A DNA stretch of 64,000 nt from the NCBI RefSeq assembly GCF_001940235.1, contig NZ_MJIE01000001.1, forward strand, positions 930,001 to 994,000, read 5' to 3'. The translations under genes were made by a program, and so were the position numbers. The notes under the pieces are model-generated. The model saw only the letters and a list, made by a program, of their open reading frames with translations. It searched no databases and had not been told where the DNA came from. Every line of letters begins with the position of its first letter. The first letter of the stretch is position 1. Source of the stretch: Hornefia porci. Lineage in GTDB: Bacteria > Bacillota > Clostridia > Peptostreptococcales > Anaerovoracaceae. Below, piece by piece: positions 1-64,000 of this stretch.

Positions 1-819
1 CGATTCGTTTTCAAGGTACAGCTTAAACGCGTCTTCAACTGTAATGGGGAGCTGATGACGTGTTGCCTTTGAGCCGGTGCGCTCTCTTTGCTTTCCGCTT
101 TCATTAGCCGCGCTGTTTGGATCAGTAAACGGCGCTGCATCATCGTACCCAAGCTCCGTCATCCTTATTGCGGCGGACTGCTTTGAAACTGCAAAGAAGT
201 CGGCAAGAGCAGCGATTACTAGTTTCGTGCAATTGGCACGGTCATTTCCCGTAGAGGAGAATCCGGCATACAAAGCCTCAATCTTTTTCTTCGTGGCTTT
301 TCTCGGCATCAGAATTTTAGGAGCTATTGTACGTGCCTGCCATTCCATCCGCTCGACATCTGACCACTTACCCCGGTCTTGATTTTGGCTTTTATCATAC
401 CGATTGCAGCGGATACCGAACTCCACGCTTTTATCATGTATTCTTTTATAGTTGAAATAGTTCCTGTGCCGCCACCAGTGGTAACATTCATGAGCCAGCG
501 TGTTGTTAATCCTACCGGCATTGATAATATCCGCATCGACGAAAACTGTCGGTCCAGAAACCTCATAGCCGGTGTATTCCTCCGATGACCAGTCGTAAAC
601 CTCTATTGTTCCTTTTGAAAACGCGATGGCTCCTTGTGTGCTATCGTCCGGTGACAAATACTCCGTTTCGACAATATCAAGAGACATGAGCCTTGTCGCT
701 ATTTCACAAATCGGTATCCGGCGCGGATTTTCAACTGCATCTGCACAGTTATATTTTTTGAGGAAGGCTTCAGCTTCTTCTTCAAAATCATCTACATAGT
801 GGAAAAATGGATTCTCCAT
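1..819 (-). CDS. ImmA/IrrE-type metallopeptidase domain protein (partial, runs off left edge)
   Basis: My own minus-strand translation is open for 273 codons from ATG at 819 to base 1 with no stop, so the gene continues outside the window. Residues 110-114 read HECYH, the HExxH zinc-peptidase motif, followed by WWRHR, as in the ImmA/IrrE (DUF955) family. These proteases often cleave repressors of mobile elements or act with restriction loci. A conserved stretch around residues 145-170 (ERMEWQARTIAPKILMP) matches the family's second helix, where the third metal ligand lies. The start lies 10 bp after the hsdR stop and its GGAGG site lies inside the end of hsdR, so it was probably co-transcribed with the restriction genes. 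The C-terminal part (after about residue 190) resembles a small DNA-binding region but is not identified. Family call is firm; substrate is unknown. Confidence 0.8.
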   Translation of the reverse strand, partial: MENPFFHYVDDFEEEAEAFLKKYNCADAVENPRRIPICEIATRLMSLDIVETEYLSPDDSTQGAIAFSKGTIEVYDWSSEEYTGYEVSGPTVFVDADIINAGRINNTLAHECYHWWRHRNYFNYKRIHDKSVEFGIRCNRYDKSQNQDRGKWSDVERMEWQARTIAPKILMPRKATKKKIEALYAGFSSTGNDRANCTKLVIAALADFFAVSKQSAAIRMTELGYDDAAPFTDPNSAANESGKQRERTGSKATRHQLPITVEDAFKLYLENES

Positions 820-829
820 GCGGTCACTG

Positions 830-1698
830 TCACCCTCCTCTCGAATTAATCATCCTTCTCGTCACGGAGAATCTTGTATACCTCAGCATAAAGACGCTGG
901 CAAATTTTGCGCGCACTTCTTCATTATTAAGAAGAAGTGTATAGAAGTCAGCGTTCTGGTCATAGCCCTCCACAAGTGCGTCTTGAATACAATCGTCATA
1001 AGTGAACTTGAATTCATCAATCGGATTGCTCTTTGCGCTCTTCTTGAGCCGCTCTTTGAATTCGTCATTTTTGAGCAGAAGGTCACGAAGCTGCATCGCC
1101 GCCTTCGTAGTGAAGTCCGGCTCATAGTCTTTATCATACAGAGCATTGACTTCATCGATAATCTGAGAGAGTTTTTTCTTTTGCTGCTCCTCGAGGCTTG
1201 CGGGCTTTGGCTTCTTGATTTTCACTTCCGGCTTTGCTTCTATTTCGCCGCCGGTGTGTTCTTCCATTTGTTTTTGCCTGAAATCACTGACTGTGATTTT
1301 ATCTGCAATATCAAAGTTGTTTCCGCCGCTACCCGGATTCAGTTCCTTGATCAGGTACGACATAAAGTTATAACGTTTATGGAACTCGATGTTCTCATAC
1401 GCTGTTGCCTGAATCAGGAAGCAGTATCCTTTCAGGAACCGACGCATGGTGATCTTGATTTCCATTTGCTCCTTTTCAGGGCACTTCATGATAATCTTCA
1501 GCGATTTGTCGAGCAGTGCCCACATCCGCTGTTTATCCTTTGTGGAACGTGACGGCTGGTAAAGATACTTATTGAACTCATCTATGTCGTCAGCATCGAG
1601 GAAATCATACTCATCAATTTCCCGGTCCAGATCACGAATATCGGAAGGCGAAATTGTCTGGAACAAAATCGTATCCTTGTAGTAAGGCTCAAACGCCT
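830..1698 (-). pseudogene. hsdR: hsdR 3' fragment (type I restriction enzyme R subunit, C-terminal part)
   Basis: This open frame (about 280 residues plus a short extension to the IS junction) is the C-terminal helical region of HsdR, which contacts the methylase core. It resumes exactly where the upstream piece stops at the IS: the codons for DDIK lie right of the element and those for KAFEPYYKD left of it. Residues LEEQQKKKLSQIIDEVNALY are typical of the DUF3387-like C-terminal region. The fragment has no start signal of its own, only a TTG inside the gene. It cannot make a restriction subunit alone. Confidence 0.85.
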
Positions 1699-1704
1699 TT
1701 TTAA
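1699..1704. repeat. Target-site duplication, left copy (TTTTAA)
   Basis: TTTTAA abuts the left terminal CACTGAAAC of the IS. The same six bases abut its right end. Removing the IS and one copy restores the hsdR reading frame through codons for D-D-I-K-K-A. Confidence 0.85.
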
Positions 1705-3397
1705 CACTGAAACCTCAAATTTAACGTATATATGAATCCTGCTAAATTACGTACATAATAAGGCTTCCAGATCAATGCATAGCTCTATAGTGCCTGAAAT
1801 ACTGGCTTTGCGCAATATTTTGTATTCGAAACCCTTGATTTAGCACTACATATCTGGTACACTTATTACGTAATTAACGTATATATTCGAGGTACCAAAA
1901 TGAGCATTCCGCAATCGATCAAGGAGAAAAAGCCTGCACAATTCGGAGCGGTGGAGATCCGCCGATTCGGTGACGACAAATATTATGTCTACCAGATCTC
2001 ATCCAAATGGGATCCCGAAAAGAACCGTCCGAAGAAGGTAACTGGCAAAAGCATTGGCAAGATCACCGAGGCTGACGGGTTCATCCCTAATGCCAACGGA
2101 CTGAGGCTGATGGCAAAGATGCACATCGCCCCTGATGTGGCACCAGTAGTAAAGAACTATGGCGCATATGAGTTGATGCAGCAGCTCTCTCCTGATCTCA
2201 GTGATCAGATCAAGACATTCTTCCCGAACATGTTCCGGGAGATAAGAACGATCTCACTGATCAGACTCGTGGACAGGGTCTCGTCTGCAAAGATGATCCA
2301 GCCGGTTTTCCTTGACTCATATATGAGTGACATTTGCGGGGACATCGCAGCATCTGAGACATCCGTGCGCAGATTCGTTTCTAAGCTTGGCACCATGCAG
2401 GATACCATCGATGCATTCATGAGGTCCCGTGTCATGCCGAGCACGACTCTGCTGTTTGACGGCACTTCGATCTTCTCAAGGTCGCAGGACTCGCTGGCGG
2501 TCAAAGGATACAATCCTGATCACAGCCGGAACACTCAGGCTCGCATGCTGTATGTTTTTGAGAAGGATACTCACATGCCGGTCTTCTACCGCATTCTTCA
2601 GGGATCGATAGTTGACAAGACGGCATTCATCGATACGGTAAAGGCGTCCGGGTGCAGGGACTGCATCATCATTGCAGATAAGGGTTTCTACTCAAAGAGG
2701 AACCTTTCTGTGCTGATGGAGGCTGGGATGAAATATATCCTGCCTCTGCAGGACAACACCGTGAATGTTGAAAATTCCTTCTATGAAGACAAAGACGACA
2801 ACAAATTCGATGATGTGTTTTCCTACAACCACAGGCCTGTCTGGTACCGAAAGAAATCCAGCGGTAACAAGGGCAACTTCATATACACGTTCCGTGACGA
2901 CATACGCAAGGCAGAGCTTGTCGAACGCTATGTGGTCAAGGCTGAGAATGACTACGGCGAAGAAGACCGTAAGCCAAAAGATGTCCTCAAGCAGATCCGT
3001 ATGGGATACTTCTCATTCTGCAGCAATCTCGACGTGGAGCCGCAGGAGATATATCTTGCGTACAAGCAGCGCTGGGATATTGAGCAGTGCTTCGATTACC
3101 TGAAGAACAGCGTCATCTGTTCTGCATCTCATGCACGCACAGATGATTACTTCCGTGGCTGGGCGTTCCTGAACCATATAAGCCTGTTGTATTATTATGG
3201 CTTGCTCAATGCACTCAGAAGCACCGGGCTTGACGAACGCTATTCAGCCGAGGATGTCCTGAAGCTGGTAAAGAACATCTACAAAGTCGATGCCGGCGAT
3301 GCCGAAGGGTACCGCGTTTCAGCTATCCAGAAGAAGACTCATCGTGTGCTGAACACACTCGGAGTCGACCTATTACGTGAAAACTAATGTTTCAGTG
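1705..3397 (+). mobile_element. Complete IS4-superfamily insertion sequence (1,693 bp) inside hsdR
   Basis: The element starts with CACTGAAAC and ends with GTTTCAGTG, a perfect 9-bp terminal inverted repeat that continues imperfectly to about 25 bp (inner shared block ACGTA). Six-base direct repeats TTTTAA flank it. It carries one transposase gene with the IS4-type Y-R-E-K signature; IS1634-like relatives are the best guess for the group. A likely promoter, TTGATT - 17 bp - TACACT (1835-1863), sits before the transposase. The transposase stop lies within 10 bases of the right terminal repeat, a compact layout usual for ISs. Ends, duplication and open gene are all intact, so the insertion looks recent. 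Confidence 0.9.
1900..3387 (+). CDS. IS4/IS1634-like DDE transposase
   Basis: The 495-residue protein has a DDE catalytic core. I see candidate Asp at about residue 187 (LLFDGTS), Asp at about 260 (IIADKGF) and the IS4 signature Y388-x2-R391-x3-E395-x6-K402 (YKQRWDIEQCFDYLK). The N-terminal 100 residues would bind the terminal repeats. ATG at 1900 is the first start after the promoter; the ribosome site is weak (CGAGGT 7-8 bases upstream). The reading frame is uninterrupted and of normal length for the group, so the enzyme may be active. Confidence 0.92.
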   Translation: MSIPQSIKEKKPAQFGAVEIRRFGDDKYYVYQISSKWDPEKNRPKKVTGKSIGKITEADGFIPNANGLRLMAKMHIAPDVAPVVKNYGAYELMQQLSPDLSDQIKTFFPNMFREIRTISLIRLVDRVSSAKMIQPVFLDSYMSDICGDIAASETSVRRFVSKLGTMQDTIDAFMRSRVMPSTTLLFDGTSIFSRSQDSLAVKGYNPDHSRNTQARMLYVFEKDTHMPVFYRILQGSIVDKTAFIDTVKASGCRDCIIIADKGFYSKRNLSVLMEAGMKYILPLQDNTVNVENSFYEDKDDNKFDDVFSYNHRPVWYRKKSSGNKGNFIYTFRDDIRKAELVERYVVKAENDYGEEDRKPKDVLKQIRMGYFSFCSNLDVEPQEIYLAYKQRWDIEQCFDYLKNSVICSASHARTDDYFRGWAFLNHISLLYYYGLLNALRSTGLDERYSAEDVLKLVKNIYKVDAGDAEGYRVSAIQKKTHRVLNTLGVDLLREN

Positions 3398-3403
3398 TTT
3401 TAA
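3398..3403. repeat. Target-site duplication, right copy (TTTTAA)
   Basis: Second copy of the six-base target sequence, directly after the right terminal inverted repeat GTTTCAGTG. hsdR sequence resumes immediately in the correct frame. Confidence 0.85.
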
Positions 3404-4043
3404 TATCATCGTACTCATTCTTGAAGTCCAAGACGAATGTCGTCTTGTCATACGGCGGGCAGATACGGTTCAAGCGTGACAGCGTCTGAACTGCCGCGAC
3501 GCCCTTCAGCTTCTTGTCCACATACATTGCGACGAGCTTTGGCTGATCAAATCCTGTCTGATACTTGTCGGCGACAATCAACACCTGGTAGCAACTGCGG
3601 TCAAACTCATACCGGAGCTCTTCTTCCTTGATGTCATTCATGCCTTCTTCGGTATATTCTTTATCGTTCAGCTTGACCTTGCCGGAGAATGCAACGAGGG
3701 CTTTGATTCCTGTATAGCCCTTGGCCTTGATGTACTTCTCGAATTCCTGCCGGTACTTCACGGCAGCCGGGCGAGAGGAAGTAATGACCATCGCCTTTGC
3801 TTTCCCGCCAAGGCATCCCGCGACATTCGCCCGGAAATGCTCGATAATGATTTCAACCTTCTGCGCAATGTTCGTATCGTGCAGGTCAATGAAGCGAGCC
3901 ATTTTCCTCTTGGCAGTGATAGATGCGAGCTCCGGATCATCCTGAATAGCCTTGTTAATGTGGCAGTATGTCTTCCATGTAACATAGTTGTCCAGCACGT
4001 TCAGGATATAGCCTTCCTCGATTGCCTGCTTCATGGAGTACAA
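3404..4043 (-). pseudogene. hsdR: hsdR middle fragment (helicase second lobe)
   Basis: This piece holds the second RecA-like lobe of the HsdR motor: SGKVKLNDKEYTEEG, the D-K-Y-QTGFDQP motif, and QTLSRLNR near the end, the motif VI region of type I translocases. It is separated from the upstream piece by a one-base frameshift near 4066-4071 and from the downstream piece by the IS. The real protein would read straight through the frameshift as GKK-ESFDLYSMKQ. The ATG at 4043 is therefore only an internal methionine. Confidence 0.85.
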
Positions 4044-5545
4044 ATCAAAGGATTCTTTTTTCCGATTGCGTTCAGCGTTCCAAACAGCTGAATCGTGTCG
4101 GGCTTCGGCGTAGCGGTGAATGCAATCATAGAAACGTTGCTCTGCTTACCGCTTTTCTGGATTTCTTCGAGCATTTTATCTTCTTCAGTCTTGTCATCAC
4201 CGTCGCCATCGCTTTCTTCATTCGTCAAAACGCTTGTGACAGACTGCATGTAGACACCTTCCGTGGAAGAATGTGCCTCATCGATCAGGACAGCAAATTT
4301 CTTGTCTTTCAGATTGCCCAGAAGGTTGTTGTTCAGGATATAGTAAAATTTGTGGATCGTGGTTACGATAATCTTCGTATTACCGCCCAGCGCGCTCGCC
4401 AGATCCTCGGAGTCACACTTGTCGTCCATAACTTTTACCTGACCGCTTTTGTGCTCGATTCCGAGGATAGCCTCCTGCAGCTGGCGGTCAACCACGATAC
4501 GATCTGTAATGACAAGCACAGAGTCAAAAACATTCTGATTCGCATCATCGTGAACCGTCGCAAGAATATGTGCCAGCCATGAGATAGTTTCCGTCTTGCC
4601 GCTGCCTGCGGAATGCTCGATCAGATAGTTGCAGGACGTATGGTTGATAATCACATCATTCATCACGCGCTCCACGGCTCTGAGCTGGTGGAAGCGAGGG
4701 AAGATGAGTTCCTTGGCCTTCTTGATTTTTCCGGTGTCCGGATTCCTGCGCTCTTTCTTCTTAATGTAAATGAAGCGCTCGATCAGGAACAGGATATTAT
4801 CTTTCGTCCAGATTTTCTCCCACATATAGGAGACATTGATGCCATTTTCGTTATGCGGATTTCCCTTACCGAAATTCTCGCCGATGTTGAATGGATTGAA
4901 AAATGTGTCTGCTCCTTTAAGCTCGGTAGTGAAGTATACCTCATTCAGATCCATCGCAAACGCAGCGAACACTCCGACGCGCGTCTTGAACAGTCTGGTT
5001 GAGGCATCACGCTCTTCCTTATACTGCCGGATCGCATCGTCGACTGACTGCCCGGAAGTATTGCACTTCAGCTCAACGGCAAAAATGGCGAGCCCATTCA
5101 AAAACAGAACCAGATCAATGCGCTCGTCGTCCTTGTGGTAGACTTCCTGCATGACTGAGAAGATGTTCTTCTTATAGTTCTCGACGGCTTCCGTATTGAT
5201 CGTGCTGTCCGGCTTGCGGTACATCAGCTTAAGAGTTGCGCCATTGTCGAACTCCACGCCGTGCTTGATGACGTCGATCAGGCCACGGCTGTCCTTGTTG
5301 ATTTCGGAATTGATGTAATTGATGATCGTCTCTTCCGTGCGATTCTTATACATCCGGCGGAGCAGATCCATCGTATCCGACTGCGTGTCCTCGAGGAATT
5401 CCAGCAGCACTTCCGTATCCATAGCAAGGCCGGGCTTATACGCTGTGTTCGGGCGCTCCCGGAAGTGATTATTATCCTGGAGCTGATCGATAATTAGCCT
5501 CTGATAATCTTCCTTCTCTTTTAACTGGTCGGCTCTGATTGGCAT
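4031..5545 (-). pseudogene. hsdR: hsdR 5' fragment (nuclease and first helicase lobe)
   Basis: The true N-terminus of HsdR: ATG at 5545, one base after the hsdS stop. It has the PD-ExK nuclease core (Asp near 144, then E158-L-K160), a Walker A GSGKT at 314-318, DEAH at 422-425 and the TAT motif (AFTATPKP). HsdR cuts DNA after ATP-driven translocation in an HsdR2M2S1 complex. The frame ends early (GKKNPLICTP then stop) because the run before 4065 holds six A where seven would keep the frame. The local sequence is A-AAA-AAG in frame, which is also a classic -1 slippery heptamer. The IS further on makes the gene dead either way. Confidence 0.88.
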
Positions 5546-5546
5546 A

Positions 5547-5830
5547 TTACACGACCTCCTTTACTCGTTTCTTGCCGGTGACATATTCGTAGATTTCCGA
5601 ATATTTAAAAGACCGTATTCTTTCAAGTTGAGTTTCTTTACCCCTCAATATTTTGTCTATTTTCAAGCATTGTTGATCTAAGAAAGAAACAATTTCGTTT
5701 TGTTCCTCAATCGGGCATAGAATCCCATAGTAATTCATTATTTTTACGAGAATTGTTCTCGGCATTGCGGAACCAGCCATCGAAACCTCAATTTGGCTCT
5801 GCATAAATTCTGATTCCATTAAATAATACT
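5547..5830 (-). pseudogene. hsdS: hsdS 3' fragment (type I specificity subunit)
   Basis: About 95 codons of the C-terminal end of a specificity subunit: a second target-recognition domain tail followed by the conserved helix PIEEQNEIVSFLDQQCLKID, the usual coiled-coil spacer of HsdS. The stop lies one base before the hsdR start, the normal hsdS-hsdR coupling. The 5' side is cut by the IS whose outer inverted repeat begins near 5831. No hsdM and no 5' half of hsdS occur anywhere in the window, so the methylation half of the system has been lost from this locus. Confidence 0.82.
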
Positions 5831-6002
5831 TTCCCAAAATGCCGGACTATAGGTTAAGCCTGTAATCCAGCCAAATATACCGTGTTACGCCTCAAAGCAA
5901 GGCACCAGTTGACAAGCAACCCTGGAAAACAGCTCCTTTTGGCGGCGCAGCACCCCAGAATCTGCGAAAGATTCTTGTAAAAAAGTGCATAAAGCACTAC
6001 CA

Positions 6003-6037
6003 TATATAGTCCAGATATGATATAATAGGACTATATA
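6003..6037 (+). promoter_or_regulatory. Transposase promoter enclosed by a 10-bp perfect inverted repeat
   Basis: TATATAGTCC (6003-6012) and GGACTATATA (6028-6037) face each other across an extended -10 box TGATATAAT (TATAAT at 6021-6026). The core GGACTATA / TATAGTCC is the same as in the terminal repeats at 5843-5851 and 7632-7640. The transposase could thus bind its own promoter. Promoter from sequence; self-repression is inference. Confidence 0.65.
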
Positions 6038-6052
6038 AAGGAGTTGATTTTT

Positions 6053-7636
6053 ATGCCAGTACCAGCTGAAATCAGAGCGGTCCCCCGGCCAGTCAATACC
6101 GTTGTAGATGACAACGGTGGGGATGGCCCCAAACGCTATGCTGTCCGGCAGCGAGGATCCTCGAAATACGTTCCCGGCGGCAACCCGCAGCCAAAAAACG
6201 GCAAGGTTATCGGTCACATTATTGACTACAAGTTTGTTCCTCTCCCCGAAAAGGATCCGGGTGCAGACTTGCCGGACATGTTGTCCTACGGAGCATCTGC
6301 TCTGGTCAAGTCTGTGACTGCAGACCTTAAGGAGGATCTGCTTGCGGTATACGACGCATCCGATGTCTATGCAATGATGTCTCTGGCTACCCTCCGGGTT
6401 ATCAAGCCAGCCATTACAGCGGATCGAGCGCGGACGCATTACCTCAGGACGTTCGTATGCAAAGATTATCCCGGTGCAGCCATGTCCAGGAATTCCATCG
6501 GCAGTCTGCTTCAGCGGATCGGGATGAACGGATCCAGACGAAGACAGTTCTACCAGTTGCGAATGAAGGCAACGGCTGCCGACCATCACATTGCCATCGA
6601 CGGGATGCTGAAGCAGGACAACAGCAAGGTCAATGACCTGTCTGCGTACTCCCGCAAGGCAAAAGTGCGCGGCATCTGCGAGGTATCCGTCCTGTATGCC
6701 TACGACATTGAACGGATGGAGCCGGTGTGCGCTGAGGTCTTCCCCGGCAACAGCATCGATGCTAGCAGTTATCCGGCGTTCATCCGTGACAATGACATCC
6801 GCAAAGGGATCATTGTCGCTGACAAGGGATTCCCACCAAGCAAGATCAAGGAGGAACTACAGGAACGTCCGGATCTGCACTTCCTCACACCGATCAAGCG
6901 CAATGACACACGTATATCGAGCAATGACATGCTCGCTTTCGAAGGCGTGCTGTCCGGCATCGATGCCCATGTGGTCTACAAGAAGAAGCAGATCAAGGGT
7001 GGCCGATACCTGTATGCCTTCAAGGATGCCAGGAAGGCATCCGCCGAAGAAGCCTCGTATCTGGCGAATGCTCAGAAGAAAGGAACCTTCTCTCCTGAGA
7101 AATATGCTAGGAAGCAGGCAACTTTCGGAGTGATCGTTCTTGAATCCGATCAGGATCTGGAACCAAAAGCCGCATACCTCTGTTACGAAGACCGCTGGCT
7201 TTTGGAGATGGTCTTCAATCGGTACAAGAGCGATGAATGCCTGGACCACACCGATGTTCAGGGAGACTTCTCCGTCATCGGCAGCGAATTCATCAATTTC
7301 ATATCAACGGTTGCCACCTGTCGGATTATCCGCAAGGCCCAGAACGCAGGATTACTCGAGAAGATATCCTACGGCGAGCTGATGGATGACCTGGCATCTG
7401 CCTGGCGAAAGGCAGATGCTCCGGAGGAGCCGGCGACTGATGATGGCTATTGGGTTCACACGTTGCAACTCGTATTCGATGAGCTTGAAGCACTCGGTCT
7501 GGCAAGGCCTGTGCCGAAACCGGCACCGAAGAAGCGTGGGCGTAAACCCAAGCCCAAGGATGAAACCGAGCCGAAACCTAAGCGCAAGCGCGGTCGTCCC
7601 CGGAAGGATTCAACCCCGTCTGCCGGTACTGTATAG
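6053..7636 (+). CDS. IS4/IS1634-like transposase with AT-hook-like tail
   Basis: I choose ATG at 6053, nine bases after AGGAG, over an upstream TTG at 6044 that abuts the ribosome site. The 527-residue protein has candidate catalytic Asp at about 183 (IAIDGML) and 257 (IVADKGF) and the signature Y378-x2-R381-x3-E385-x6-K392 (YEDRWLLEMVFNRYK). The last 40 residues are almost only K, R, P and acidic residues, with KKRGRKPKPK and KRKRGRPRKD, which match AT-hook cores (RGRP/RGRK). Such a tail would contact A/T-rich minor groove; its role in transposition is not known to me. The frame is intact. Confidence 0.88.
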   Translation: MPVPAEIRAVPRPVNTVVDDNGGDGPKRYAVRQRGSSKYVPGGNPQPKNGKVIGHIIDYKFVPLPEKDPGADLPDMLSYGASALVKSVTADLKEDLLAVYDASDVYAMMSLATLRVIKPAITADRARTHYLRTFVCKDYPGAAMSRNSIGSLLQRIGMNGSRRRQFYQLRMKATAADHHIAIDGMLKQDNSKVNDLSAYSRKAKVRGICEVSVLYAYDIERMEPVCAEVFPGNSIDASSYPAFIRDNDIRKGIIVADKGFPPSKIKEELQERPDLHFLTPIKRNDTRISSNDMLAFEGVLSGIDAHVVYKKKQIKGGRYLYAFKDARKASAEEASYLANAQKKGTFSPEKYARKQATFGVIVLESDQDLEPKAAYLCYEDRWLLEMVFNRYKSDECLDHTDVQGDFSVIGSEFINFISTVATCRIIRKAQNAGLLEKISYGELMDDLASAWRKADAPEEPATDDGYWVHTLQLVFDELEALGLARPVPKPAPKKRGRKPKPKDETEPKPKRKRGRPRKDSTPSAGTV

Positions 7637-7751
7637 TCCGGCAGATTGGGAATGTATTAATAGATATAATCTGCAGCCTGTACTGTCATCTACCTAAGTC
7701 CTCCTGGCTTTCATTTTCGTTTCTTCTGGTTTGAAATTCCCGATAAATATT

Positions 7752-8423
7752 TCACTTTTTCGTTGTATTTTCCTTACCGGCTAATTCCTCGATCCGTTCG
7801 TCAAACCTCTTGATCTTGTCTACGAGATACTCGTAAGTGATCAGATATTCTGACAGTGTTTCCTTATCCAGACCTTCCAGTTCCAGATTCCTGAGCCACT
7901 TTACATGTGCTATCGTCCAGTAGGTTTTCCCGCCTTCAAAGCGTTTCCCCTTCCTGAGTACGAATGACAGTATCTGCTGCTTGATCTTCTTCAGCATCAG
8001 CTTCTGATCGTCTCTCATCCGGATATATTCCTTGATGGATACATCTTCTTCATCCGGAACATAGACCTCACTGTATGTTCGGAATGCCAGGCATCTGGCT
8101 ATGTTCGCCGCGTCACGTCGATCTGTCTTTACACGGTTTGTGTTAGTGATCGCCATCGTTGTCGGTGCCAGAATCCTGCACTCTACTGCATGAGCCTTAA
8201 GCTGATTGTAGAGTGAATATCCCAGGCATCCCGCCTCGTAGCCGCAGACGAATCTCACTTCACTTTCATATCTTTCACGGATGCGTTCCATATATTTGAG
8301 GATCATTCTGTAATCCGCAGGAATCGTCTGTTTGTACTCGACCTTATTGCGGTCATAGGTGTAACAGCATAAAGTGTAACTTTCCTTATGGACACCCATT
8401 TCAACATAAACTATAGTATTCAT
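7752..8423 (-). pseudogene. IS110-family transposase, truncated, with altered first catalytic Asp
   Basis: The 223 residues match the N-terminal DEDD (RuvC-like) domain of IS110 transposases: VEMGVHKES at the start, CGYEAGCLGYSL (Glu), and KTDRRDAANIARCLA (Asp pair). Family members read V-G-M-D-V-H-K at the first site; here the catalytic Asp is Gly. The C-terminal Transposase_20 domain with its active Ser is absent: normal length is about 400 residues, and this frame ends after the coiled-coil linker (RIEELAGKENTTKK). ATG at 8423 follows AGGAGG. The protein should be inactive on two counts. It sits against the 3' end of the DUF5688 gene. Confidence 0.85.
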
Positions 8424-8509
8424 AGTGGCCTCCTTTTGTATGCGGTAATCCCCGCTTCTGAGTTGTTTCGATTAACTTCAGTATACGTTGCTACAAACCG
8501 GAGGTCACT

Positions 8510-9478
8510 TCATATTGTCTCCATACGAGATTCCTTATCTCTTCCCATTGGTACATTGTCCAGATGCTTCGCTTCCCTGTCATAGTGCAGGACCTGATCG
8601 GACAGGACATCCTTTGGAGATACCACGCCTTCATTCCTGTTCGCTTCTCTAACCATTTTTGTAAGCTCGGCAGGATCAAGCCCGAAAGACTCGAGGATGA
8701 TGAGATATTCATGCAGGGAACTCGGAAGTGCATAATATCCTTCACCCAGACTCTCTGCAATCTTCTCCTGCATGCCGGGATAGAACATGGCAGCCGCACC
8801 ATACCGGCATTCACTGTTGGAGAGTACATACATCATGGCTTTGTCTTCAGAAGCGACCGACCCGGTATTATCAAGAATATTGTCCCCTCCGATTCCGAAC
8901 AGGCTGGACTGCATATCCCTTAACGTCGGGGGTGCGTTTCGCCAGGCATCCGCCATGGCATTTTCAAAAAGCTCCCGCCTGTCATATCCGTTATGCTCCA
9001 TCAGATCATTGGTGATGCTGACAAGGCCTGCGCCGTTCTCATCGCTGATCTGAATATCCAGTGCTACGGCAAGCCCGTGCCCCACATTCATACACGGCCT
9101 GTCCTGAAGGAACTGTCTATTTCTCTTAACCTCCACCAGACGCATGGTGATTTGTTCCCGAATACTTTCATACGGCATTTCCATAGGCATTCTTTCCATG
9201 CTCACCGGCCCCATATCTTTTGTTTCCATATATGCCTTTGCGATATTATCCGCGATCAGATCCATGGACATGCCTCGTTCATGATCCCTGTATGCATCAT
9301 CCAGATAGAACGTCGGCGCTGCATTTCTGGTCTCCTGCCGGAACACCAGGCCGTGCAGCACCTGATCATTGACCTTGACGACCTCCTGCATGGACAGTTC
9401 CAGGCCTGCCCTTGCATCCATCGGTATGAATTCCGGTATTTTATTCATCATTTCTCTGCAAAATTCAGTGCTGTTCAT
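8510..9478 (-). CDS. DUF5688 family protein of conjugative elements
   Basis: A 322-residue soluble protein, no signal peptide or membrane segment. The composition and blocks such as VKVNDQVLHGLVFRQETRNAAPTFYLDDAY and NGYDRRELFENAMADAW match DUF5688, a family of unknown function carried by integrative elements of Lachnospiraceae and relatives. ATG at 9478 overlaps the stop of a 38-codon upstream gene by 14 bases, suggesting coupled translation. The 3' end lies close to the IS110 remnant, and the last few residues may have been replaced by insertion. Function unknown. Confidence 0.82.
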   Translation of the reverse strand: MNSTEFCREMMNKIPEFIPMDARAGLELSMQEVVKVNDQVLHGLVFRQETRNAAPTFYLDDAYRDHERGMSMDLIADNIAKAYMETKDMGPVSMERMPMEMPYESIREQITMRLVEVKRNRQFLQDRPCMNVGHGLAVALDIQISDENGAGLVSITNDLMEHNGYDRRELFENAMADAWRNAPPTLRDMQSSLFGIGGDNILDNTGSVASEDKAMMYVLSNSECRYGAAAMFYPGMQEKIAESLGEGYYALPSSLHEYLIILESFGLDPAELTKMVREANRNEGVVSPKDVLSDQVLHYDREAKHLDNVPMGRDKESRMETI

Positions 9479-9581
9479 TCCTCTTCCCTTCCTTTCTCAG
9501 AATCTGCGCAATGCACTCTGTGATCTCGCGGAGCCTTTTCTTCTGCTCCTCTGTCTGTTTCATTCTGTTGATTTCCTCCAT
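9465..9581 (-). CDS. Small charged protein (38 aa) upstream of DUF5688
   Basis: Starts at ATG 9581 after GGAAAGGAGACAGG and encodes a mostly helical, highly charged peptide (MEEINRMKQTEEQKKRLREI...). Its stop lies inside the next gene's start region, so the two frames overlap by 14 bases. It is too short to assign. The good ribosome site and the overlap favour a real gene or a translation-coupling leader. Confidence 0.5.
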   Translation of the reverse strand: MEEINRMKQTEEQKKRLREITECIAQILRKEGKRNEQH

Positions 9582-9625
9582 GAATCCTGTCTCCTTTCCT
9601 CTTCCATAGGTTTTCATGATTTTGC

Positions 9626-10462
9626 CTAAAGTCCGAGCATCTCCTGGACGACCCGGTCGCTCATCTTGACTGCCCCGACGAGTACCAGCATGTTAAAGGC
9701 CAGTTCACCGATATACTTCCATACCATCGCAGCCGGCGCGGCATCCGTATCCACCACCGGCGGGCTTGATGCGAACAGACTGAATATGATACAGGCCCGT
9801 ACGATGATCGCTCCTTCCATGCATACCGCCAGGTATGATTTCAGAAAGCTCTTTCCGATGTTCTGCGTCGGCTGTCCGACAAAGGTTGCAAGCGGTATTG
9901 GGGCGATGGCGGTGTACATATACAGCCTGAAAAACCTTCCATAGACCGTCAGTATGATGATGAAGGACATCACTGTGATGAAAAGACTGCCGATCAGTGT
10001 CACCGCCCACAGCGGGATGCTCTCAAAGAATCCGCAGTCTTCGATCGACTTGATCATCTCATTCGGCAGAGTCACTTTCTGTGCGCTTCCGATCCCTGCA
10101 GTCCGCATGATAGAGCTCATCATACCTTGTACAATCTAGAAGATTGCGAGCATCAGCTGCAGTCCGTACGTAACTACACCCTTGGCAATGGCAAAGCGCA
10201 GGAACAGTTTCAGAGCATGCTCGGGTCTTTTGATCTCGCCGAGATTGGCACTGGTCTTGACCACACCTGCCAGGAAAAACAGCACCAGCAGCGCCAGTCC
10301 CACCGCCTGCAGTGCACCATTGATATTCAGGATCACATGCCAGATGCCGCCTCCCTTGAACTTCTCAGGTGACATGGTGAGAAGCTGCCAGACTTCTGCC
10401 AGCTTCTCGTTCCATGTCGTCAGGGCATTCATCAGGTTCTGTACTACCCAGTTATCTGACAC
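9626..10462 (-). pseudogene. VirB6/TrbL-like conjugation membrane protein, split by an amber codon
   Basis: Two consecutive frames (10136-10462, then 9626-10135) are in the same reading frame and separated only by TAG at 10136-10138. Read through, the protein is about 277 residues: an N-terminal helix, hydrophobic segments (VGLALLVLFFLAGVV; LWAVTLIGSLFITVMSFIIILT; GELAFNMLVLVGAV) and the loop RLYMYTAIAPIPLATF. This is the polytopic channel component of Gram-positive type IV secretion, as in Tn1549-like elements. CAG to TAG (Gln before IVQG) would explain the stop. The start is GTG at 10462, overlapping the preceding small gene. Confidence 0.82.
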
Positions 10463-10545
10463 TTATCTCTGCCTCCCTTCCGGCAACTGCTGATAATAAC
10501 GAATGCTCCGGCGCATGCTAGAGCTGCTGCAAGTAACTTCTTCAT
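10444..10545 (-). CDS. Small lipoprotein-like peptide (33 aa) in conjugation operon
   Basis: ATG at 10545 follows GGAGGTG with good spacing. The peptide begins MKKLLAAALACAGAFVII, a signal-sequence-like start, then ISSC, an acceptable lipobox, then a short basic tail (RKGGRDK). Its stop overlaps the VirB6-like start by 19 bases. Small membrane proteins are common at this position in such elements. I cannot assign it to a named family. Confidence 0.55.
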   Translation of the reverse strand: MKKLLAAALACAGAFVIISSCRKGGRDKCQITG

Positions 10546-10564
10546 GTGGTTTCACCTCCGATCT

Positions 10565-10621
10565 CCCTGAATCAGGACATAATAAAAGACCGGTCAGCGT
10601 ATTTGCCAACCGGCCATGTAA
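10565..10621. repeat. 57-bp direct repeat, copy A (left of ATPase module)
   Basis: Starts CCCTGAATCAGGACATAATA and ends GGCCATGTAA. It matches 12138-12194 at 53 of 57 positions. An internal inverted repeat (CCGGT...ACCGG) can fold, and on the minus strand the hairpin is followed by CTTTTATT, so each copy may also act as a terminator. Copy A lies directly upstream of the ribosome site of the small lipoprotein-like gene. Confidence 0.85.
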
Positions 10622-10646
10622 TATATAAGTCAGGATGCTCTATTGA

Positions 10647-11984
10647 TTATTTCACAACGAAAGGCGCCAGATATAACGGCTTTTTCCGAAGGCTGCCTTC
10701 TTCACCAACATCCTTTTGCGACAGCAGATAAGTAGAATCCACATTACCTGAATACTTCCTTGTGAACTCAGTGATCGATTCATGCTTTCCGATTCCCGAT
10801 GACTTCACCTCTATCGCAGAGACCTTACTCCCTTTTGAGATCAGAAAGTCGACCTCATAATAATGAGTACTGTTCGGTTTTTCCCACGTATGATAATACA
10901 GTTCCCGACCTGAAGAATTGATCATCTGTGCAACAAGATTCTCATATAAGAACCCAAGATTAGCTGGAAGCTTATCCGACAGAAGCTTTGAATATAGCAC
11001 ATTTTCGACTGAAGGTCTGTCCAGGAACATAGCAGTCACGAACAAGCCTGTGTCCGACAGATACAGCTTATAGCTATCAAAATCCTTAGTATCCGTCAGG
11101 CTGACCCTGGGATCAGTTGAATTGTAACACGGTATGATTGTCCTGGAATCTATCAGCTCGTAGAGCAGTTCTTCAGCCCTGGTATTGCCTCTCTTGCCAA
11201 TGGCAGAATTTATCCTGTACTTTCTGGCATCTTTTGCTAACTGTGCCGGAATAGCGTGATACATAGAAGAAATCCTTCCCGACGGATCGATTTTCCTGAA
11301 GTCATCTTCATACAGCTGAATGATCTGCCGCTTCACCTGATCGATGTCGGAAAAATTATTACCTGCAAGATAAGATTCTACTGCCTGCGGCATGCCGCCG
11401 ACCGCCATATAGAGTCTCAGATCCCGCATCAGCTTTCTGTTTGTTGCCTGCCCGATCGGTCTGTTCGTTTCATATATTTTTTCGAGCAGTGAATACTCAT
11501 ATCCTACAGCATCACAGAACTCCTCATAGTCCATCGGGTAGACCTGTATTTTCATCTCTTCTGACGGTATCAGAATGTCCTTTACATTCTTCCTGATCGA
11601 AATGAGAGATCCTGTTTCCAGGTAATGGTACCTTCCGTCCTTGACCAAATGCTTGATCGCCTGCCTGGCATTCGGAAACAATTGTACTTCATCAAATATA
11701 ATAAGGGATTCTCCCTTATACAGCGTTATGCCTGTCTCTGCCTGAAGTCTCAGAAAAAAAACATCCAGATTCCCAATATCATTAAAGCATTGTAATATAT
11801 TATCCGCATCCTTTGAAAAATCGATCAGAATATAGGATCTATATTCATTGCGGGCAAAATGCTCTGCAATAGTTGACTTGCCCACACGCCTTGCTCCCTC
11901 CAGCAGCACTGCGTACTGATCCGCATAATTCTGCTTCCATTCCAGAAGCCTTGGGTACACTTTTCTCTTGAATATCATACTCAT
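10647..11984 (-). CDS. AAA-type ATPase with DUF4143 C-terminal domain
   Basis: The 445-residue protein has Walker A GARRVGKST (about 30-38), Walker B SLIIFDEVQ (about 93-100), a sensor region (LETGSLISIRKN), and the C-terminal DUF4143 region with a PD-ExK-like patch (YEVDFLISKGSKVSAIEVKSS, residues about 380-400: D, E-x-K). This AAA_14/DUF4143 family is widespread in anaerobes and has no agreed function. ATG at 11984 follows GAGGAG. Four direct repeats precede it, and near-identical 57-bp sequences flank the whole unit, which splits a conjugation operon. It thus looks like an inserted single-gene module. Confidence 0.85.
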   Translation of the reverse strand: MSMIFKRKVYPRLLEWKQNYADQYAVLLEGARRVGKSTIAEHFARNEYRSYILIDFSKDADNILQCFNDIGNLDVFFLRLQAETGITLYKGESLIIFDEVQLFPNARQAIKHLVKDGRYHYLETGSLISIRKNVKDILIPSEEMKIQVYPMDYEEFCDAVGYEYSLLEKIYETNRPIGQATNRKLMRDLRLYMAVGGMPQAVESYLAGNNFSDIDQVKRQIIQLYEDDFRKIDPSGRISSMYHAIPAQLAKDARKYRINSAIGKRGNTRAEELLYELIDSRTIIPCYNSTDPRVSLTDTKDFDSYKLYLSDTGLFVTAMFLDRPSVENVLYSKLLSDKLPANLGFLYENLVAQMINSSGRELYYHTWEKPNSTHYYEVDFLISKGSKVSAIEVKSSGIGKHESITEFTRKYSGNVDSTYLLSQKDVGEEGSLRKKPLYLAPFVVK

Positions 11985-12018
11985 ATTCTCCTCTCTAACC
12001 TGATAGTATCACCGATTC

Positions 12019-12125
12019 TGCATTTCTTCAATCTTTATGTCCTATAAATTCTGCATTTCTTCAAAATTTTTCTCTTTATATGCATTTCTTCAAACTATTA
12101 ATCGCGCAATATATGCATTTCTTCA
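12019..12125. repeat. Four direct repeats (TGCATTTCTTCA) upstream of the ATPase gene
   Basis: Identical 12-mers begin at 12019, 12052, 12081 and 12114, with spacings 33, 29 and 33 bases, about three helical turns. On the minus strand each reads TGAAGAAATGCA, mostly preceded by TT. The copy nearest the gene supplies a possible -35 (TTGAAG), with TACTAT 17 bases further as -10. The array therefore looks like an operator that overlaps the ATPase promoter. Confidence 0.85.
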
Positions 12126-12137
12126 GAATTGGAACTC

Positions 12138-12194
12138 CCCTGAATCAGGACATAATAAAAGACCGATCAGTACATTTGCCAACCGGCCATGTAA
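12138..12194. repeat. 57-bp direct repeat, copy B (right of ATPase module)
   Basis: Second copy, 53 of 57 identical to 10565-10621. Differences are confined to the middle of the loop region. It follows the end of the VirB2-like gene, where in the undisturbed operon the small lipoprotein-like gene would be expected next. Confidence 0.85.
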
Positions 12195-12228
12195 CCGGCA
12201 GCATTGCTGCTGCCATGAGTATGGGCTC

Positions 12229-12569
12229 CTAACCTACGATCAGGTCCAGGATCTCTTTCGAAAAGTTATAATAATCCCGCCCGTCAGGGTCAGGAACCCG
12301 TTGGCGCGTTGTGACGAATCGTGGGACTTCAGCGACAAGCCGACCTGCACGATACCAAACCCCAGCAGGATCATGCCAATCGCTCTGATCAGACTGAAAA
12401 TGAATGTGGACAAATTATTAACCGTTGTGATCGGATCCCCTGCCGCAAATACCATCTGCACACCGAGGGTCACGGAACATACTATGCCGCCGTATATGAC
12501 CAGCATACGACAGCCTCTTCTCTCAAGTTTACTCATTTCTTCAAGCTCAGTTGTCTTACTCTTCTTCAT
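12229..12569 (-). pseudogene. VirB2/TrbC-like pilin-type membrane protein, frameshifted at 3' end
   Basis: ATG at 12569 follows GAGGAAG. After a charged N-terminus come two hydrophobic segments (VIYGGIVCSVTLGVQMVFAAG and FIFSLIRAIGMILLGFGIVQVGL), then LKSHDSSQRANGFLTLTGG, a block typical of the small TrbC/VirB2-like proteins of Firmicute conjugative elements. The current frame ends RKRSWT at 12240. In another frame the next codons give KEILDLIVG and a stop at 12229, the expected C-terminus. One base is missing near 12260. The protein may still fold because only about ten residues are lost. Confidence 0.75.
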
Positions 12570-12615
12570 AGATGTCTTCTTCCTCAGATTATTCGTATTA
12601 TTTAGCAATATCCTC

Positions 12616-13137
12616 TTACGACAGCAGCTCGTATCCTGCGCTGTCAATTCCTGCGGCATCGGCTGCATCCGCAAAGTCCGTTGTGAGCGAGATGGTGAAT
12701 TTGACATCTTTTGCTTCCCCGTGTATATACGGCTCCGCCCTGCCGTCCGATGTCATATCGATGTTCGGATGCTTCAACAGATCATACTTCAGATCTTTGA
12801 CCGGTCTTTCGCCTCTGATGAACAGCAGCGCAAACTGATTGTCAAGCATTCTGACCTCATCGGGTGTCATAAGCTCACGGCCTGTGATCTGATCGTTTTT
12901 GCTGTAATTGCCGTTCCTGCCAAAACTTCGCCCATAGGTATTCATGTCTATAGTCTCTTTGCCCAGCAGTTCCGAAATATACTTGTGTGTGCTCTGCTCG
13001 TTTCCGCCGAGATATACCCGTTCATCACAGTTGCCTGTGATCGACTCCCATTGTTTCTCGAACAAAGCCTTCAGCTGCGCCATGTTCTGCAGGATGATGC
13101 TGACGGAAACCTCTCTTGATCTGTTGAGCGACTTTAC
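12616..13137 (-). pseudogene. Coupling protein (VirD4/TraG-like T4CP), C-terminal fragment
   Basis: Open frame ends ...GYELLS. It contains RSREVSVSIILQNMAQLKAL, GNCDERVYLGGNEQSTHKY and LFIRGERPVKDLKYDLLKHP, which are conserved C-terminal blocks of the type IV coupling ATPase that brings DNA to the secretion channel. The Walker A and B domains and about two thirds of the protein are missing; a stop lies just upstream, near 13138. It is thus a left-over from a deletion whose breakpoint lies near 13115-13140. Confidence 0.8.
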
Positions 13138-13629
13138 TTAAACTGAAGTGCTAATTATTTCAGCTGTCCGGCGGTTTTATTTGAACTGAGAATCGACATC
13201 AGCTCCGCTGCTGCGAACACAGAAACCGGCATTTTGGAGCCCTTTCCCTTGTAAAATCAGTGTTTCGCATATTGTCGCATCCAATCGTATCATCAGGTTT
13301 TCATAGCATGTTTCCGGACCAATTCTACCCGTCATTTCCCAAGTTTTTCGAGAAATGACCACTCAATATTTTTTTATTATCAATCCGGCGTTTTATTAAA
13401 GTTGGGCCGCTGCCCGCTCCCCCAACTCAAATGCGACTGTTCTGATAAGATCCGATATCATCTTAAAGTCTTAAAGTACACTCGGAATATCCCTTTAGAA
13501 GACAGTTATCTCAGTTTACCAGATTCATTATCTTGCACGTGCTTCACCATCTACACTTGAAGTCGACATTTTCGTCTTCAAATTTTGATATTCACCTAAG
13601 CAAACCGTCTGCAAACCATAATACTGCTT
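13138..13629. other. Non-coding gap between coupling-protein stub and ORF6N gene
   Basis: About 490 bases with no gene I can support. The left part (13150-13240) looks like the end of a lost insertion sequence, with CCGGCGGTTTTAT near 13167 and a related CCGGCGTTTTATT near 13386, but I cannot define termini. A minus-strand frame of 61 codons (13177-13362) has no recognisable content. Confidence 0.4.
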
Positions 13630-14604
13630 TTATCTCAAAACCAGCGGTGGATTAGCCAGTGATTCTTTCACCGTCCGCTTATAGTCATCAATCTCCATTA
13701 GCCTTGTAATGGTCGTGATACGCTTGCCTGCGTCCTTACTGCTTGCTCCGCAATGATAAACCTTCATATTTGCGGTGCCGTTATCCAAAACGATGTATCT
13801 ATCATGCGCCCTCTTCTGCGACTGCAAGAAAGTCACAGTTTTCTTAGGGTATTCAGTGATGAAATCGTTATATTCTGCAAGCTTGAGGATCCGGTTCCTG
13901 TTGTCACTGATGATCGTCAGATCAACTCCTGCCTTTGCATGCACAAGGTGCTGAAGAGTCTTAACGCTGATGTAATCGTCAACTATAACAATAGACTTTT
14001 TCGCGCTGCGGTAGATCTTCTGATAAGCAACATCTGCCTTGAATGGCTGTCCGTCCAGAATCAGGATTTCCTCTGCGTCGATTCCCTGGTCGAAGTTCTT
14101 CATGAAGGCGGAGGGATCCGCTCTGGTGATCATGTTGTCTTTGATTTCCCTTACCTCACTCTCTAACAATGCCTGCTTTCCATATAGCCGGAACAAATCC
14201 TGCTCGGGTAATAGCCCTTGGTTTACAGAAATATACTGTCGCATGATTTTAAATGCTCGCATGATTGCAACGCTCTGCTGTTCTGCCAGCTCACCCTTCA
14301 GCACTGTTGCAAGTTGGTAAACGCCTTGTTCAGTAAACACATACGGAGGTTTTCTTCGACCGCCATGACTTGATGTTGAATTTTTCAACATCAAGTCATC
14401 ATACTCATCTTTTGTCAACTGGAACATGAAATCTTCCGGAAATCGGTTGGTGTTATGTTTCACCTGCAGATTTAGATATCTGGTTTCATATCCGTATATC
14501 TCAGCAAGATCACTGTCCAGCATGACCTGCTGTCCGCGGATCACATATATTTTATCTTTCAGTGATTGCTCATCGACAATCATGATCTCGTTCTTTTCAT
14601 CCAT
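13630..14604 (-). CDS. ORF6N-domain protein with phospholipase-D-like C-terminal region
   Basis: I choose ATG at 14604 (MDEKNEIMIVDEQ), six bases after AGGAGA, not the upstream ATG at 14685. Residues about 12-95 form an ORF6N (KilA-N-like) DNA-binding domain: IRGQQVMLDSDLAEIYG, VKHNTNRFPEDFMFQLT, YVFTEQGVYQLATVL. A helix follows. The C-terminal third (IVIVDDYISVKTLQHL ... RAHDRYIVLDNG ... YHCGASSKDAGKRI) resembles a single PLD-type half with an HxR variant in place of HxK. ORF6N proteins are common in phages and defence islands. Function is not established; nuclease activity is doubtful without the Lys. Confidence 0.75.
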   Translation of the reverse strand: MDEKNEIMIVDEQSLKDKIYVIRGQQVMLDSDLAEIYGYETRYLNLQVKHNTNRFPEDFMFQLTKDEYDDLMLKNSTSSHGGRRKPPYVFTEQGVYQLATVLKGELAEQQSVAIMRAFKIMRQYISVNQGLLPEQDLFRLYGKQALLESEVREIKDNMITRADPSAFMKNFDQGIDAEEILILDGQPFKADVAYQKIYRSAKKSIVIVDDYISVKTLQHLVHAKAGVDLTIISDNRNRILKLAEYNDFITEYPKKTVTFLQSQKRAHDRYIVLDNGTANMKVYHCGASSKDAGKRITTITRLMEIDDYKRTVKESLANPPLVLR

Positions 14605-14918
14605 GTATTGTCTCCTGATCTCTGATTTGATATCGCATTCTTCGATATCAAGATTGTATATATTGTTATGAAATAACAATTCCACTCAGGTATTCTCTAA
14701 AATCACAATTTGTGACCTTAAAAGATGCCCTTATCTTATGCATTCATTCTAACACAGAACAACACACCCTTCTATGGCGAAAAATGCATGGGAATCCGGT
14801 ATTTTGCTCTCTACGCCGTCGTAGCTTGCATCCTCGCTTCGGGCAAGCCTGACGGCTGACCTGCCTACGGCTCTGCAAGGGACTTATAACCCTTGCAATC
14901 GCCGGGTTAGGGGCAAGC

Positions 14919-14960
14919 AAAAACCCCTGAACATGCATGAAATGTGCATTTTCAGGGGTT
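14919..14960 (-). terminator. Intrinsic terminator after tsf, last of three hairpins
   Basis: Minus-strand stem AACCCCTGAA...TTCAGGGGTT with an inner AATGCAC/TGCAT extension, followed by a T run. Two smaller hairpins lie between it and the tsf stop: TTTCAGG/CCTGAAA near 15010-15036 and CTTGGAAA/TTTCCAAG near 14977-15001. Confidence 0.75.
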
Positions 14961-15084
14961 CCTCCAGTCTTTCTAAGCCTTGGAAATTCAGTATTTCCAA
15001 GTGCCCATCAGTTTCAGGACTTTATGCCCTGAAACGCAAGGGTTCCGACCTGACGGCAGCGCCGTAATGATCCGGGGGGAAACC

Positions 15085-15999
15085 TTATTTGTTCATCTGC
15101 GCAGCAACCTCAGCCGCGAAATCCTCTTCCTTCTTCTCGATTCCTTCGCCGACCTCGTAGCGTACCATCTCTGTGACGGTCATATCCTTGCCCAGAGCCT
15201 TTGAGGCCTCGGCAACATACTCGGCAACGCTCTGATCGCTGTTCTTGACAAATTTCTGATCAACCAGGCAGACATCCTTCAGAATCGCTTTGATCTTGCC
15301 CGGAATTATTCTGTCCAGCAGTTCCGGTTTCTTGCCTTCGTTCAGCAGCTGCTGTCTGGCGATTTCAGTTTCGTTTTCCAACCACGCAGGGTCAACCTCG
15401 CTCTCGTTCACAAATCTCGGGCTCATTGAAGCCACCTGCATCGCGACGTCCTTCGCGGTAACCTCGATCTCTTCAGCGGTCGCATCTGTCTTGATTCCGA
15501 CGATGACTCCGATCAGACCGCCATTGTGAAGATATCCGGTGTAAACCGTTCCCGGCGTATTCATTCTGACGAATCTTCTGATGTTCATATTCTCGCCGAT
15601 CTTGCTGATTTTAGCCGTCAGTGCATCCTTGACAGTGCCTTCTCCTTCGTAAGGCATCGCCATGAAGTCATCCAGAGAATCAGACGGAGCATCAAGCGCT
15701 TTCTTTGCCAGAGTCTCAACAAACTCGATGAATTCAGGGTTCTTAGCAACAAAATCAGTCTCGGAGTTGACCTCAACGACAGCTGCCTCGCTGTGATCCT
15801 CGTTGAACGCAACTCTGACCAGACCTTCAGCTGCGATTCTGTCAGCCTTCTTGGCCGCCTTCGACAATCCCTTCTCACGAAGCACGTCGATAGCCTTGTC
15901 GATGTCGCCGTCAGTCTCCATCAGCGCTTTCTTGCAGTCCATCATGCCCGCGCCGGTTTTATCTCTGAGTTCCTTTACTAACTTTGCAGTTACTGCCAT
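15085..15999 (-). CDS. tsf: Elongation factor Ts
   Basis: EF-Ts (304 residues) regenerates EF-Tu-GTP by nucleotide exchange. The N-terminal UBA-like domain ends in the invariant block LRDKTGAGMMDCKKAL, followed by the core with VEVNSETDFVAKN, the TDFV motif that contacts the EF-Tu nucleotide site. ATG at 15999 follows GGAGGAATAG. It lies 22 bases after rpsB, the universal gene pair, and shares its promoter. The C-terminus (EEDFAAEVAAQMNK) is complete. Confidence 0.97.
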   Translation of the reverse strand: MAVTAKLVKELRDKTGAGMMDCKKALMETDGDIDKAIDVLREKGLSKAAKKADRIAAEGLVRVAFNEDHSEAAVVEVNSETDFVAKNPEFIEFVETLAKKALDAPSDSLDDFMAMPYEGEGTVKDALTAKISKIGENMNIRRFVRMNTPGTVYTGYLHNGGLIGVIVGIKTDATAEEIEVTAKDVAMQVASMSPRFVNESEVDPAWLENETEIARQQLLNEGKKPELLDRIIPGKIKAILKDVCLVDQKFVKNSDQSVAEYVAEASKALGKDMTVTEMVRYEVGEGIEKKEEDFAAEVAAQMNK

Positions 16000-16021
16000 G
16001 TTCTATTCCTCCATATCGTGA

Positions 16022-16780
16022 TTATTCAGCGTCAACAGTCTCTTCAGCAGGAGCCTCCGCCTCTGCCTCACCCTCAGCCGGGCCTTCGTCGAAGCTCTCA
16101 CCCTGGTTTCCTTCAATTACGGCATCCGCCATCTTGCTGGAAATCAGCTTGACTGCTCTGATCGCATCGTCGTTTGCCGGAATGATGTAATCAACATCGT
16201 CCGGATCACAGTTGGTGTCCACGATACCGACAACCGGAATGTTCAGGATGCGGGCCTCCTTGACGGCAATTCTCTCTTTTTTGGGATCGACGATGAAGAG
16301 AGCTCCCGGCATTCCCTTCATATCACGGATTCCGCCCAGGAACTTCTGGAGTTTGTCATGCTCAGCTCTGAGCTTTGTGACTTCCTTCTTCGACAGTTTC
16401 TCAAAGGTTCCGTCCTCCTCCATCTTCTCGATGTCGTTCAGTCTCTTAATTCTGCCGCTGATGGTTTTGTAGTTGGTCAGCATTCCGCCCAGCCATCTCT
16501 GATTGACGTAATACTGTCCGCATCTGGTAGCCTCGTCAAAGATCGCGTTCTGCGCCTGCTTCTTTGTTCCCACAAAGAGAATCGGCTTGCCGGATTCGGC
16601 AACGTCCTTCATGAACGCATACGCTTCCTCGATTTTCTTAACCGTCTTCTGCAGATCGATAATGTAGATTCCATTTCTCTCTGTGAAGATGTACGGAGCC
16701 ATCTTAGGGTTCCATCTCCTGGTCTGATGTCCAAAATGAACACCGGCTTCCAGTAACTGTTTCATTGAAATTACTGCCAT
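16022..16780 (-). CDS. rpsB: 30S ribosomal protein S2
   Basis: I place the start at ATG 16780 ([20 protein letters not shown]), seven bases after AGGAGG; an upstream ATG at 16807 lacks a site. The protein (252 residues) has the S2 blocks [29 protein letters not shown] and [15 protein letters not shown]. The C-terminus is an acidic Glu/Ala tail (about residues 230-252). S2 binds late to the 30S head. A leader of about 115 bases separates the promoter from the start, room for S2 autoregulation. Confidence 0.97.
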
Positions 16781-16907
16781 TTTGTTATACCTCCTGGTTT
16801 TCTCCACCCACTCGGCCTACTCTGACATCCAAACCGCAGGTGCGGCACCATCATGCAGACAGCCGGGTGTGATAAATTTCTATGGTTCAAAAGGCGAACC
16901 ACCAATA

Positions 16908-16936
16908 ATTATATGCGATATCTCGGGGAATTGCAA
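16908..16936 (-). promoter_or_regulatory. Promoter of rpsB-tsf
   Basis: Minus strand: TTGCAA (16931-16936), 17-base spacer, TATAAT (16908-16913). It is the best sigma-A match between the rrn operon and rpsB. Confidence 0.75.
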
Positions 16937-17074
16937 GCCTTTTTAGCCGTTTTACCCTGTAATTTGCAAGGGTTTTACAAAGTATTTTCCGGCGTGCTTT
17001 TCGACGGATGCGGCAGCGGATCGGAGCCGGAGCCCTCAGCTCCGAACAAAAAAAGAACTGTGAAAAACCTGAAC

Positions 17075-17102
17075 AAAAAAACAGGATCCGGGAAAGATCC
17101 TG
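17075..17102 (-). terminator. Terminator of the rrn operon
   Basis: Minus-strand stem CAGGATC-TTTCCCG-GATCCTG followed by seven T, six bases after the tRNA-Glu CCA end. Confidence 0.88.
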
Positions 17103-17107
17103 CCGTG

Positions 17108-17182
17108 TGGTGACCCCATCGAGAATCGAACTCGAGTTACCGCCGTGAAAGGGCGGTGTCTTAACCGCTTGACCATGGGGCC
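17108..17182 (-). tRNA. tRNA-Glu (TTC)
   Basis: 75 bases with encoded CCA. Acceptor stem GGCCCCA/TGGGGTC, D-loop with AAGCGGTTAAG, anticodon arm CCGCC-CTTTCAC-GGCGG (anticodon TTC), T-arm with GTTCGATTC. It is the last gene of the rrn operon. Confidence 0.95.
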
Positions 17183-17203
17183 ATATAATGAAGAAGAACC
17201 GAA

Positions 17204-17318
17204 CCGGCAGCGACCTACTTTCCCGGGCAGTCACCCGCCAAGTATCATCGGCGCTGAAGAGCTTAACTTCTGTGTTCGGGATGGGAACAGGTGTGACCTC
17301 CTCGCTATCGCCACCGGA
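17204..17318 (-). rRNA. rrf: 5S ribosomal RNA
   Basis: Minus strand begins near CCGGTGGCGATAGCGAGGAG, contains CCATCCCGAACACAGAAG (loop B/C consensus) and ends near GGTCGCTGCCGG. Ends are placed by the terminal helix and could be off by a few bases. Confidence 0.93.
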
Positions 17319-17394
17319 TTCAGTTCTTCTGAGAGCTGGTACCCTCAAAACCGAACAATGGTTCCTGCTTCTTCATCACATTCCGGAATGCCTT

Positions 17395-20277
<2,883 letters not shown>

Positions 20278-20570
20278 TTCCTGTATGCCGCGCTTTCGCG
20301 CTTCATACGGTTCTCCTTGGCTGCCATACATGGCGCTCATGTATGGGCTTTCTTTGTCAAAAAACTTTTCCTGTTTTTCGCTTTCTTGGCTTCTCGGTTG
20401 AAATCGTAGATTTCTTACCCTATTTGCTTAGCTTCTTCGCTAATACCTATACGATATTTCATCTCGATCTCTTTTCTGTGATGCATTGTTTGCATTTTCC
20501 ATTGTTCGATTTTCAAGGTACTTCCGCAGGCCTCCTTTTCCGGCCCGCCTTCATCAGCCTCTTCGGCTAA

Positions 20571-20646
20571 TGGTGGAGAATAAGGGATTCGAACCCTTGA
20601 CCCCCTGCGTGCAAAGCAGGTGCTCTCCCATCTGAGCTAATTCCCC
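20571..20646 (-). tRNA. tRNA-Ala (TGC)
   Basis: 76 bases with CCA encoded. Acceptor GGGGAAT/ATTCTCC, anticodon arm CCTGC-TTTGCAC-GCAGG (anticodon TGC). It sits in the 16S-23S spacer, the usual place for tRNA-Ala in Firmicute rrn operons. No tRNA-Ile partner is present here. Confidence 0.95.
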
Positions 20647-20711
20647 TTATCTCCATGGCTCTCGCCATGGGGCTTACCTCAGTAAACCCATAGACAGCAA
20701 ACGTGTCTCCC

Positions 20712-22230
<1,519 letters not shown>

Positions 22231-22498
22231 AATGGTATATTAAGCCTTTCGGCTTACTATCTCTTTCCTTCCGTTTAATCCGGTCAGACGCTAACGTCTG
22301 TTTCTACAGTTGTTTCTGTTACCGTATTACTGTTTTAGGAAATCTTGGGGATCATTTGGTACATGATCCAAGGTTGTTTCAACCTGTTTCTTTTTGTCTT
22401 GTTTGACTTTCGTTTCCTGTCTATGTGGTTTTCTAGGTTCTTCCGGAACCCTTCATTTTTCAAGGTTTCCGTGCTCGCGTGTGCCGCGAACATTTAAT

Positions 22499-22527
22499 AT
22501 ATTACCACCTGTTTACTCCCTTGTCAA
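22499..22527 (-). promoter_or_regulatory. Promoter of the rrn operon
   Basis: Minus strand: TTGACA (22522-22527), 17 bases, TAATAT (22499-22504), about 270 bases before the 16S start. An A-rich stretch upstream (AAAAAAGAAG, AAAACCGGAAAAAAG) may be an UP element. Confidence 0.82.
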
Positions 22528-22698
22528 CATCTTTTTTCCGGTTTTGCAAACTTCTTTTTTGACCCGTTGTGAAAAGGTTATTTCTACCTTTATATAGAGC
22601 AAAACAACGCCGTCCGCTCTTCAGCCTCTGTTTCTCAATTCACCGTCAGTGTAACAGTGTCCGTCGGTACGACAGCGGCCGAATCGGATCTGTCAGGC

Positions 22699-23058
22699 TC
22701 ACCTGAAGTACTGCTGAAACTGCTCGTTCAGATATTGCGTAAACGCCTTTCTCGCCTTCAGGTAGCAGTCCCTTCCAAGCTCAACCCTGCATCCGTTGCT
22801 GAAGGTGATGCTTTGCTGCTTCATACACTCCACCTTTTCAAAATTGATGATGATTCCGTCCGAACACCTGTAAAACTGCCGGCCCAGACATCCCGCAATA
22901 TTATCCAGCTTCTCATAATACTGGAAATCTCCGCTTTCCGCTTTTATCTCCAGTTTTCGGTAATTCCTGGAAATCATCATTACATCGCTGATTCGCACTC
23001 TCGTCGTACAAGCTTTTGTTACAATCGGCAGGTAACCCACATTCATGTCAACCATCAT
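22699..23058 (-). CDS. Stand-alone LytTR-domain DNA-binding protein
   Basis: The 119-residue protein is a LytTR domain with no receiver or membrane part: short lead (VGYLPIVTKACTTRVRISDVMMISR), then KLEIKAESGDFQYYEKLDNIAGCLG, FYRCSDGIIINFEKVECMK and the C-terminal helix KARKAFTQYLNEQF. LytTR proteins bind direct repeats in promoters, often for virulence, bacteriocin or cell-wall genes. The start is ATG at 23058 or the next ATG (23055). It is isolated between the rrn promoter and rpoZ. Phased repeats about 140-190 bases upstream may be its own sites. Confidence 0.82.
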   Translation of the reverse strand: MMVDMNVGYLPIVTKACTTRVRISDVMMISRNYRKLEIKAESGDFQYYEKLDNIAGCLGRQFYRCSDGIIINFEKVECMKQQSITFSNGCRVELGRDCYLKARKAFTQYLNEQFQQYFR

Positions 23059-23198
23059 AAGCCTCCTCTCCTCTTCATTATCTCTCTTACAAAATGCTCA
23101 TGTCTAAAAATAATGTGTGTATTCATTATTTTACCGCAAGTGTGCGAATTTATCACTGGACCTTTTCCGACTCTAACTGCTTTTTTGCCTCCCTTTCT

Positions 23199-23245
23199 CC
23201 GACCTCTACCGACCTTTGCCTACCTTTTACCGACCTTTTCCGACC
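23199..23245. repeat. Helically phased CCGACC repeats upstream of LytTR gene
   Basis: CCGACC (once CCTACC) begins at 23199, 23209, 23219, 23230 and 23240: spacing 10, 10, 11, 10. A further CCGACT lies at 23167, about three turns away. The sites would face one side of the helix. Confidence 0.75.
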
Positions 23246-23275
23246 CGCATCCCCCTCACGCTCTCCCGGCATCAA

Positions 23276-23301
23276 CAAAAAACACCCGCAAATGCAGGTG
23301 T
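23276..23301 (-). terminator. Terminator after rpoZ
   Basis: Minus-strand stem ACACCTGCA...GCGGGTGT followed by TTTTTT, about 115 bases after the rpoZ stop. Confidence 0.75.
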
Positions 23302-23417
23302 CTTCATTCTTATATACCTGTGCTCGCAGATTTGTGACTCGCATGCCTGTGATTCGCATATCTGCAGTCTGTCCCACGGTTCTCTCCGCAGGCCCGCATC
23401 CCGAACTGTGCGGGGGG

Positions 23418-23777
23418 CTACTCAGAAGCCCCGGGTTCCTCCGGCAGCTCCTCCTCCGGCAGCTCTTCTCCCTGAGCCCCGTCTTCAGCGGAAGGCTCCT
23501 CTTCAGAAAACTTTTCCGCAGGAGCCGCATCCCGGAGCTCCGCATCATCTGCAGGATCCTCAAATTCCACATCGGAAGCAGTTTCGTCACGCTCATAGGT
23601 GATCAGTCCCTCCGCAATCTCCCAGGCCGCGATGGAAACCGGCCGGTCGCAGTGTGCGTCCTCCGTCAGCGCAGGCTTTCCATCGATCAGGTCGCGGGCC
23701 CGCTTGGCCGCCAGAATCGCGATTGTATAACGGCTGTCCGCTTTTTTTCTGATTTCATTTATTGACGGGTATAACAT
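23418..23777 (-). CDS. rpoZ: RNA polymerase omega subunit with long acidic tail
   Basis: Omega helps assemble RNA polymerase around beta-prime. The conserved core is at residues 1-60: MLYPSINEIRKKADSRYTIAILAAKRARDL (broken here for length as MLYPSINEIRKK and YTIAILAAKRARDL), then PVSIAAWEIAEGLI. The last 55 residues are almost all Glu, Asp, Ala and Pro, much longer than in typical 65-90-residue homologs. It directly follows gmk (adjacent stop and start), the common gmk-rpoZ pair. Confidence 0.92.
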   Translation of the reverse strand: MLYPSINEIRKKADSRYTIAILAAKRARDLIDGKPALTEDAHCDRPVSIAAWEIAEGLITYERDETASDVEFEDPADDAELRDAAPAEKFSEEEPSAEDGAQGEELPEEELPEEPGASE

Positions 23778-24410
23778 TTAGATTTCCTCCTTATATTTCT
23801 CAATCAGTTCGTTTATATTCTCCGTCACCCGGGAGTGCTCCGCGACGACGATCGCTTTGACGCGATCCACCGCCTCCTCCAGTTCCCCGTTCACGACGAC
23901 ATAATCATATTCTTCGATATACGACAGCTCTCCCAGCGTTTTGGAAAGACGCATATCAATAATCTCCATGCTGTCTGTTCCCCGTCCCGTCAGACGCTTG
24001 CGCAGTATCGACATCGACGGCGGAAGAATAAAGATGAAAATTCCGTCAGGATACGCCTTCTTTACATTCATTGCACCCTGGATATCGATTTCCAAAACAA
24101 CGTCAATTCCGGCTTCAAGTTTTTCGATGACCTTCGCCTTCGGCGTGCCGTAGCAGTTTCCGTACACCTCCGCGTGCTCCAGAAATCCGTCCGCGAGAAC
24201 ATTCTCCCGGAACTGCTCCATCGTCACAAAATAATAACTGACCCCGTCTACCTCTCCCTTTCTGGGCGGGCGGGTCGTCATCGATACTGACAGTTCCATT
24301 CTGTCCGGATCACTGTCCTCAATCAGTCTTTTGCAGATCGTCCCTTTTCCCGCTCCGGAAGGACCTGAAATGATAAACAGCTTCCCCGTATGCTGTGCGT
24401 AAGCTTCCAT
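23778..24410 (-). CDS. gmk: Guanylate kinase
   Basis: Phosphorylates GMP to GDP. I choose ATG at 24410 (MEAYAQHTGKLFI), preceded by GAGGAG, over the track-length start at 24431. The P-loop GPSGAGKGT is near residue 14, followed by SVSMTTRPPRKGEVDGVSY (GMP-binding) and EIDIQGAMNVK. At 210 residues it has the standard length. The stop is flush with rpoZ. Confidence 0.95.
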   Translation of the reverse strand: MEAYAQHTGKLFIISGPSGAGKGTICKRLIEDSDPDRMELSVSMTTRPPRKGEVDGVSYYFVTMEQFRENVLADGFLEHAEVYGNCYGTPKAKVIEKLEAGIDVVLEIDIQGAMNVKKAYPDGIFIFILPPSMSILRKRLTGRGTDSMEIIDMRLSKTLGELSYIEEYDYVVVNGELEEAVDRVKAIVVAEHSRVTENINELIEKYKEEI

Positions 24411-24520
24411 TCTAACTCCTCTGATTGTCATTTTGTCGAAACAAAATTATACCACGTTTGCGGTTCCGGTTCAAGTCCTGTCCGGGGAACAAAGGATATG
24501 CCCGCCGGGTAAATAAAGGA

Positions 24521-25405
24521 CTATTCGATGTTCTGCACCTGTTCGCGAATTTTCTCTATTTCTGCCTTAATCTGCAGCATCAGCGACGTAATCTCGAGAC
24601 TGTTTGCTTTAGAACCGATCGTGTTCGCCTCACGATTCATCTCCTGCACCAGGAAGTCCAGCTTCTTCCCATCCGCTCCGCTGCCTTCCGTAATGATCGT
24701 CTTCATCTGGTCCATATGACTCTTCAGACGGGTGAGCTCTTCCGTGATGTTACATTTGTCCGCAAAAATCGCCGCCTCCACCATGATCCGGTCCTCGGGA
24801 ATCTCAACGCTTCCCTCCAGCAGTTCACCAATGCGGTCACGCAGCCGTTTCGCGTACTCCTTCGGGACGTCATCCGCTTTCGTCTCGATACGGGACACCA
24901 GTCCGCGGATGAGGTCCGCCCGCATCAGCAGATCCTGCGCCAGCTTCCTGCCCTCCGCAGCCCGCATCTCTTCCAGATTCTCCACTGCCTGCAGCACCGG
25001 CGTCAGAATACAGCGCGTCATCTCATCCTCGTCCTCCACATCCGGAATCTGTTTCAGAACCTCCGGCATCTGCGCGATAAGAGACAGGCTGATTTCACCG
25101 TCCAGACGGAATTCATTTTTCAGCCGGTTCAGATTTTCGATATACTGATCCGCGACAGGCTCGTTCAGCCGAATTGTCACGTCGCTTTCTGTGATATTCT
25201 CCACAAGGACAGAAACGTCTGCCTTTCCCCGGCTGATCTTTTCCCGGATCGTCTTTCTGACTTTGTCTTCCACAAAGGAATATCTGCGCGGCATTCTGAC
25301 CGCAATATCGCAGTAGCGATGATTTACTGTCCTGATTTCAACGGTAACACTCCGCTTTCCATCTGAAAATTCTCCGCGGCCGAAGCCGGTCATGCTCTTG
25401 ATCAT
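24521..25405 (-). CDS. YicC family endoribonuclease
   Basis: The 294-residue protein starts MIKSMTGFGRGE, the invariant start of the YicC/YloC family, and has the DUF1732 C-terminal block DFLVQEMNREANTIGSKA. E. coli YicC is described as an endoribonuclease acting on RyhB sRNA. Typical Firmicute order is yloC-(extracellular matrix regulator)-gmk-rpoZ; here yicC is followed directly by gmk after a 110-base gap. ATG at 25405 follows GGAGGACAG. Confidence 0.9.
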   Translation of the reverse strand: MIKSMTGFGRGEFSDGKRSVTVEIRTVNHRYCDIAVRMPRRYSFVEDKVRKTIREKISRGKADVSVLVENITESDVTIRLNEPVADQYIENLNRLKNEFRLDGEISLSLIAQMPEVLKQIPDVEDEDEMTRCILTPVLQAVENLEEMRAAEGRKLAQDLLMRADLIRGLVSRIETKADDVPKEYAKRLRDRIGELLEGSVEIPEDRIMVEAAIFADKCNITEELTRLKSHMDQMKTIITEGSGADGKKLDFLVQEMNREANTIGSKANSLEITSLMLQIKAEIEKIREQVQNIE

Positions 25406-25460
25406 TTTCTGTCCTCCTGTACGTCCTCTGCCCTGTATAGTCTACCATAATCCGCCTTCA

Positions 25461-25489
25461 TTGACAAACCAATATCGCTCAAGTAGAAT
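25461..25489 (+). promoter_or_regulatory. Promoter of rqcH
   Basis: TTGACA (25461-25466), 17 bases, TAGAAT (25484-25489). The transcript would have a leader of about 130 GC-rich bases with an inverted repeat (GCGGCAGAGC/GTTCCGCCGC near 25552-25583). Confidence 0.75.
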
Positions 25490-25629
25490 AATACTGTTCC
25501 GCCGCGGCGGGCGTACCGGCAGGATCAGCCGGAACCGGAAGAAAAACCGCAGAGCGGCAGAGCGGCGGCTCTGTTCCGCCGCGCAAATTCCGGCGGAGCC
25601 TGCCGGACAGCGACAGAAAGGAAACAGAA

Positions 25630-27324
25630 ATGGCATTTGACGGAATCATCACCCAGGCGATCGCCGGCGAGCTGGCAGAGCAGATCACCATGGGGAAAAT
25701 CGATAAAATTTACCAGCCGGAGGCGGATGAGCTGGTTCTCCACATCCATACCCGGAAGGGAAACCGCCGGCTTTATATCACAGTTGACAGTTCGGCGGCC
25801 TGCGTCCGGTTCATCGGAGAGAATCCGGTGAACCCGCCGCAGCCTCTGCCCTTCTGTATGCTGCTTCGCAAGCACATACAGGGCGGCCGGATCGTGGCTG
25901 TGGAACAAAAGGATTCTGAGCGGATCCTGGAAATTTCACTTGAAACTCTGAACGAGCTCGGATTTACTGTGGCCCGGAAGCTGATTATCGAGATCATGGG
26001 AAAACACAGCAACGTCGTACTGGTGGATATGACAACAGGGAAAATCATTGACAGCATCAAACGGATTTCCATCGATGTCAACCGGGCGCGGCAGCTCCTT
26101 CCCGGCAAGCTCTATGAATATCCTCCGGCCCAGAACAAAATCCCCTATAAAGACGCCACAGAAGAAGATCTGCGAGACGCCGGAGATACAGGGAAGGCTG
26201 TCCTTTCCAGAATCGGCGGAATTTCCCCCGCAATCGCTGACGAGCTGGCGGCACGGGAGGATCGTTATGAATTTCTGGCGAGCGTGATGCGAAGCATCGA
26301 AGAACTTGATTTTGTTCCTCGTGTATACATCGACGAGGCAGGCACTCCCCGGGAATTCCACATCGTACCGCTGACCGCGTTTGAAGAGAGCTGCAGAGTC
26401 ATGACCTTCGAAAGCCTGAGCCGGGCCATGGAATGGTACTTCGAGCATAAGCGGAGTTCGAACCGCGCGCGGCAGAAATCGCATGATCTGGTGCGGTCGG
26501 TGAACGCGTCTCTGGACAAACTGTATCTGAAAAAGCAGCGGCTTTCCGAAGACCTTCTGCAGGCGGAGAACTCAGACGGTCTTCGCCTTTACGGGGAGCT
26601 TCTGACCGCGAACATCCATCAGATGCGCCCGGGGATGAAGGAAATCACGGTGACAAATTATTATGACGGCAGCGATGTGACCATCCCGCTGGATCCGCGG
26701 TACTCCCCCAACAAAAATGCTCAGCAGTATTTCAAGCGTTTCGGCAAGGCGAAAACCGCCGTGAAGGAGAAAAAACTTCAGCTGGAATCGACTCAGCAGA
26801 ACATCGACTATCTGGAATCCGTGCTGACATTTCTGAACAACACGGACAGCATCCGGGAGATTGAAGACCTTCGCGAAGAGCTGGAGGAAACGGGATTCGT
26901 CCGCCGGCGCAGACAGTCCGGACGAAAAAAGAAGCAGAAGTACCGGCCTGCGCCCCGCCGTTATACGACCAGCGACGGATTCCGGATTCTGGTGGGACGC
27001 AACAACCGGGAAAACGATATCCTGACGCTGCAGACGGCCGGAAAAACCGATTACTGGTTCCACACCAAGGACATTCCGGGATCTCATGTGATCCTTTTCA
27101 CCGAAGGACACGAACCCACCGAAACCGCGATTCTCGAAGCAGCTTCTCTGGCTGCGTTCCACAGCAAGGCCAGGGAATCCGAAAACGTGCCGGTGGACTA
27201 TGTCCGGGTCCGCTACGTAAAAAAGCCATCCGGGGCAAAGCCGGGGATGGTTGTTTTCACAAATAATAAAACGGTATGGGTAAATCCCGGGGAGCCGGCG
27301 TCAGAGAACAGCACGCGCGCCTGA
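25630..27324 (+). CDS. rqcH: RqcH (NFACT/Rqc2 ribosome quality control, FbpA-type)
   Basis: RqcH binds stalled 50S-peptidyl-tRNA and directs alanine tailing of the nascent chain. The N-terminal NFACT-N domain opens MAFDGIITQAIAGEL and contains the DR-like patch near residue 97 (LETLNELGFTVARKL) and EIMGKHSNVVLVD. A coiled coil follows (about 280-410), then the NFACT-R domain with ILVGRNNRENDILT and DYWFHTKDIPGSHVIL. The end VPVDYVRVRYVKKPSGAKPGMV is complete. At 564 residues it is normal length. It is divergent from yicC and converges with the alarmone synthetase gene three bases away. Confidence 0.93.
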   Translation: MAFDGIITQAIAGELAEQITMGKIDKIYQPEADELVLHIHTRKGNRRLYITVDSSAACVRFIGENPVNPPQPLPFCMLLRKHIQGGRIVAVEQKDSERILEISLETLNELGFTVARKLIIEIMGKHSNVVLVDMTTGKIIDSIKRISIDVNRARQLLPGKLYEYPPAQNKIPYKDATEEDLRDAGDTGKAVLSRIGGISPAIADELAAREDRYEFLASVMRSIEELDFVPRVYIDEAGTPREFHIVPLTAFEESCRVMTFESLSRAMEWYFEHKRSSNRARQKSHDLVRSVNASLDKLYLKKQRLSEDLLQAENSDGLRLYGELLTANIHQMRPGMKEITVTNYYDGSDVTIPLDPRYSPNKNAQQYFKRFGKAKTAVKEKKLQLESTQQNIDYLESVLTFLNNTDSIREIEDLREELEETGFVRRRRQSGRKKKQKYRPAPRRYTTSDGFRILVGRNNRENDILTLQTAGKTDYWFHTKDIPGSHVILFTEGHEPTETAILEAASLAAFHSKARESENVPVDYVRVRYVKKPSGAKPGMVVFTNNKTVWVNPGEPASENSTRA

Positions 27325-27327
27325 ACA

Positions 27328-28044
27328 TCATTTCTTTTTTCCTTTGTCGCCGCGGGTCCCCAGCTTCTCACGGATCGCCAGCATTCTGCGGTCGGTGTCC
27401 GCGATGGTATCCGCGCAGGCCTTCAGCTCCGCAGCAATCTCGTCCGCCTTATACTGAGGCAGATCTTTTTTATACCGGATCTGATGCTCCAGACTCGCCC
27501 AGAAATCCATCGCGACGGTGCGAATCTGCACCTCGACCCGGATCGGCTGTTTCTCGTGCGTAAAGAAAACGGGAACCTCCAGAATCATATGATAGCTCCG
27601 GTATCCGTTGGGTTTGGGATTCTTGATATAGTCCTTCACCTCGATCAGCGTAATGTCATCCTGCTGCACCAGCATTTTCGCGACCTTATAGATGTCGTCC
27701 ACAAATGCGCAGATCACACGCACGCCGGCAACGTCGTTCAGATTTTCTTCAATAGAACGCAGATTGATGTCATTTCCCTGTCGGACAAGTTTTTCGTAGA
27801 TGCTCGCCGGCTTCTTCAGCCTGGAATGAATAGAGGAAATCGGGCTGTCATCCTGTGTCAGCGTCAGTTCGGAATTTAAAATCTCCAGCTTGGTCCGCAC
27901 CTCCAGGATCGCGGACTCGTAGCGCATCATCAGATACTCGAAATCATCAAATGCGATAAGCACATCCTCCGGATGGCTCGGCATCAGCTGTTTCAGAAGA
28001 TCACTGGGGATTTCGTTCACACTGGCAATTTTCGCCTCGCTCAT
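27328..28044 (-). CDS. relQ: Small alarmone synthetase (RelQ/YjbM type)
   Basis: Makes (p)ppGpp from ATP and GDP/GTP. I use ATG 28044 (MSEAKIASVNE), eight bases after AGGAGG, rather than the TTG six bases earlier. Motifs of the RelA/SpoT synthetase: RVICAFVDDIYKVAKML, DYIKNPKPNGYRSYH, and VEVQIRTVAMDFWASLEH. There is no hydrolase, TGS or ACT domain, so it is a small synthetase of about 238 residues with a helical C-terminus for tetramer contacts. It converges with rqcH. Confidence 0.9.
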   Translation of the reverse strand: MSEAKIASVNEIPSDLLKQLMPSHPEDVLIAFDDFEYLMMRYESAILEVRTKLEILNSELTLTQDDSPISSIHSRLKKPASIYEKLVRQGNDINLRSIEENLNDVAGVRVICAFVDDIYKVAKMLVQQDDITLIEVKDYIKNPKPNGYRSYHMILEVPVFFTHEKQPIRVEVQIRTVAMDFWASLEHQIRYKKDLPQYKADEIAAELKACADTIADTDRRMLAIREKLGTRGDKGKKK

Positions 28045-28340
28045 TTTCAAGACCTCCTGCAGTTAAGTTCTGCATTTCGACATTCAGAGTCGAATCCATG
28101 ACATCAGAAAAAGTTTCTCTTGCTTTCCCCATACAACGGTTTTACAGTATCCATACAGCAGTCCCTCACTGTGCGGTGTATCGGATAAGAGAGGAGGAAC
28201 CCATAAAAGAGTGCATATATACACACTGCTGATCGCATGAAATCAATCGACAAACCAATTCAAATTCCCCTGTCTCACGATACGAAGAAAATCACTCTCC
28301 TGCCGTCATCCTCAGTACCGGGTCTGCATCGGAACGTCTG
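28045..28340. other. Intergenic region between alarmone synthetase and rluD
   Basis: Roughly 290 bases with no gene I can support. It must hold the relQ promoter. A hairpin GGAACG...CGTTCC at 28333-28352, followed by GTTTTATTT on the plus strand, straddles the rluD stop and may end transcription from either side. Confidence 0.45.
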
Positions 28341-29300
28341 TCACAGGCGTTCCGTTTTATTTCTCAGCGTACAGACCACACGCTGAAACTCTTCCGGAGG
28401 ATCAACCCGGAATTCCATATATTCTCCGCCGGACGGATGGACGAATCCGAGAATCCCGGCGTGAAGCATCTGCCCCTTGACATTGAATATCTGTTTTCTG
28501 GATCCGTACAGCGGATCACCGATAAGCGGGTGCTTGATATAGGCCATGTGAACCCGAATCTGATGAGTCCTGCCGGTCTCCAGCTGACAACGGATCAGCG
28601 TATATTCTCCATAGCGCTCCAGCACGCGGAAATGCGTAACGGCATCCTTGGCTCCCGCGCCGTTCACCGCCTTCTTCAGCCGGTTTTTCGGGTCTCTGCC
28701 GATCGGCAGATCCACCGTACCCTCGTCCTGACGGATATTGTCCTGCACGAGCGCCAGATATTTCCTGGTGATCGTGTGCTCATACAACTGCCTTGAAAGG
28801 GAAATATGCGCCCGGTCGTTCTTCGCCACCATCAGAAGTCCGCTGGTGTCTTTGTCGATCCGGTGCACAATGCCCGGGCGGATGACCCCGTTGATGGACG
28901 ACAGACTGTCGCCGCAGTGATACATTATCGCGTTGACCAGTGTTCCGTCCAGATTCCCGACGGCCGGGTGCACGACCATTCCCGCCGGCTTATTCACAAC
29001 GAGAACGTCATCGTCCTCATATACGATGTCCAGCGGAATATTCTGGGGCTCGATTTCCAGCTCCACGGGATCCGGAAGAGCCACATCGATTATATCGCCG
29101 GCAGCAGCCTTATAATTCTTGGATGTGCACTGTTCGCCATTGACGCGGATCCCTCCGAGATCAAAAATATTCTGGACATGAGAACGAGACATCCCGTCAA
29201 TTGCCTTCGCCAGCACTGAATCAAGACGTTTGCCTGCTGTTTCTTCACTGATTTCATACCTGAATCTGTCGATCGTTCCTATCCTCTTTTCTGTGATAAT
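28341..29300 (-). CDS. rluD: RluD-family 23S rRNA pseudouridine synthase (probable AUU/AUC start)
   Basis: S4 RNA-binding domain (KRLDSVLAKAIDGMSRSHVQN) then the RluA/RluD catalytic domain with HRIDKDTSGLLMVAK (catalytic Asp in RIDKDTSG) and GRTHQIRVHM. It would modify 23S rRNA helix 69 or related sites. The only standard start, GTG at 29216, would remove the first helix of the S4 domain. The same frame is open upstream with no ATG, GTG or TTG, but ATT at 29300 (and ATC next) follows CGAGGAGAG and gives MITEKRIGTIDRF leading into the S4 domain. I use 29300; a conservative start is 29216. Overlaps the lspA stop by 22 bases. Confidence 0.85.
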   Translation of the reverse strand: MITEKRIGTIDRFRYEISEETAGKRLDSVLAKAIDGMSRSHVQNIFDLGGIRVNGEQCTSKNYKAAAGDIIDVALPDPVELEIEPQNIPLDIVYEDDDVLVVNKPAGMVVHPAVGNLDGTLVNAIMYHCGDSLSSINGVIRPGIVHRIDKDTSGLLMVAKNDRAHISLSRQLYEHTITRKYLALVQDNIRQDEGTVDLPIGRDPKNRLKKAVNGAGAKDAVTHFRVLERYGEYTLIRCQLETGRTHQIRVHMAYIKHPLIGDPLYGSRKQIFNVKGQMLHAGILGFVHPSGGEYMEFRVDPPEEFQRVVCTLRNKTERL

Positions 29301-29734
29301 TTCTCTCCTCGGAAAACAAATATCATCAGAAGGCCGCAGCCCACTGTCACAGCAATATCTGCCACATTAAACACCGGCGGGAACAGCGAGAAGGAAAACA
29401 TATCCGTCACATAGCCGAACACGAGCCGGTCGATAAAATTCCCGACGCCGCCTGCCGCGATCATGGTCAGAGACAGCTTGCCCAACCAGTGCATCTGACG
29501 GTTTTTCAACAGGAAAATGACGATCAGAGCCGTCATGACCAGAGGAAAAAACATCAGAAACCCCCGCATGCCCGACAGGATTCCCCATGCGGCCCCGTCG
29601 TTCCGGATATAGATGATCCGAAAGAAGTCGCCGAGCACGGCAACAGCGCCTCCCACCGGCAGAGCCGCGCGGACAGCCGCCTTCACAAGCTGATCGGCCA
29701 GCAGAATCCCCGCCGCAGCAATAAAATATCTCAT
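29279..29734 (-). CDS. lspA: Lipoprotein signal peptidase II
   Basis: Integral membrane aspartyl protease that cuts prolipoproteins. Four hydrophobic segments; the catalytic pair is in GGVGNFIDR (Asp) and FNVADIAVTVG (Asp), both intact. I prefer the internal ATG at 29734 (MRYFIAAAGILLADQLVK), which gives 151 residues and the usual N-terminus; the longer frame from 29776 adds 14 basic residues. Neither has a good ribosome site. A hairpin GGGGCAGT/ACTGCCCC lies between the two starts. Next gene is rluD, the standard lspA-rluD pair. Confidence 0.92.
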   Translation of the reverse strand: MRYFIAAAGILLADQLVKAAVRAALPVGGAVAVLGDFFRIIYIRNDGAAWGILSGMRGFLMFFPLVMTALIVIFLLKNRQMHWLGKLSLTMIAAGGVGNFIDRLVFGYVTDMFSFSLFPPVFNVADIAVTVGCGLLMIFVFRGEKLSQKRG

Positions 29735-29805
29735 ACAGTTCTTACGGGGCAGTAAACTGCCCCGCCTCCGCTCCATATTTCAATACTTCGCAACAGTCCG
29801 GCGCC

Positions 29806-30606
29806 TTACCGGCCGTCCGGGTTCTGATGCAGAAAATCCTCTGAACCATTCATCACGATCGTCTTCGCATTTTCGTCAAATTCGGACGAGGCATCTTCCT
29901 GATCCAGCACCAGGTCGGTCAGGGTTTTGTCGGTCATATTCTCCGCCGGTTCCTCGTCAGCGAAATCCGTCTGAACCGGTACAGGCTCTGAGAACAGATC
30001 GTCCATCGGAGTTCTGACCGACGCGACAGGTTCATCACTGATCGTCTCGCTGAACAGACCCGCAGCGATGGCGGGATCCTGCATATCGTTCTCAACAGCC
30101 GGAGCCGGCTCCTCCTCCGGCTCTGTCCCCGGATAAAAATCGCTCCGCAGATCTGCGAACAGATCGTTCTGCACACCGTCAATCCGGTTCAGCTCCTGCT
30201 TCAGAAGTTTTTTATAGTTGTTCCTGAACGTGTTCAGGTTCGACTTCATCGTATCGCTCTGACTGGTCAGACTGGCGACGGACTCTCTGGCGTCCTGCAC
30301 GATGCGGGACGCATCGGCGTGCGCGTTCTTGATGATCACTTCCGCTCTCTTTTCCGCGCTCTCAGAGATATCACTCATGAGACTCTTCGCCTGCTCGATG
30401 GTTTCCATCACAGAAGACTCGTTCTGCTTATGCTCCTGAATCTCCGCCTGCAGATCCGCAACGTTCTTCTTCAGTCGCTCGTTCTCCGCCAGGAGGGACT
30501 CCATTCCCATCATGATCTCGTCCAGAAACTTGTCTACTTCTTCCCTTTTGTATCCCTTCAGCGCGGAAGTAAATACTTTTTGTTCAATATCCTGTGGTGT
30601 TATCAT
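29806..30606 (-). CDS. divIVA: DivIVA cell-division/polarity protein
   Basis: Membrane-curvature sensor at division sites and poles. N-terminal ITPQDIEQKVFTSALKGYKREEVDKFLDEIM is the lipid-binding DivIVA domain (here F12-like Phe and the KGY-x3-EVD-x-FLD block), followed by a coiled coil (about 35-150). The C-terminal 110 residues are acidic and low in order (EPEEEPAPAVENDMQ, DLVLDQEDASSEFDEN), longer than in B. subtilis. It follows yggT and sepF as in many Firmicutes. Confidence 0.92.
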   Translation of the reverse strand: MITPQDIEQKVFTSALKGYKREEVDKFLDEIMMGMESLLAENERLKKNVADLQAEIQEHKQNESSVMETIEQAKSLMSDISESAEKRAEVIIKNAHADASRIVQDARESVASLTSQSDTMKSNLNTFRNNYKKLLKQELNRIDGVQNDLFADLRSDFYPGTEPEEEPAPAVENDMQDPAIAAGLFSETISDEPVASVRTPMDDLFSEPVPVQTDFADEEPAENMTDKTLTDLVLDQEDASSEFDENAKTIVMNGSEDFLHQNPDGR

Positions 30607-30626
30607 ATGCCTCCCCCTTCACATCG

Positions 30627-30911
30627 TTACAATGCGATCAAGACTATAATCCGTATCAGCACCCTCTCGACAATCTCGACCAGAAAGAACGCCAGCAGTA
30701 CTGAGAAATCAAACATACCGGTATTCCATCGGCTGAGCAGTTTCCGGCAGGGCGCCACCATCGGCTCCGAAAGCCGTACAAACGCCATATAGGCCTTCCC
30801 CAGAGATGAATATGGATCTCTCGCGAACCAGCTGAGAATCGCTCTTCCCATCAGGATAAAAACCAGAATGTTGGCGAACCAGCTGATCGCTCTTATCAGT
30901 ATATAGGCCAA
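30627..30911 (-). CDS. YggT family membrane protein
   Basis: A 94-residue protein with two hydrophobic segments (LIRAISWFANILVFILMGRAIL and FDFSVLLAFFLVEIVERVLIRI) and the YggT-type motif SEPMVAPCRKLLSR between them. Function is unclear; homologs have been tied to ion balance and to thylakoid/nucleoid distribution. It sits between sepF (3 bases before) and divIVA, the conserved order. Confidence 0.88.
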   Translation of the reverse strand: MAYILIRAISWFANILVFILMGRAILSWFARDPYSSLGKAYMAFVRLSEPMVAPCRKLLSRWNTGMFDFSVLLAFFLVEIVERVLIRIIVLIAL

Positions 30912-30914
30912 ACT

Positions 30915-31466
30915 TTACTTCCTCCAGGGGTTATCCGCTTTCATTGTCGCTCTGTCGTCCGCGGGAAATTCCGGACCCGGCCGGTCCTCGGAGATTCCGC
31001 CCGCAATGTCAACGTTCTCCGGCGCGAAAATAAAGATATTGTTCGCCACCTTCTGGACGTTTCCGTTCAGAGCATAGGTCGCTCCGCTCAAGAAGTCAAA
31101 GATCTTTCTGGCGGTCTCGGTCTCCAGCTTCTCCAGGTTGATGATGACCGGTTTTTTACTCTTAAGGCTGTCCACGAGCTTCGGACATTCCTCAAAGGTC
31201 TTAGGCTCCAGCAGAACGAGCTTGAACGCATTGGTACTGGTCACTGTAAATCTCCTTTCTCCGCGGGCGGGACTGGAGGATGTCATCGGCGGCGTCTGAT
31301 GACGCTCCGGCGCGGGCGCCGGTGCCGCCTGAGGAACCTCCTTCGCAGCGCTTCTCATCGGCGCCTGCTTCGTCAACTGATCTTTTGCCGCATTTACTTC
31401 CTCTTCCGTGATCTCATCAAGCTCCTCGATGCCGATCAGCTTCTTCATGGAATCCCCAATGCTCAT
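30915..31466 (-). CDS. sepF: Cell division protein SepF
   Basis: Membrane anchor and bundler of FtsZ. An N-terminal amphipathic helix (MSIGDSMKKLIGIEE) is followed by a disordered Pro/Ala linker and the SepF fold from about residue 75 (KLVLLEPKTFEECPKLVDSLKSK, then VIINLEKLE, ARKIFDFLSGATYAL, VANNIFIFAPENVDI). The fold is complete; a short acidic tail follows. ATG at 31466 follows GGAGGAG. Confidence 0.94.
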   Translation of the reverse strand: MSIGDSMKKLIGIEELDEITEEEVNAAKDQLTKQAPMRSAAKEVPQAAPAPAPERHQTPPMTSSSPARGERRFTVTSTNAFKLVLLEPKTFEECPKLVDSLKSKKPVIINLEKLETETARKIFDFLSGATYALNGNVQKVANNIFIFAPENVDIAGGISEDRPGPEFPADDRATMKADNPWRK

Positions 31467-31480
31467 AATTTCTCCTCCTG

Positions 31481-32185
31481 TTATTTCTCTTCTTTTCTAT
31501 AATCACGATACCCGAAGATCGCGGTTCCTACCCGGATCAGGTTGGATCCCTCCTCCACGGCTACCTGAAAATCGTGTGTCATGCCCATGGACAGGTACCG
31601 GAAATCCACCCGATCCGTTTTCCGATCCGCATATCTGTCATATATCTTCTTCACCGCCGCGAAATACGGCCGGGCGTCCTCCACATTCTCCTCAAAAGGC
31701 GCGATGCACATCAGTCCGCGGATCCGGATGTTCGGACATTCCTCAGAAATCTGCCGGATCAGTTCGTCCGTCTCATCTGTAGTAATTCCGAATTTGTTTT
31801 CGTCCATTGCCGAATTGACCTGAATCAGGATGTCCATCGTCAGATCATGCTGCGCGGCCCGTTTGTTAATCTCCTTCGCCAGGTGAAAACTGTCAACGGA
31901 GTGAATCATGCAGACCTTGTCGATGATATACTTGACCTTATTCGTCTGCAGGTGGCCGATCAGATGCCAGCGCACCGGCTTCACCGCGTCATATTTGTCC
32001 ATAATCTCCTGGACTTTATTCTCTCCGATATCTGTAATTCCCGCATCGATCGCTTCATTGATCTCTGCAGGGGTATGGAGCTTGGTCACCGCGACCAGAA
32101 GAACGTCATCCGCCTTCCGCCCGGATTTCTCCGCTGCCTGCGCCTTCAGTTCGTTTACATAATCGATGTTTGATTTAATTGACAT
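31481..32185 (-). CDS. YggS/YlmE family PLP-binding protein
   Basis: Maintains pyridoxal phosphate balance; PLP is held by the Lys in VAVTKLHTPAEI near residue 33. Other blocks: GENKVQEIMDKY, WHLIGHLQTNKVK, VDSFHLAKEIN, LSMGMTHDFQVAVEEGSNLIRVGTAIFG (split for length). I start at ATG 32185 (MSIKSNID) with GGTGAG upstream; a GTG three codons before is the alternative. It precedes sepF, as YlmE does in B. subtilis. Confidence 0.92.
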   Translation of the reverse strand: MSIKSNIDYVNELKAQAAEKSGRKADDVLLVAVTKLHTPAEINEAIDAGITDIGENKVQEIMDKYDAVKPVRWHLIGHLQTNKVKYIIDKVCMIHSVDSFHLAKEINKRAAQHDLTMDILIQVNSAMDENKFGITTDETDELIRQISEECPNIRIRGLMCIAPFEENVEDARPYFAAVKKIYDRYADRKTDRVDFRYLSMGMTHDFQVAVEEGSNLIRVGTAIFGYRDYRKEEK

Positions 32186-32218
32186 TACTCTCACCGTCTT
32201 TTCTTATAAATCTTTATT

Positions 32219-33190
32219 TCAGGCTCTTCTGAGCACCTCATCGTAATTCTGCACGGTACTGACCGCATTCCCGCCGGAATCATAAAAACTGGAGCTGCTG
32301 ATCACGGATTTCTTCCCGTCGGTAGTAATCACCTGAATGGGCGTGAATTTGTATTTCCCGCTGTTCTGCCGGACATAGACTCCCTTCTTCCCGTTCTTCT
32401 TTGTGATACTGGAATTGTAAATCACAAGCCCGGTCGCGTCAGAGGTAATGATCTTCACCGGCACCGTCCGTACCGACGCAAAGCTCTTATAATAATAGTC
32501 TGTCCGGATCACCAGCTTCAGACGGCTCCCCTCCCTGGTCACTCCTGTCACCTTTCCGTAAATCTCTGTCTTCTGATTCAGCACCAGAGTGTACCGCTCG
32601 CCGGTCTTATACCGGCTCCTGTTTTCGAGGGGAACATAGCACACCAGATACCAGCCGGACCGATCCACGATTTTAAAGACCGGGTCGCCCTTCGCGACCT
32701 CGCTCCGCGCCAGGTCAATGCTCTCCGCCTTTCCCAGTTCCCTGAAATCATCGTATTTCTTTTTGTCAATAGCAGAGGGGGTGAACTCAGCCTCGTATCC
32801 GTCGGCGTAATAGCTCACAACGCCCTCCGCCTGAGCGGCGAAGCTGCCCGTCGTGATCCCCGCCTTGCCGATGTTTTCCCGGATCCTCCGGTATCTGCGC
32901 TGTTCCCGGCTATCATTGCTCCCGGTCAGCGTCATGACCTTCGTACCCTTCCGGATCAGTCTGCCGGCGCTGATGTAGCGGTTCTCTTCTCCGCCCGCGC
33001 CCGCAAAGTAGACCTTCTCATTCCGGACAATGTATCCGTCCGTTTCATCGGAAATCTGAAGCTCGCCATATTCCACGGTATAGGAAGACCTCAGCGCGCC
33101 GGTAAGCGTCGGAATCACATAGATCACACAGTAAAGCGCCGCCAGCACGAGAATGAATAATAAAATTGGCTTTCCTTTAATACCCTTCAT
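32219..33190 (-). CDS. HlyD-like membrane-fusion (adaptor) protein of the sepF cluster
   Basis: A 323-residue protein with one N-terminal membrane segment (PILLFILVLAALYCVIYVIPTL), then beta-rich lipoyl/barrel domains (DGYIVRNEKVYFAG; AAQAEGVVSYYADGYE; GDPVFKIVDRSGWYLVCYVP) like HlyD/RND adaptors. No transporter gene adjoins it. Homologous genes lie next to ylmE-sepF in many Clostridia, so a role near the division site is likely, but not shown here. It is upstream of yggS with a 33-base gap. Confidence 0.8.
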   Translation of the reverse strand: MKGIKGKPILLFILVLAALYCVIYVIPTLTGALRSSYTVEYGELQISDETDGYIVRNEKVYFAGAGGEENRYISAGRLIRKGTKVMTLTGSNDSREQRRYRRIRENIGKAGITTGSFAAQAEGVVSYYADGYEAEFTPSAIDKKKYDDFRELGKAESIDLARSEVAKGDPVFKIVDRSGWYLVCYVPLENRSRYKTGERYTLVLNQKTEIYGKVTGVTREGSRLKLVIRTDYYYKSFASVRTVPVKIITSDATGLVIYNSSITKKNGKKGVYVRQNSGKYKFTPIQVITTDGKKSVISSSSFYDSGGNAVSTVQNYDEVLRRA

Positions 33191-33210
33191 AAAACCCTCT
33201 TTTACCTATT

Positions 33211-33948
33211 CTACAACATTCCCCGTACTTTTTCCATCACTTTCTGTTCATCTTTTGGCAATTCACCGTGTTTCTTCACAAAATCTTCAAACAGCTCCGG
33301 TCTCATCTCCGCCGTCAGCCGCAGAGCCTCTTCAAACCTCCAGAGCTCTATTTTTCTGTGATCCCCGGACAGCAGGATTTCCGGGACATCAAGCCCCCGA
33401 AAGGAGCGCGGACGGGTATACTGCGGATACTCCAGCAGGCCGGAATACACCGATTCCCCCATTGCGCCCTCCTCGCTGGCCAGCACTCCGGGAATCAGCC
33501 GGGACAGCGAATCCATCAGCACCATCGCCGGCAGCTCTCCGCCCGTCACGATATAATCGCCGATGGAAAGCTCCTCTGCGTTCCAGTAATCCAGAACCCT
33601 CTGATCCACGCCCTCGTAATGACCGCAGAGAATCACCAGTTCAGGCTCCTCTGCCAGCGATTCCAGAATCTCTCTGTCAATGATCCTCCCCCGGGGCGAC
33701 ATATAGATGACTTTCTTTGTTCCCGCATCCACAGCCTCCATCGCGCCGAAAATCGGCTCCGCCAGCATGACCATGCCCGGTCCGCCTCCGAAGGAATAAT
33801 CGTCCGCCCGGTTGTGAGGATCCCGGCTGTAATCCCGGATATTCACAAAGCTGAATTCAATCAGCCCCCGGTTCGCGGCCCGTCCCAGGATGCTCGTCGT
33901 CATCGGAGTGAACATCTCCGGAAACAGCGTCAGAACATTGAACTTCAT
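33211..33948 (-). CDS. trmD: tRNA (guanine-37-N1)-methyltransferase
   Basis: Methylates G37 of tRNAs reading CNN codons, preventing +1 frameshifts. The SPOUT knot is visible: LCGHYEGVDQRVLDYW and the SAM-binding IGDYIVTGGELPAM, then a C-terminal helical domain (LLSGDHRKIELWRFEEAL). MKFNVLTLFPEMF is the standard start. It overlaps rimM by four bases (ATGA). Confidence 0.96.
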   Translation of the reverse strand: MKFNVLTLFPEMFTPMTTSILGRAANRGLIEFSFVNIRDYSRDPHNRADDYSFGGGPGMVMLAEPIFGAMEAVDAGTKKVIYMSPRGRIIDREILESLAEEPELVILCGHYEGVDQRVLDYWNAEELSIGDYIVTGGELPAMVLMDSLSRLIPGVLASEEGAMGESVYSGLLEYPQYTRPRSFRGLDVPEILLSGDHRKIELWRFEEALRLTAEMRPELFEDFVKKHGELPKDEQKVMEKVRGML

Positions 33949-34445
33949 GGCAGCATCCCTTCTATCAGAGCAACCGTGACGCGCCGGGCCGTCTCGTCGA
34001 TTTTTTTAACAAAGACAGGTACCCCCGGTATCAGAACTTCCCCGCCGTCTTCTGTTTTCACGACATACACCGGCTGCGCCCGCTCTGTAAGTACATCCTT
34101 CAGCGTCCCGATGATACGGCCGGAGGGCTCATCGAACACCTCCATGCCGATTATGTCCCGGATGTAATGCTCATCCTCCGGCAGCTCCGGAAGATCCTCC
34201 TCCCTCATGTAGACGTTTTTTCCCCGCAGCCGTTCCGCCGCGTCGCGGTCGTCCACACCCTCCAGCTTCAGCAGGATCATGTTCTTCTGACGGCGCGCCT
34301 GCTGAATCCGGTACAGTTCTCCGCCGGCAAAGATCTTCTCCAGCTCCTCGTAGCGGTTCTCTGACCCCGAATAATTATAGACCTTCACCTCGCCGGCAAG
34401 GCCGAACACATTCACGATTTTTCCGATCAGTATCTTCTCGCTCAT
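33945..34445 (-). CDS. rimM: Ribosome maturation factor RimM
   Basis: Acts in 30S head maturation with S19. The N-terminal RimM barrel starts ILIGKIVNVFGLAGEVKVYN and includes LKLEGVDDRDAAERLRGKNVYM; the PRC-barrel half holds DIIGMEVFDEPSGRIIG and VLIPGVPVFVKKID. At 166 residues it is full length. It is translationally coupled to trmD. Confidence 0.95.
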   Translation of the reverse strand: MSEKILIGKIVNVFGLAGEVKVYNYSGSENRYEELEKIFAGGELYRIQQARRQKNMILLKLEGVDDRDAAERLRGKNVYMREEDLPELPEDEHYIRDIIGMEVFDEPSGRIIGTLKDVLTERAQPVYVVKTEDGGEVLIPGVPVFVKKIDETARRVTVALIEGMLP

Positions 34446-34530
34446 AGTTCTCCGTATTCATCCGCAAAAATCATCAAAGCACATGGAACCCTGCCCCAGA
34501 AGTTCAGGTCTTCCATGTGCCGATCTACTC

Positions 34531-34818
34531 TCAGTTCACACCGTTTTCCGATGCTTCCTTTCCGCCGTATTCCGCCTCGAATTCCTCCTCCGAAACGATC
34601 TCGACGATCACTTTCTTCTTTTCTCTGGTGGCAGCCGCCTTGACAACCGTTCTCAGAGCCCTGGCAATGCGGCCCTGCTTCCCGATCACCTTGCCCATAT
34701 CGTCGCCGGCGACCCGAAGCTGCAGAACACTGCCCTGCCTGTCATCCTTTTCCGTTACAATCACCTGATCCGGATGATCCACAAGGGATTTTGCAATGGT
34801 TTCGACTAACTTTGTCAT
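34531..34818 (-). CDS. khpA: KH-domain RNA-binding protein KhpA
   Basis: Single KH domain with the GxxG loop in GKVIGKQGRIARALRTVV (G-K-Q-G). N-terminal LVETIAKSLVDHPDQV is typical of KhpA/YlqC, which pairs with KhpB to bind sRNAs and affects cell elongation. An acidic 20-residue tail follows. It lies between rpsP and rimM as in other Firmicutes. Confidence 0.94.
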   Translation of the reverse strand: MTKLVETIAKSLVDHPDQVIVTEKDDRQGSVLQLRVAGDDMGKVIGKQGRIARALRTVVKAAATREKKKVIVEIVSEEEFEAEYGGKEASENGVN

Positions 34819-34835
34819 TGCGTATCACCGCTTTC

Positions 34836-35078
34836 CTATTCAATGATTCCGGATTTCTTCAGCAGATCCTTTACAACATTTGTCGGCTGCGCACCCTGCG
34901 CCAGCCATTTTTTCGCCTTTTCGTCATCGATGCGGATGACGTTCGGCTCCACCATGGGATCGAAGTAGCCGATCTCTTCGATGAATCTTCCGTCTCTCTG
35001 TGTGCGGGAATCTGCAACAACAACTCTATAAAAAGGCTTCTTGTGTGCTCCCATTCTCTTCAATCTGATTTTTACCAT
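34836..35078 (-). CDS. rpsP: 30S ribosomal protein S16
   Basis: [20 protein letters not shown] is the universal start of S16 (80 residues); [15 protein letters not shown] and [14 protein letters not shown] complete the family pattern. ATG at 35078 follows GGAGG. Part of the ffh-rpsP-khpA-rimM-trmD run. Confidence 0.97.
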
Positions 35079-35219
35079 TTTATTTCCTCCATCTTTTTAT
35101 ATGTTTTGGTTAACAAAATATGATACGATTCGTTCCGCGGCGCTTCCGGCACTCATCATGCCGCCTCGCTTCCGCCGCTGAAGGTTCTGCCGCCGTCGAT
35201 GCCGTCGATGCGGACGTTT

Positions 35220-36560
35220 TTAAAACAGCCCCCGCAGCATGCGGTTTTTCTTCATGGCGCCGGGTCTGCTGAACTGCTTCAGCATTTTCTTTGTTTCCTC
35301 ATAGCGCTTGATCAGCGTATTGATCCGGCTCACCGGAAGTCCGCAGCCCGCCGCAATGCGCTTTCGCCGGCTGGCGTTCAGGATACTCGGATCCTGCCGC
35401 TCTTCCTTTGTCATGGAATAAATGATGGCCTCATACTGACGGAACTCCTTTTCGCTCTCATCGAGGTTGACATTCTGCATCTGCCTGCTGCTGACGCCCG
35501 GCATCATCTCCAGAATCTTGCCGATGCCGCCCATGCGTTTGACCTCGCCCATCTGCTCCAGAAAATCCTCCAGCGTGAACTGGTTCTTTTTCAGGCGCTC
35601 CAGCTGTTTTTCCGCCTTCGCCTCATCGTAGTCCCGCTCAGCGTTCTCGATGAGGGAGAGCAGGTCTCCCATGCCCAGGATGCGGCTGGCCATCCGGTCC
35701 GGATGGAAGGCTTCCAGCGCGTTGTATTTCTCGCCGGTTCCCAGAAACAGGATCGGCTTTCCTGTCACCTTTCTTGCAGACAGTGCGGCTCCGCCTCTGG
35801 CGTCTCCGTCCATCTTCGTCATGATGATTCCGTCCACATCCAGTTTTTCATTAAAGCCCTTCGCCGCATTGACCGCATCCTGACCGGTCAGCGCGTCCAC
35901 CACCAGCAGAATCTGGTGAGGCTTTACTTTTTCCTTGATGTTCTGCAGCTCCTGCATCAGCTCTTCGTCGATCTGCAGACGGCCGGCGGTGTCAATGATC
36001 AGGACGTTATAGCCCTTTCTCTCCGCCTCTGCTCTGGCATCGTTGGCGATCTTTACCGGATCCTGGCAGCCGCGGTCAGTGTAAACCGGGGTTCCGCAGG
36101 CCTTTCCCACCACCTCCAGCTGATCGATCGCCGCCGGACGGTATACGTCGCAGGCCGCAAGCATAGGCTTCTTCCCCGATTCCTTCAGGTAGTTGGCCAG
36201 CTTGCCGCAGGTGGTCGTCTTACCGGTACCCTGAAGGCCCGCCATCATAATGGTCGTAAAGCCTGTCGGCGAATAACTGAGCTTGACGTTCTCGCCACCC
36301 ATCAGCTCCGTAAGCTGCTGATCGACGATTTTAATCACCTGCTGCGCCGGAGTCAGACTCTTCATGACCTCCTCGCCCAGGCATTTCGCCTTGACATCCG
36401 CCACGAATTCCTTCACGACCTTGAAGTTGACGTCCGCTTCCAGCAGGGCCAGCTTGACCTCGCGCATCGCCGCGTCGATGTCCTTCTCTGTCAGAACGCC
36501 CTTCCCCTTCAGGTGCTTAAAGGTATTCTGTAATTTATCCGATAAACTCTCAAATGCCAT
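35220..36560 (-). CDS. ffh: Signal recognition particle protein Ffh
   Basis: SRP GTPase that targets nascent membrane proteins with FtsY. I use ATG 36560 (MAFESLSDKLQNTF), just after the ylxM stop, not the long upstream frame. N-domain helices, then G1 GLQGTGKTTT, DTAGRLQIDEELM, TKMDGDARGG, and the methionine-containing M domain (FLEQMGEVKRMGGIGKILEMM ... SRRKRIAAGCGLPVSRIN), which binds signal peptides and 4.5S RNA (stretches quoted in part). At 446 residues it is standard length. Confidence 0.96.
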   Translation of the reverse strand: MAFESLSDKLQNTFKHLKGKGVLTEKDIDAAMREVKLALLEADVNFKVVKEFVADVKAKCLGEEVMKSLTPAQQVIKIVDQQLTELMGGENVKLSYSPTGFTTIMMAGLQGTGKTTTCGKLANYLKESGKKPMLAACDVYRPAAIDQLEVVGKACGTPVYTDRGCQDPVKIANDARAEAERKGYNVLIIDTAGRLQIDEELMQELQNIKEKVKPHQILLVVDALTGQDAVNAAKGFNEKLDVDGIIMTKMDGDARGGAALSARKVTGKPILFLGTGEKYNALEAFHPDRMASRILGMGDLLSLIENAERDYDEAKAEKQLERLKKNQFTLEDFLEQMGEVKRMGGIGKILEMMPGVSSRQMQNVNLDESEKEFRQYEAIIYSMTKEERQDPSILNASRRKRIAAGCGLPVSRINTLIKRYEETKKMLKQFSRPGAMKKNRMLRGLF

Positions 36561-36561
36561 C

Positions 36562-36918
36562 TCATGCCCTTTCCAGTTCCCCCAGAAGCTTCCGGAGCTC
36601 TGTAAGTCTCTTTCGCGCGAGCGGATCTCTTCCGCAGTCCTCTGCGAGCTCCGCAACGATTCCGAGCGCCTGCTCACAGGTGCTCCGCAGCGCGGTCATA
36701 TGCGCCACCATTCCAAGCTTCCGCTCGTAGTCCGCCAGCTGCCGTTCCGCGCTTTTCAGAGAATCGTGCACCGCGGCTCTGGAGATCCCGAAGTTTTCCG
36801 CGATCTCTGCCAGGGAAAGATCCTCCTCGTGATAGAGTTCCATGACCCGGCGTTTCTTTTCTGTCAGGAGGTTTCCGTAGAAATCGAACAAAAGACTTTC
36901 CTTTGCTATCTCATTCAT
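36562..36918 (-). CDS. ylxM: YlxM/p13-like DNA-binding protein
   Basis: Helix-turn-helix protein of 118 residues: YYE-like EEDLSLAEIAENFGISRAAVHDSL (HTH; shown here only in part) and KLLFDFYGNLLTEKK at the start. ATG 36918 (MNEIAKESL) follows GGAGGA; longer frames lack a site. YlxM stimulates SRP GTPase in streptococci and is almost always directly before ffh, as here with a one-base gap to the ffh start. Confidence 0.92.
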   Translation of the reverse strand: MNEIAKESLLFDFYGNLLTEKKRRVMELYHEEDLSLAEIAENFGISRAAVHDSLKSAERQLADYERKLGMVAHMTALRSTCEQALGIVAELAEDCGRDPLARKRLTELRKLLGELERA

Positions 36919-37017
36919 CCCGCATCCTCCGTTCGCCGTATTAACGGGATCCGCGCCTTTCACCCCTGCGGAGAAGGCGCCCGGGGACACTCCGCCCCCT
37001 TTCCACGTTACCTGACC

Positions 37018-37046
37018 AATATAACACAGGCTGCAGTCAGTGTCAA
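37018..37046 (-). promoter_or_regulatory. Promoter of the ylxM-ffh operon
   Basis: Minus strand: TTGACA (37041-37046), 17 bases, TATATT (37018-37023), about 100 bases before ylxM. Confidence 0.8.
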
Positions 37047-37128
37047 GTATTTTTGCTTAACATCCTCTTCCTGACATCATCTCCGTATCCGGGACAGCCT
37101 CCGCTCCCGCATCCGATGATGAGCCGCT

Positions 37129-38184
37129 TTATTTTCGTACCTGGGACAGATAGGTGATCGTGAAGGTCTGATTCTCCTGCATCACCGATTTCAGCGCCGC
37201 AAGCTCCGAAACGCCGGATGTGTTTCCGCTTCCCAGCACCCTGCTCAGGCTCTCACTCAGAAGGCTCTGCAGAAATCCGGTATTCTCGTCGTATTCGATT
37301 TGCTTCGCCTTCACAGCGGAGCTCATCTTATAACGGGCCTTCATATCAGCGACTGCCTCTTCATAGGTTCCGATCTGATCAACCAGTCCCAGCTTCTTCG
37401 CCTGCTTCGCGGTATAGATTCTGCCGTCCGCAAGCTTCCGAACCTTCTTCAGGCTCATATTCCGTCCTTCTGCCACGATGCCGGTGAACTGGTCATATGC
37501 CTCGTCCACCAGACTCTGCAGAATTTTCTTTTGTTCCCCGGTCATCTTCACCGTGGAGCTGCCCATGGCTTTGTTCTTCCCGGAAGTGATGGTCACTGTT
37601 CTGATGCCGTATTTCTTCAGCAGCCCGGTTATATCATACATGGTTCCCAGTGTGACTCCGATGGAGCCGGTCCAGCAGTTGCGGTTCGCAACGATGCGGT
37701 CGCAGTTCGAACTGATGTAATAGCCGCCGGAAGCCGCCTCGCTGGCCATATAGGAATAGACCGGTCTGCCTGTCTTTTTCTGATAGTGCCGGATAGCCAG
37801 ATACAGCTCGTCGCTGGCATAGACACTGCCGCCCGGCGAATTGACATAGAGAATCATTCCTTTGTTATTGGAATCCTTCTCCATATCGTCGATACGGTTC
37901 AGAATCCAGCTGTGATGGTAGCTCGAGCTGCTCAGCAGCCCGGAGGAGTCAGACTCCGAAATCGTCCCCTCTACAGAAAGCACTCCGATATACGGATCAC
38001 TGAGCTTCAGCGTTCCTCCGTCTCCCACGACCGTGCCGGCAGACTTCATATGCCCCCTGATCAGAACTCCCGCAGCGATGATCACCGCCAGGATAATCAG
38101 AAAGATCAGGATGCCCTTCTTCCAGGTGAACGGTTTTTTCGCCTTCCCGGCCTGAGAATCGAATGTATTTACTCTGTTTTCCAT
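37129..38184 (-). CDS. sppA: Signal peptide peptidase SppA (S49 family)
   Basis: Membrane-anchored Ser/Lys protease that clears cleaved signal peptides. One membrane segment (ILIFLIILAVIIAAGVLI), then the S49 domain: LYVNSPGGSVYASDEL, the nucleophile Ser in EAASGGYYISSNCD, and the general-base Lys in TITSGKNKAMGSS. At 351 residues it is the short Gram-positive form with one catalytic repeat. ATG at 38184 follows AAGGAGAG. It stands alone, opposite the GntR operon. Confidence 0.93.
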   Translation of the reverse strand: MENRVNTFDSQAGKAKKPFTWKKGILIFLIILAVIIAAGVLIRGHMKSAGTVVGDGGTLKLSDPYIGVLSVEGTISESDSSGLLSSSSYHHSWILNRIDDMEKDSNNKGMILYVNSPGGSVYASDELYLAIRHYQKKTGRPVYSYMASEAASGGYYISSNCDRIVANRNCWTGSIGVTLGTMYDITGLLKKYGIRTVTITSGKNKAMGSSTVKMTGEQKKILQSLVDEAYDQFTGIVAEGRNMSLKKVRKLADGRIYTAKQAKKLGLVDQIGTYEEAVADMKARYKMSSAVKAKQIEYDENTGFLQSLLSESLSRVLGSGNTSGVSELAALKSVMQENQTFTITYLSQVRK

Positions 38185-38287
38185 GATATTAATCTCTCCT
38201 TCTCATTCCTGCTGAATAATTGCCCCTTCGGATTATTGATATTACAGGCTTATCCAATCAAATTCAATGACTGTGCATGTATTAAGT

Positions 38288-38317
38288 ATTATACCATTGA
38301 GCCGCTTTTGTTGTAAA
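38288..38317 (-). promoter_or_regulatory. Promoter of sppA
   Basis: Minus strand: TTTACA (38312-38317), 18 bases, extended -10 TGGTATAAT with TATAAT at 38288-38293. Confidence 0.65.
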
Positions 38318-38341
38318 GAAATCCCGCAGACAAATTCCCTC

Positions 38342-38371
38342 TTGACAGTGTACTATCCGAAGTAGTATACT
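38342..38371 (+). promoter_or_regulatory. Promoter with overlapping GntR palindrome
   Basis: TTGACA (38342-38347), 18 bases, TATACT (38366-38371). Across the spacer and -10 lies AGTGTACTA-N7-TAGTATACT (38347-38371), matching at 8 of 9 pairs. YtrA-type GntR proteins use operators of the GTGTAxTA/TAxTACAC class, so the first gene probably represses its own operon here. Confidence 0.82.
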
Positions 38372-38447
38372 TAGCACACAACAGGGGTAAGTTAATACAT
38401 CAGCGTCTGTCCTTTCCGGGCAGACGCAAGGAGAAAAGGAGGCTGCG

Positions 38448-38849
38448 ATGTTTCAGCTCGATATGAAATCGGGAAAATCGATTTACGAACAGGTTATCGA
38501 CAATATCAAAGAGCTGATCATGACCGATGTTCTCGCGGAGAACACCAGACTTCCGTCGGTGAGAACACTCTCCCGGCAGCTGACCATCAATCCGAACACA
38601 GTCCAGAAGGCCTTTAAGGAGCTGGAGCGGGAAGGTTACATCTTCACCGTTTCCGGCAAGGGGACCTTTGTCGGCCCGAAGAGCGGCATCAAGGCGGAAC
38701 CGGCCCGGGTGAAAAGCGCCCTGGCAGATGTGGTCAGCGCCTTCAAGGAGCTGCTCTATCTGGGACTGTCGCCGGAGGAGGCACGGGATATGAGCGTCAG
38801 CGCCATCGACGCGCTGATCGGATCGGTCAGAAAGGAGAAGGAGCTATGA
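38448..38849 (+). CDS. GntR-family repressor (YtrA type)
   Basis: A 133-residue regulator: winged helix (GKSIYEQVIDNIKELI, RLPSVRTLSRQLTINPNTVQKAF, GYIFTVSGKGTFV) followed by only a short helical C-terminus (about 50 residues) for dimerisation, the YtrA subfamily pattern. YtrA proteins sit first in ABC-transporter operons and respond to cell-wall-active antibiotics in B. subtilis. ATG follows AAGGAGG. Its stop overlaps the next start (ATGA). Confidence 0.92.
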   Translation: MFQLDMKSGKSIYEQVIDNIKELIMTDVLAENTRLPSVRTLSRQLTINPNTVQKAFKELEREGYIFTVSGKGTFVGPKSGIKAEPARVKSALADVVSAFKELLYLGLSPEEARDMSVSAIDALIGSVRKEKEL

Positions 38850-39745
38850 TTGAAACAAGAGGACTGACAAAGAAATACGACGGCTTTCAGGCACTGTCCG
38901 GTCTGGATATGACCGTCCCTTCGGGCTCGATTTACGGACTGATCGGCGTGAACGGCGCCGGAAAGACCACAGTGCTCCGTCACCTGGCGGGAGTTCTTCG
39001 GCAGGACGCCGGCGAAATCCTGTTCGACGGAGAGGACGTATGGGAAAACGCTGCCGTGAAGCAGCACATCGGACTGGTTCCCGATGATCTGTTTTTTCCG
39101 AACGGATATAATCTGACCGGCATGAAAAAAATCTTTGCGGGCAGCTACGCCGCCTGGGACGAGCGGAGGTTCCACGAAATGACGCAGGCCTTCCGCCTCA
39201 GCGAGACCGCACGTCTGCGGAGCTTCTCCAAGGGAATGAAAAAGCAGGCCATGTTCTGTCTGGTCATGTCCACCATGCCGAAGTATCTTCTGCTGGACGA
39301 GCCGATTGACGGTCTCGACCCCATCGTGCGCAAGCTGGTATGGAAGTATATCGTGGACGATGTGGCCGACCGGGAAATGTCGGTTCTGGTTTCCTCCCAT
39401 AACCTCAGGGAAATGGAAGGAATCTGCGACCACATCGGAATCCTGTCCGCAGGGAGAATGAAGCTGGAGAGGGAAATGGATTCTCTGCGGGGAGATCTGC
39501 ACAAAGTTCAGGTCGCTTTCGGCGCCGACGCGCCGGAGGATCCCTTCGCGGGACTGAACGTGCTCCACCATGAAAAAAGAGGCTCGGTAGAACTGCTTCT
39601 GATCAGCGCTCCCGGAGAGGAGATCGAAAGCAGGCTCCGGGTTCACGATCCGCTTATCTTTGACATCCTCCCGCTTTCACTGGAGGAAATCTTTATCTAT
39701 GAGCTGGGAGGTGACGATGATGAAATCAGCAGTCTCATTTTCTAA
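38846..39745 (+). CDS. ABC transporter ATP-binding protein
   Basis: A 299-residue ATPase with Walker A GVNGAGKTT, a degenerate signature (SFSKGMKKQAMF in place of LSGGQ), Walker B YLLLDEPIDGLD and H-loop SSHNL. The C-terminal 80 residues form the extra domain of YtrB/YxlF-like drug or lantibiotic exporters. The degenerate signature is usual for YtrB relatives. It overlaps both neighbours, so GntR, ATPase and permease are one unit. Confidence 0.92.
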   Translation: MIETRGLTKKYDGFQALSGLDMTVPSGSIYGLIGVNGAGKTTVLRHLAGVLRQDAGEILFDGEDVWENAAVKQHIGLVPDDLFFPNGYNLTGMKKIFAGSYAAWDERRFHEMTQAFRLSETARLRSFSKGMKKQAMFCLVMSTMPKYLLLDEPIDGLDPIVRKLVWKYIVDDVADREMSVLVSSHNLREMEGICDHIGILSAGRMKLEREMDSLRGDLHKVQVAFGADAPEDPFAGLNVLHHEKRGSVELLLISAPGEEIESRLRVHDPLIFDILPLSLEEIFIYELGGDDDEISSLIF

Positions 39746-41471
39746 GACCTGGATGCGCGAAAATGTCCGGCGTTACTGGATTGTTCCCGTTCTCGGGTTT
39801 ATGGGATATTTTCTGTCTTCAATACTGCCGGTGCTCCTGTGCTATCAGCGCTTCGACATCGTCAGCAGCTACGCTTCTATATCAATTTCCAATCAGAATC
39901 CCGCGATCATCGGAATTGACTGTATTCTCGCTGTCCTGACGGCGGTCTGCGTGTTCAGCTATCTGCATAACAGCGCTTCAGTCACGATGATTCACAGTTT
40001 TCCGTCGGGACGCAATCAGCTGTTCGACACCTCCGTTCTCAGCGGATTCTTCATGCTGCTGATTCCCGTCGCCGCGAACGGCATCCTGATGATGTCTCTG
40101 TCGGGCGCAAGAACCGATATCAGCGACACGGTTCAGGCATCGGAACTGTTTTCGTCGCTTCGCTGCCTGGAATGGACTGCGGAGACGATGATCATCATCT
40201 TCTTTGTCTACGCGCTCTCTGTCCTTGCCGGAGTTCTGGCCGGGAACCGGACGATCCATACGCTGCTGGCGCTTTTCCTCAACGGACTTCCCTTTGTCCT
40301 GGTCATCATCATCCGCATGACGGAATCGATGTTTCTCTACGGACATTCGGGCGATATCCTGGCAGACTGGACGCTGAAGCTGTCACCGGTAAGCTATATG
40401 GCGCTGAAAGGAACCGGAAGTGTTCCGTCCGGTCTGCAGTACGAGCTTCTATATCTGCCGGCGGCGGCCGCGGTACTGATCATCGCACGTCTCGTCTACC
40501 GGAAGGTGAAGCTTGAGCGTGAGGAGCGCGCCTGCGTCTTCCCGCTGGTTGCGGACATCATCTGCATTCTTCTGACCTTCATCTGTGCGGTGCCGTCCGC
40601 AAGTTTCATGATGGTCGTCCTGACCTCGGGCGCACATATCAATAATTCGTTCCGGATCCGCTATCTGATTCTGTTTGTCATATTCTCCGCGGTGTACTAC
40701 CTGATCAGCCGCGCCATTGCAGACGGAATCACCCATGTGCTCAACCGGAGTACGCTGAAGAAATTCGGGATTTATGCAGTTATCGCAGCGGTCTTTCTCT
40801 GTTTCACCGTCTTCGATCTGAGCGGTTACGGCACCAGAACTCCAGAGACTTCCGATGTCGCCGCGGTCGAAATCACCTCCGATCTGGTCTCAGACGTCAC
40901 CGGATACGCACCCTTGCGGCTTACGGGAAGAGCTGCGGTGAACAAAACCATCGCCCTGCAGAAGGAGCTTATCGACTCCCGCGAGGTAAACGACGCCGAT
41001 GCTGACTGGAGTACCGATATCACGATAACCTATCGCCTGAAAAACGGAACCGCAATGCACAGAACCTACAGCTGCATGTACAGCAAGGATCACCCTGAAT
41101 CCTTCCGGGCACTCCAGACTCTGTTCGCGGCTCCGGAGGTAATTGAGAAAATCACCGGCAGAGTCTCTAAATTCCAGTCAAGGGCATCCAATGTCAGCCT
41201 CAGTCTCGATGAAGCGGCGCTGCAGATCAGACGCTCTGACTGGAACCGCCTGTTCAGCGCATACAGAAAGGATCTGCGTTCCATTTCAGGCAGCATCCTG
41301 AAAGCTCTGATGGAAAATTCCAACCTGTACTTTCTGAATGTCGAGCAGGGAAACAATGAGAGCACCATCTATCTTCCGGTTCAGAAGAGCGACCGGAATA
41401 CCATGAAATTCCTGCAGAGCCGGGGATATCTGAAGGAATTGAAAACGCTGAACTCCGAAAGTGACAAATAG
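39717..41471 (+). CDS. ABC transporter permease with large extracytoplasmic domain
   Basis: I start at ATG 39717 (MMKSAVSFSKTW), eight bases after GGAGGTG, inside the end of the ATPase gene. About 585 residues: six or more hydrophobic segments in the first 320 (WIVPVLGFMGYFLSSILPVLL, IIGIDCILAVLTAVCVFSYL, MLLIPVAANGILMMSL, LLALFLNGLPFVLVIII, and others), a further one near 375 (AVIAAVFLCFTVFDLSGYG), then about 210 soluble residues. It may export a peptide or sense an envelope antibiotic. I cannot name the substrate. Confidence 0.85.
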   Translation: MMKSAVSFSKTWMRENVRRYWIVPVLGFMGYFLSSILPVLLCYQRFDIVSSYASISISNQNPAIIGIDCILAVLTAVCVFSYLHNSASVTMIHSFPSGRNQLFDTSVLSGFFMLLIPVAANGILMMSLSGARTDISDTVQASELFSSLRCLEWTAETMIIIFFVYALSVLAGVLAGNRTIHTLLALFLNGLPFVLVIIIRMTESMFLYGHSGDILADWTLKLSPVSYMALKGTGSVPSGLQYELLYLPAAAAVLIIARLVYRKVKLEREERACVFPLVADIICILLTFICAVPSASFMMVVLTSGAHINNSFRIRYLILFVIFSAVYYLISRAIADGITHVLNRSTLKKFGIYAVIAAVFLCFTVFDLSGYGTRTPETSDVAAVEITSDLVSDVTGYAPLRLTGRAAVNKTIALQKELIDSREVNDADADWSTDITITYRLKNGTAMHRTYSCMYSKDHPESFRALQTLFAAPEVIEKITGRVSKFQSRASNVSLSLDEAALQIRRSDWNRLFSAYRKDLRSISGSILKALMENSNLYFLNVEQGNNESTIYLPVQKSDRNTMKFLQSRGYLKELKTLNSESDK

Positions 41472-41622
41472 TGTCTGCCTGCTAAGTCCCCGTCGGACTT
41501 AACGGGCGCTGAAGGCAGTTTGTCAGAAGCGCCGCGGCACACAGCCCGATCCGTCCGGAGGCTGTGCGCCGGCGCGAATTAATGTATGGAAGCCTTTCCG
41601 GTTTCCGCTCCTCACAGAAAAA
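41472..41622. other. Spacer after the ABC operon with two small hairpins
   Basis: TAAGTCC/GGACTTA (41483-41501) and CACAGCC/GGCTGTG (41540-41567) fold, but neither is followed by a T run. No gene seen. Confidence 0.45.
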
Positions 41623-41665
41623 CGGCTGTGTGCCGGCGTTCCTGATATCGCCGGCTTCACAGCCG
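41623..41665 (+). terminator. Strong terminator of the GntR-ABC operon
   Basis: Long stem CGGCTGTG-GCCGGCG / CGCCGGC-CACAGCCG with a 10-base loop, followed by CTCTTTATATGCTTT. Confidence 0.82.
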
Positions 41666-41768
41666 CTCTTTATATGCTTTATAAACTTTGTTTTCTCTTT
41701 TGTCTTTTGTTATATTATCCGCTGTTCCTCTTTTCTCCTGTTCCGCGGAAAGCCGGCTCCTCGCGCCT

Positions 41769-42083
41769 CTACTCCCCGGAAAGTTCTTCACAGTCGTCCA
41801 GATCTACCGGAACGATGATGTTCCTCGCGTCCTCCAGGCATTCCGCCGGCACATACAGCTCGATCTCACCCACCGTATTCGTCCCGAACACAATCTCCAG
41901 ATAATTACTGGAACCGACATATTTTTTCTCGCAGGGAATGTTCTCGCTTCTCAGCTTGGATTCCAAAATATCCGCCTGGAAGCTGTCGGTGACCGTACAG
42001 AGATAAGCCCCGTCCCGCCAGCGATAGCTGTCTTCCTGCTCCGGAGAGGCCTTCCCTCCCCGTCTTCTGAATATTTCCGCCAT
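41769..42083 (-). CDS. DUF2007-type small protein
   Basis: A 104-residue soluble protein. Residues 25-104 match the DUF2007 (putative signal-transducing) fold: AYLCTVTDSFQADILESKLRSENIP, a beta-hairpin, then ELYVPAECLEDARNIIV. The N-terminus has a short basic region. Function unknown. It is the last gene of the minus-strand LCP/tagGH side and lies 60 bases after the LCP stop. Confidence 0.75.
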   Translation of the reverse strand: MAEIFRRRGGKASPEQEDSYRWRDGAYLCTVTDSFQADILESKLRSENIPCEKKYVGSSNYLEIVFGTNTVGEIELYVPAECLEDARNIIVPVDLDDCEELSGE

Positions 42084-42143
42084 CCGGTTATGACCTCCTT
42101 GACTGTTCTTCTGTCTGCAGCCCCGCTATTCCTCTTCCGCAGC

Positions 42144-43472
42144 TTACTCGCCGCCCTCTGCCGTTCCTCCGCCGGTACCGCCTGAGCTGCCCGAACCGCC
42201 CGAACTTCCGCCTGAACTTCCGGACGAGCTTCCCCCGGAGCTGCCCGAACTGCCGGAGCTGCCTGAACTGCCTGAGGGCCCGGAGCTTCCCGAGCTTCCT
42301 GTGCTGCTGCCGGAGGATTTCGATGCGGATGAGCCGGACGAACCGGAGCTTCCGGAAGTCCCGCCGGAGGTGCTCCCTCCGTAGCTTCCGCTTCCGCTGT
42401 AAGTGCTGCCCGAGGTGCCTGCCGTTCCCCCGGAGCTCTGTGTCGAGCCTCCCGCCGCACCGGCAATCTGCGCAGCAATCGTAGAAACCGTTCCTGAAAC
42501 GTTGTAATCCTTCTGCCCGAACATCTGCTGATGTAATTTCACCACATTCGCCGCCAGGTCGGACGGGAACACATAAGAAATACCGTTCAGGTTCCCTGTG
42601 GTCACATTATACGGCCAGCCGATGCTCTTGCCGAACTCCATCTTGGAGAGCCGCTGCGCCAGGCCAATCATATCGTTATTGGACAGATTCGTTTCAATCT
42701 GCGGAAGCAGATCATCCATAATGTCCATCAGTTCCGCCAGATTCTTCTCCTGCAGCTTTTTTGTCACCTTCTTGATGACCACGCGCATCCGGCTGGTACG
42801 CTTGAAGTCGTCCCCGACGCCCTTGCGTATGCGGCCGTATGACACCGCCTGCACGCCTTCCAGCGTCTGCTTTCCCGCCTTCTTGACCAGCTTGTATTTC
42901 TTCTGTCCGATATTATGGGCTGTCTGCTTTGTATATTTGTTCAGCTCCTCAATCTCATAGTCATGGACGTTCACCGTAATTCCGCCGACCTTGTCCACCA
43001 GGTTCGCCACCATCTTGAAGTTAAACAGCACATATTCCGATACATTCAGATCCATCGTCTGATTGATGGTCTTCATTGCGCCGGCTGCACCGCCGGAGGC
43101 GTATGCGCTGTTGATTTTGTTGTAGGTCTCGGTTCCGTTGATCCTCGTGTAGGTATCGCGGTATACGGAAATTAGATTGACCTTTTTCGTCTCCACATTC
43201 ATGCTGACGATAATAATGCAGTCTGTATTATGCTGCTTCAGGTTCTTTTTCTTCATGCTCCGCGAGTCCACGCCAAGCAGTGCGATATTCACATACCCGT
43301 CCACATCCACGCAGGACAGTTCCTTTGTACTGATCTTCTTCGTCTTCTGCACCCTGTTCAGCATACTGTAGACAGATGTTGCCACAAGTGCGCCCGTCAC
43401 AATCAGGAACGCCACCAGAAGCAGTGCGACAACCGCCGCCGGTTTTTTCCTGAGTTTCTGAATCAGCTTCAT
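42144..43472 (-). CDS. LytR-CpsA-Psr (LCP) family ligase with Ser/Gly-rich tail
   Basis: LCP enzymes attach teichoic acid or capsule to peptidoglycan. After a membrane segment (AAVVALLLVAFLIVTGALVAT) the catalytic domain shows LLGVDSRSMKKKN, SVYRDTYTRI (Arg pair that binds pyrophosphate), GGITVNVHDYEIE and SYGRIRKGVGDDFKRTSRMR. The last 105 residues are nearly pure Ser and Gly with a few Thr and Pro, an extracellular flexible tail of unusual length. ATG at 43472 overlaps the tagH stop by four bases, linking polymer export with attachment. Confidence 0.92.
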   Translation of the reverse strand: MKLIQKLRKKPAAVVALLLVAFLIVTGALVATSVYSMLNRVQKTKKISTKELSCVDVDGYVNIALLGVDSRSMKKKNLKQHNTDCIIIVSMNVETKKVNLISVYRDTYTRINGTETYNKINSAYASGGAAGAMKTINQTMDLNVSEYVLFNFKMVANLVDKVGGITVNVHDYEIEELNKYTKQTAHNIGQKKYKLVKKAGKQTLEGVQAVSYGRIRKGVGDDFKRTSRMRVVIKKVTKKLQEKNLAELMDIMDDLLPQIETNLSNNDMIGLAQRLSKMEFGKSIGWPYNVTTGNLNGISYVFPSDLAANVVKLHQQMFGQKDYNVSGTVSTIAAQIAGAAGGSTQSSGGTAGTSGSTYSGSGSYGGSTSGGTSGSSGSSGSSASKSSGSSTGSSGSSGPSGSSGSSGSSGSSGGSSSGSSGGSSGGSGSSGGTGGGTAEGGE

Positions 43473-44299
43473 AGAGTCTCCTTTTTCTCCAGCGCCCGTT
43501 TTTCCGCAAGGCGCCGTTCTCTCTTTTTCCTTCTTCTCTCTGCCTTCTCGGCATCCTCCCTTTCAATCATTTCATCGTAAAACGCCGCAGCCTCGCTGAT
43601 TCCGCCGTCGAAAATCAGCTTTCCCTTCTTCATGACGAGACCGCGGGTACAAAATTCTTCGGCCACTGCTGTGGAATGAGTCACAAAAAGAAATGTGACA
43701 TTTTCGTCCTCCACCAGTTCCCTGATTTTTTCTTTGCACTTCTTGCGGAAGGATTTGTCCCCCACACTCAGCGCCTCGTCCACGATCAGGATCTCCGGAT
43801 GGATGCTCACGTTAATCGCGAAGCCGAGACGCGCTTTCATTCCGCTGGAATACGTTCTGACCGGCTGGTCCATATAGTCGCCCAGCTCGGCGAATTCGAT
43901 GATCTGCGGCTCCAGTTCCCGGACGTCCTCCTCTTTCAGACCCAGAAGGTTTCCACGGAAATAAATATTTTCCCGTCCTGTGAATTCCGGATCGAATCCG
44001 GCGGTCAGCTCCAGCAGCGCGCTGACTCTCCCGTTGACCTCGACCTCTCCGCTGGAGGGATAGGTGACCTGTGTAATCATTTTCAGCAGTGTGGACTTTC
44101 CGGCTCCGTTCCGCCCGAAGAGCGCAACCGCTTCCCGCGGCATAACGTCAAAGGAGACATCGTTGATCGCCTTCCTCTGCTTGCACTTCACATTTTTGAA
44201 AAAGATCGCGCGAAACCGCTGCTTATCGTCTTTATACAGTTTATAGGTTTTTGTGACATGACGAAATGAAATCGCCGTCTTTGTGTTATTATCTTCCAT
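43469..44299 (-). CDS. tagH: Teichoic-acid export ATPase TagH
   Basis: ABC ATPase: Walker A GRNGAGKST, signature YSSGMKARLGF, Walker B ILIVDEALSVGD and FVTHS. The block KSFRKKCKEKIREL before the end and EFTGRENIYFRGNLLGL are typical of the polysaccharide/teichoic exporters (TagH/RfbE). The C-terminal 40 residues are a charged coiled coil (AERRRKKRERRLAEKRA). It powers flipping of the polymer with TagG, encoded 76 bases upstream. Confidence 0.9.
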   Translation of the reverse strand: MEDNNTKTAISFRHVTKTYKLYKDDKQRFRAIFFKNVKCKQRKAINDVSFDVMPREAVALFGRNGAGKSTLLKMITQVTYPSSGEVEVNGRVSALLELTAGFDPEFTGRENIYFRGNLLGLKEEDVRELEPQIIEFAELGDYMDQPVRTYSSGMKARLGFAINVSIHPEILIVDEALSVGDKSFRKKCKEKIRELVEDENVTFLFVTHSTAVAEEFCTRGLVMKKGKLIFDGGISEAAAFYDEMIEREDAEKAERRRKKRERRLAEKRALEKKETL

Positions 44300-44375
44300 A
44301 TCTCATTATCTCTTTGTGTCCGGTCTTGTTTCATCGTGCCCGCTGTACGAGAAGAGGCGACGCTCCGGAGAGCCG

Positions 44376-45200
44376 TCAGATTACGTCCGGAATCTCCTTC
44401 TTCAGTCTTTTGTACGCCCAGACCGCAAGAACGCACATGATCACCGTCATGATTACAAAGTTCCTGATCTGCCCCGGATACTCCCATATCCAGCGGTGAT
44501 AAATCATGGCGTTGCGGTAGCCGTTGGCGACCAGTGTAATGGGGTTGAACAGCATCGTCTCGCGAATCCAGGGAATTGTGATCCGATTTGCATCATAAAT
44601 AACCCCCGACAGCCAGAACAGCGCCTGCGTCACAGACTTCACCAGGTTCAGAAAGTCCTTGCTCATGGCAGACAGCATTCCCGCCATAAGACTCCATGCG
44701 GTGAAAAAAATAAACATCCCGATAATAATCAGCGGAATCTGCAGGCAGTATTTCGTGGGCATGAATCCGAAACCCATAAAAATGAAGATCATGATGATCT
44801 GCAGCGCCAGATTCACGATCAGATTCGACAGACTCACGAAAGTCGGAATCGTATCCACCGGAAACTTAATCCGCTTGACCAGATACTTATACTTCCGGAT
44901 AGAGCCCGCGCCGCCGGTCAGCGTCGCCTTCATATAAAACCACGGAATGAATCCGCTGATCATCCACAGAAAAAAAGGATACCCGTCCACATCGTGTCCC
45001 CGCCGGACTCCGATGGAGAACGCGAACCAGAAAACAAAAATCGTAACGGCCGGTGATATGACCGCCCACATCCATCCGAGCGCCGCGCCGCGGTACTGCT
45101 TCACGATATCGGATTTCGCAAGCTTCAGCAGCTGCCTGCGGAATTTAATATGATCGCTGACGATCTCTGAAAGTGTATTCAAATCCCTTCTCCAATCCAT
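44376..45200 (-). CDS. tagG: Teichoic-acid export permease TagG
   Basis: ABC-2 type permease of about 274 residues with six hydrophobic segments; KQYRGAALGWMWAVISPAVTIFVFWFAF is the family's entry amphipathic helix and first segment. FMISGFIPWFYMKATL-like and YDANRITIPW blocks are standard. I use ATG 45200; the TTG three codons earlier is less likely. There is no Shine-Dalgarno site and the -10 box lies only 23 bases upstream, so the mRNA leader would be very short. Confidence 0.9.
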   Translation of the reverse strand: MDWRRDLNTLSEIVSDHIKFRRQLLKLAKSDIVKQYRGAALGWMWAVISPAVTIFVFWFAFSIGVRRGHDVDGYPFFLWMISGFIPWFYMKATLTGGAGSIRKYKYLVKRIKFPVDTIPTFVSLSNLIVNLALQIIMIFIFMGFGFMPTKYCLQIPLIIIGMFIFFTAWSLMAGMLSAMSKDFLNLVKSVTQALFWLSGVIYDANRITIPWIRETMLFNPITLVANGYRNAMIYHRWIWEYPGQIRNFVIMTVIMCVLAVWAYKRLKKEIPDVI

Positions 45201-45222
45201 TTTTTGCAAATCAGTATATAGT

Positions 45223-45251
45223 ATTATATCCTAAAATCCCTCCCTTCGCAA
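45223..45251 (-). promoter_or_regulatory. Promoter of tagGH-LCP
   Basis: Minus strand: TTGCGA (45246-45251), 17 bases, TATAAT (45223-45228). Expected start about 45216, leaving roughly 16 untranslated bases before the tagG ATG. Confidence 0.7.
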
Positions 45252-45540
45252 CAGTACATTGAAAACAGGGCGCGACAGGCCGCGATGCGCGTTGCACGCG
45301 AGGTCGCGAGAGCGCTGCGCATCGAAGAGCGGCGACGCGGAATGCTGCTTATTGCGGCGGCACGGAAACACCGCCTATTGCAGCCGGGGCGTTATTGCCT
45401 TTTCTCAGAATATATGGTATATTTAATTCGTGTTTCATGCGCATCTGTCTTGTCAGCGGAAACTCCGTGAAGGACGGCGCGCACAGTTCAAACCGGGTCA
45501 TTGTCGTTACAGAGAGAAAAATGTGAATGTGGAGGTGTGA
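45252..45540. other. Divergent intergenic region with GC-rich inverted repeat
   Basis: CGATGCGC (near 45283) and GCGCATCG (near 45315) are exact inverses around a GC-rich loop. Further right, AT-rich sequence (AATATATGGTATATTTAATT, 45410-45428) is the likely promoter area of the plus-strand transferase gene. No gene is supported. Confidence 0.45.
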
Positions 45541-46950
45541 ATGAGTATCAGGGCGATACTGCTTAATCTTGCGGATCGGGGCGTGACAGGCACTTATGAT
45601 CTGCACAGAAGAAGAAAGAAAGCGCGGAGTGTCTACGCGGAGCTGACGGACTATTACAAAAAACGGCCCTTCCTGCATATGGACGCCCGGCAGCGCAAGG
45701 AAACGATGGATCATATTCTGGAACTGGAGGATTCTTTTCAGGGACTGGATCATGTTCTTGCCGGGCAGTACCGCCGGGAGGTAAAGGCCCATTATCTTAA
45801 GGATCTCGGTCCTCAGTGCTATGCGAAATATGCGAAGCAGCCTGTGAAGGACAAAGTTGTATTTCTGGAAAAGGGCGGTCCCAGGAGCGCTCCAAACGGA
45901 TATCTCTCTGATGTCCTGAAGGCCCAGGGGAAATACCGGGTCGTCATGATCGGCGCTCAGCTGCGTAAACGCTCTGACATAGAAGCCTATGAAAACATCC
46001 TGAATTTTTATCGGGAAGCTGCTGACGCAAAAGCCATCTTCATTTCTTCCGCCAACGAATTTCTGAGTCAGTTTGATCTCCGTCCGGAAACAAAGCTGAT
46101 TCAGCTCTGGCATGGCCTGGGAATCCTCAAGAAGGTGGGATACAGCACAATCGAAAACGAGCAGTTCGGACGTACCCGTGAAGAAGCGGAGGAGTACGAC
46201 GCGTATCGGAACTATGATTTTGTTACCCTCCCCTCCATGGAGCAGGCGTGGATCTTCGAGGAATCCATGCACATCCCCGCGGATTCCGGAAAGCTCCTTC
46301 CGATCGGCGTTTCCCGCACGGATCAGTTCTATAATCCGGACATCATCCGCAAAGGCTACGAGGATCTCCACCGGAAATTCCCCGCAACTGCCGGGAAAAA
46401 AATCATTCTCTACGCGCCGACATATCGCGGCAGGCTTTCCAACGCATCCGCACCGTCCGCCATGAACTACAGGGCGATGGCGCAGGCACTCGGTGACGAA
46501 TACGTGCTGCTGATCAAACAGCACGGCTCCGTCAGGAATCTCCCGGGCTATCCGGAAGACCTCCTGAACACCTTCCTCTTTGATATGAACCGGACTCCGA
46601 TCGTCGGCGCCATTGAGCGACTGCTGATGATCGCAGACATCTGCATCACGGATTACTCCTCAATCGCTTTTGAATACGCGCTTCTGGAGCGCCCGCTGCT
46701 GTTTTTCGCCTACGACCTGGATGAATATTATGTGGATCGGGGCTTATACTACAAATATGACGAAATCACGCCCGGACCGATCTGCTCCACGACAGAGGAA
46801 CTCATCGACTGCATTCAGCATATCGACCGGTGCTTCGATAAACAAAAAATCATTGACTTTAAAAACCGCTTCGTCGGAGCATGCGACGGCCATGCGACCG
46901 AACGGACGATCGCGCTGATCGAGCAGGCGTCGGAGTCCGCACGCCCGTGA
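45541..46950 (+). CDS. CDP-glycerol/polyol glycerophosphotransferase (TagB/TagF-like)
   Basis: A 469-residue transferase that would add polyol phosphates to a lipid-linked primer at the membrane face. It has the family's GT-B blocks: KLIQLWHGLGILKKVGY, PIGVSRTDQFY, ILYAPTYRG and the C-terminal ICITDYSSIAFEYALLERPLLFF (split for length), and ends with ACDGHATERTI. The His in WHG and the S/T-D pair in TDYSS are the catalytic and CDP-binding residues in TagF. ATG at 45541 follows GGAGGTG. Neighbour tagD, 85 bases on, makes CDP-glycerol, a likely substrate. Confidence 0.9.
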   Translation: MSIRAILLNLADRGVTGTYDLHRRRKKARSVYAELTDYYKKRPFLHMDARQRKETMDHILELEDSFQGLDHVLAGQYRREVKAHYLKDLGPQCYAKYAKQPVKDKVVFLEKGGPRSAPNGYLSDVLKAQGKYRVVMIGAQLRKRSDIEAYENILNFYREAADAKAIFISSANEFLSQFDLRPETKLIQLWHGLGILKKVGYSTIENEQFGRTREEAEEYDAYRNYDFVTLPSMEQAWIFEESMHIPADSGKLLPIGVSRTDQFYNPDIIRKGYEDLHRKFPATAGKKIILYAPTYRGRLSNASAPSAMNYRAMAQALGDEYVLLIKQHGSVRNLPGYPEDLLNTFLFDMNRTPIVGAIERLLMIADICITDYSSIAFEYALLERPLLFFAYDLDEYYVDRGLYYKYDEITPGPICSTTEELIDCIQHIDRCFDKQKIIDFKNRFVGACDGHATERTIALIEQASESARP

Positions 46951-47035
46951 AAGGCCCGCGGCAAAGCGCGTGGGCGTGCCGCGGCGAAACGAAAGATGAA
47001 AATGAAATAAAGAAAGAGCAAAGGAGAGCGAACTG

Positions 47036-47425
47036 ATGAAGAGAGTTATTACCTACGGAACCTTTGACCTGCTGCATTACGGTCATGTAAATCTTCTCCG
47101 GAGAGCAAAAGAATACGGCGATTATCTGATCGTCGCCATCTCAACCGACGAGTTCAACTGGAATCAGAAGCACAAGAAATGCTACTTTACCTACGAACAG
47201 CGTAAAAACCTCGTAGAAGCCATCCGTTATGTGGATCTGGTTATTCCTGAAGAGAACTGGGAACAAAAACTCAGCGACGTAAAAGAGTTCAAAATTGATA
47301 CCTTTGTCATCGGAGACGACTGGAAAGGAAAATTCGATTTCCTTAAAGACTACTGCGATGTTGTCTATCTGCCGCGAACTCCGGAGATCTCCACAACACA
47401 AATCAAAAACGAACTAAAAAAATAA
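47036..47425 (+). CDS. tagD: Glycerol-3-phosphate cytidylyltransferase
   Basis: Makes CDP-glycerol from CTP and sn-glycerol-3-phosphate. YGTFDLLHYGHVNLLRRA carries the HxGH nucleotidyltransferase motif; the second signature is RTPEISTTQIK. At 129 residues it is identical in length to B. subtilis TagD. ATG follows AGGAGAG. It is the last gene of the plus-strand pair and is followed by a folded terminator-like element. Confidence 0.95.
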   Translation: MKRVITYGTFDLLHYGHVNLLRRAKEYGDYLIVAISTDEFNWNQKHKKCYFTYEQRKNLVEAIRYVDLVIPEENWEQKLSDVKEFKIDTFVIGDDWKGKFDFLKDYCDVVYLPRTPEISTTQIKNELKK

Positions 47426-47427
47426 AA

Positions 47428-47494
47428 GACAGCTCTCTGGTATTCGGAAGCCTGTATTGTCCCATCAAACCAGAAGGTTTGAACCATAGCTGTC
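47428..47494 (+). terminator. Folded 3' region after tagD
   Basis: Nested inverted repeats GACAGCT/AGCTGTC (outer) and TCTGGT/ACCAGA (inner) begin three bases after the tagD stop. Only a short T-rich stretch follows, so termination is plausible but weak. Confidence 0.5.
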
Positions 47495-47581
47495 AGTTTC
47501 AATCCATCTCACTCAGGCCGTCAGATAGTCAGTCGATTAAGGTTAGGAACCCGGCCGCCGCAGGCTTATGCGGGCAACGGC

Positions 47582-49225
47582 CTATGCCAGTGAATTCCCG
47601 TCGTCGTTTCCGAAGATCAGGTCAATTACGCGGTCTGTGGAATGGCCGTCCAGGTCGCGGAAGTTCTTCGTCAGGAAGCCCTGCAGTTTTTCTGCTTCGT
47701 AGTCCTCGTTTCCGATGGCTTCGACGAGAGCCCGGAGGGTCTTCACGATTTTGCCGGGCACGATTTCCTCGTAGGGTTCGTAAAAGCCTCTGTCATCGTC
47801 GTAATTGTCCAGGTCGAAGGCGAAGAACAGCATCGGGATGTTCAGAAGAGCCGCCTCATAGATGACCGAGGAATAGTCCGTGACCAGAACATCGGTTACC
47901 GTCAGCAGTTCGTTGATGTCTGGGTAGTCGGTCGCGTCAATGAAGTAGTCCTGATATTCCTGCGGGATGCGGATTTCACTCTTTACAAAGGGATGCAGCT
48001 TGATCATCATGCAGTAGCCTTTGTCCCTCAGAAAGTCGCCGAGAATATGGAAGTTGATTATCTGCAGCGGGAAAGACGCACTGCGGGCGTTATTTCCCCG
48101 GAAGGTCGGGGCGTAGAGAATCACCTTTTTCGCCTCCGGCAGCTGCGGATAATGAGCGCGAACCTTTTCTGCGGTGCGTTCCAGATATTCCCGGTCAAAG
48201 AACACGTCCGTTCGGGGGATTCCCACCGGATAGAATTTGCTCTCGCTGAGGGCGAACGCCTCCGCGTTATGCCGGGCGGAATGCTCCGAGCTCACAATCA
48301 CATGGGTGTAATTCTTATGCGTTCTGGTCAGGAGCATCGGCGCGCCCTTTTTGCCCAGTCGCTCGAATCCGATGGTTTTGAACGCGCCGCAGGCGTGCCA
48401 CAGCTGCACCAACTTGACATCCGGGTCGTACTCATTTTTGTACAGCTCCGGCTGATAATCATCCGTGAAAATCACATCCGAGGTCGCCAGATCATGGGTA
48501 AAGCGGAATTTCTCCCGGAAACTGCGCCGCGCCTTGATGCCGTCCTTGAAAGAAAATCTGAATACATATTTGTCTCCCAGACCCCGCTCGATCATACGCT
48601 CATAGACAAACTTCTCATTCCCGGCCAGCTCGTTAGTCCGGTCGGAAGTGAAGAATACCTGGTTCCCCTTCTTGGGCCTGTTGTTGAATATATTGAAGAC
48701 CACATGAAAGCCCCAGGTGGCCAGCCTGCGGTACTGCCGGTACAGATTCTTTTTCAGCTGCTGTGTGAATTTCCGGAATCCGGTCAGCTGTTCCGGAAAA
48801 ATAAAGGTGACGTCCAGATAATAGGTCCAGTCACTGACGTTCAGCCTGGAAATGCCGTACCAGCTCTGCGTCGCGCTGCGGTCCACCAGAAGGTCTGTTC
48901 TGGTTCCGTCCAGAATTGACATGTAAACCCGATCATAAACCGGATCGGAAACATAGTCTCTCAGCCGTTTCTCATCACCGATGTCGGCGCGCAGATACCA
49001 TTTCCCTGTTCGGATCGGGTATTCCCCGTCCAGCTCCATGACATTGATGCGCAGACGGAAGCGATTCCCCTCTGTTTCCACAGCCTCGATATCCAGTTCC
49101 CGCTTCTGCTTCTGTTCCCGCAGATAAAAGCGGGCGCCTTCGAGGGTCTTCACATCCTCCACATGCCCGCTGATGTGCAGAATAATCCTCTGATACTTTA
49201 CCTGATCGATAATCAGTTTCGTCAT
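47582..49225 (-). CDS. CDP-polyol phosphotransferase (TarL/TagF-like, 547 aa)
   Basis: A long member of the TagF/TarL group. The first 190 residues form an N-terminal beta-rich domain found in TarL/TarF-like polymerases; the transferase domain follows: KLVQLWHACGAFKTIGFERLG, PVGIPRTDVFF, ILYAPTFRGN, VLVTDYSSVIYEAALLNIPMLFF (quoted in part). The end DLDGHSTDRVIDLI is complete. It is the last gene of a minus-strand operon with tarI and tarJ, so CDP-ribitol is a plausible substrate. Confidence 0.88.
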   Translation of the reverse strand: MTKLIIDQVKYQRIILHISGHVEDVKTLEGARFYLREQKQKRELDIEAVETEGNRFRLRINVMELDGEYPIRTGKWYLRADIGDEKRLRDYVSDPVYDRVYMSILDGTRTDLLVDRSATQSWYGISRLNVSDWTYYLDVTFIFPEQLTGFRKFTQQLKKNLYRQYRRLATWGFHVVFNIFNNRPKKGNQVFFTSDRTNELAGNEKFVYERMIERGLGDKYVFRFSFKDGIKARRSFREKFRFTHDLATSDVIFTDDYQPELYKNEYDPDVKLVQLWHACGAFKTIGFERLGKKGAPMLLTRTHKNYTHVIVSSEHSARHNAEAFALSESKFYPVGIPRTDVFFDREYLERTAEKVRAHYPQLPEAKKVILYAPTFRGNNARSASFPLQIINFHILGDFLRDKGYCMMIKLHPFVKSEIRIPQEYQDYFIDATDYPDINELLTVTDVLVTDYSSVIYEAALLNIPMLFFAFDLDNYDDDRGFYEPYEEIVPGKIVKTLRALVEAIGNEDYEAEKLQGFLTKNFRDLDGHSTDRVIDLIFGNDDGNSLA

Positions 49226-49237
49226 ATACCGGTTCCT

Positions 49238-50263
49238 TTACTTCTCCCAGACCATCACGGTTTTTCCTCCGCTCTTGCGAATATCCGCGTCGAACGCGCG
49301 GTTCATGTCCGCGATGGAACGGACCGTAATGGTCTCTCCAATGATACTCTCCAGATATTCCTCCACGTCCTTGTTGGAGTTATACAGCTGAATCGTATCC
49401 CGAAAATCCTGTACGCCGCTTCTGCTGGAGCCGAACACATTCAGTCCCTTCTCCAGAATCATGCGTGTGTTCAGGGGCACCGGATTCTCCGACACTCCCA
49501 TGATCGCAATGGTTCCTTCCGGATTAATAAAATCGATAATCTGATTGACGGCAATTCCCGAGGCCTCCGTCCCGACGCATTCGAACGCGTGGTCCACCCG
49601 CAGCTCCTGCGGGATGTCCGTGATGTCATACGTTGCGTCCGCAAACACGAAATCCGCCATCTTGTAGTCATTCTTTCCGAAAATCAGCACCTGACTGTCC
49701 GGCATCCTCTTTTTCAGCAGCAGCGCCGTGATAAACGCCAGATTTCCGTCACCCCAGACGCCGATCCTGTCACGGCGGCGGTGTGCTCTGACATCGAAAC
49801 GGTTAATCGTGTGGTAGCTGACCGACACGAGTTCTGTAAACGCTGCCACTCTTTTGTTGATCCCTTCCGGCAGAAGTACAAGACGGTCTCTGCCGATAGC
49901 GACACTGTCCTGCATGAAGCCGTCGAAGCCGCTGGCCCGGAACTTACTGCTGCGCAGATAATTTTCCGCGATAACATCGTCCTTTTCCACCGGCGTATTC
50001 GGCACCATCGCCACCGACTGCCCCGGCTTATACTCCCCCCGGGGGTCGTACAGCACATCGCCGATGCCTTCATGAATCAGCGCCATCGGAAGCTTCTTCT
50101 TCAGCACCTCCGGCGCCCTCTTGCCCTGATAATATCTCTGATCCGCATTGCAGATCGACAGATGAGTGGGCCGGACAATAATATTGTCATCCGTCAGGCT
50201 GATATCAGAAAACTCCGCCTCGAAACGCCGGGGCGCTACCAGCCGGTAAATCGTATTCAGCAC
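49238..50263 (-). CDS. tarJ: Ribulose-5-phosphate reductase (TarJ-like alcohol dehydrogenase)
   Basis: Zinc-type medium-chain dehydrogenase of 341 residues that would reduce ribulose-5-phosphate to ribitol-5-phosphate with NADPH. I see SICNADQRYYQGKRAPEVL, HEGIGDV (the E of the metal site), the nucleotide fold WGDGNLAFITALLL and FECVGTEASGIAV. It overlaps tarI by seven bases, the standard TarI-TarJ pair. ATG at 50263. Confidence 0.9.
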   Translation of the reverse strand: MLNTIYRLVAPRRFEAEFSDISLTDDNIIVRPTHLSICNADQRYYQGKRAPEVLKKKLPMALIHEGIGDVLYDPRGEYKPGQSVAMVPNTPVEKDDVIAENYLRSSKFRASGFDGFMQDSVAIGRDRLVLLPEGINKRVAAFTELVSVSYHTINRFDVRAHRRRDRIGVWGDGNLAFITALLLKKRMPDSQVLIFGKNDYKMADFVFADATYDITDIPQELRVDHAFECVGTEASGIAVNQIIDFINPEGTIAIMGVSENPVPLNTRMILEKGLNVFGSSRSGVQDFRDTIQLYNSNKDVEEYLESIIGETITVRSIADMNRAFDADIRKSGGKTVMVWEK

Positions 50264-50970
50264 TTTTTCTCCCCTCCCAGCAAAGTTTCTGCCAGCTGCA
50301 GATCATACGGATACGTCACTTTGATATTGAACGTCTCGCCCTGTACCAGCGTGACCTTTTCGCCCTTCATCACAAAGACCTTCGCCGCGTCTGTCAGGAT
50401 TTCCCGTTCCTCCTCCGTCAGCTCCTGATAAAGCCGTTTGAAGGCCGCCGCCCGGAAGCTCTGAGGCGTCTGCCCCTGATAATAGAACTTGCGGTCCGGA
50501 ATCGCACTGATCACCGCCCCGTCCCGGCTTTCCACAATGGTATCCGTCGCGGGAATCACCGTGTCACAGATCACGCCCTGCTGCGCCTTCTCGATATTCT
50601 CTTCAATGATGCGGTGAGTGACAAAGGGCCGGACAGCATCGTGGGTAACCATGATGGTATCCTCATCCAGTCCGTAATTCTCCTCAATATACCGGATCGC
50701 ATTCATAATCGTCTCATTACGGACTGCGCCTCCCTGAATCACTTCCACTCTGCTGCCGTCCGGAAGATACTTGCGAAAAAGATCCTTTGTATAGGAAATC
50801 CACTGCTCCGGGCAGAGCACGATCACCTTCTCGAACTTGTCATTCATTACGAACTTCTCTACCGTATGAACGATAATCGGCTTGCCGCCGATGGTCAGAA
50901 ACTGCTTCGGTTTATCTACATTGCCCATGCGGGTTCCCTTGCCGCCGGCCAATACTGCTCCAAAAATCAT
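50257..50970 (-). CDS. tarI: Ribitol-5-phosphate cytidylyltransferase (TarI)
   Basis: IspD-family enzyme that makes CDP-ribitol. MIFGAVLAGGKGTRMGNVDKPKQFL has the nucleotide loop; other blocks are VTHDAVRPFVTHRIIEEN and ATDTIVES, and FKRLYQELTEEEREILTDAA. I use ATG 50970, which follows GAGGAGGAC. IspD (MEP pathway) is the alternative, but adjacency to tarJ and the TarI-type GNVDKPKQFL favour TarI. Confidence 0.9.
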   Translation of the reverse strand: MIFGAVLAGGKGTRMGNVDKPKQFLTIGGKPIIVHTVEKFVMNDKFEKVIVLCPEQWISYTKDLFRKYLPDGSRVEVIQGGAVRNETIMNAIRYIEENYGLDEDTIMVTHDAVRPFVTHRIIEENIEKAQQGVICDTVIPATDTIVESRDGAVISAIPDRKFYYQGQTPQSFRAAAFKRLYQELTEEEREILTDAAKVFVMKGEKVTLVQGETFNIKVTYPYDLQLAETLLGGEKKC

Positions 50971-50991
50971 ATCTGTCCTCCTCTCCATGTA

Positions 50992-52128
50992 TCAGACGTT
51001 AATAGATTTATTATATAATAATCCCACAAACTGCGCAAGTTTATTCGTATTTCGCGTGCCGCCCGCCACGAAGCGATCTGCGAACGCCTTCTGCTTCGCC
51101 GGATCCCAGCGTTCCTCCTCAATCGCCTTCATGACCCCCTCCGGTTCCCGGTACAGCTCCTGCGGCATTTCCGCCGGAAAGTCGATGCAGAATCCCCGGC
51201 GCTGAAGATAGTCGTCAAGATCCCACGTATAGAAGAACAAAGGTCTGCCCGCAACGGCTGCCTCAAAAAGAAACGCCGAATAATCAGTAATCACATAATC
51301 CGCCACAGACAGCAGCTCCAGACTGCTGTACTCAGGGCACCGGAACACCCCCGCAAGGTCCAGCTTTCTCCGTTCCACCGGATGAAGCTTGACGATCAGA
51401 TTGAAGCGGGTCCGGTCCACAGCATCGATCAGCCCGCGGACAGCCTGTGCGGTGTCCACGCCCTTTCGGAAGGTGGGCGCATAGAGGATGTTCTTTTTTC
51501 CGCCTCCCAGCTCCGGATAGGCTGCGCGGATCCTGTTCCCTCTCTCCTCCATGAACACGCTGCTCCGCAGCAGATCCACACGGGGGAGCGGCAGAACCTT
51601 CACCATCTCTTCCGGATAATGAAACGCCTTTGCGTAATACGGACGGCAGAATTCACTGCTGGCCAGAATCGCATCGTAATTCCGGTGCATCCTCAGAGCG
51701 CGGATAAGCTTCGGGCTGTAGCCCTCTGCCTCACCTTCAACATAGTATCCGAATTTTTTACAGATCCCCAGGGCGTGCCACATCTGCAGGATTTTCAGCG
51801 AACGTCTGTGCCGCAGCACGCTGGCGGTGATGCAGTATCCCTCCAGAATGACGACTCTGGAGGTCGCAAGCGCGTGCATCTCCGGTCCCATCATATGAAA
51901 GAGATATTTCACCTTTCCGGACAGTCCCGGAGGAATCATCCGGTACAGGGTATGCGTCTCAATCTCCGGGTATTCCTTTCCGATTTCCTCAAGAAGCAGC
52001 TTCACATCAGGCGACGGGACCGCACTCTGTCTGCTGATGACAGAAACCCTGTTCCTGACCGGAGCAAGCTTGTGAAAGCAATAGATCAGGTTCAGGAACG
52101 CCACGCCGATATTAATCACGATTTCCAT
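50992..52128 (-). CDS. CDP-glycerol/polyol phosphotransferase (TagB-like, 378 aa)
   Basis: A short member of the family: membrane-binding N-terminus (IVINIGVAFLNLIYCFHKLAP), then LKILQMWHALGICKKFGY, PLPRVDLLRS, ILYAPTFRKG and VITDYSAFLFEAAVAGRPLFF. WHA and TDYSA keep the catalytic His and the Asp-Tyr-Ser. The size suits a priming enzyme (TagB/TarB adds the first glycerol phosphate), but no TagA is present to confirm. It overlaps the preceding gene by 17 bases. Confidence 0.87.
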   Translation of the reverse strand: MEIVINIGVAFLNLIYCFHKLAPVRNRVSVISRQSAVPSPDVKLLLEEIGKEYPEIETHTLYRMIPPGLSGKVKYLFHMMGPEMHALATSRVVILEGYCITASVLRHRRSLKILQMWHALGICKKFGYYVEGEAEGYSPKLIRALRMHRNYDAILASSEFCRPYYAKAFHYPEEMVKVLPLPRVDLLRSSVFMEERGNRIRAAYPELGGGKKNILYAPTFRKGVDTAQAVRGLIDAVDRTRFNLIVKLHPVERRKLDLAGVFRCPEYSSLELLSVADYVITDYSAFLFEAAVAGRPLFFYTWDLDDYLQRRGFCIDFPAEMPQELYREPEGVMKAIEEERWDPAKQKAFADRFVAGGTRNTNKLAQFVGLLYNKSINV

Positions 52129-53281
52129 CCGTTCCCGTCTCCTTCCCGAATATCCATTTACAGGTTTTCTCCGTGGAATGCCCGTCGCATGCGCTGAGGA
52201 AGCGCTGCCCGAAGGCCCTCCTTTTTTCTTCCGCCATGTCTCCCTCCCGGACGGCGCGAATCAGCTCCTGCTGCCCGGTCACAACCGGACCGTACAGATA
52301 ATCCTCGTAGGGATAATACAGCCCCCGCCCGTCGGCGTACAGTTCCCTGTCATAGGCGTAGAACACGACAGGTTTATTCACAAAGAAATAGTCGAAGATG
52401 ACTGAAGAGTAATCAGTAATCAGGACGTCAGTCACCAGCAGCAGGTCATTAATTTCCCGATGCTCCGATAAATCCAGATAAAAGTCTCCGTATTTCCCGG
52501 GATCCCATTCTCCCCCCTGACGGCGGAGAATATTGTTGTACACCGCCGGGTGCCATTTAAACACAAAGATAAAGTCCTCGCCAAGTCCCTCGCGAATCCT
52601 CTCAAGATCCAGACGGTCGAAATCATACCCCGCATCGTCTGCCCGGAGCCCCCGATAGGTGGGTGCAAACAGAACGACCTTCTTCTGTCTGAGCTGCGGA
52701 AATTCCTCATACAGGGCGTTCTGCGTCTCCCGAATCTTCTGTGCATCGAAAAACAGATCCGTCCGCGGAACTCCGGTGGCCCTGACCTTCTCCGGCGGCA
52801 GCCCGAAGGCCTCCGCATAGCAGCCCCGGATGCTCTCCGCACTGACGATGGCCTTCGCGTATTTCCGATACCCTTTATGAATGCGGATTTTTTCATTTCC
52901 GGCGGCGCGGCTGTAGCCGAATTTTTTAAATGCGCCGGCGCCGTGCCAGAGCTGGCAGATCTGCTGTCCCGGCCTGACGCTGTAATAGGAGGTATATCGG
53001 AAATAATCCTCCAGGAGAATTGTTCCCGCCGTGGTCATATCGTAAACAAACCGGAGGAATTTCCCCGGTCCTGTGATCTGTCTCCGGTCTGCTTTCAGGT
53101 ACGTCACTTTTTCGTAACTCCCGTCGAGATAATCATAAACATCCTTCAGATTTCCGCCCAGCTCCGCCCGGACATCGGAGACGAAAAAAACTTTGTTTTC
53201 CCTTACCTCTGTAAAAATAGCGATCAGCCGGCTCAGCAGGATAAACGCCACCGCGCTGATTCCGTTCTTGAAATATCTCAT
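52112..53281 (-). CDS. CDP-glycerol/polyol phosphotransferase (TagF/TarF-like, 389 aa)
   Basis: First gene of the minus-strand polyol operon. I choose ATG 53281 (MRYFKNGISAVAFILL), preceded by TGGAG. N-terminal hydrophobic stretch (SAVAFILLSRLIAIF), then QICQLWHGAGAFKKFGYSRAAG, ATGVPRTDLFFD, VLFAPTYRGL, VLITDYSSVIFDYFFVNKPVVFY (quoted in parts) and SACDGHSTEKTC at the end. Probably elongates or links polyol units. Confidence 0.88.
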   Translation of the reverse strand: MRYFKNGISAVAFILLSRLIAIFTEVRENKVFFVSDVRAELGGNLKDVYDYLDGSYEKVTYLKADRRQITGPGKFLRFVYDMTTAGTILLEDYFRYTSYYSVRPGQQICQLWHGAGAFKKFGYSRAAGNEKIRIHKGYRKYAKAIVSAESIRGCYAEAFGLPPEKVRATGVPRTDLFFDAQKIRETQNALYEEFPQLRQKKVVLFAPTYRGLRADDAGYDFDRLDLERIREGLGEDFIFVFKWHPAVYNNILRRQGGEWDPGKYGDFYLDLSEHREINDLLLVTDVLITDYSSVIFDYFFVNKPVVFYAYDRELYADGRGLYYPYEDYLYGPVVTGQQELIRAVREGDMAEEKRRAFGQRFLSACDGHSTEKTCKWIFGKETGTDGNRD

Positions 53282-53371
53282 GAATGCTCCAGTAGTTTTC
53301 TGCCGTGCCGCCTGCGGCACGCACTCTGTGTCACCGTTTCTCTGTTCCCGGGTTTCTTCGCACCCCCCTAC

Positions 53372-53380
53372 ACTATACCA
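53372..53380 (-). promoter_or_regulatory. Extended -10 promoter of the polyol operon
   Basis: Minus strand TGG-TATAGT, about 90 bases before the first transferase; no good -35 seen. Confidence 0.5.
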
Positions 53381-53442
53381 TAATCCGGCTGGCCCGGTAA
53401 AGTCCGCCTCCCGAAATCTGCGCGCCGAGAACCGCTCTTTGT

Positions 53443-53451
53443 GATATAATC
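53443..53451 (+). promoter_or_regulatory. Extended -10 promoter of maf
   Basis: TGATATAAT with TATAAT at 53446-53451, 46 bases before the maf ATG. No clear -35 hexamer. Confidence 0.55.
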
Positions 53452-53496
53452 AAGAGGTATCGCACAGTACGCAGTAACAGAAACGGAGGTTTCATC

Positions 53497-54069
53497 ATGA
53501 CAGCTTCAGAATATATCCTCGCATCCGCATCTCCCAGAAGGTCCGAGCTGATGAGGGCTCACGGCCTGCGCTTCCTGACGGTCCCCGCGGAGGTCGATGA
53601 GACGCTGCCGCCGGACACGGACGGACCGGACGCCGTTATGTATCTGTCCCTGAAAAAAGCTCTCTGGGTGGAGTCCCGTTATCCCGAGCTTGCCGGCAGA
53701 CGAATCATCGCCGCCGATACGGTCGTCTGCACCAGGCGCATTCTCGGAAAGCCCGCCGATATCGGCGAGGCGCGGGAAATGATTACGGAGCTTCGCGGCG
53801 CAGTGCATCACGTATACACCGGCGTGACGCTCCTGGTCGCGGGGGAACCGCGCCGGAGATGCTTTTGTGAGGGTACAAAGGTATTCGTTCGCAACATCAG
53901 TGATCCGGCTGTCGAAGCATACATCCGCACGCAGGAGCCCTATGACAAAGCCGGAGGTTACGCCATTCAGGGGACCTTCGGAAAATACATCGATCACATC
54001 GAAGGCGACTTTGAGAATGTGGTGGGACTTCCCTGCAGGCGTATGCTGCAGGAGCTCGCGCGCCTCTGA
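53497..54069 (+). CDS. maf: Maf-family nucleoside triphosphate pyrophosphatase
   Basis: Removes non-canonical or excess nucleotides (dTTP/UTP type) and is tied to division arrest. ILASASPRRSELM is the substrate loop; DETLPP, IIAADTVVCTRRILGKP (catalytic Asp) and YDKAGGYAIQGTFGKYI complete the family pattern. At 190 residues it is standard. ATG follows ACGGAGG. It stands alone between two minus-strand cell-wall operons. Confidence 0.94.
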   Translation: MTASEYILASASPRRSELMRAHGLRFLTVPAEVDETLPPDTDGPDAVMYLSLKKALWVESRYPELAGRRIIAADTVVCTRRILGKPADIGEAREMITELRGAVHHVYTGVTLLVAGEPRRRCFCEGTKVFVRNISDPAVEAYIRTQEPYDKAGGYAIQGTFGKYIDHIEGDFENVVGLPCRRMLQELARL

Positions 54070-54076
54070 CCGGGGA

Positions 54077-55588
54077 TCAGTAATTCCGGACCAGCTTCCG
54101 GAATTTTTTCATGGTCATGAACCCGTTAACCTTCAGTCTGCGGATGTTATAGGGATCATCGATCCTGCGGGCGTACACATGCCGGTCGAAGCCGAACGCC
54201 ATTTTCATTTCGCTGTGTCTGGCCGCCTGCAGGTAGTTTTCCGGTGCGAAGCCGTAGGGATATGCGATGTAGTCATATCCCGCGTCTGTGCATTTTTTCA
54301 GATCCTCCGCCAGTTCATCGTAGCTTCTGCTGTAAACTGCTCCTCTTCCGTTCTCATAATGATGCAGATCCCAGGAATGGGCCTGAAATTCGAATTGCGG
54401 ATATTCCTCCCGGACTTCCCGGATCTTGTCCCATCCGATGAAACGCTCCCTGGCCGAGCCGTCGTAAGGTTCTGTTGTCTCCTGCGTTCTGGTGCCGACC
54501 AGGAAGGACGTCATTTTCATTTTGTATTTGCGGATCACCGGATAGACGAGATAATATCCCTCATAGAACCCGTCGTCCATGGTCAGCATCACACTGTTCT
54601 GAGGGAGCTCGATGTCTCCGCGGTACCACTTCCGGAACTGATCTGCGGAAATGGTTTCAAATCCGTTGTCGTGCAGATAACGGATCTGTTTTCTGAAATC
54701 CGACAGAGACGCCACCCACTGATTGTCCGCATAATACCGGTTCTTTATCTCGTCCGGCACGATCCGATGGAACGTGAGAATCGGCACAGTCCGGATTTTC
54801 TGCTTCGGATCCATTCCGACCATGACATGGATTTTCGCACGCTTCCCGTTGTGAGCGGCACAGTAAATATAACATTCGCCCTGATCCTTCGCGCGTATCC
54901 TGCCTTTCGCGGAGACCACGGCAATACTTTCGTCACTTGAATACCAGTTCTTTGTCATTTTATACGGCTTCTGTCCGGCACGTCCCGTTTTCAGCGCAAC
55001 AACAGACTTCACCGTCGCTCCTGTCACCAGACGATAACTCTTTTTTTTCGTCGCGACGCGGCTCACATTATTCTTTTTCGATCCGGAGGGAGCCAGGTAT
55101 ACGCCGATGCTCCGGGAGGTTTTTCCGTACAGCTCGTTTCCGTCCACGTTTTTCCGGGCCCGGATACGGTAGCGATAATACCGTCCCTTTTTCACTCCGC
55201 GGTCCACATAACGGCAGGTCGAAGTTCCGAATTTCGCGGTAATCTCCGCGATTTCCCGATACAGTCCGGTACGCCTGCTGTAACGCTGAATGGAATACGC
55301 GTCCGCCTCATCGTTTCTTTTCCACTTCAGAACGACCGCCTTTTTCTTTTCTGTTCCTCCCCGGAACTCATGGACCCGCAGCCGGGAGACCGCCTTCCGG
55401 ACTGCGTCGCTGCTCTTCTCTGACGAGGCGACTGCCATATATGACGACGCAGGATCAGTATTCTCCGCCCAGATCACCGAAACTGCTCCGGGGATCAGCA
55501 GTGTCGCCAGGACCACAGCCACGGCCCTCTTCCCGATTGCCTTTCTGATTTTCTCTCCGGTATTCTTCTCTGTTCTCATTATCTTCAT
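54077..55588 (-). CDS. Polysaccharide deacetylase with fibronectin- and Ig-like domains
   Basis: I start at ATG 55588 (MKIMRTEKNTGEK). A signal segment (AVAVVLATLLIPGAVSVIWA) is followed by a fibronectin-type region (VLKWKRNDEADAYSIQRYSR ... YYRYRIRARKN), a Big-2-like module (NWYSSDESIAVVSAKGRIRAKDQG in part) and the NodB domain from about residue 260: MLTMDDGFYEG (metal Asp), FQAHSWDLHH (the H-x3-H pair) and YPYGFAPEN. It would deacetylate an amino sugar in the wall or a surface glycan, outside the cell. The domain order with two beta modules is like secreted Clostridial enzymes. Confidence 0.87.
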   Translation of the reverse strand: MKIMRTEKNTGEKIRKAIGKRAVAVVLATLLIPGAVSVIWAENTDPASSYMAVASSEKSSDAVRKAVSRLRVHEFRGGTEKKKAVVLKWKRNDEADAYSIQRYSRRTGLYREIAEITAKFGTSTCRYVDRGVKKGRYYRYRIRARKNVDGNELYGKTSRSIGVYLAPSGSKKNNVSRVATKKKSYRLVTGATVKSVVALKTGRAGQKPYKMTKNWYSSDESIAVVSAKGRIRAKDQGECYIYCAAHNGKRAKIHVMVGMDPKQKIRTVPILTFHRIVPDEIKNRYYADNQWVASLSDFRKQIRYLHDNGFETISADQFRKWYRGDIELPQNSVMLTMDDGFYEGYYLVYPVIRKYKMKMTSFLVGTRTQETTEPYDGSARERFIGWDKIREVREEYPQFEFQAHSWDLHHYENGRGAVYSRSYDELAEDLKKCTDAGYDYIAYPYGFAPENYLQAARHSEMKMAFGFDRHVYARRIDDPYNIRRLKVNGFMTMKKFRKLVRNY

Positions 55589-55654
55589 CACGCCGCCTCT
55601 CCGCCGGCGCCATTTCTCTTCCTTTTCTCTTCCTTCCGCACTGTATGTTCTCAA

Positions 55655-58297
55655 TCACCATTTAGCGGCGATACGGTTCACAATACGCTCCGCTGAATGC
55701 CCGTCGCATTTTTCCATAAACCTGTTACGGAACGCCGCCCTGTCATCCGGGTCAATCTGCGGATTCTTTAAAGCGTCAATCAGCTCCTCCTCCGAAAAGA
55801 CCTGCTGTCCCCACGCATATTCGGTCAGCCTGCGGCCGGGCTTTTTCCGCAGAAGATAGTCGTTAGCGTCGAACCAGTAATGTATCATCGGCCGTTCCAG
55901 GAGACTGTACGCGAACCCCAGGTCAGTATAATCCGTAATCAGGATGTCTGCCGCCAGCAGCAGTCCGTTGAGATCCGTTTCCCGAGACAGGTTGAGATCG
56001 AAGGATTCCACCGTTTCCCTGTCGCGAAACTCCGTCTCATCCTCCAGAAAGCTCTTTGTCCGCGGGTGCCAGCAGAGCGCCAGCACAAAATCCTCCCCAA
56101 GAGCGTCGCTGACGCGCCCGGGATTGAAATATTCAAAATCATATCCGGTCTGAACAGAGAGTCCCTGGTGGAAGGCCGGTGCGAACAGCGCCAGCTTCCG
56201 TCCCCGCAGGCGGGGATAACGGCGCTCAAGACGCTTTCTGGCCGCCAGAGCGGCATCCCTGTCGAAGAACCTGTCCGTTTCCGGAATTCCGTACTCCCGC
56301 GTCTGCGGACTGACCAGAGGTGAATGTTCCAGCAGATCCCCTCCCCGCGTATGCCAGAGGCGGATCAGCTCCTGGTTTTTCCGGAGCTCCAGTCCGTCCG
56401 TTTCCACATCGTCGTCCTCCGCAATCAGCGTCCCCGCAGTCGCATAATCCGCAGCATAGGCGACGTTGATCTGTTCGCTCTGTTCCAGCTCTGCCGCGGC
56501 CGCATCCTGCAGAACATCACCTCCTCGGTCGTTCAGGGCGTCTGCCAGAGGTCTCAGGTTCCCTCCCGGCTCATGAGCAACCACACCGAGGAACAAAGTT
56601 TTATCTGCCTGTACTCTCCGCAGCTTCCGGGCGACCCAGTAGGAATTTCCCAGAGGAAGCCCGTTCCGGTCCTTCTCTCCGGCCTCCTCCGTCCCGGAAG
56701 GCTTCAATCCCTCCGGTTCCGCCGGCGCCTTGGGTTTCTTCGGTTCGTATCCGGACTGAAGGCCGATGCGGACATTGGCGACACGCCGGTATGTCAGCTT
56801 CCCGAAGGCGGTTCCGCAGACTTGCTCCGGGCCGGCGGTTTCATCCAGTTCCTCCAGAACCTCCGTCAGGGCGCTCCTTCGGAAAAGCTTGTTGAACAGG
56901 CGACAGTCGATTTCATTGTGCCGCTCCATCACCTTCGGATTTTTCTCCGCGTTTCTGCGTCCTTTCTTTGTAAAGCAGTTATTCAGACGGTCGATACGCT
57001 CCGTCGTTCCCTCCCGGTATCCCAGAGGAAGAACGGAGATGAAGTCAACATCCAGTTTCTGCAGGTTCCGCAGCATCAGTTTGACCGTATTCTCGTTATA
57101 TATGGCGCTCCCGTCGATAATCTGCAGGCAGCGTCCCTTCGTCTGTGACGCCAGTTCTCTCAATCCGCAGTTTTCCTGATCGGCGATATACAGATTCTCT
57201 TTTTTCGCATATTCCTCCGGAACACTCTGACGATAGCAGCCGTCCAGCCGGACCTCGAAATTCGGACAGTCCTGATAGTACATGGTGTCGAGGAACCGGG
57301 AAAGCTCCTTTTCCTTCATGCCTGCGGCGACCGCCACGCTCAGATACGGATCCTGCAGGATTTCCTCTTTCGTTTTCAGTCTTCCTTCAGATTCCAGGTC
57401 TGTCATCGCCGGTTCCAATGCGGTCAGCTCTTCTTCCGTCAGTTTTTCACGATACTTCTCCGCTGTCGTCATAACCTTTGAAAGAGTCTCTTTCTCCAGA
57501 ATCCAAAGATGTCTGTAATACTCATTCACGATGGATGTACGGAATATCCTTACGTTGAGTTCTCTCTGCACAGTTTCCGACCACTTCTCTGCCAGTTTCC
57601 GAATCTCCTCCACAGCCGCCGTCAGACTGTCAAACATAGGCGCGTCCAGCCTGCTCAAAGCGCTCTTCGCCTCAAAGGGAAGTGCTCTGTGATATTCATA
57701 TACGACACGGGGGCATCCGATGATTTGCCCGCAGGCATTCAGAAAGGAATACAGGAACACTCCGTCCTCCGCATGCCGGATTTTCCTGAATCGAAGCCGG
57801 TGCTCTTCGATTACACTCCGCCGAAACATTTTGTTGCAGACGCTGAAGCTGTTTACAAACCCTATGTCTTCCTTTCGAAGCATTACCTTTTGAGACATCA
57901 TTCTGCTGTTCTTCATGATGCTTTCTCCGAAGCTCTGAATTCTGCGGAGTTCTCCCACCACGAGATCTGCTTCCCACTGCCCGGCAAGGTAGAGCATTTC
58001 TTCAAGCGCATCAGGACGAAAGTTATCGTCTCCGTCCAGAAAGGCCACGAACTCCCCTGAAGCAGCATCCAGTCCCGCGTTTCGCGCTGCGGATACACCG
58101 CGGTTTTCCTGGGTGATAACCCGGATGCAGGGATGCTTCCCCGCCAGATCCTCAAGAATCTCCGCGGAATTGTCGGTAGAGCCATCGTTAATTACAATCA
58201 GCTCAAGCTCCTCAATCCCCTGATTGATTACAGAATTCACCGCGCGTTCAATATACTTCCCGTTGTTATACGTCGGTAAAATTACTGAAATATCCAA
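55655..58297 (-). CDS. Family 2 glycosyltransferase fused to TagF-like polyol transferase domain
   Basis: An 880-residue protein. TTG at 58297 follows AAGGAG by seven bases and directly precedes DISVILPTYNNGKYIERAVN; the upstream ATG has no site. Residues 1-220: GT-A family 2 fold (INDGSTDNSAEIL, FLDGDDNFRPD). A middle region (about 320-560) looks like a second, degenerate GT2-like part. Residues about 590-880 match TagF-like transferases: ELIRLWHTRGGDLLEHS, GIPETDRFFD, LALFAPAFHQG, ILITDYTDLGFAYSLLERPMIHYW (in parts), KCDGHSAERIVN. Usual catalytic WHG is WHT here. It would decorate and extend a wall polymer. Confidence 0.87.
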   Translation of the reverse strand: MDISVILPTYNNGKYIERAVNSVINQGIEELELIVINDGSTDNSAEILEDLAGKHPCIRVITQENRGVSAARNAGLDAASGEFVAFLDGDDNFRPDALEEMLYLAGQWEADLVVGELRRIQSFGESIMKNSRMMSQKVMLRKEDIGFVNSFSVCNKMFRRSVIEEHRLRFRKIRHAEDGVFLYSFLNACGQIIGCPRVVYEYHRALPFEAKSALSRLDAPMFDSLTAAVEEIRKLAEKWSETVQRELNVRIFRTSIVNEYYRHLWILEKETLSKVMTTAEKYREKLTEEELTALEPAMTDLESEGRLKTKEEILQDPYLSVAVAAGMKEKELSRFLDTMYYQDCPNFEVRLDGCYRQSVPEEYAKKENLYIADQENCGLRELASQTKGRCLQIIDGSAIYNENTVKLMLRNLQKLDVDFISVLPLGYREGTTERIDRLNNCFTKKGRRNAEKNPKVMERHNEIDCRLFNKLFRRSALTEVLEELDETAGPEQVCGTAFGKLTYRRVANVRIGLQSGYEPKKPKAPAEPEGLKPSGTEEAGEKDRNGLPLGNSYWVARKLRRVQADKTLFLGVVAHEPGGNLRPLADALNDRGGDVLQDAAAAELEQSEQINVAYAADYATAGTLIAEDDDVETDGLELRKNQELIRLWHTRGGDLLEHSPLVSPQTREYGIPETDRFFDRDAALAARKRLERRYPRLRGRKLALFAPAFHQGLSVQTGYDFEYFNPGRVSDALGEDFVLALCWHPRTKSFLEDETEFRDRETVESFDLNLSRETDLNGLLLAADILITDYTDLGFAYSLLERPMIHYWFDANDYLLRKKPGRRLTEYAWGQQVFSEEELIDALKNPQIDPDDRAAFRNRFMEKCDGHSAERIVNRIAAKW

Positions 58298-58473
58298 AAT
58301 CCCACTCCTTCTGTATTTCGTGAAACCGCTGCTCCACAGTTCCACTCAACTGTTTTCCCCTTATGCAAAAACGAACTAAATAAATGTGCTCAGCAGCGCT
58401 GCCGGCAGACCGTTGTCTGTCAGCGCCTGTTGCGTCCGGCAGGGCTCAATGAGCATATGCAAATCGCCTTTTC
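58298..58473 (-). ncRNA. Structured 5' leader of the fused glycosyltransferase gene
   Basis: From the predicted start near 58467 to the TTG lie about 170 untranslated bases. The first 80 fold into a long stem: TGCTCA...TGAGCA closes (58387-58392 with 58450-58455), CTGCCGG/CCGGCAG stacks inside, and CAGAC/GTCTG caps. No riboswitch class is recognised. Confidence 0.45.
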
Positions 58474-58502
58474 AGTATACCATAATTTTTCAATTCACCC
58501 AA
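58474..58502 (-). promoter_or_regulatory. Promoter of the fused glycosyltransferase gene
   Basis: Minus strand: TTGGGT (58497-58502), 17 bases, extended -10 TGGTATACT (TATACT at 58474-58479). Confidence 0.6.
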
Positions 58503-58508
58503 TAGAAA

Positions 58509-58529
58509 ATCCCCGGCAAAGCCGGGGAT
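58509..58529 (-). terminator. Terminator of the acyl-CoA dehydrogenase/etf operon
   Basis: Perfect 9-bp stem ATCCCCGGC/GCCGGGGAT with a 3-base loop, then TTTCTATT on the minus strand, 24 bases after the etfA stop. Confidence 0.88.
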
Positions 58530-58552
58530 CGGTAAGCATTTAACGAACTTTA

Positions 58553-59860
58553 TCAGTTCTTCTTGGTCGCTGCGTCGTGGAGGTCCTCTGCCTTATCCCA
58601 CTCTGCGATGATTTCCGGAATAACCTTATACAGGTCTCCTACGATACCATAGTCCGCAACCTCGAAGATCGGAGCATCCGGATCCTTGTTGATCGCGACG
58701 ATGATGTCGGAGGTCTGCATTCCGGCCAGGTGCTGGATCGCACCGGAGATTCCGCAGGCGAAATAGATTTTCGGCTTAACGGTGGTACCGGTCTGTCCAA
58801 CCTGATGAGAATGATCGATCCATCCTGCGTCGACTGCCGCACGGGAAGAACCTACAACGCCGCCGACTTTGTCAGCAAACTTCTTGATCAGTTCAAATCC
58901 TGAAGCATCGCCCAGACCACGTCCGCCGGAGCAGATGATGTCAGCGTCCGTCAGTGAAACCATTTCCTTAGCGGATTTAACAACATCGACAATCTGAACA
59001 TGGATATCGGACTCGGAGATCTCCGGCTTGACGTTGATGATCTCGCCGGTCGCTCCCTCTACCTTTTCTCTCTTCTGCATTACGCCGGGGCGTACTGTGG
59101 ACATCTGCGGTCTTGTCTTCGGGCAGATGATGGTCGCCATCAGGTTTCCGCCGAAAGCAGGACGTGTCTGCTTGATTCCTGTGGAAGGATCATTCGGATC
59201 CAGAGTGGAGGTGTCCAGAGTGGTCTTCTTCTTTGCGAAGTCGATGTAGCTGGAAACCTTGACGTCCAGTCTGGTGCAGTCCGCGGTCAGACCGGTGTTG
59301 CATCTCGCGGCGATTCTCGGAGCCAGGTCGCGTCCGATATGGGTCGCACCGTACAGAACGATTTCCGGCTTGTATACGTCGATAGCATCGGTGATAACCT
59401 TGGTGTAGGCATCTGTGGTGTAGTGCTCCAGAAGCGGATCCTGGATCATGTAGACCTTGTCGGCACCGTACTCGAAGCACTCGGAAGCCAGGTGGTCGAT
59501 GTTGTTTCCGACCAGAACTGCGCATACCTGCGTGTCCTCGCTGATTTCCTTCGCCAGTCTGTAGCCTTCGCCGATCAGCTCAAGGGCAACGTTCATCAGT
59601 TTGCCGTCTCTCTGCTCAGCGTAAACCCAGATGTGCTTGTAAGCGGAAAGGTCAACCGCTCCGCCGACCTGAACTTCTTTAATCGCGCCGAATTTGCAGG
59701 ATGTCAGACACTGGTTACAGAAATTGCACTTGTCATTCACCTTGCAGACTCTGCCGAGCTTATTTCCATCATAAGGCTCAAACTCGAAGGCGTCATATGG
59801 GCAGGCTTTGAAGCAAAGTCCGCAACCGGTACATTTTTCTTTTATAATTTCAATAGCCAT
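58553..59860 (-). CDS. etfA: Electron-transfer flavoprotein alpha subunit with N-terminal 2x[4Fe-4S] ferredoxin domain
   Basis: Residues 5-60 hold two four-cysteine sets: [12 protein letters not shown] and [11 protein letters not shown] with neighbouring Cys, a ferredoxin-like domain not found in simple EtfA. The EtfA part follows: [25 protein letters not shown] (in part), [20 protein letters not shown], and the FAD-binding [25 protein letters not shown] (in part), [14 protein letters not shown]. The same extra domain occurs in CarE of the Acetobacterium caffeyl-CoA reductase and in lactate-dehydrogenase Etf, which bifurcate electrons. It is the last gene of the operon. Confidence 0.94.
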
Positions 59861-59875
59861 TGTTACTCCTCCTCA

Positions 59876-60670
59876 CTAGATGACTTGCTTTTCCTTGAGA
59901 TTTACCAGCAGTTCGTCAGCGATTTCCTTCTCGGTATCGCCTTCCAGAATCACGCCCTTGCCCTTCGGAGCAGGTGTGAAGGATCTGAATACGTTTGTCG
60001 GAGAAGCCTCCAGACCTACTGTGTTCAGGTCAACCTCGATATCCTTTGCGTTCCATGTAGTCATCTTCTTCTCGCCGAAGATTCCGGACATCGACATGTA
60101 TCTTGGCTCGTTCAGTTCTTTAATCGCGGTCAGCATGCAGGGAGTCTGCAGCTTGATCACTTCATAGCCGTCTTCCAGCTGTCTCTTGACCGTGATGTTC
60201 TTCAGATCATCATCGATCTCGAAATCCTCAACATAGGTAACCTGCGGCAGACCGAGTTTCTCAGCCAGCTGCGGTCCGACCTGCGCGGTGTCTCCGTCGA
60301 TCGCCTGACGTCCTGCCCACAGAAGGTCAAAGTCTCCGACCTTTCTGACTGCTGCTTCCAGAGTGTTGGAAGTCGCCCAGGTGTCGGAACCGCCGACCGC
60401 TCTGTCGGATACCAGGATGCCTTCGTCAGCGCCCATCGCGATGCACTCGAACAGCAGATCGTTTGCCTGAGGAGGTCCCATGGTGATTACTGTGATATGA
60501 GTATCAGGATACTTGTCCTTGATCTTCAAAGCTTCTTCCAGCGCGTTCGCATCGTCATTGTTCAGAATGCTCGGCACGCCTTCTCTGATCAGAGTACCAG
60601 TCTTGGGGTTAATCTTGATAACGTTCGTATCCGGTACCTGTTTTGCGCATACGATAATCTTGAATGCCAT
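59876..60670 (-). CDS. etfB: Electron-transfer flavoprotein beta subunit
   Basis: EtfB partner of EtfA (264 residues). MAFKIIVCAKQVPDTNVIKI is the family start; VITMGPPQANDLLFECIAMGADEGILVSD (in parts), LLWAGRQAIDGDTAQVGPQLAE and LPQVTYVEDFEID follow. The block AGRQAIDGDTAQVGP is the FAD/AMP contact seen in bifurcating Etfs. It sits 15 bases before etfA and 19 after the dehydrogenase. Confidence 0.95.
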   Translation of the reverse strand: MAFKIIVCAKQVPDTNVIKINPKTGTLIREGVPSILNNDDANALEEALKIKDKYPDTHITVITMGPPQANDLLFECIAMGADEGILVSDRAVGGSDTWATSNTLEAAVRKVGDFDLLWAGRQAIDGDTAQVGPQLAEKLGLPQVTYVEDFEIDDDLKNITVKRQLEDGYEVIKLQTPCMLTAIKELNEPRYMSMSGIFGEKKMTTWNAKDIEVDLNTVGLEASPTNVFRSFTPAPKGKGVILEGDTEKEIADELLVNLKEKQVI

Positions 60671-60689
60671 TTCTATTTCCTCCTACTTT

Positions 60690-61835
60690 TTATTTCCCGA
60701 AAGTGTTAGCAGCAATTACGATCTTCTGAACTTCAGAGGTGCCCTCATAGATTTCGGTGATCTTGGCGTCTCTCATCATTCTTTCAACCGGATAGTCTGC
60801 AGTGTATCCATATCCGCCGTGGAACTGTACACACTTTGTCGTTACCTTCATTGCAGTCTCAGCAGCAAACAGCTTCGCCATGGCAGCGGCCTCACCGTAC
60901 TTCGCATGCTGATCCTCGAGGAACGCGGCTTTGTAAACCAGCAGTCTCGCAGCCTCGATTCTGGTCTTCAGATCCGCCATCTCAAACTGGAGCGCCTCCA
61001 TCTGAGACAGCTTCTTGCCGAACTGCTTTCTCGCCTTCATGTAATCTACGGTTACATCAAACGCGCCCTGCGCGATTCCCAGCGCCTGGGAAGCGATTCC
61101 GATACGGCCGCCGTCCAGTGTGGACAGAGCGATCTTGAAGCCGTCGCCGACCTCGCCCAGCAGTCTGTCCTTCGGGATTCTGCAGTTCTGGAAAATAAGC
61201 TCTGTGGTGGAGGAAGCGTGGATACCCATCTTGTCCTCGGTCTTTCCGATGGAGAAGCCCGGGTCACCCTTCTCTACGATGAAGGAACTGATTCCGCCGT
61301 GTGTTCCCTTCTTCTTGTCTGTCATCGCCATAACAACAAATGTGCTGGCATATCCGCCGTTGGTGATGAATACCTTGGCTCCGTCGAGAACCCACTCGTC
61401 TCCGTCCAGGACAGCTCTCGTCTGCTGTCCGGCAGCGTCGGTTCCTGCGTTTGGCTCAGTCAGACCGAATGCACCGATCTTTCTTCCGGAAAGAAGATCC
61501 GGCAGGTACTTCTGCTTCTGCTCTTCTGTACCATATGCGTAGATCGGCCAGCAGCACAGGGATGTATGCGCAGATACGATAACGCCCGTCGACGCACATA
61601 CTCTGGAGAGCTCCTCAACAGTAATCGCATAGGATACTTCATCTCCGCCTGCTCCGCCATACTCAGTAGGGAACGGAATGCCCATCATGCCGTACTTCGC
61701 CATCTTAGCGACAGTTTCCTCAGGGAATCTGTGCTCTTTGTCGATGTCAGCCGCCAATGGTTCAACTTCGTTAGTGGCAAACTCTCTTACCATTTTCCTT
61801 ACGAATTCCTGTTCCTTCGTCAGTTGAAAGTTCAT
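60690..61835 (-). CDS. Acyl-CoA dehydrogenase (short/medium chain)
   Basis: A 381-residue flavoprotein. GAFGLTEPNAGTDAAGQQTRA and VFITNGGYASTFVVMAMT are the FAD/substrate blocks; QFHGGYGYTADYPVERMMRDAKITEIYEGTSEVQ (in parts) contains the catalytic Glu in IYEGTSE. Starts MNFQLTKEQEFVRKMV. With Etf it would reduce an enoyl-CoA with NADH while reducing ferredoxin. No thiolase, crotonase or hydroxyacyl-CoA dehydrogenase adjoins, so the substrate could be butyryl- or another acyl-CoA. ATG follows AAGGAGGC. Confidence 0.94.
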   Translation of the reverse strand: MNFQLTKEQEFVRKMVREFATNEVEPLAADIDKEHRFPEETVAKMAKYGMMGIPFPTEYGGAGGDEVSYAITVEELSRVCASTGVIVSAHTSLCCWPIYAYGTEEQKQKYLPDLLSGRKIGAFGLTEPNAGTDAAGQQTRAVLDGDEWVLDGAKVFITNGGYASTFVVMAMTDKKKGTHGGISSFIVEKGDPGFSIGKTEDKMGIHASSTTELIFQNCRIPKDRLLGEVGDGFKIALSTLDGGRIGIASQALGIAQGAFDVTVDYMKARKQFGKKLSQMEALQFEMADLKTRIEAARLLVYKAAFLEDQHAKYGEAAAMAKLFAAETAMKVTTKCVQFHGGYGYTADYPVERMMRDAKITEIYEGTSEVQKIVIAANTFGK

Positions 61836-62062
61836 GTAAATGCCTCCTTAAATTATAATAACGGTCCCTATCCCACAGGGAGGTTTTTAACCGTTTAACT
61901 TTAGCCAGATGAACGCACGCAAAAAAAATGCGAAAATTCTGCGGACGCACAAATGCACCATCTATAGTTAACCACGAATGTATACTTTTTGCAAGTGATT
62001 TTTGCCATTTTGAAGGGCATGAATCTTCAGAATTCCGATGATGCGCAAACGAATCACCCGGT

Positions 62063-62099
62063 AATTTTGCGAAGTGTGTTTTATAAACTTTGCAAAATT
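62063..62099. repeat. 12-bp inverted repeat (AATTTTGCGAAG / CTTTGCAAAATT)
   Basis: The arms match at 11 of 12 positions around a 13-base centre. It lies four bases from the large palindrome. Confidence 0.75.
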
Positions 62100-62102
62100 G
62101 AT

Positions 62103-62130
62103 ATATTTGAAAAATGCATTTTTCAAATAT
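62103..62130. repeat. Perfect 28-bp AT-rich palindrome
   Basis: ATATTTGAAAAATG followed directly by its exact complement, with no spacer. It lies 61 bases after the thiI stop and 268 before the dehydrogenase. No long T run follows on the minus strand, so an operator or a poor terminator are both possible. Confidence 0.88.
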
Positions 62131-62190
62131 CAGTCCATAAACAGACGTAAAAAGACGTTCTCTCAATCCCCGGCCGCGGATACGGGCAAA

Positions 62191-63375
62191 TCATCTCGCG
62201 TCGATACGGACAATCTCCTCAGACTTCACCGCAGCGTCCACCAGACCTTCCACGTCCAGAAGCGCCTCTGACGCTTCAATCTGCGCCAGTCTGGGCTTTG
62301 TTGAAGGATGTTTGGGCAGGAACACCGTACAGCAGTCCTCGTAAGGCTCGATGGATTTTTCGTAGGTTCCGATCTCCATAGCCTTATCCATGATATCCAC
62401 CTTGTCCATGGCGATCAGAGGACGCATCACCGGCATCTGCACGCAGGCGTCAGTCACCACCAGGGCTTCCGCCGTCTGACTGGCCACCTGACCCAGATTT
62501 TCCCCGGTAATCAGCATCATGCATCCGCTGCGCCGGGCGATTTTCTCGCCTATGCGCATCATGAACCGCCGCACCAGAATCGTGGTCTCCTCCTCCGGGC
62601 AGTTCTGTACGATCTGCTCCTGAATCGGCAGCAGATTAATCACATGCATTTTCATCCGGCCGCAGTAGGACGCCACGATGCCGACCAGTTCCTCCACTTT
62701 CTGCTGTGCCCGCGGACTTGTGTAGGGATAGCTGTGAAAATGCAGCGCCTCGATGACCATTCCCCGCTTTGCCATCATCCACGCCGCCACAGGCGAATCA
62801 ATGCCGCCCGACAGCAGAACCAGTCCCTTCCCGTTAGTGCCCAGCGGCAGTCCTCCAAAGCCCCGGATCTTTTCGTCATAGAGATAGGTCCGGTCTCTGC
62901 GGAGATCCACGAACAGCTTGCAGTCCGGCTCATGGACGTCCACCTTCAGCACCTTACATCCGATCAGAACGCTTGCGCCGATAATCCGGGCAATCTCAGG
63001 CGACTTGACCGGAAACGTCTTATCCGCCCGTTTCGCCTCTACCTTAAAGGTCCGGATTCCCCGCTCCCTGATCTGCTGCTTCATGAAGTCCACCGCCGTT
63101 TCGCCGATGGCGTCCAGATCGCTGGGTGCTTCCACCGCAGGGCTGATGGAGGACACGCCGAACACTCTGGACACCTGCCGGATGATTTCCTCCGAATCCA
63201 GTTCTTTCGGACTGCGGACAAAGATAAGTCCCTCGTGCCGTTTAACCTCCACGCCTTCGTAATCCTTCAGATTCCTGCGGATCCGTTCCGCCAGCGTCTT
63301 CTCAAAATACGGTTTGTTCATCCCCTTCAGCGCGACCTCGCCGCACCGGACGATAAAAATATTTTTCTCGTTCAT
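62191..63375 (-). CDS. thiI: tRNA 4-thiouridine synthase ThiI (without rhodanese domain)
   Basis: Makes s4U8 in tRNA. The N-terminal NFLD and THUMP domains (about 1-165) are followed by the PP-loop ATPase with LLSGGIDSPVAAWMM (SGGxDS), then ITGENLGQVASQTAEAL and RPLIAMDK. The C-terminal rhodanese domain of E. coli ThiI is absent, as in most Firmicutes (394 residues). Sulfur would come straight from the cysteine desulfurase upstream. ATG at 63375 follows that gene's TAA with no gap. Confidence 0.96.
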   Translation of the reverse strand: MNEKNIFIVRCGEVALKGMNKPYFEKTLAERIRRNLKDYEGVEVKRHEGLIFVRSPKELDSEEIIRQVSRVFGVSSISPAVEAPSDLDAIGETAVDFMKQQIRERGIRTFKVEAKRADKTFPVKSPEIARIIGASVLIGCKVLKVDVHEPDCKLFVDLRRDRTYLYDEKIRGFGGLPLGTNGKGLVLLSGGIDSPVAAWMMAKRGMVIEALHFHSYPYTSPRAQQKVEELVGIVASYCGRMKMHVINLLPIQEQIVQNCPEEETTILVRRFMMRIGEKIARRSGCMMLITGENLGQVASQTAEALVVTDACVQMPVMRPLIAMDKVDIMDKAMEIGTYEKSIEPYEDCCTVFLPKHPSTKPRLAQIEASEALLDVEGLVDAAVKSEEIVRIDAR

Positions 63376-64000
63376 TTACCGAAAACTCCCTAATCTTCTG
63401 AACCGGCTCACCGCCGCTGTCAGGCGGTCGAGCACCACGTCCATCTCTTCTGCGGTGTTGTAACGACTGAAGCTGAAGCGAATCGCGCCCTCGATTTCCT
63501 TCGGCGAGAGCCCCATGGCGCTCAGCACATGACTCCTGCCTTTTTTGTTGGAAGAGCACGCCGATCCGGTCGATACATAGATCTCATCCTCCTCCAGTGT
63601 GTGCAGAAGCACCTCTCCGCGGGTTCCGAGAAAGCTGACGTTCAGCACTGACGCGACCCCGTCCTCCGGAGAATTCACCCGGATATCCGGAATCTGCTCA
63701 CGGATTCCCTTCAGAAGATATGTCCTTACCGCGGCCATCTTTTCCGCGGATTCCCTCTCCAGCAGCCGGCACGCCTCGCCGAGACCCGCGATTCCCGGCA
63801 CATTCTCCGTGCCGGACCTCATGTTTTTCTCCTGGCCGCCTCCCGGCAGCAGCGGCGGAAGATGCGTTCCCTTTCTGATGTACAGTGCGCCGGTTCCCTT
63901 AGGTCCGTGAATTTTGTGACCGCTGACTGTAATGAAATCTGCACCGATCCCGGCTAGAGGGAGCTTTCCCAGCGCCTGTACAGCATCTGTATGGAACAAA
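63376..64000 (-). CDS. Cysteine desulfurase (NifS/NifZ type), partial at right edge
   Basis: Open to the window edge; about 207 C-terminal residues are visible. TVSGHKIHGPKGTGALYIR carries the PLP-binding Lys (SGHKIHGPKG) and STGSACSSNKKGRSHVL the active Cys. It supplies persulfide sulfur. Direct coupling to thiI matches the NifZ-ThiI pair of B. subtilis. No iscU or iscR is seen on this side. Confidence 0.93.
   Translation of the reverse strand, partial: LFHTDAVQALGKLPLAGIGADFITVSGHKIHGPKGTGALYIRKGTHLPPLLPGGGQEKNMRSGTENVPGIAGLGEACRLLERESAEKMAAVRTYLLKGIREQIPDIRVNSPEDGVASVLNVSFLGTRGEVLLHTLEEDEIYVSTGSACSSNKKGRSHVLSAMGLSPKEIEGAIRFSFSRYNTAEEMDVVLDRLTAAVSRFRRLGSFR

Follow-up and report, generated by a model that had tools for sequence, protein, structure and literature searches.

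Within the window, as we call the whole 64,000-nucleotide stretch of DNA that was analysed, an ATPase gene forms a single-gene unit sited between a pilin-like and a VirB6-like open reading frame (Table 1). Profile searches matched its product to the Pfam domains AAA_14 (2.9e-22) and DUF4143 (2.4e-17), both above the curated cut-offs (79.5 versus 27 bits and 63.5 versus 28.1 bits, respectively). Over its whole length (residues 3-442) the protein matched the PADLOC profile PDLC04786 of the PDC-S01 family (1.1e-92), which we take to be COG1373. The Walker motifs and the nuclease-like motifs are invariant among 18 chosen members, with identity down to 26%. The latter comprise E348, D379 and E392-x-K394 (E...D...ExK, conserved in 18/18 relatives), a pattern of the PD-(D/E)XK nuclease superfamily. 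From these motifs, the ATPase carries a putative PD-(D/E)XK-like nuclease fold and a putative DNA-binding domain. A sequence search of the PDB gave no significant relative, and profile searches of the module found no known transposase or integrase domain or signature.

Upstream of the gene, the four 12-mers reported by the first-pass annotation are exact copies of TGAAGAAATGCA, spaced by 33, 29 and 33 bp, and no further exact copies are present in the window. The proximal copy likely holds the -35 element of the ATPase's own promoter. Gene and array are bracketed by two 57-bp repeats (copies A and B), whose positions and identity (53/57) were also correctly described; a search of the 2.8-Mb genome found no third copy. 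On the minus strand, which is the gene strand, copy A has a stem of 11 pairs with a U-run behind it (z -4.2), and the terminator-like fold of copy B is weaker (z -1.2). Judging from these folds, the two repeats are two copies of one putative intrinsic terminator. An Rfam search of positions 9500-13700 gave no match, and no inverted terminal repeats were seen around the module.

The unit is surrounded by type IV secretion genes, among which the TraG/VirD4 piece was recognised by profile, whereas the names pilin (VirB2-like) and VirB6-like are presumptive. The idea that the ATPase splits a conjugation operon holds as far as its place between these two open reading frames is concerned, but the surrounding transfer genes are decayed, with VirB6 in two pieces and TraG truncated. 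A neighbouring "lipoprotein-like gene" proved, by eye, to be merely a very short open reading frame overlapping virB6. Transposase-like open reading frames are also present in the decayed element (1900-3387, 6044-7636 and 7752-8423); one matches the IS110 family by profile, and the names of the first two are presumptive.

Table 1. Features of the ATPase module and its surroundings (positions in the window).
Feature	Position	Strand	Remarks
VirB6-like gene, two pieces	9626..10462 (9626-10123 + 10136-10462)	-	No Pfam match
57-bp repeat, copy A	10565..10621	-	Terminator-like, downstream of ATPase; first 38 bp equal the downstream copy in L116
AAA_14 + DUF4143 ATPase, PD-(D/E)XK-like motifs	10647..11984	-	445 aa, intact open frame; PADLOC PDC-S01
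Putative -10 hexamer TACTAT	12003..12008	-	17 nt after TTGAAG
12-mer TGAAGAAATGCA, proximal copy	12019..12030	-	Exact
Putative -35 hexamer TTGAAG	12026..12031	-	Overlaps proximal 12-mer
12-mer, second copy	12052..12063	-	Exact
12-mer, third copy	12081..12092	-	Exact
12-mer, distal copy	12114..12125	-	Exact; left edge of array
57-bp repeat, copy B	12138..12194	-	Terminator-like, upstream of array; forms the outer limit of the similarity to L116
Post-pilin hairpin GGCAGCAGCAATGCTGCC, then TTACATG	12197..12214	-	Similar hairpin and TACAT in several cargo-bearing slots
Pilin (VirB2-like) open reading frame	12240..12707	-	No Pfam match; C-terminus seems out of frame relative to relatives (by eye)
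TraG/VirD4 coupling protein, C-terminal piece	12616..13083	-	Profile match

The slot and the 57-bp repeats in related genomes

When the pilin 3' region and copy B were used as a query, matches were obtained in 41 of 349 family genomes, own genome included. Pilin and VirB6 homologies were found together at 14 related loci. At ten of these (L008, L009, L011, L019, L023, L028, L029, L031, L032 and L119, the last being a second element of the window's own genome) the two genes are 15-115 bp apart; at the other four (L007, L015, L024 and L117) the gap is 0.8-1.7 kb. Relatives of the element lack the ATPase unit. The 57-bp copy is absent from all 14, and the only pilin-slot locus with a copy was L116. 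Elsewhere the post-pilin stretch holds a Phd/ParE pair (L118), a GTPase (L117), an ADP-ribosylglycohydrolase (L116) or, at other loci, small genes. In this family of integrative and conjugative elements, a G+C-rich hairpin followed by TACAT opens the post-pilin cargo in the window, L007, L015, L017, L025, L026, L116, L117 and L118; L116 has a further exact 22-bp match, some 2 kb upstream of its module.

The same module is present in genome G180 (loci L054 and L116), where the unit, measured from the outside of copy B as far as the U-run of copy A (1611 bp), shows 96% identity. The Tsf of G180, only 51-60% identical to that of the window, is found some 3 kb upstream of the module, which is followed by an ORF6N gene and a pilin piece; because of these neighbours, the unit can be placed in the same chromosomal region in both genomes. 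Its position differs, being before ORF6N in G180 and after the pilin in the window, so that the single-gene unit is indeed found at different places. In G180 the gene that follows the pilin piece is that of the ADP-ribosylglycohydrolase, with no 57-bp copy, and since VirB6 was not found in the 14-kb stretch, the far side of the slot is out of view. At its other position the module is again bracketed by both 57-bp copies. Between the window and L116, the A copies differ at 0/38 positions and the B copies at 2/57, whereas A and B differ at 4/57 within the window; the simplest reading of these few differences would be that the 57-bp duplication predates the move of the module and belongs to it.

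The first-pass annotation had explained the repeats in another way, namely as a 57-bp target that was duplicated when the gene inserted into the transfer operon, or as a site of this length that was already there and served for entry. The bracketing of the module by two copies agrees with this, as does the finding that long direct repeats flank 7/75 relatives compared with 2/230 control genes (p=0.001). In three relatives of L105 its repeat occurs once, on the right-hand side (their left flanks were not comparable), which would fit a duplication. For the window site, this explanation appears to be already contradicted and we regard it as very improbable: both copies accompany the module in G180, the 14 loci with both flanking genes have zero copies rather than one, and none of the 349 family genomes (at most two candidates were scored in each) yielded a site with just one full-length copy. 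Among the candidates scored, full-length copies were found only in the window's genome (two) and G180 (one, with a second of 38 bp); G127 has a 23-base partial match. Related elements that always carry the ATPase, or empty sites with two 57-bp copies, had been named as findings that would speak against the proposal, and neither was seen. The 57-bp terminators would thus belong to the cargo and not to the target operon.

At other members of the family a long duplication may have occurred. In 120-bp windows, 2/64 loci exceeded all 600 cross-locus controls, and no general or regular target duplication was found around the family modules (64 loci; duplications of about 10 bp up). Of 11 genomes, none other than its own contained the flank of L048. 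The repeat at L036 was rejected as a target duplication, as it is dispersed in the genus and another gene occupies this position in genome G395; this gene, presumably DinD-like, stands in L169 (G395) where L036 has the ATPase module. Behind it lies a hairpin-rich stretch that the two loci have in common and that is also present at other sites in the genus. Flanking terminators were rejected as a general family feature, with no clear excess on the gene strand over the other strand either upstream (36/128 versus 23/128) or downstream (25/123 versus 23/123). Similarly, no orientation preference was found among neighbours, the next gene being on the same strand in 73/108 cases and the previous one in 82/120, compared with 115/155 elsewhere.

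The phased array in the PDC-S01 family

Repeats before the gene were sought in close relatives, at the 80 best-scoring of 220 confirmed loci, with chain steps of 27-37 or 60-70 bp allowed. At least one chained 12-mer precedes the gene in 74/80 and at least two in 68/80, and the chain steps are exactly 33 bp in 134/146. Under the same rule, shuffled regions gave at least one copy in 117/800 and at least two in 5/800, so that little weight can be given to a lone copy and much to a chain. Six of the 80 loci have no chain by the rule used; L110 has exact copies farther upstream.

The analysis was extended to 69 distant loci at 28-75% identity, consisting of 29 loci of a class-wide search (L183-L211; L183 duplicates a record already in the first set, L053) and 40 stretches chosen by going down the class-wide list, where 12 entries were skipped (late starts, short matches, contig edges). 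The strongest repeat lag is 31-34 bp in 45/69 and 61-68 bp in 10 more, leaving 14 with neither; shuffles gave 12/690 and 14/690. Other genes have a lag of 31-34 bp in 14/240, of which eight are neighbours on the same array and one is another family member. At least three phased copies were found in 46/69 distant relatives versus 1/345 shuffles. The copies within one distant locus agree at 85%, whereas agreement between loci is 57% at the best register, compared with 53% for shuffled partners; this comparison allows a register shift, and the between-locus value is 29% without it. The phase is therefore kept while the letters change in concert within a locus.

A period of 32-33 bp had also been found in 7/15 distant paralogs of a first sample. 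Among 13 named plasmid loci, the strongest lag is 32-33 bp in eight, 66 bp in three and none in two; these loci come from Bacillota, Bacteroidota, Fusobacteriota and Pseudomonadota, and the Treponema loci presumably add Spirochaetota as a fifth phylum. The 12-mer array as a family trait is new here, and in the portions available to us of the open-access literature no mention of repeats before a PDC-S01-family gene was found. In Vibrio plasmids, three 32-bp-phased copies are present in L292 and one in L291, as if contracted between repeats (by eye).

The putative -35 hexamer TTGAAG lies inside the proximal 12-mer at 67/74 loci, and a TATAAT-like box is located 17 nt after it for 44/74 proximal copies, the next best spacer being 14 nt (23/74); distal 12-mers also have TATAAT-like boxes, in 42/146 at 17 nt and in 80/146 at 20 nt. 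When the window was compared to L116, the four 12-mers showed 0/48 differences and the leader 0/34, versus 15/59 in the spacers (p 9e-5), and the ATPase coding sequence had a pN/pS of 0.06, which points to selection acting on both the ATPase protein and its array. A scan for repeat-protein covariation (54 loci) found no localised recognition region.

Distribution, edges and placement of the module

The family is patchily distributed, being present in 118/391 genomes of the class and in 235/397 of another family. No close relative of the ATPase was found in viral contigs, and relatives were found in 13/50,697 phage records, all labelled "Bacteriophage sp." from faecal samples, at 24-52% identity. 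PDC-S01 is reported to rank fourth in frequency among prokaryotic defences (PMC12988326) and, in a rumen genome survey, to occur more often than any other individual locus (PMC13356809), and the PADLOC phage defence candidates, PDC-S01 among them, are stated to be unvalidated (PMC12988326). The suggestion of a defence-type gene is supported by the profile match, and the ATPase can be regarded as a very common, unvalidated defence candidate.

The edges of the module were examined in pairs of loci sharing it at 85% identity or more. Such pairs numbered 47, of which five represented one record reached twice and 42 were used. In 34/42 the shared DNA ends within -14 to +27 bp of the stop codon; seven gut Lachnospiraceae loci, which form one group, account for half of the pairs (21/42). 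After grouping, 12/15 groups hold a pair ending near the stop codon, eight of them without other shared DNA in the fetched flanks; two of the 12 (L071/L077 and L096/L097) share their neighbourhood, and two more share a separate stretch. The three remaining groups are L092/L093 (+63), L036/L037 (+96) and L084/L101 (contig end). On the left, shared DNA ends at most 8 bp from the distal repeat in 9/14 pairs compared by hand; in the gut group, some pairs also share an upstream terminator, whereas in L265 the similarity breaks off immediately ahead of the array. To the left of the module in L184, L185 and L257 are fragments similar to the first part of a phosphatase gene, presumably of the low-molecular-weight type, and such a gene starts just right of it in L184 and L265.

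Two module copies in one Treponema assembly (L042 and L046) are 91.8% identical. In Bacteroides/Parabacteroides plasmids, the module is located where L295 and L297 carry a HipBA operon (24 plasmid records hold most of the L287 region). In L296 it begins 11 bp ahead of the first repeat and ends 5 bp past the stop codon, and an HTH gene remnant remains, which suggests that the module replaced the HipBA operon. The ATPase module of L296 and the HipBA operon of L297, each about 1.4 kb, occupy the same slot. In an Acinetobacter towneri plasmid (L300, about 1900-2000), CRISPR-like repeats, presumably of a type similar to I-F, adjoin the module. A Proteus mirabilis record (L299, about 4400-4453) contains the left flank of the Acinetobacter module, ending in one palindromic array-like repeat, and the adjoining sequence, fetched to 3 kb, bears no DNA similarity to the ATPase.

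These tight edges, at the left end of the array and at the stop codon, together with the invariant nuclease motifs, the two copies in one assembly and the apparent replacement of HipBA, are what could be expected if the module were a mobile element whose ATPase-nuclease drives insertion or target replacement. The classical traits of insertion sequences (terminal inverted repeats, regular target duplication, transposase) were not found, some pairs share more than the module (L092/L093, L036/L037 and several of the L184-L260 group), and selection on array and gene with loss of the flanks could mimic tight ends. We consider this explanation possible but rather doubtful. The edges and the replacement argue for self-mobility of the PDC-S01 module, and the lack of end repeats and of regular target duplication argues against it. 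In its widest form, PDC-S01 would be unrecognised single-gene mobile elements in which the phased array serves as both operator and left end, and the ATPase-nuclease, assembling on its own array, inserts or swaps the unit into cargo slots, sometimes with long duplications; we hold this to be speculative and unlikely.

A probable self-regulated cargo module and its comparison with known systems

In the explanation that we favour, and think probably correct, the unit is a PDC-S01 member that travels as cargo, with a single gene that regulates itself. At the level of sequence, its parts are an ATPase gene, phased 12-mers over the likely -35 element and a terminator-like hairpin on each side, and the module occupies a cargo slot between the pilin and VirB6 of a decayed conjugative element. 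Because the array is phased, locus-specific and overlaps the likely -35, it would most simply be an operator for the product of the gene itself. The ATPase protein, or an oligomer of it, may bind its own repeats cooperatively, since repeats about three helical turns apart would present the same face of the DNA; the bound protein would cover the -35 element and keep expression low. A trigger, which could be infection, incoming DNA or titration by other DNA, would lift repression, and the ATP-driven PD-(D/E)XK-like nuclease would then act. Repeat sequence and protein would drift together, each module recognising its own array, and transfer would be mostly passive, through conjugative elements, plasmids and recombination at cargo slots.

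Operators overlapping the -35 element are classically bound by separate repressors, and the array could accordingly be the site of a regulator encoded by the host or by the element, with the ATPase being an ordinary passenger gene. This we find improbable, as the array accompanies the gene in five phyla while its repeat differs from locus to locus. Moreover, three modules of genome G356 (L046, L146 and L149) bear different repeats, and such variation among the paralogs of a single genome makes it unlikely that one host regulator serves them all.

The conserved phased array with its locus-specific sequence suggests that PDC-S01 genes are self-controlled, and its presence before relatives in five phyla provides a handle on how the family is controlled. 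The array would offer a concrete DNA ligand for the biochemistry of PDC-S01 proteins, and the module edges a starting point for tests of defence, toxicity and mobility.

Compared to PDC-S01 as described, the window ATPase is similar in its whole-length profile match, its single gene and its patchy distribution. The description, in the part available to us, gives the occurrence of the family, and the phased promoter array and the unit boundaries are additions to it (PMC12988326). The module also resembles the iteron and operator arrays of auto-regulated DNA-binding proteins, in which, as here, short directed repeats in helical phase precede the gene for the presumed binding protein. In contrast to these, the gene product is an AAA ATPase that has a nuclease-like domain, and the repeat varies by locus while the phase stays. 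Finally, integrative and conjugative elements hold cargo slots with varied genes, and the post-pilin stretch likewise holds different genes in related elements; unlike the cargo of such slots, this one brings its own pair of terminator-like repeats.
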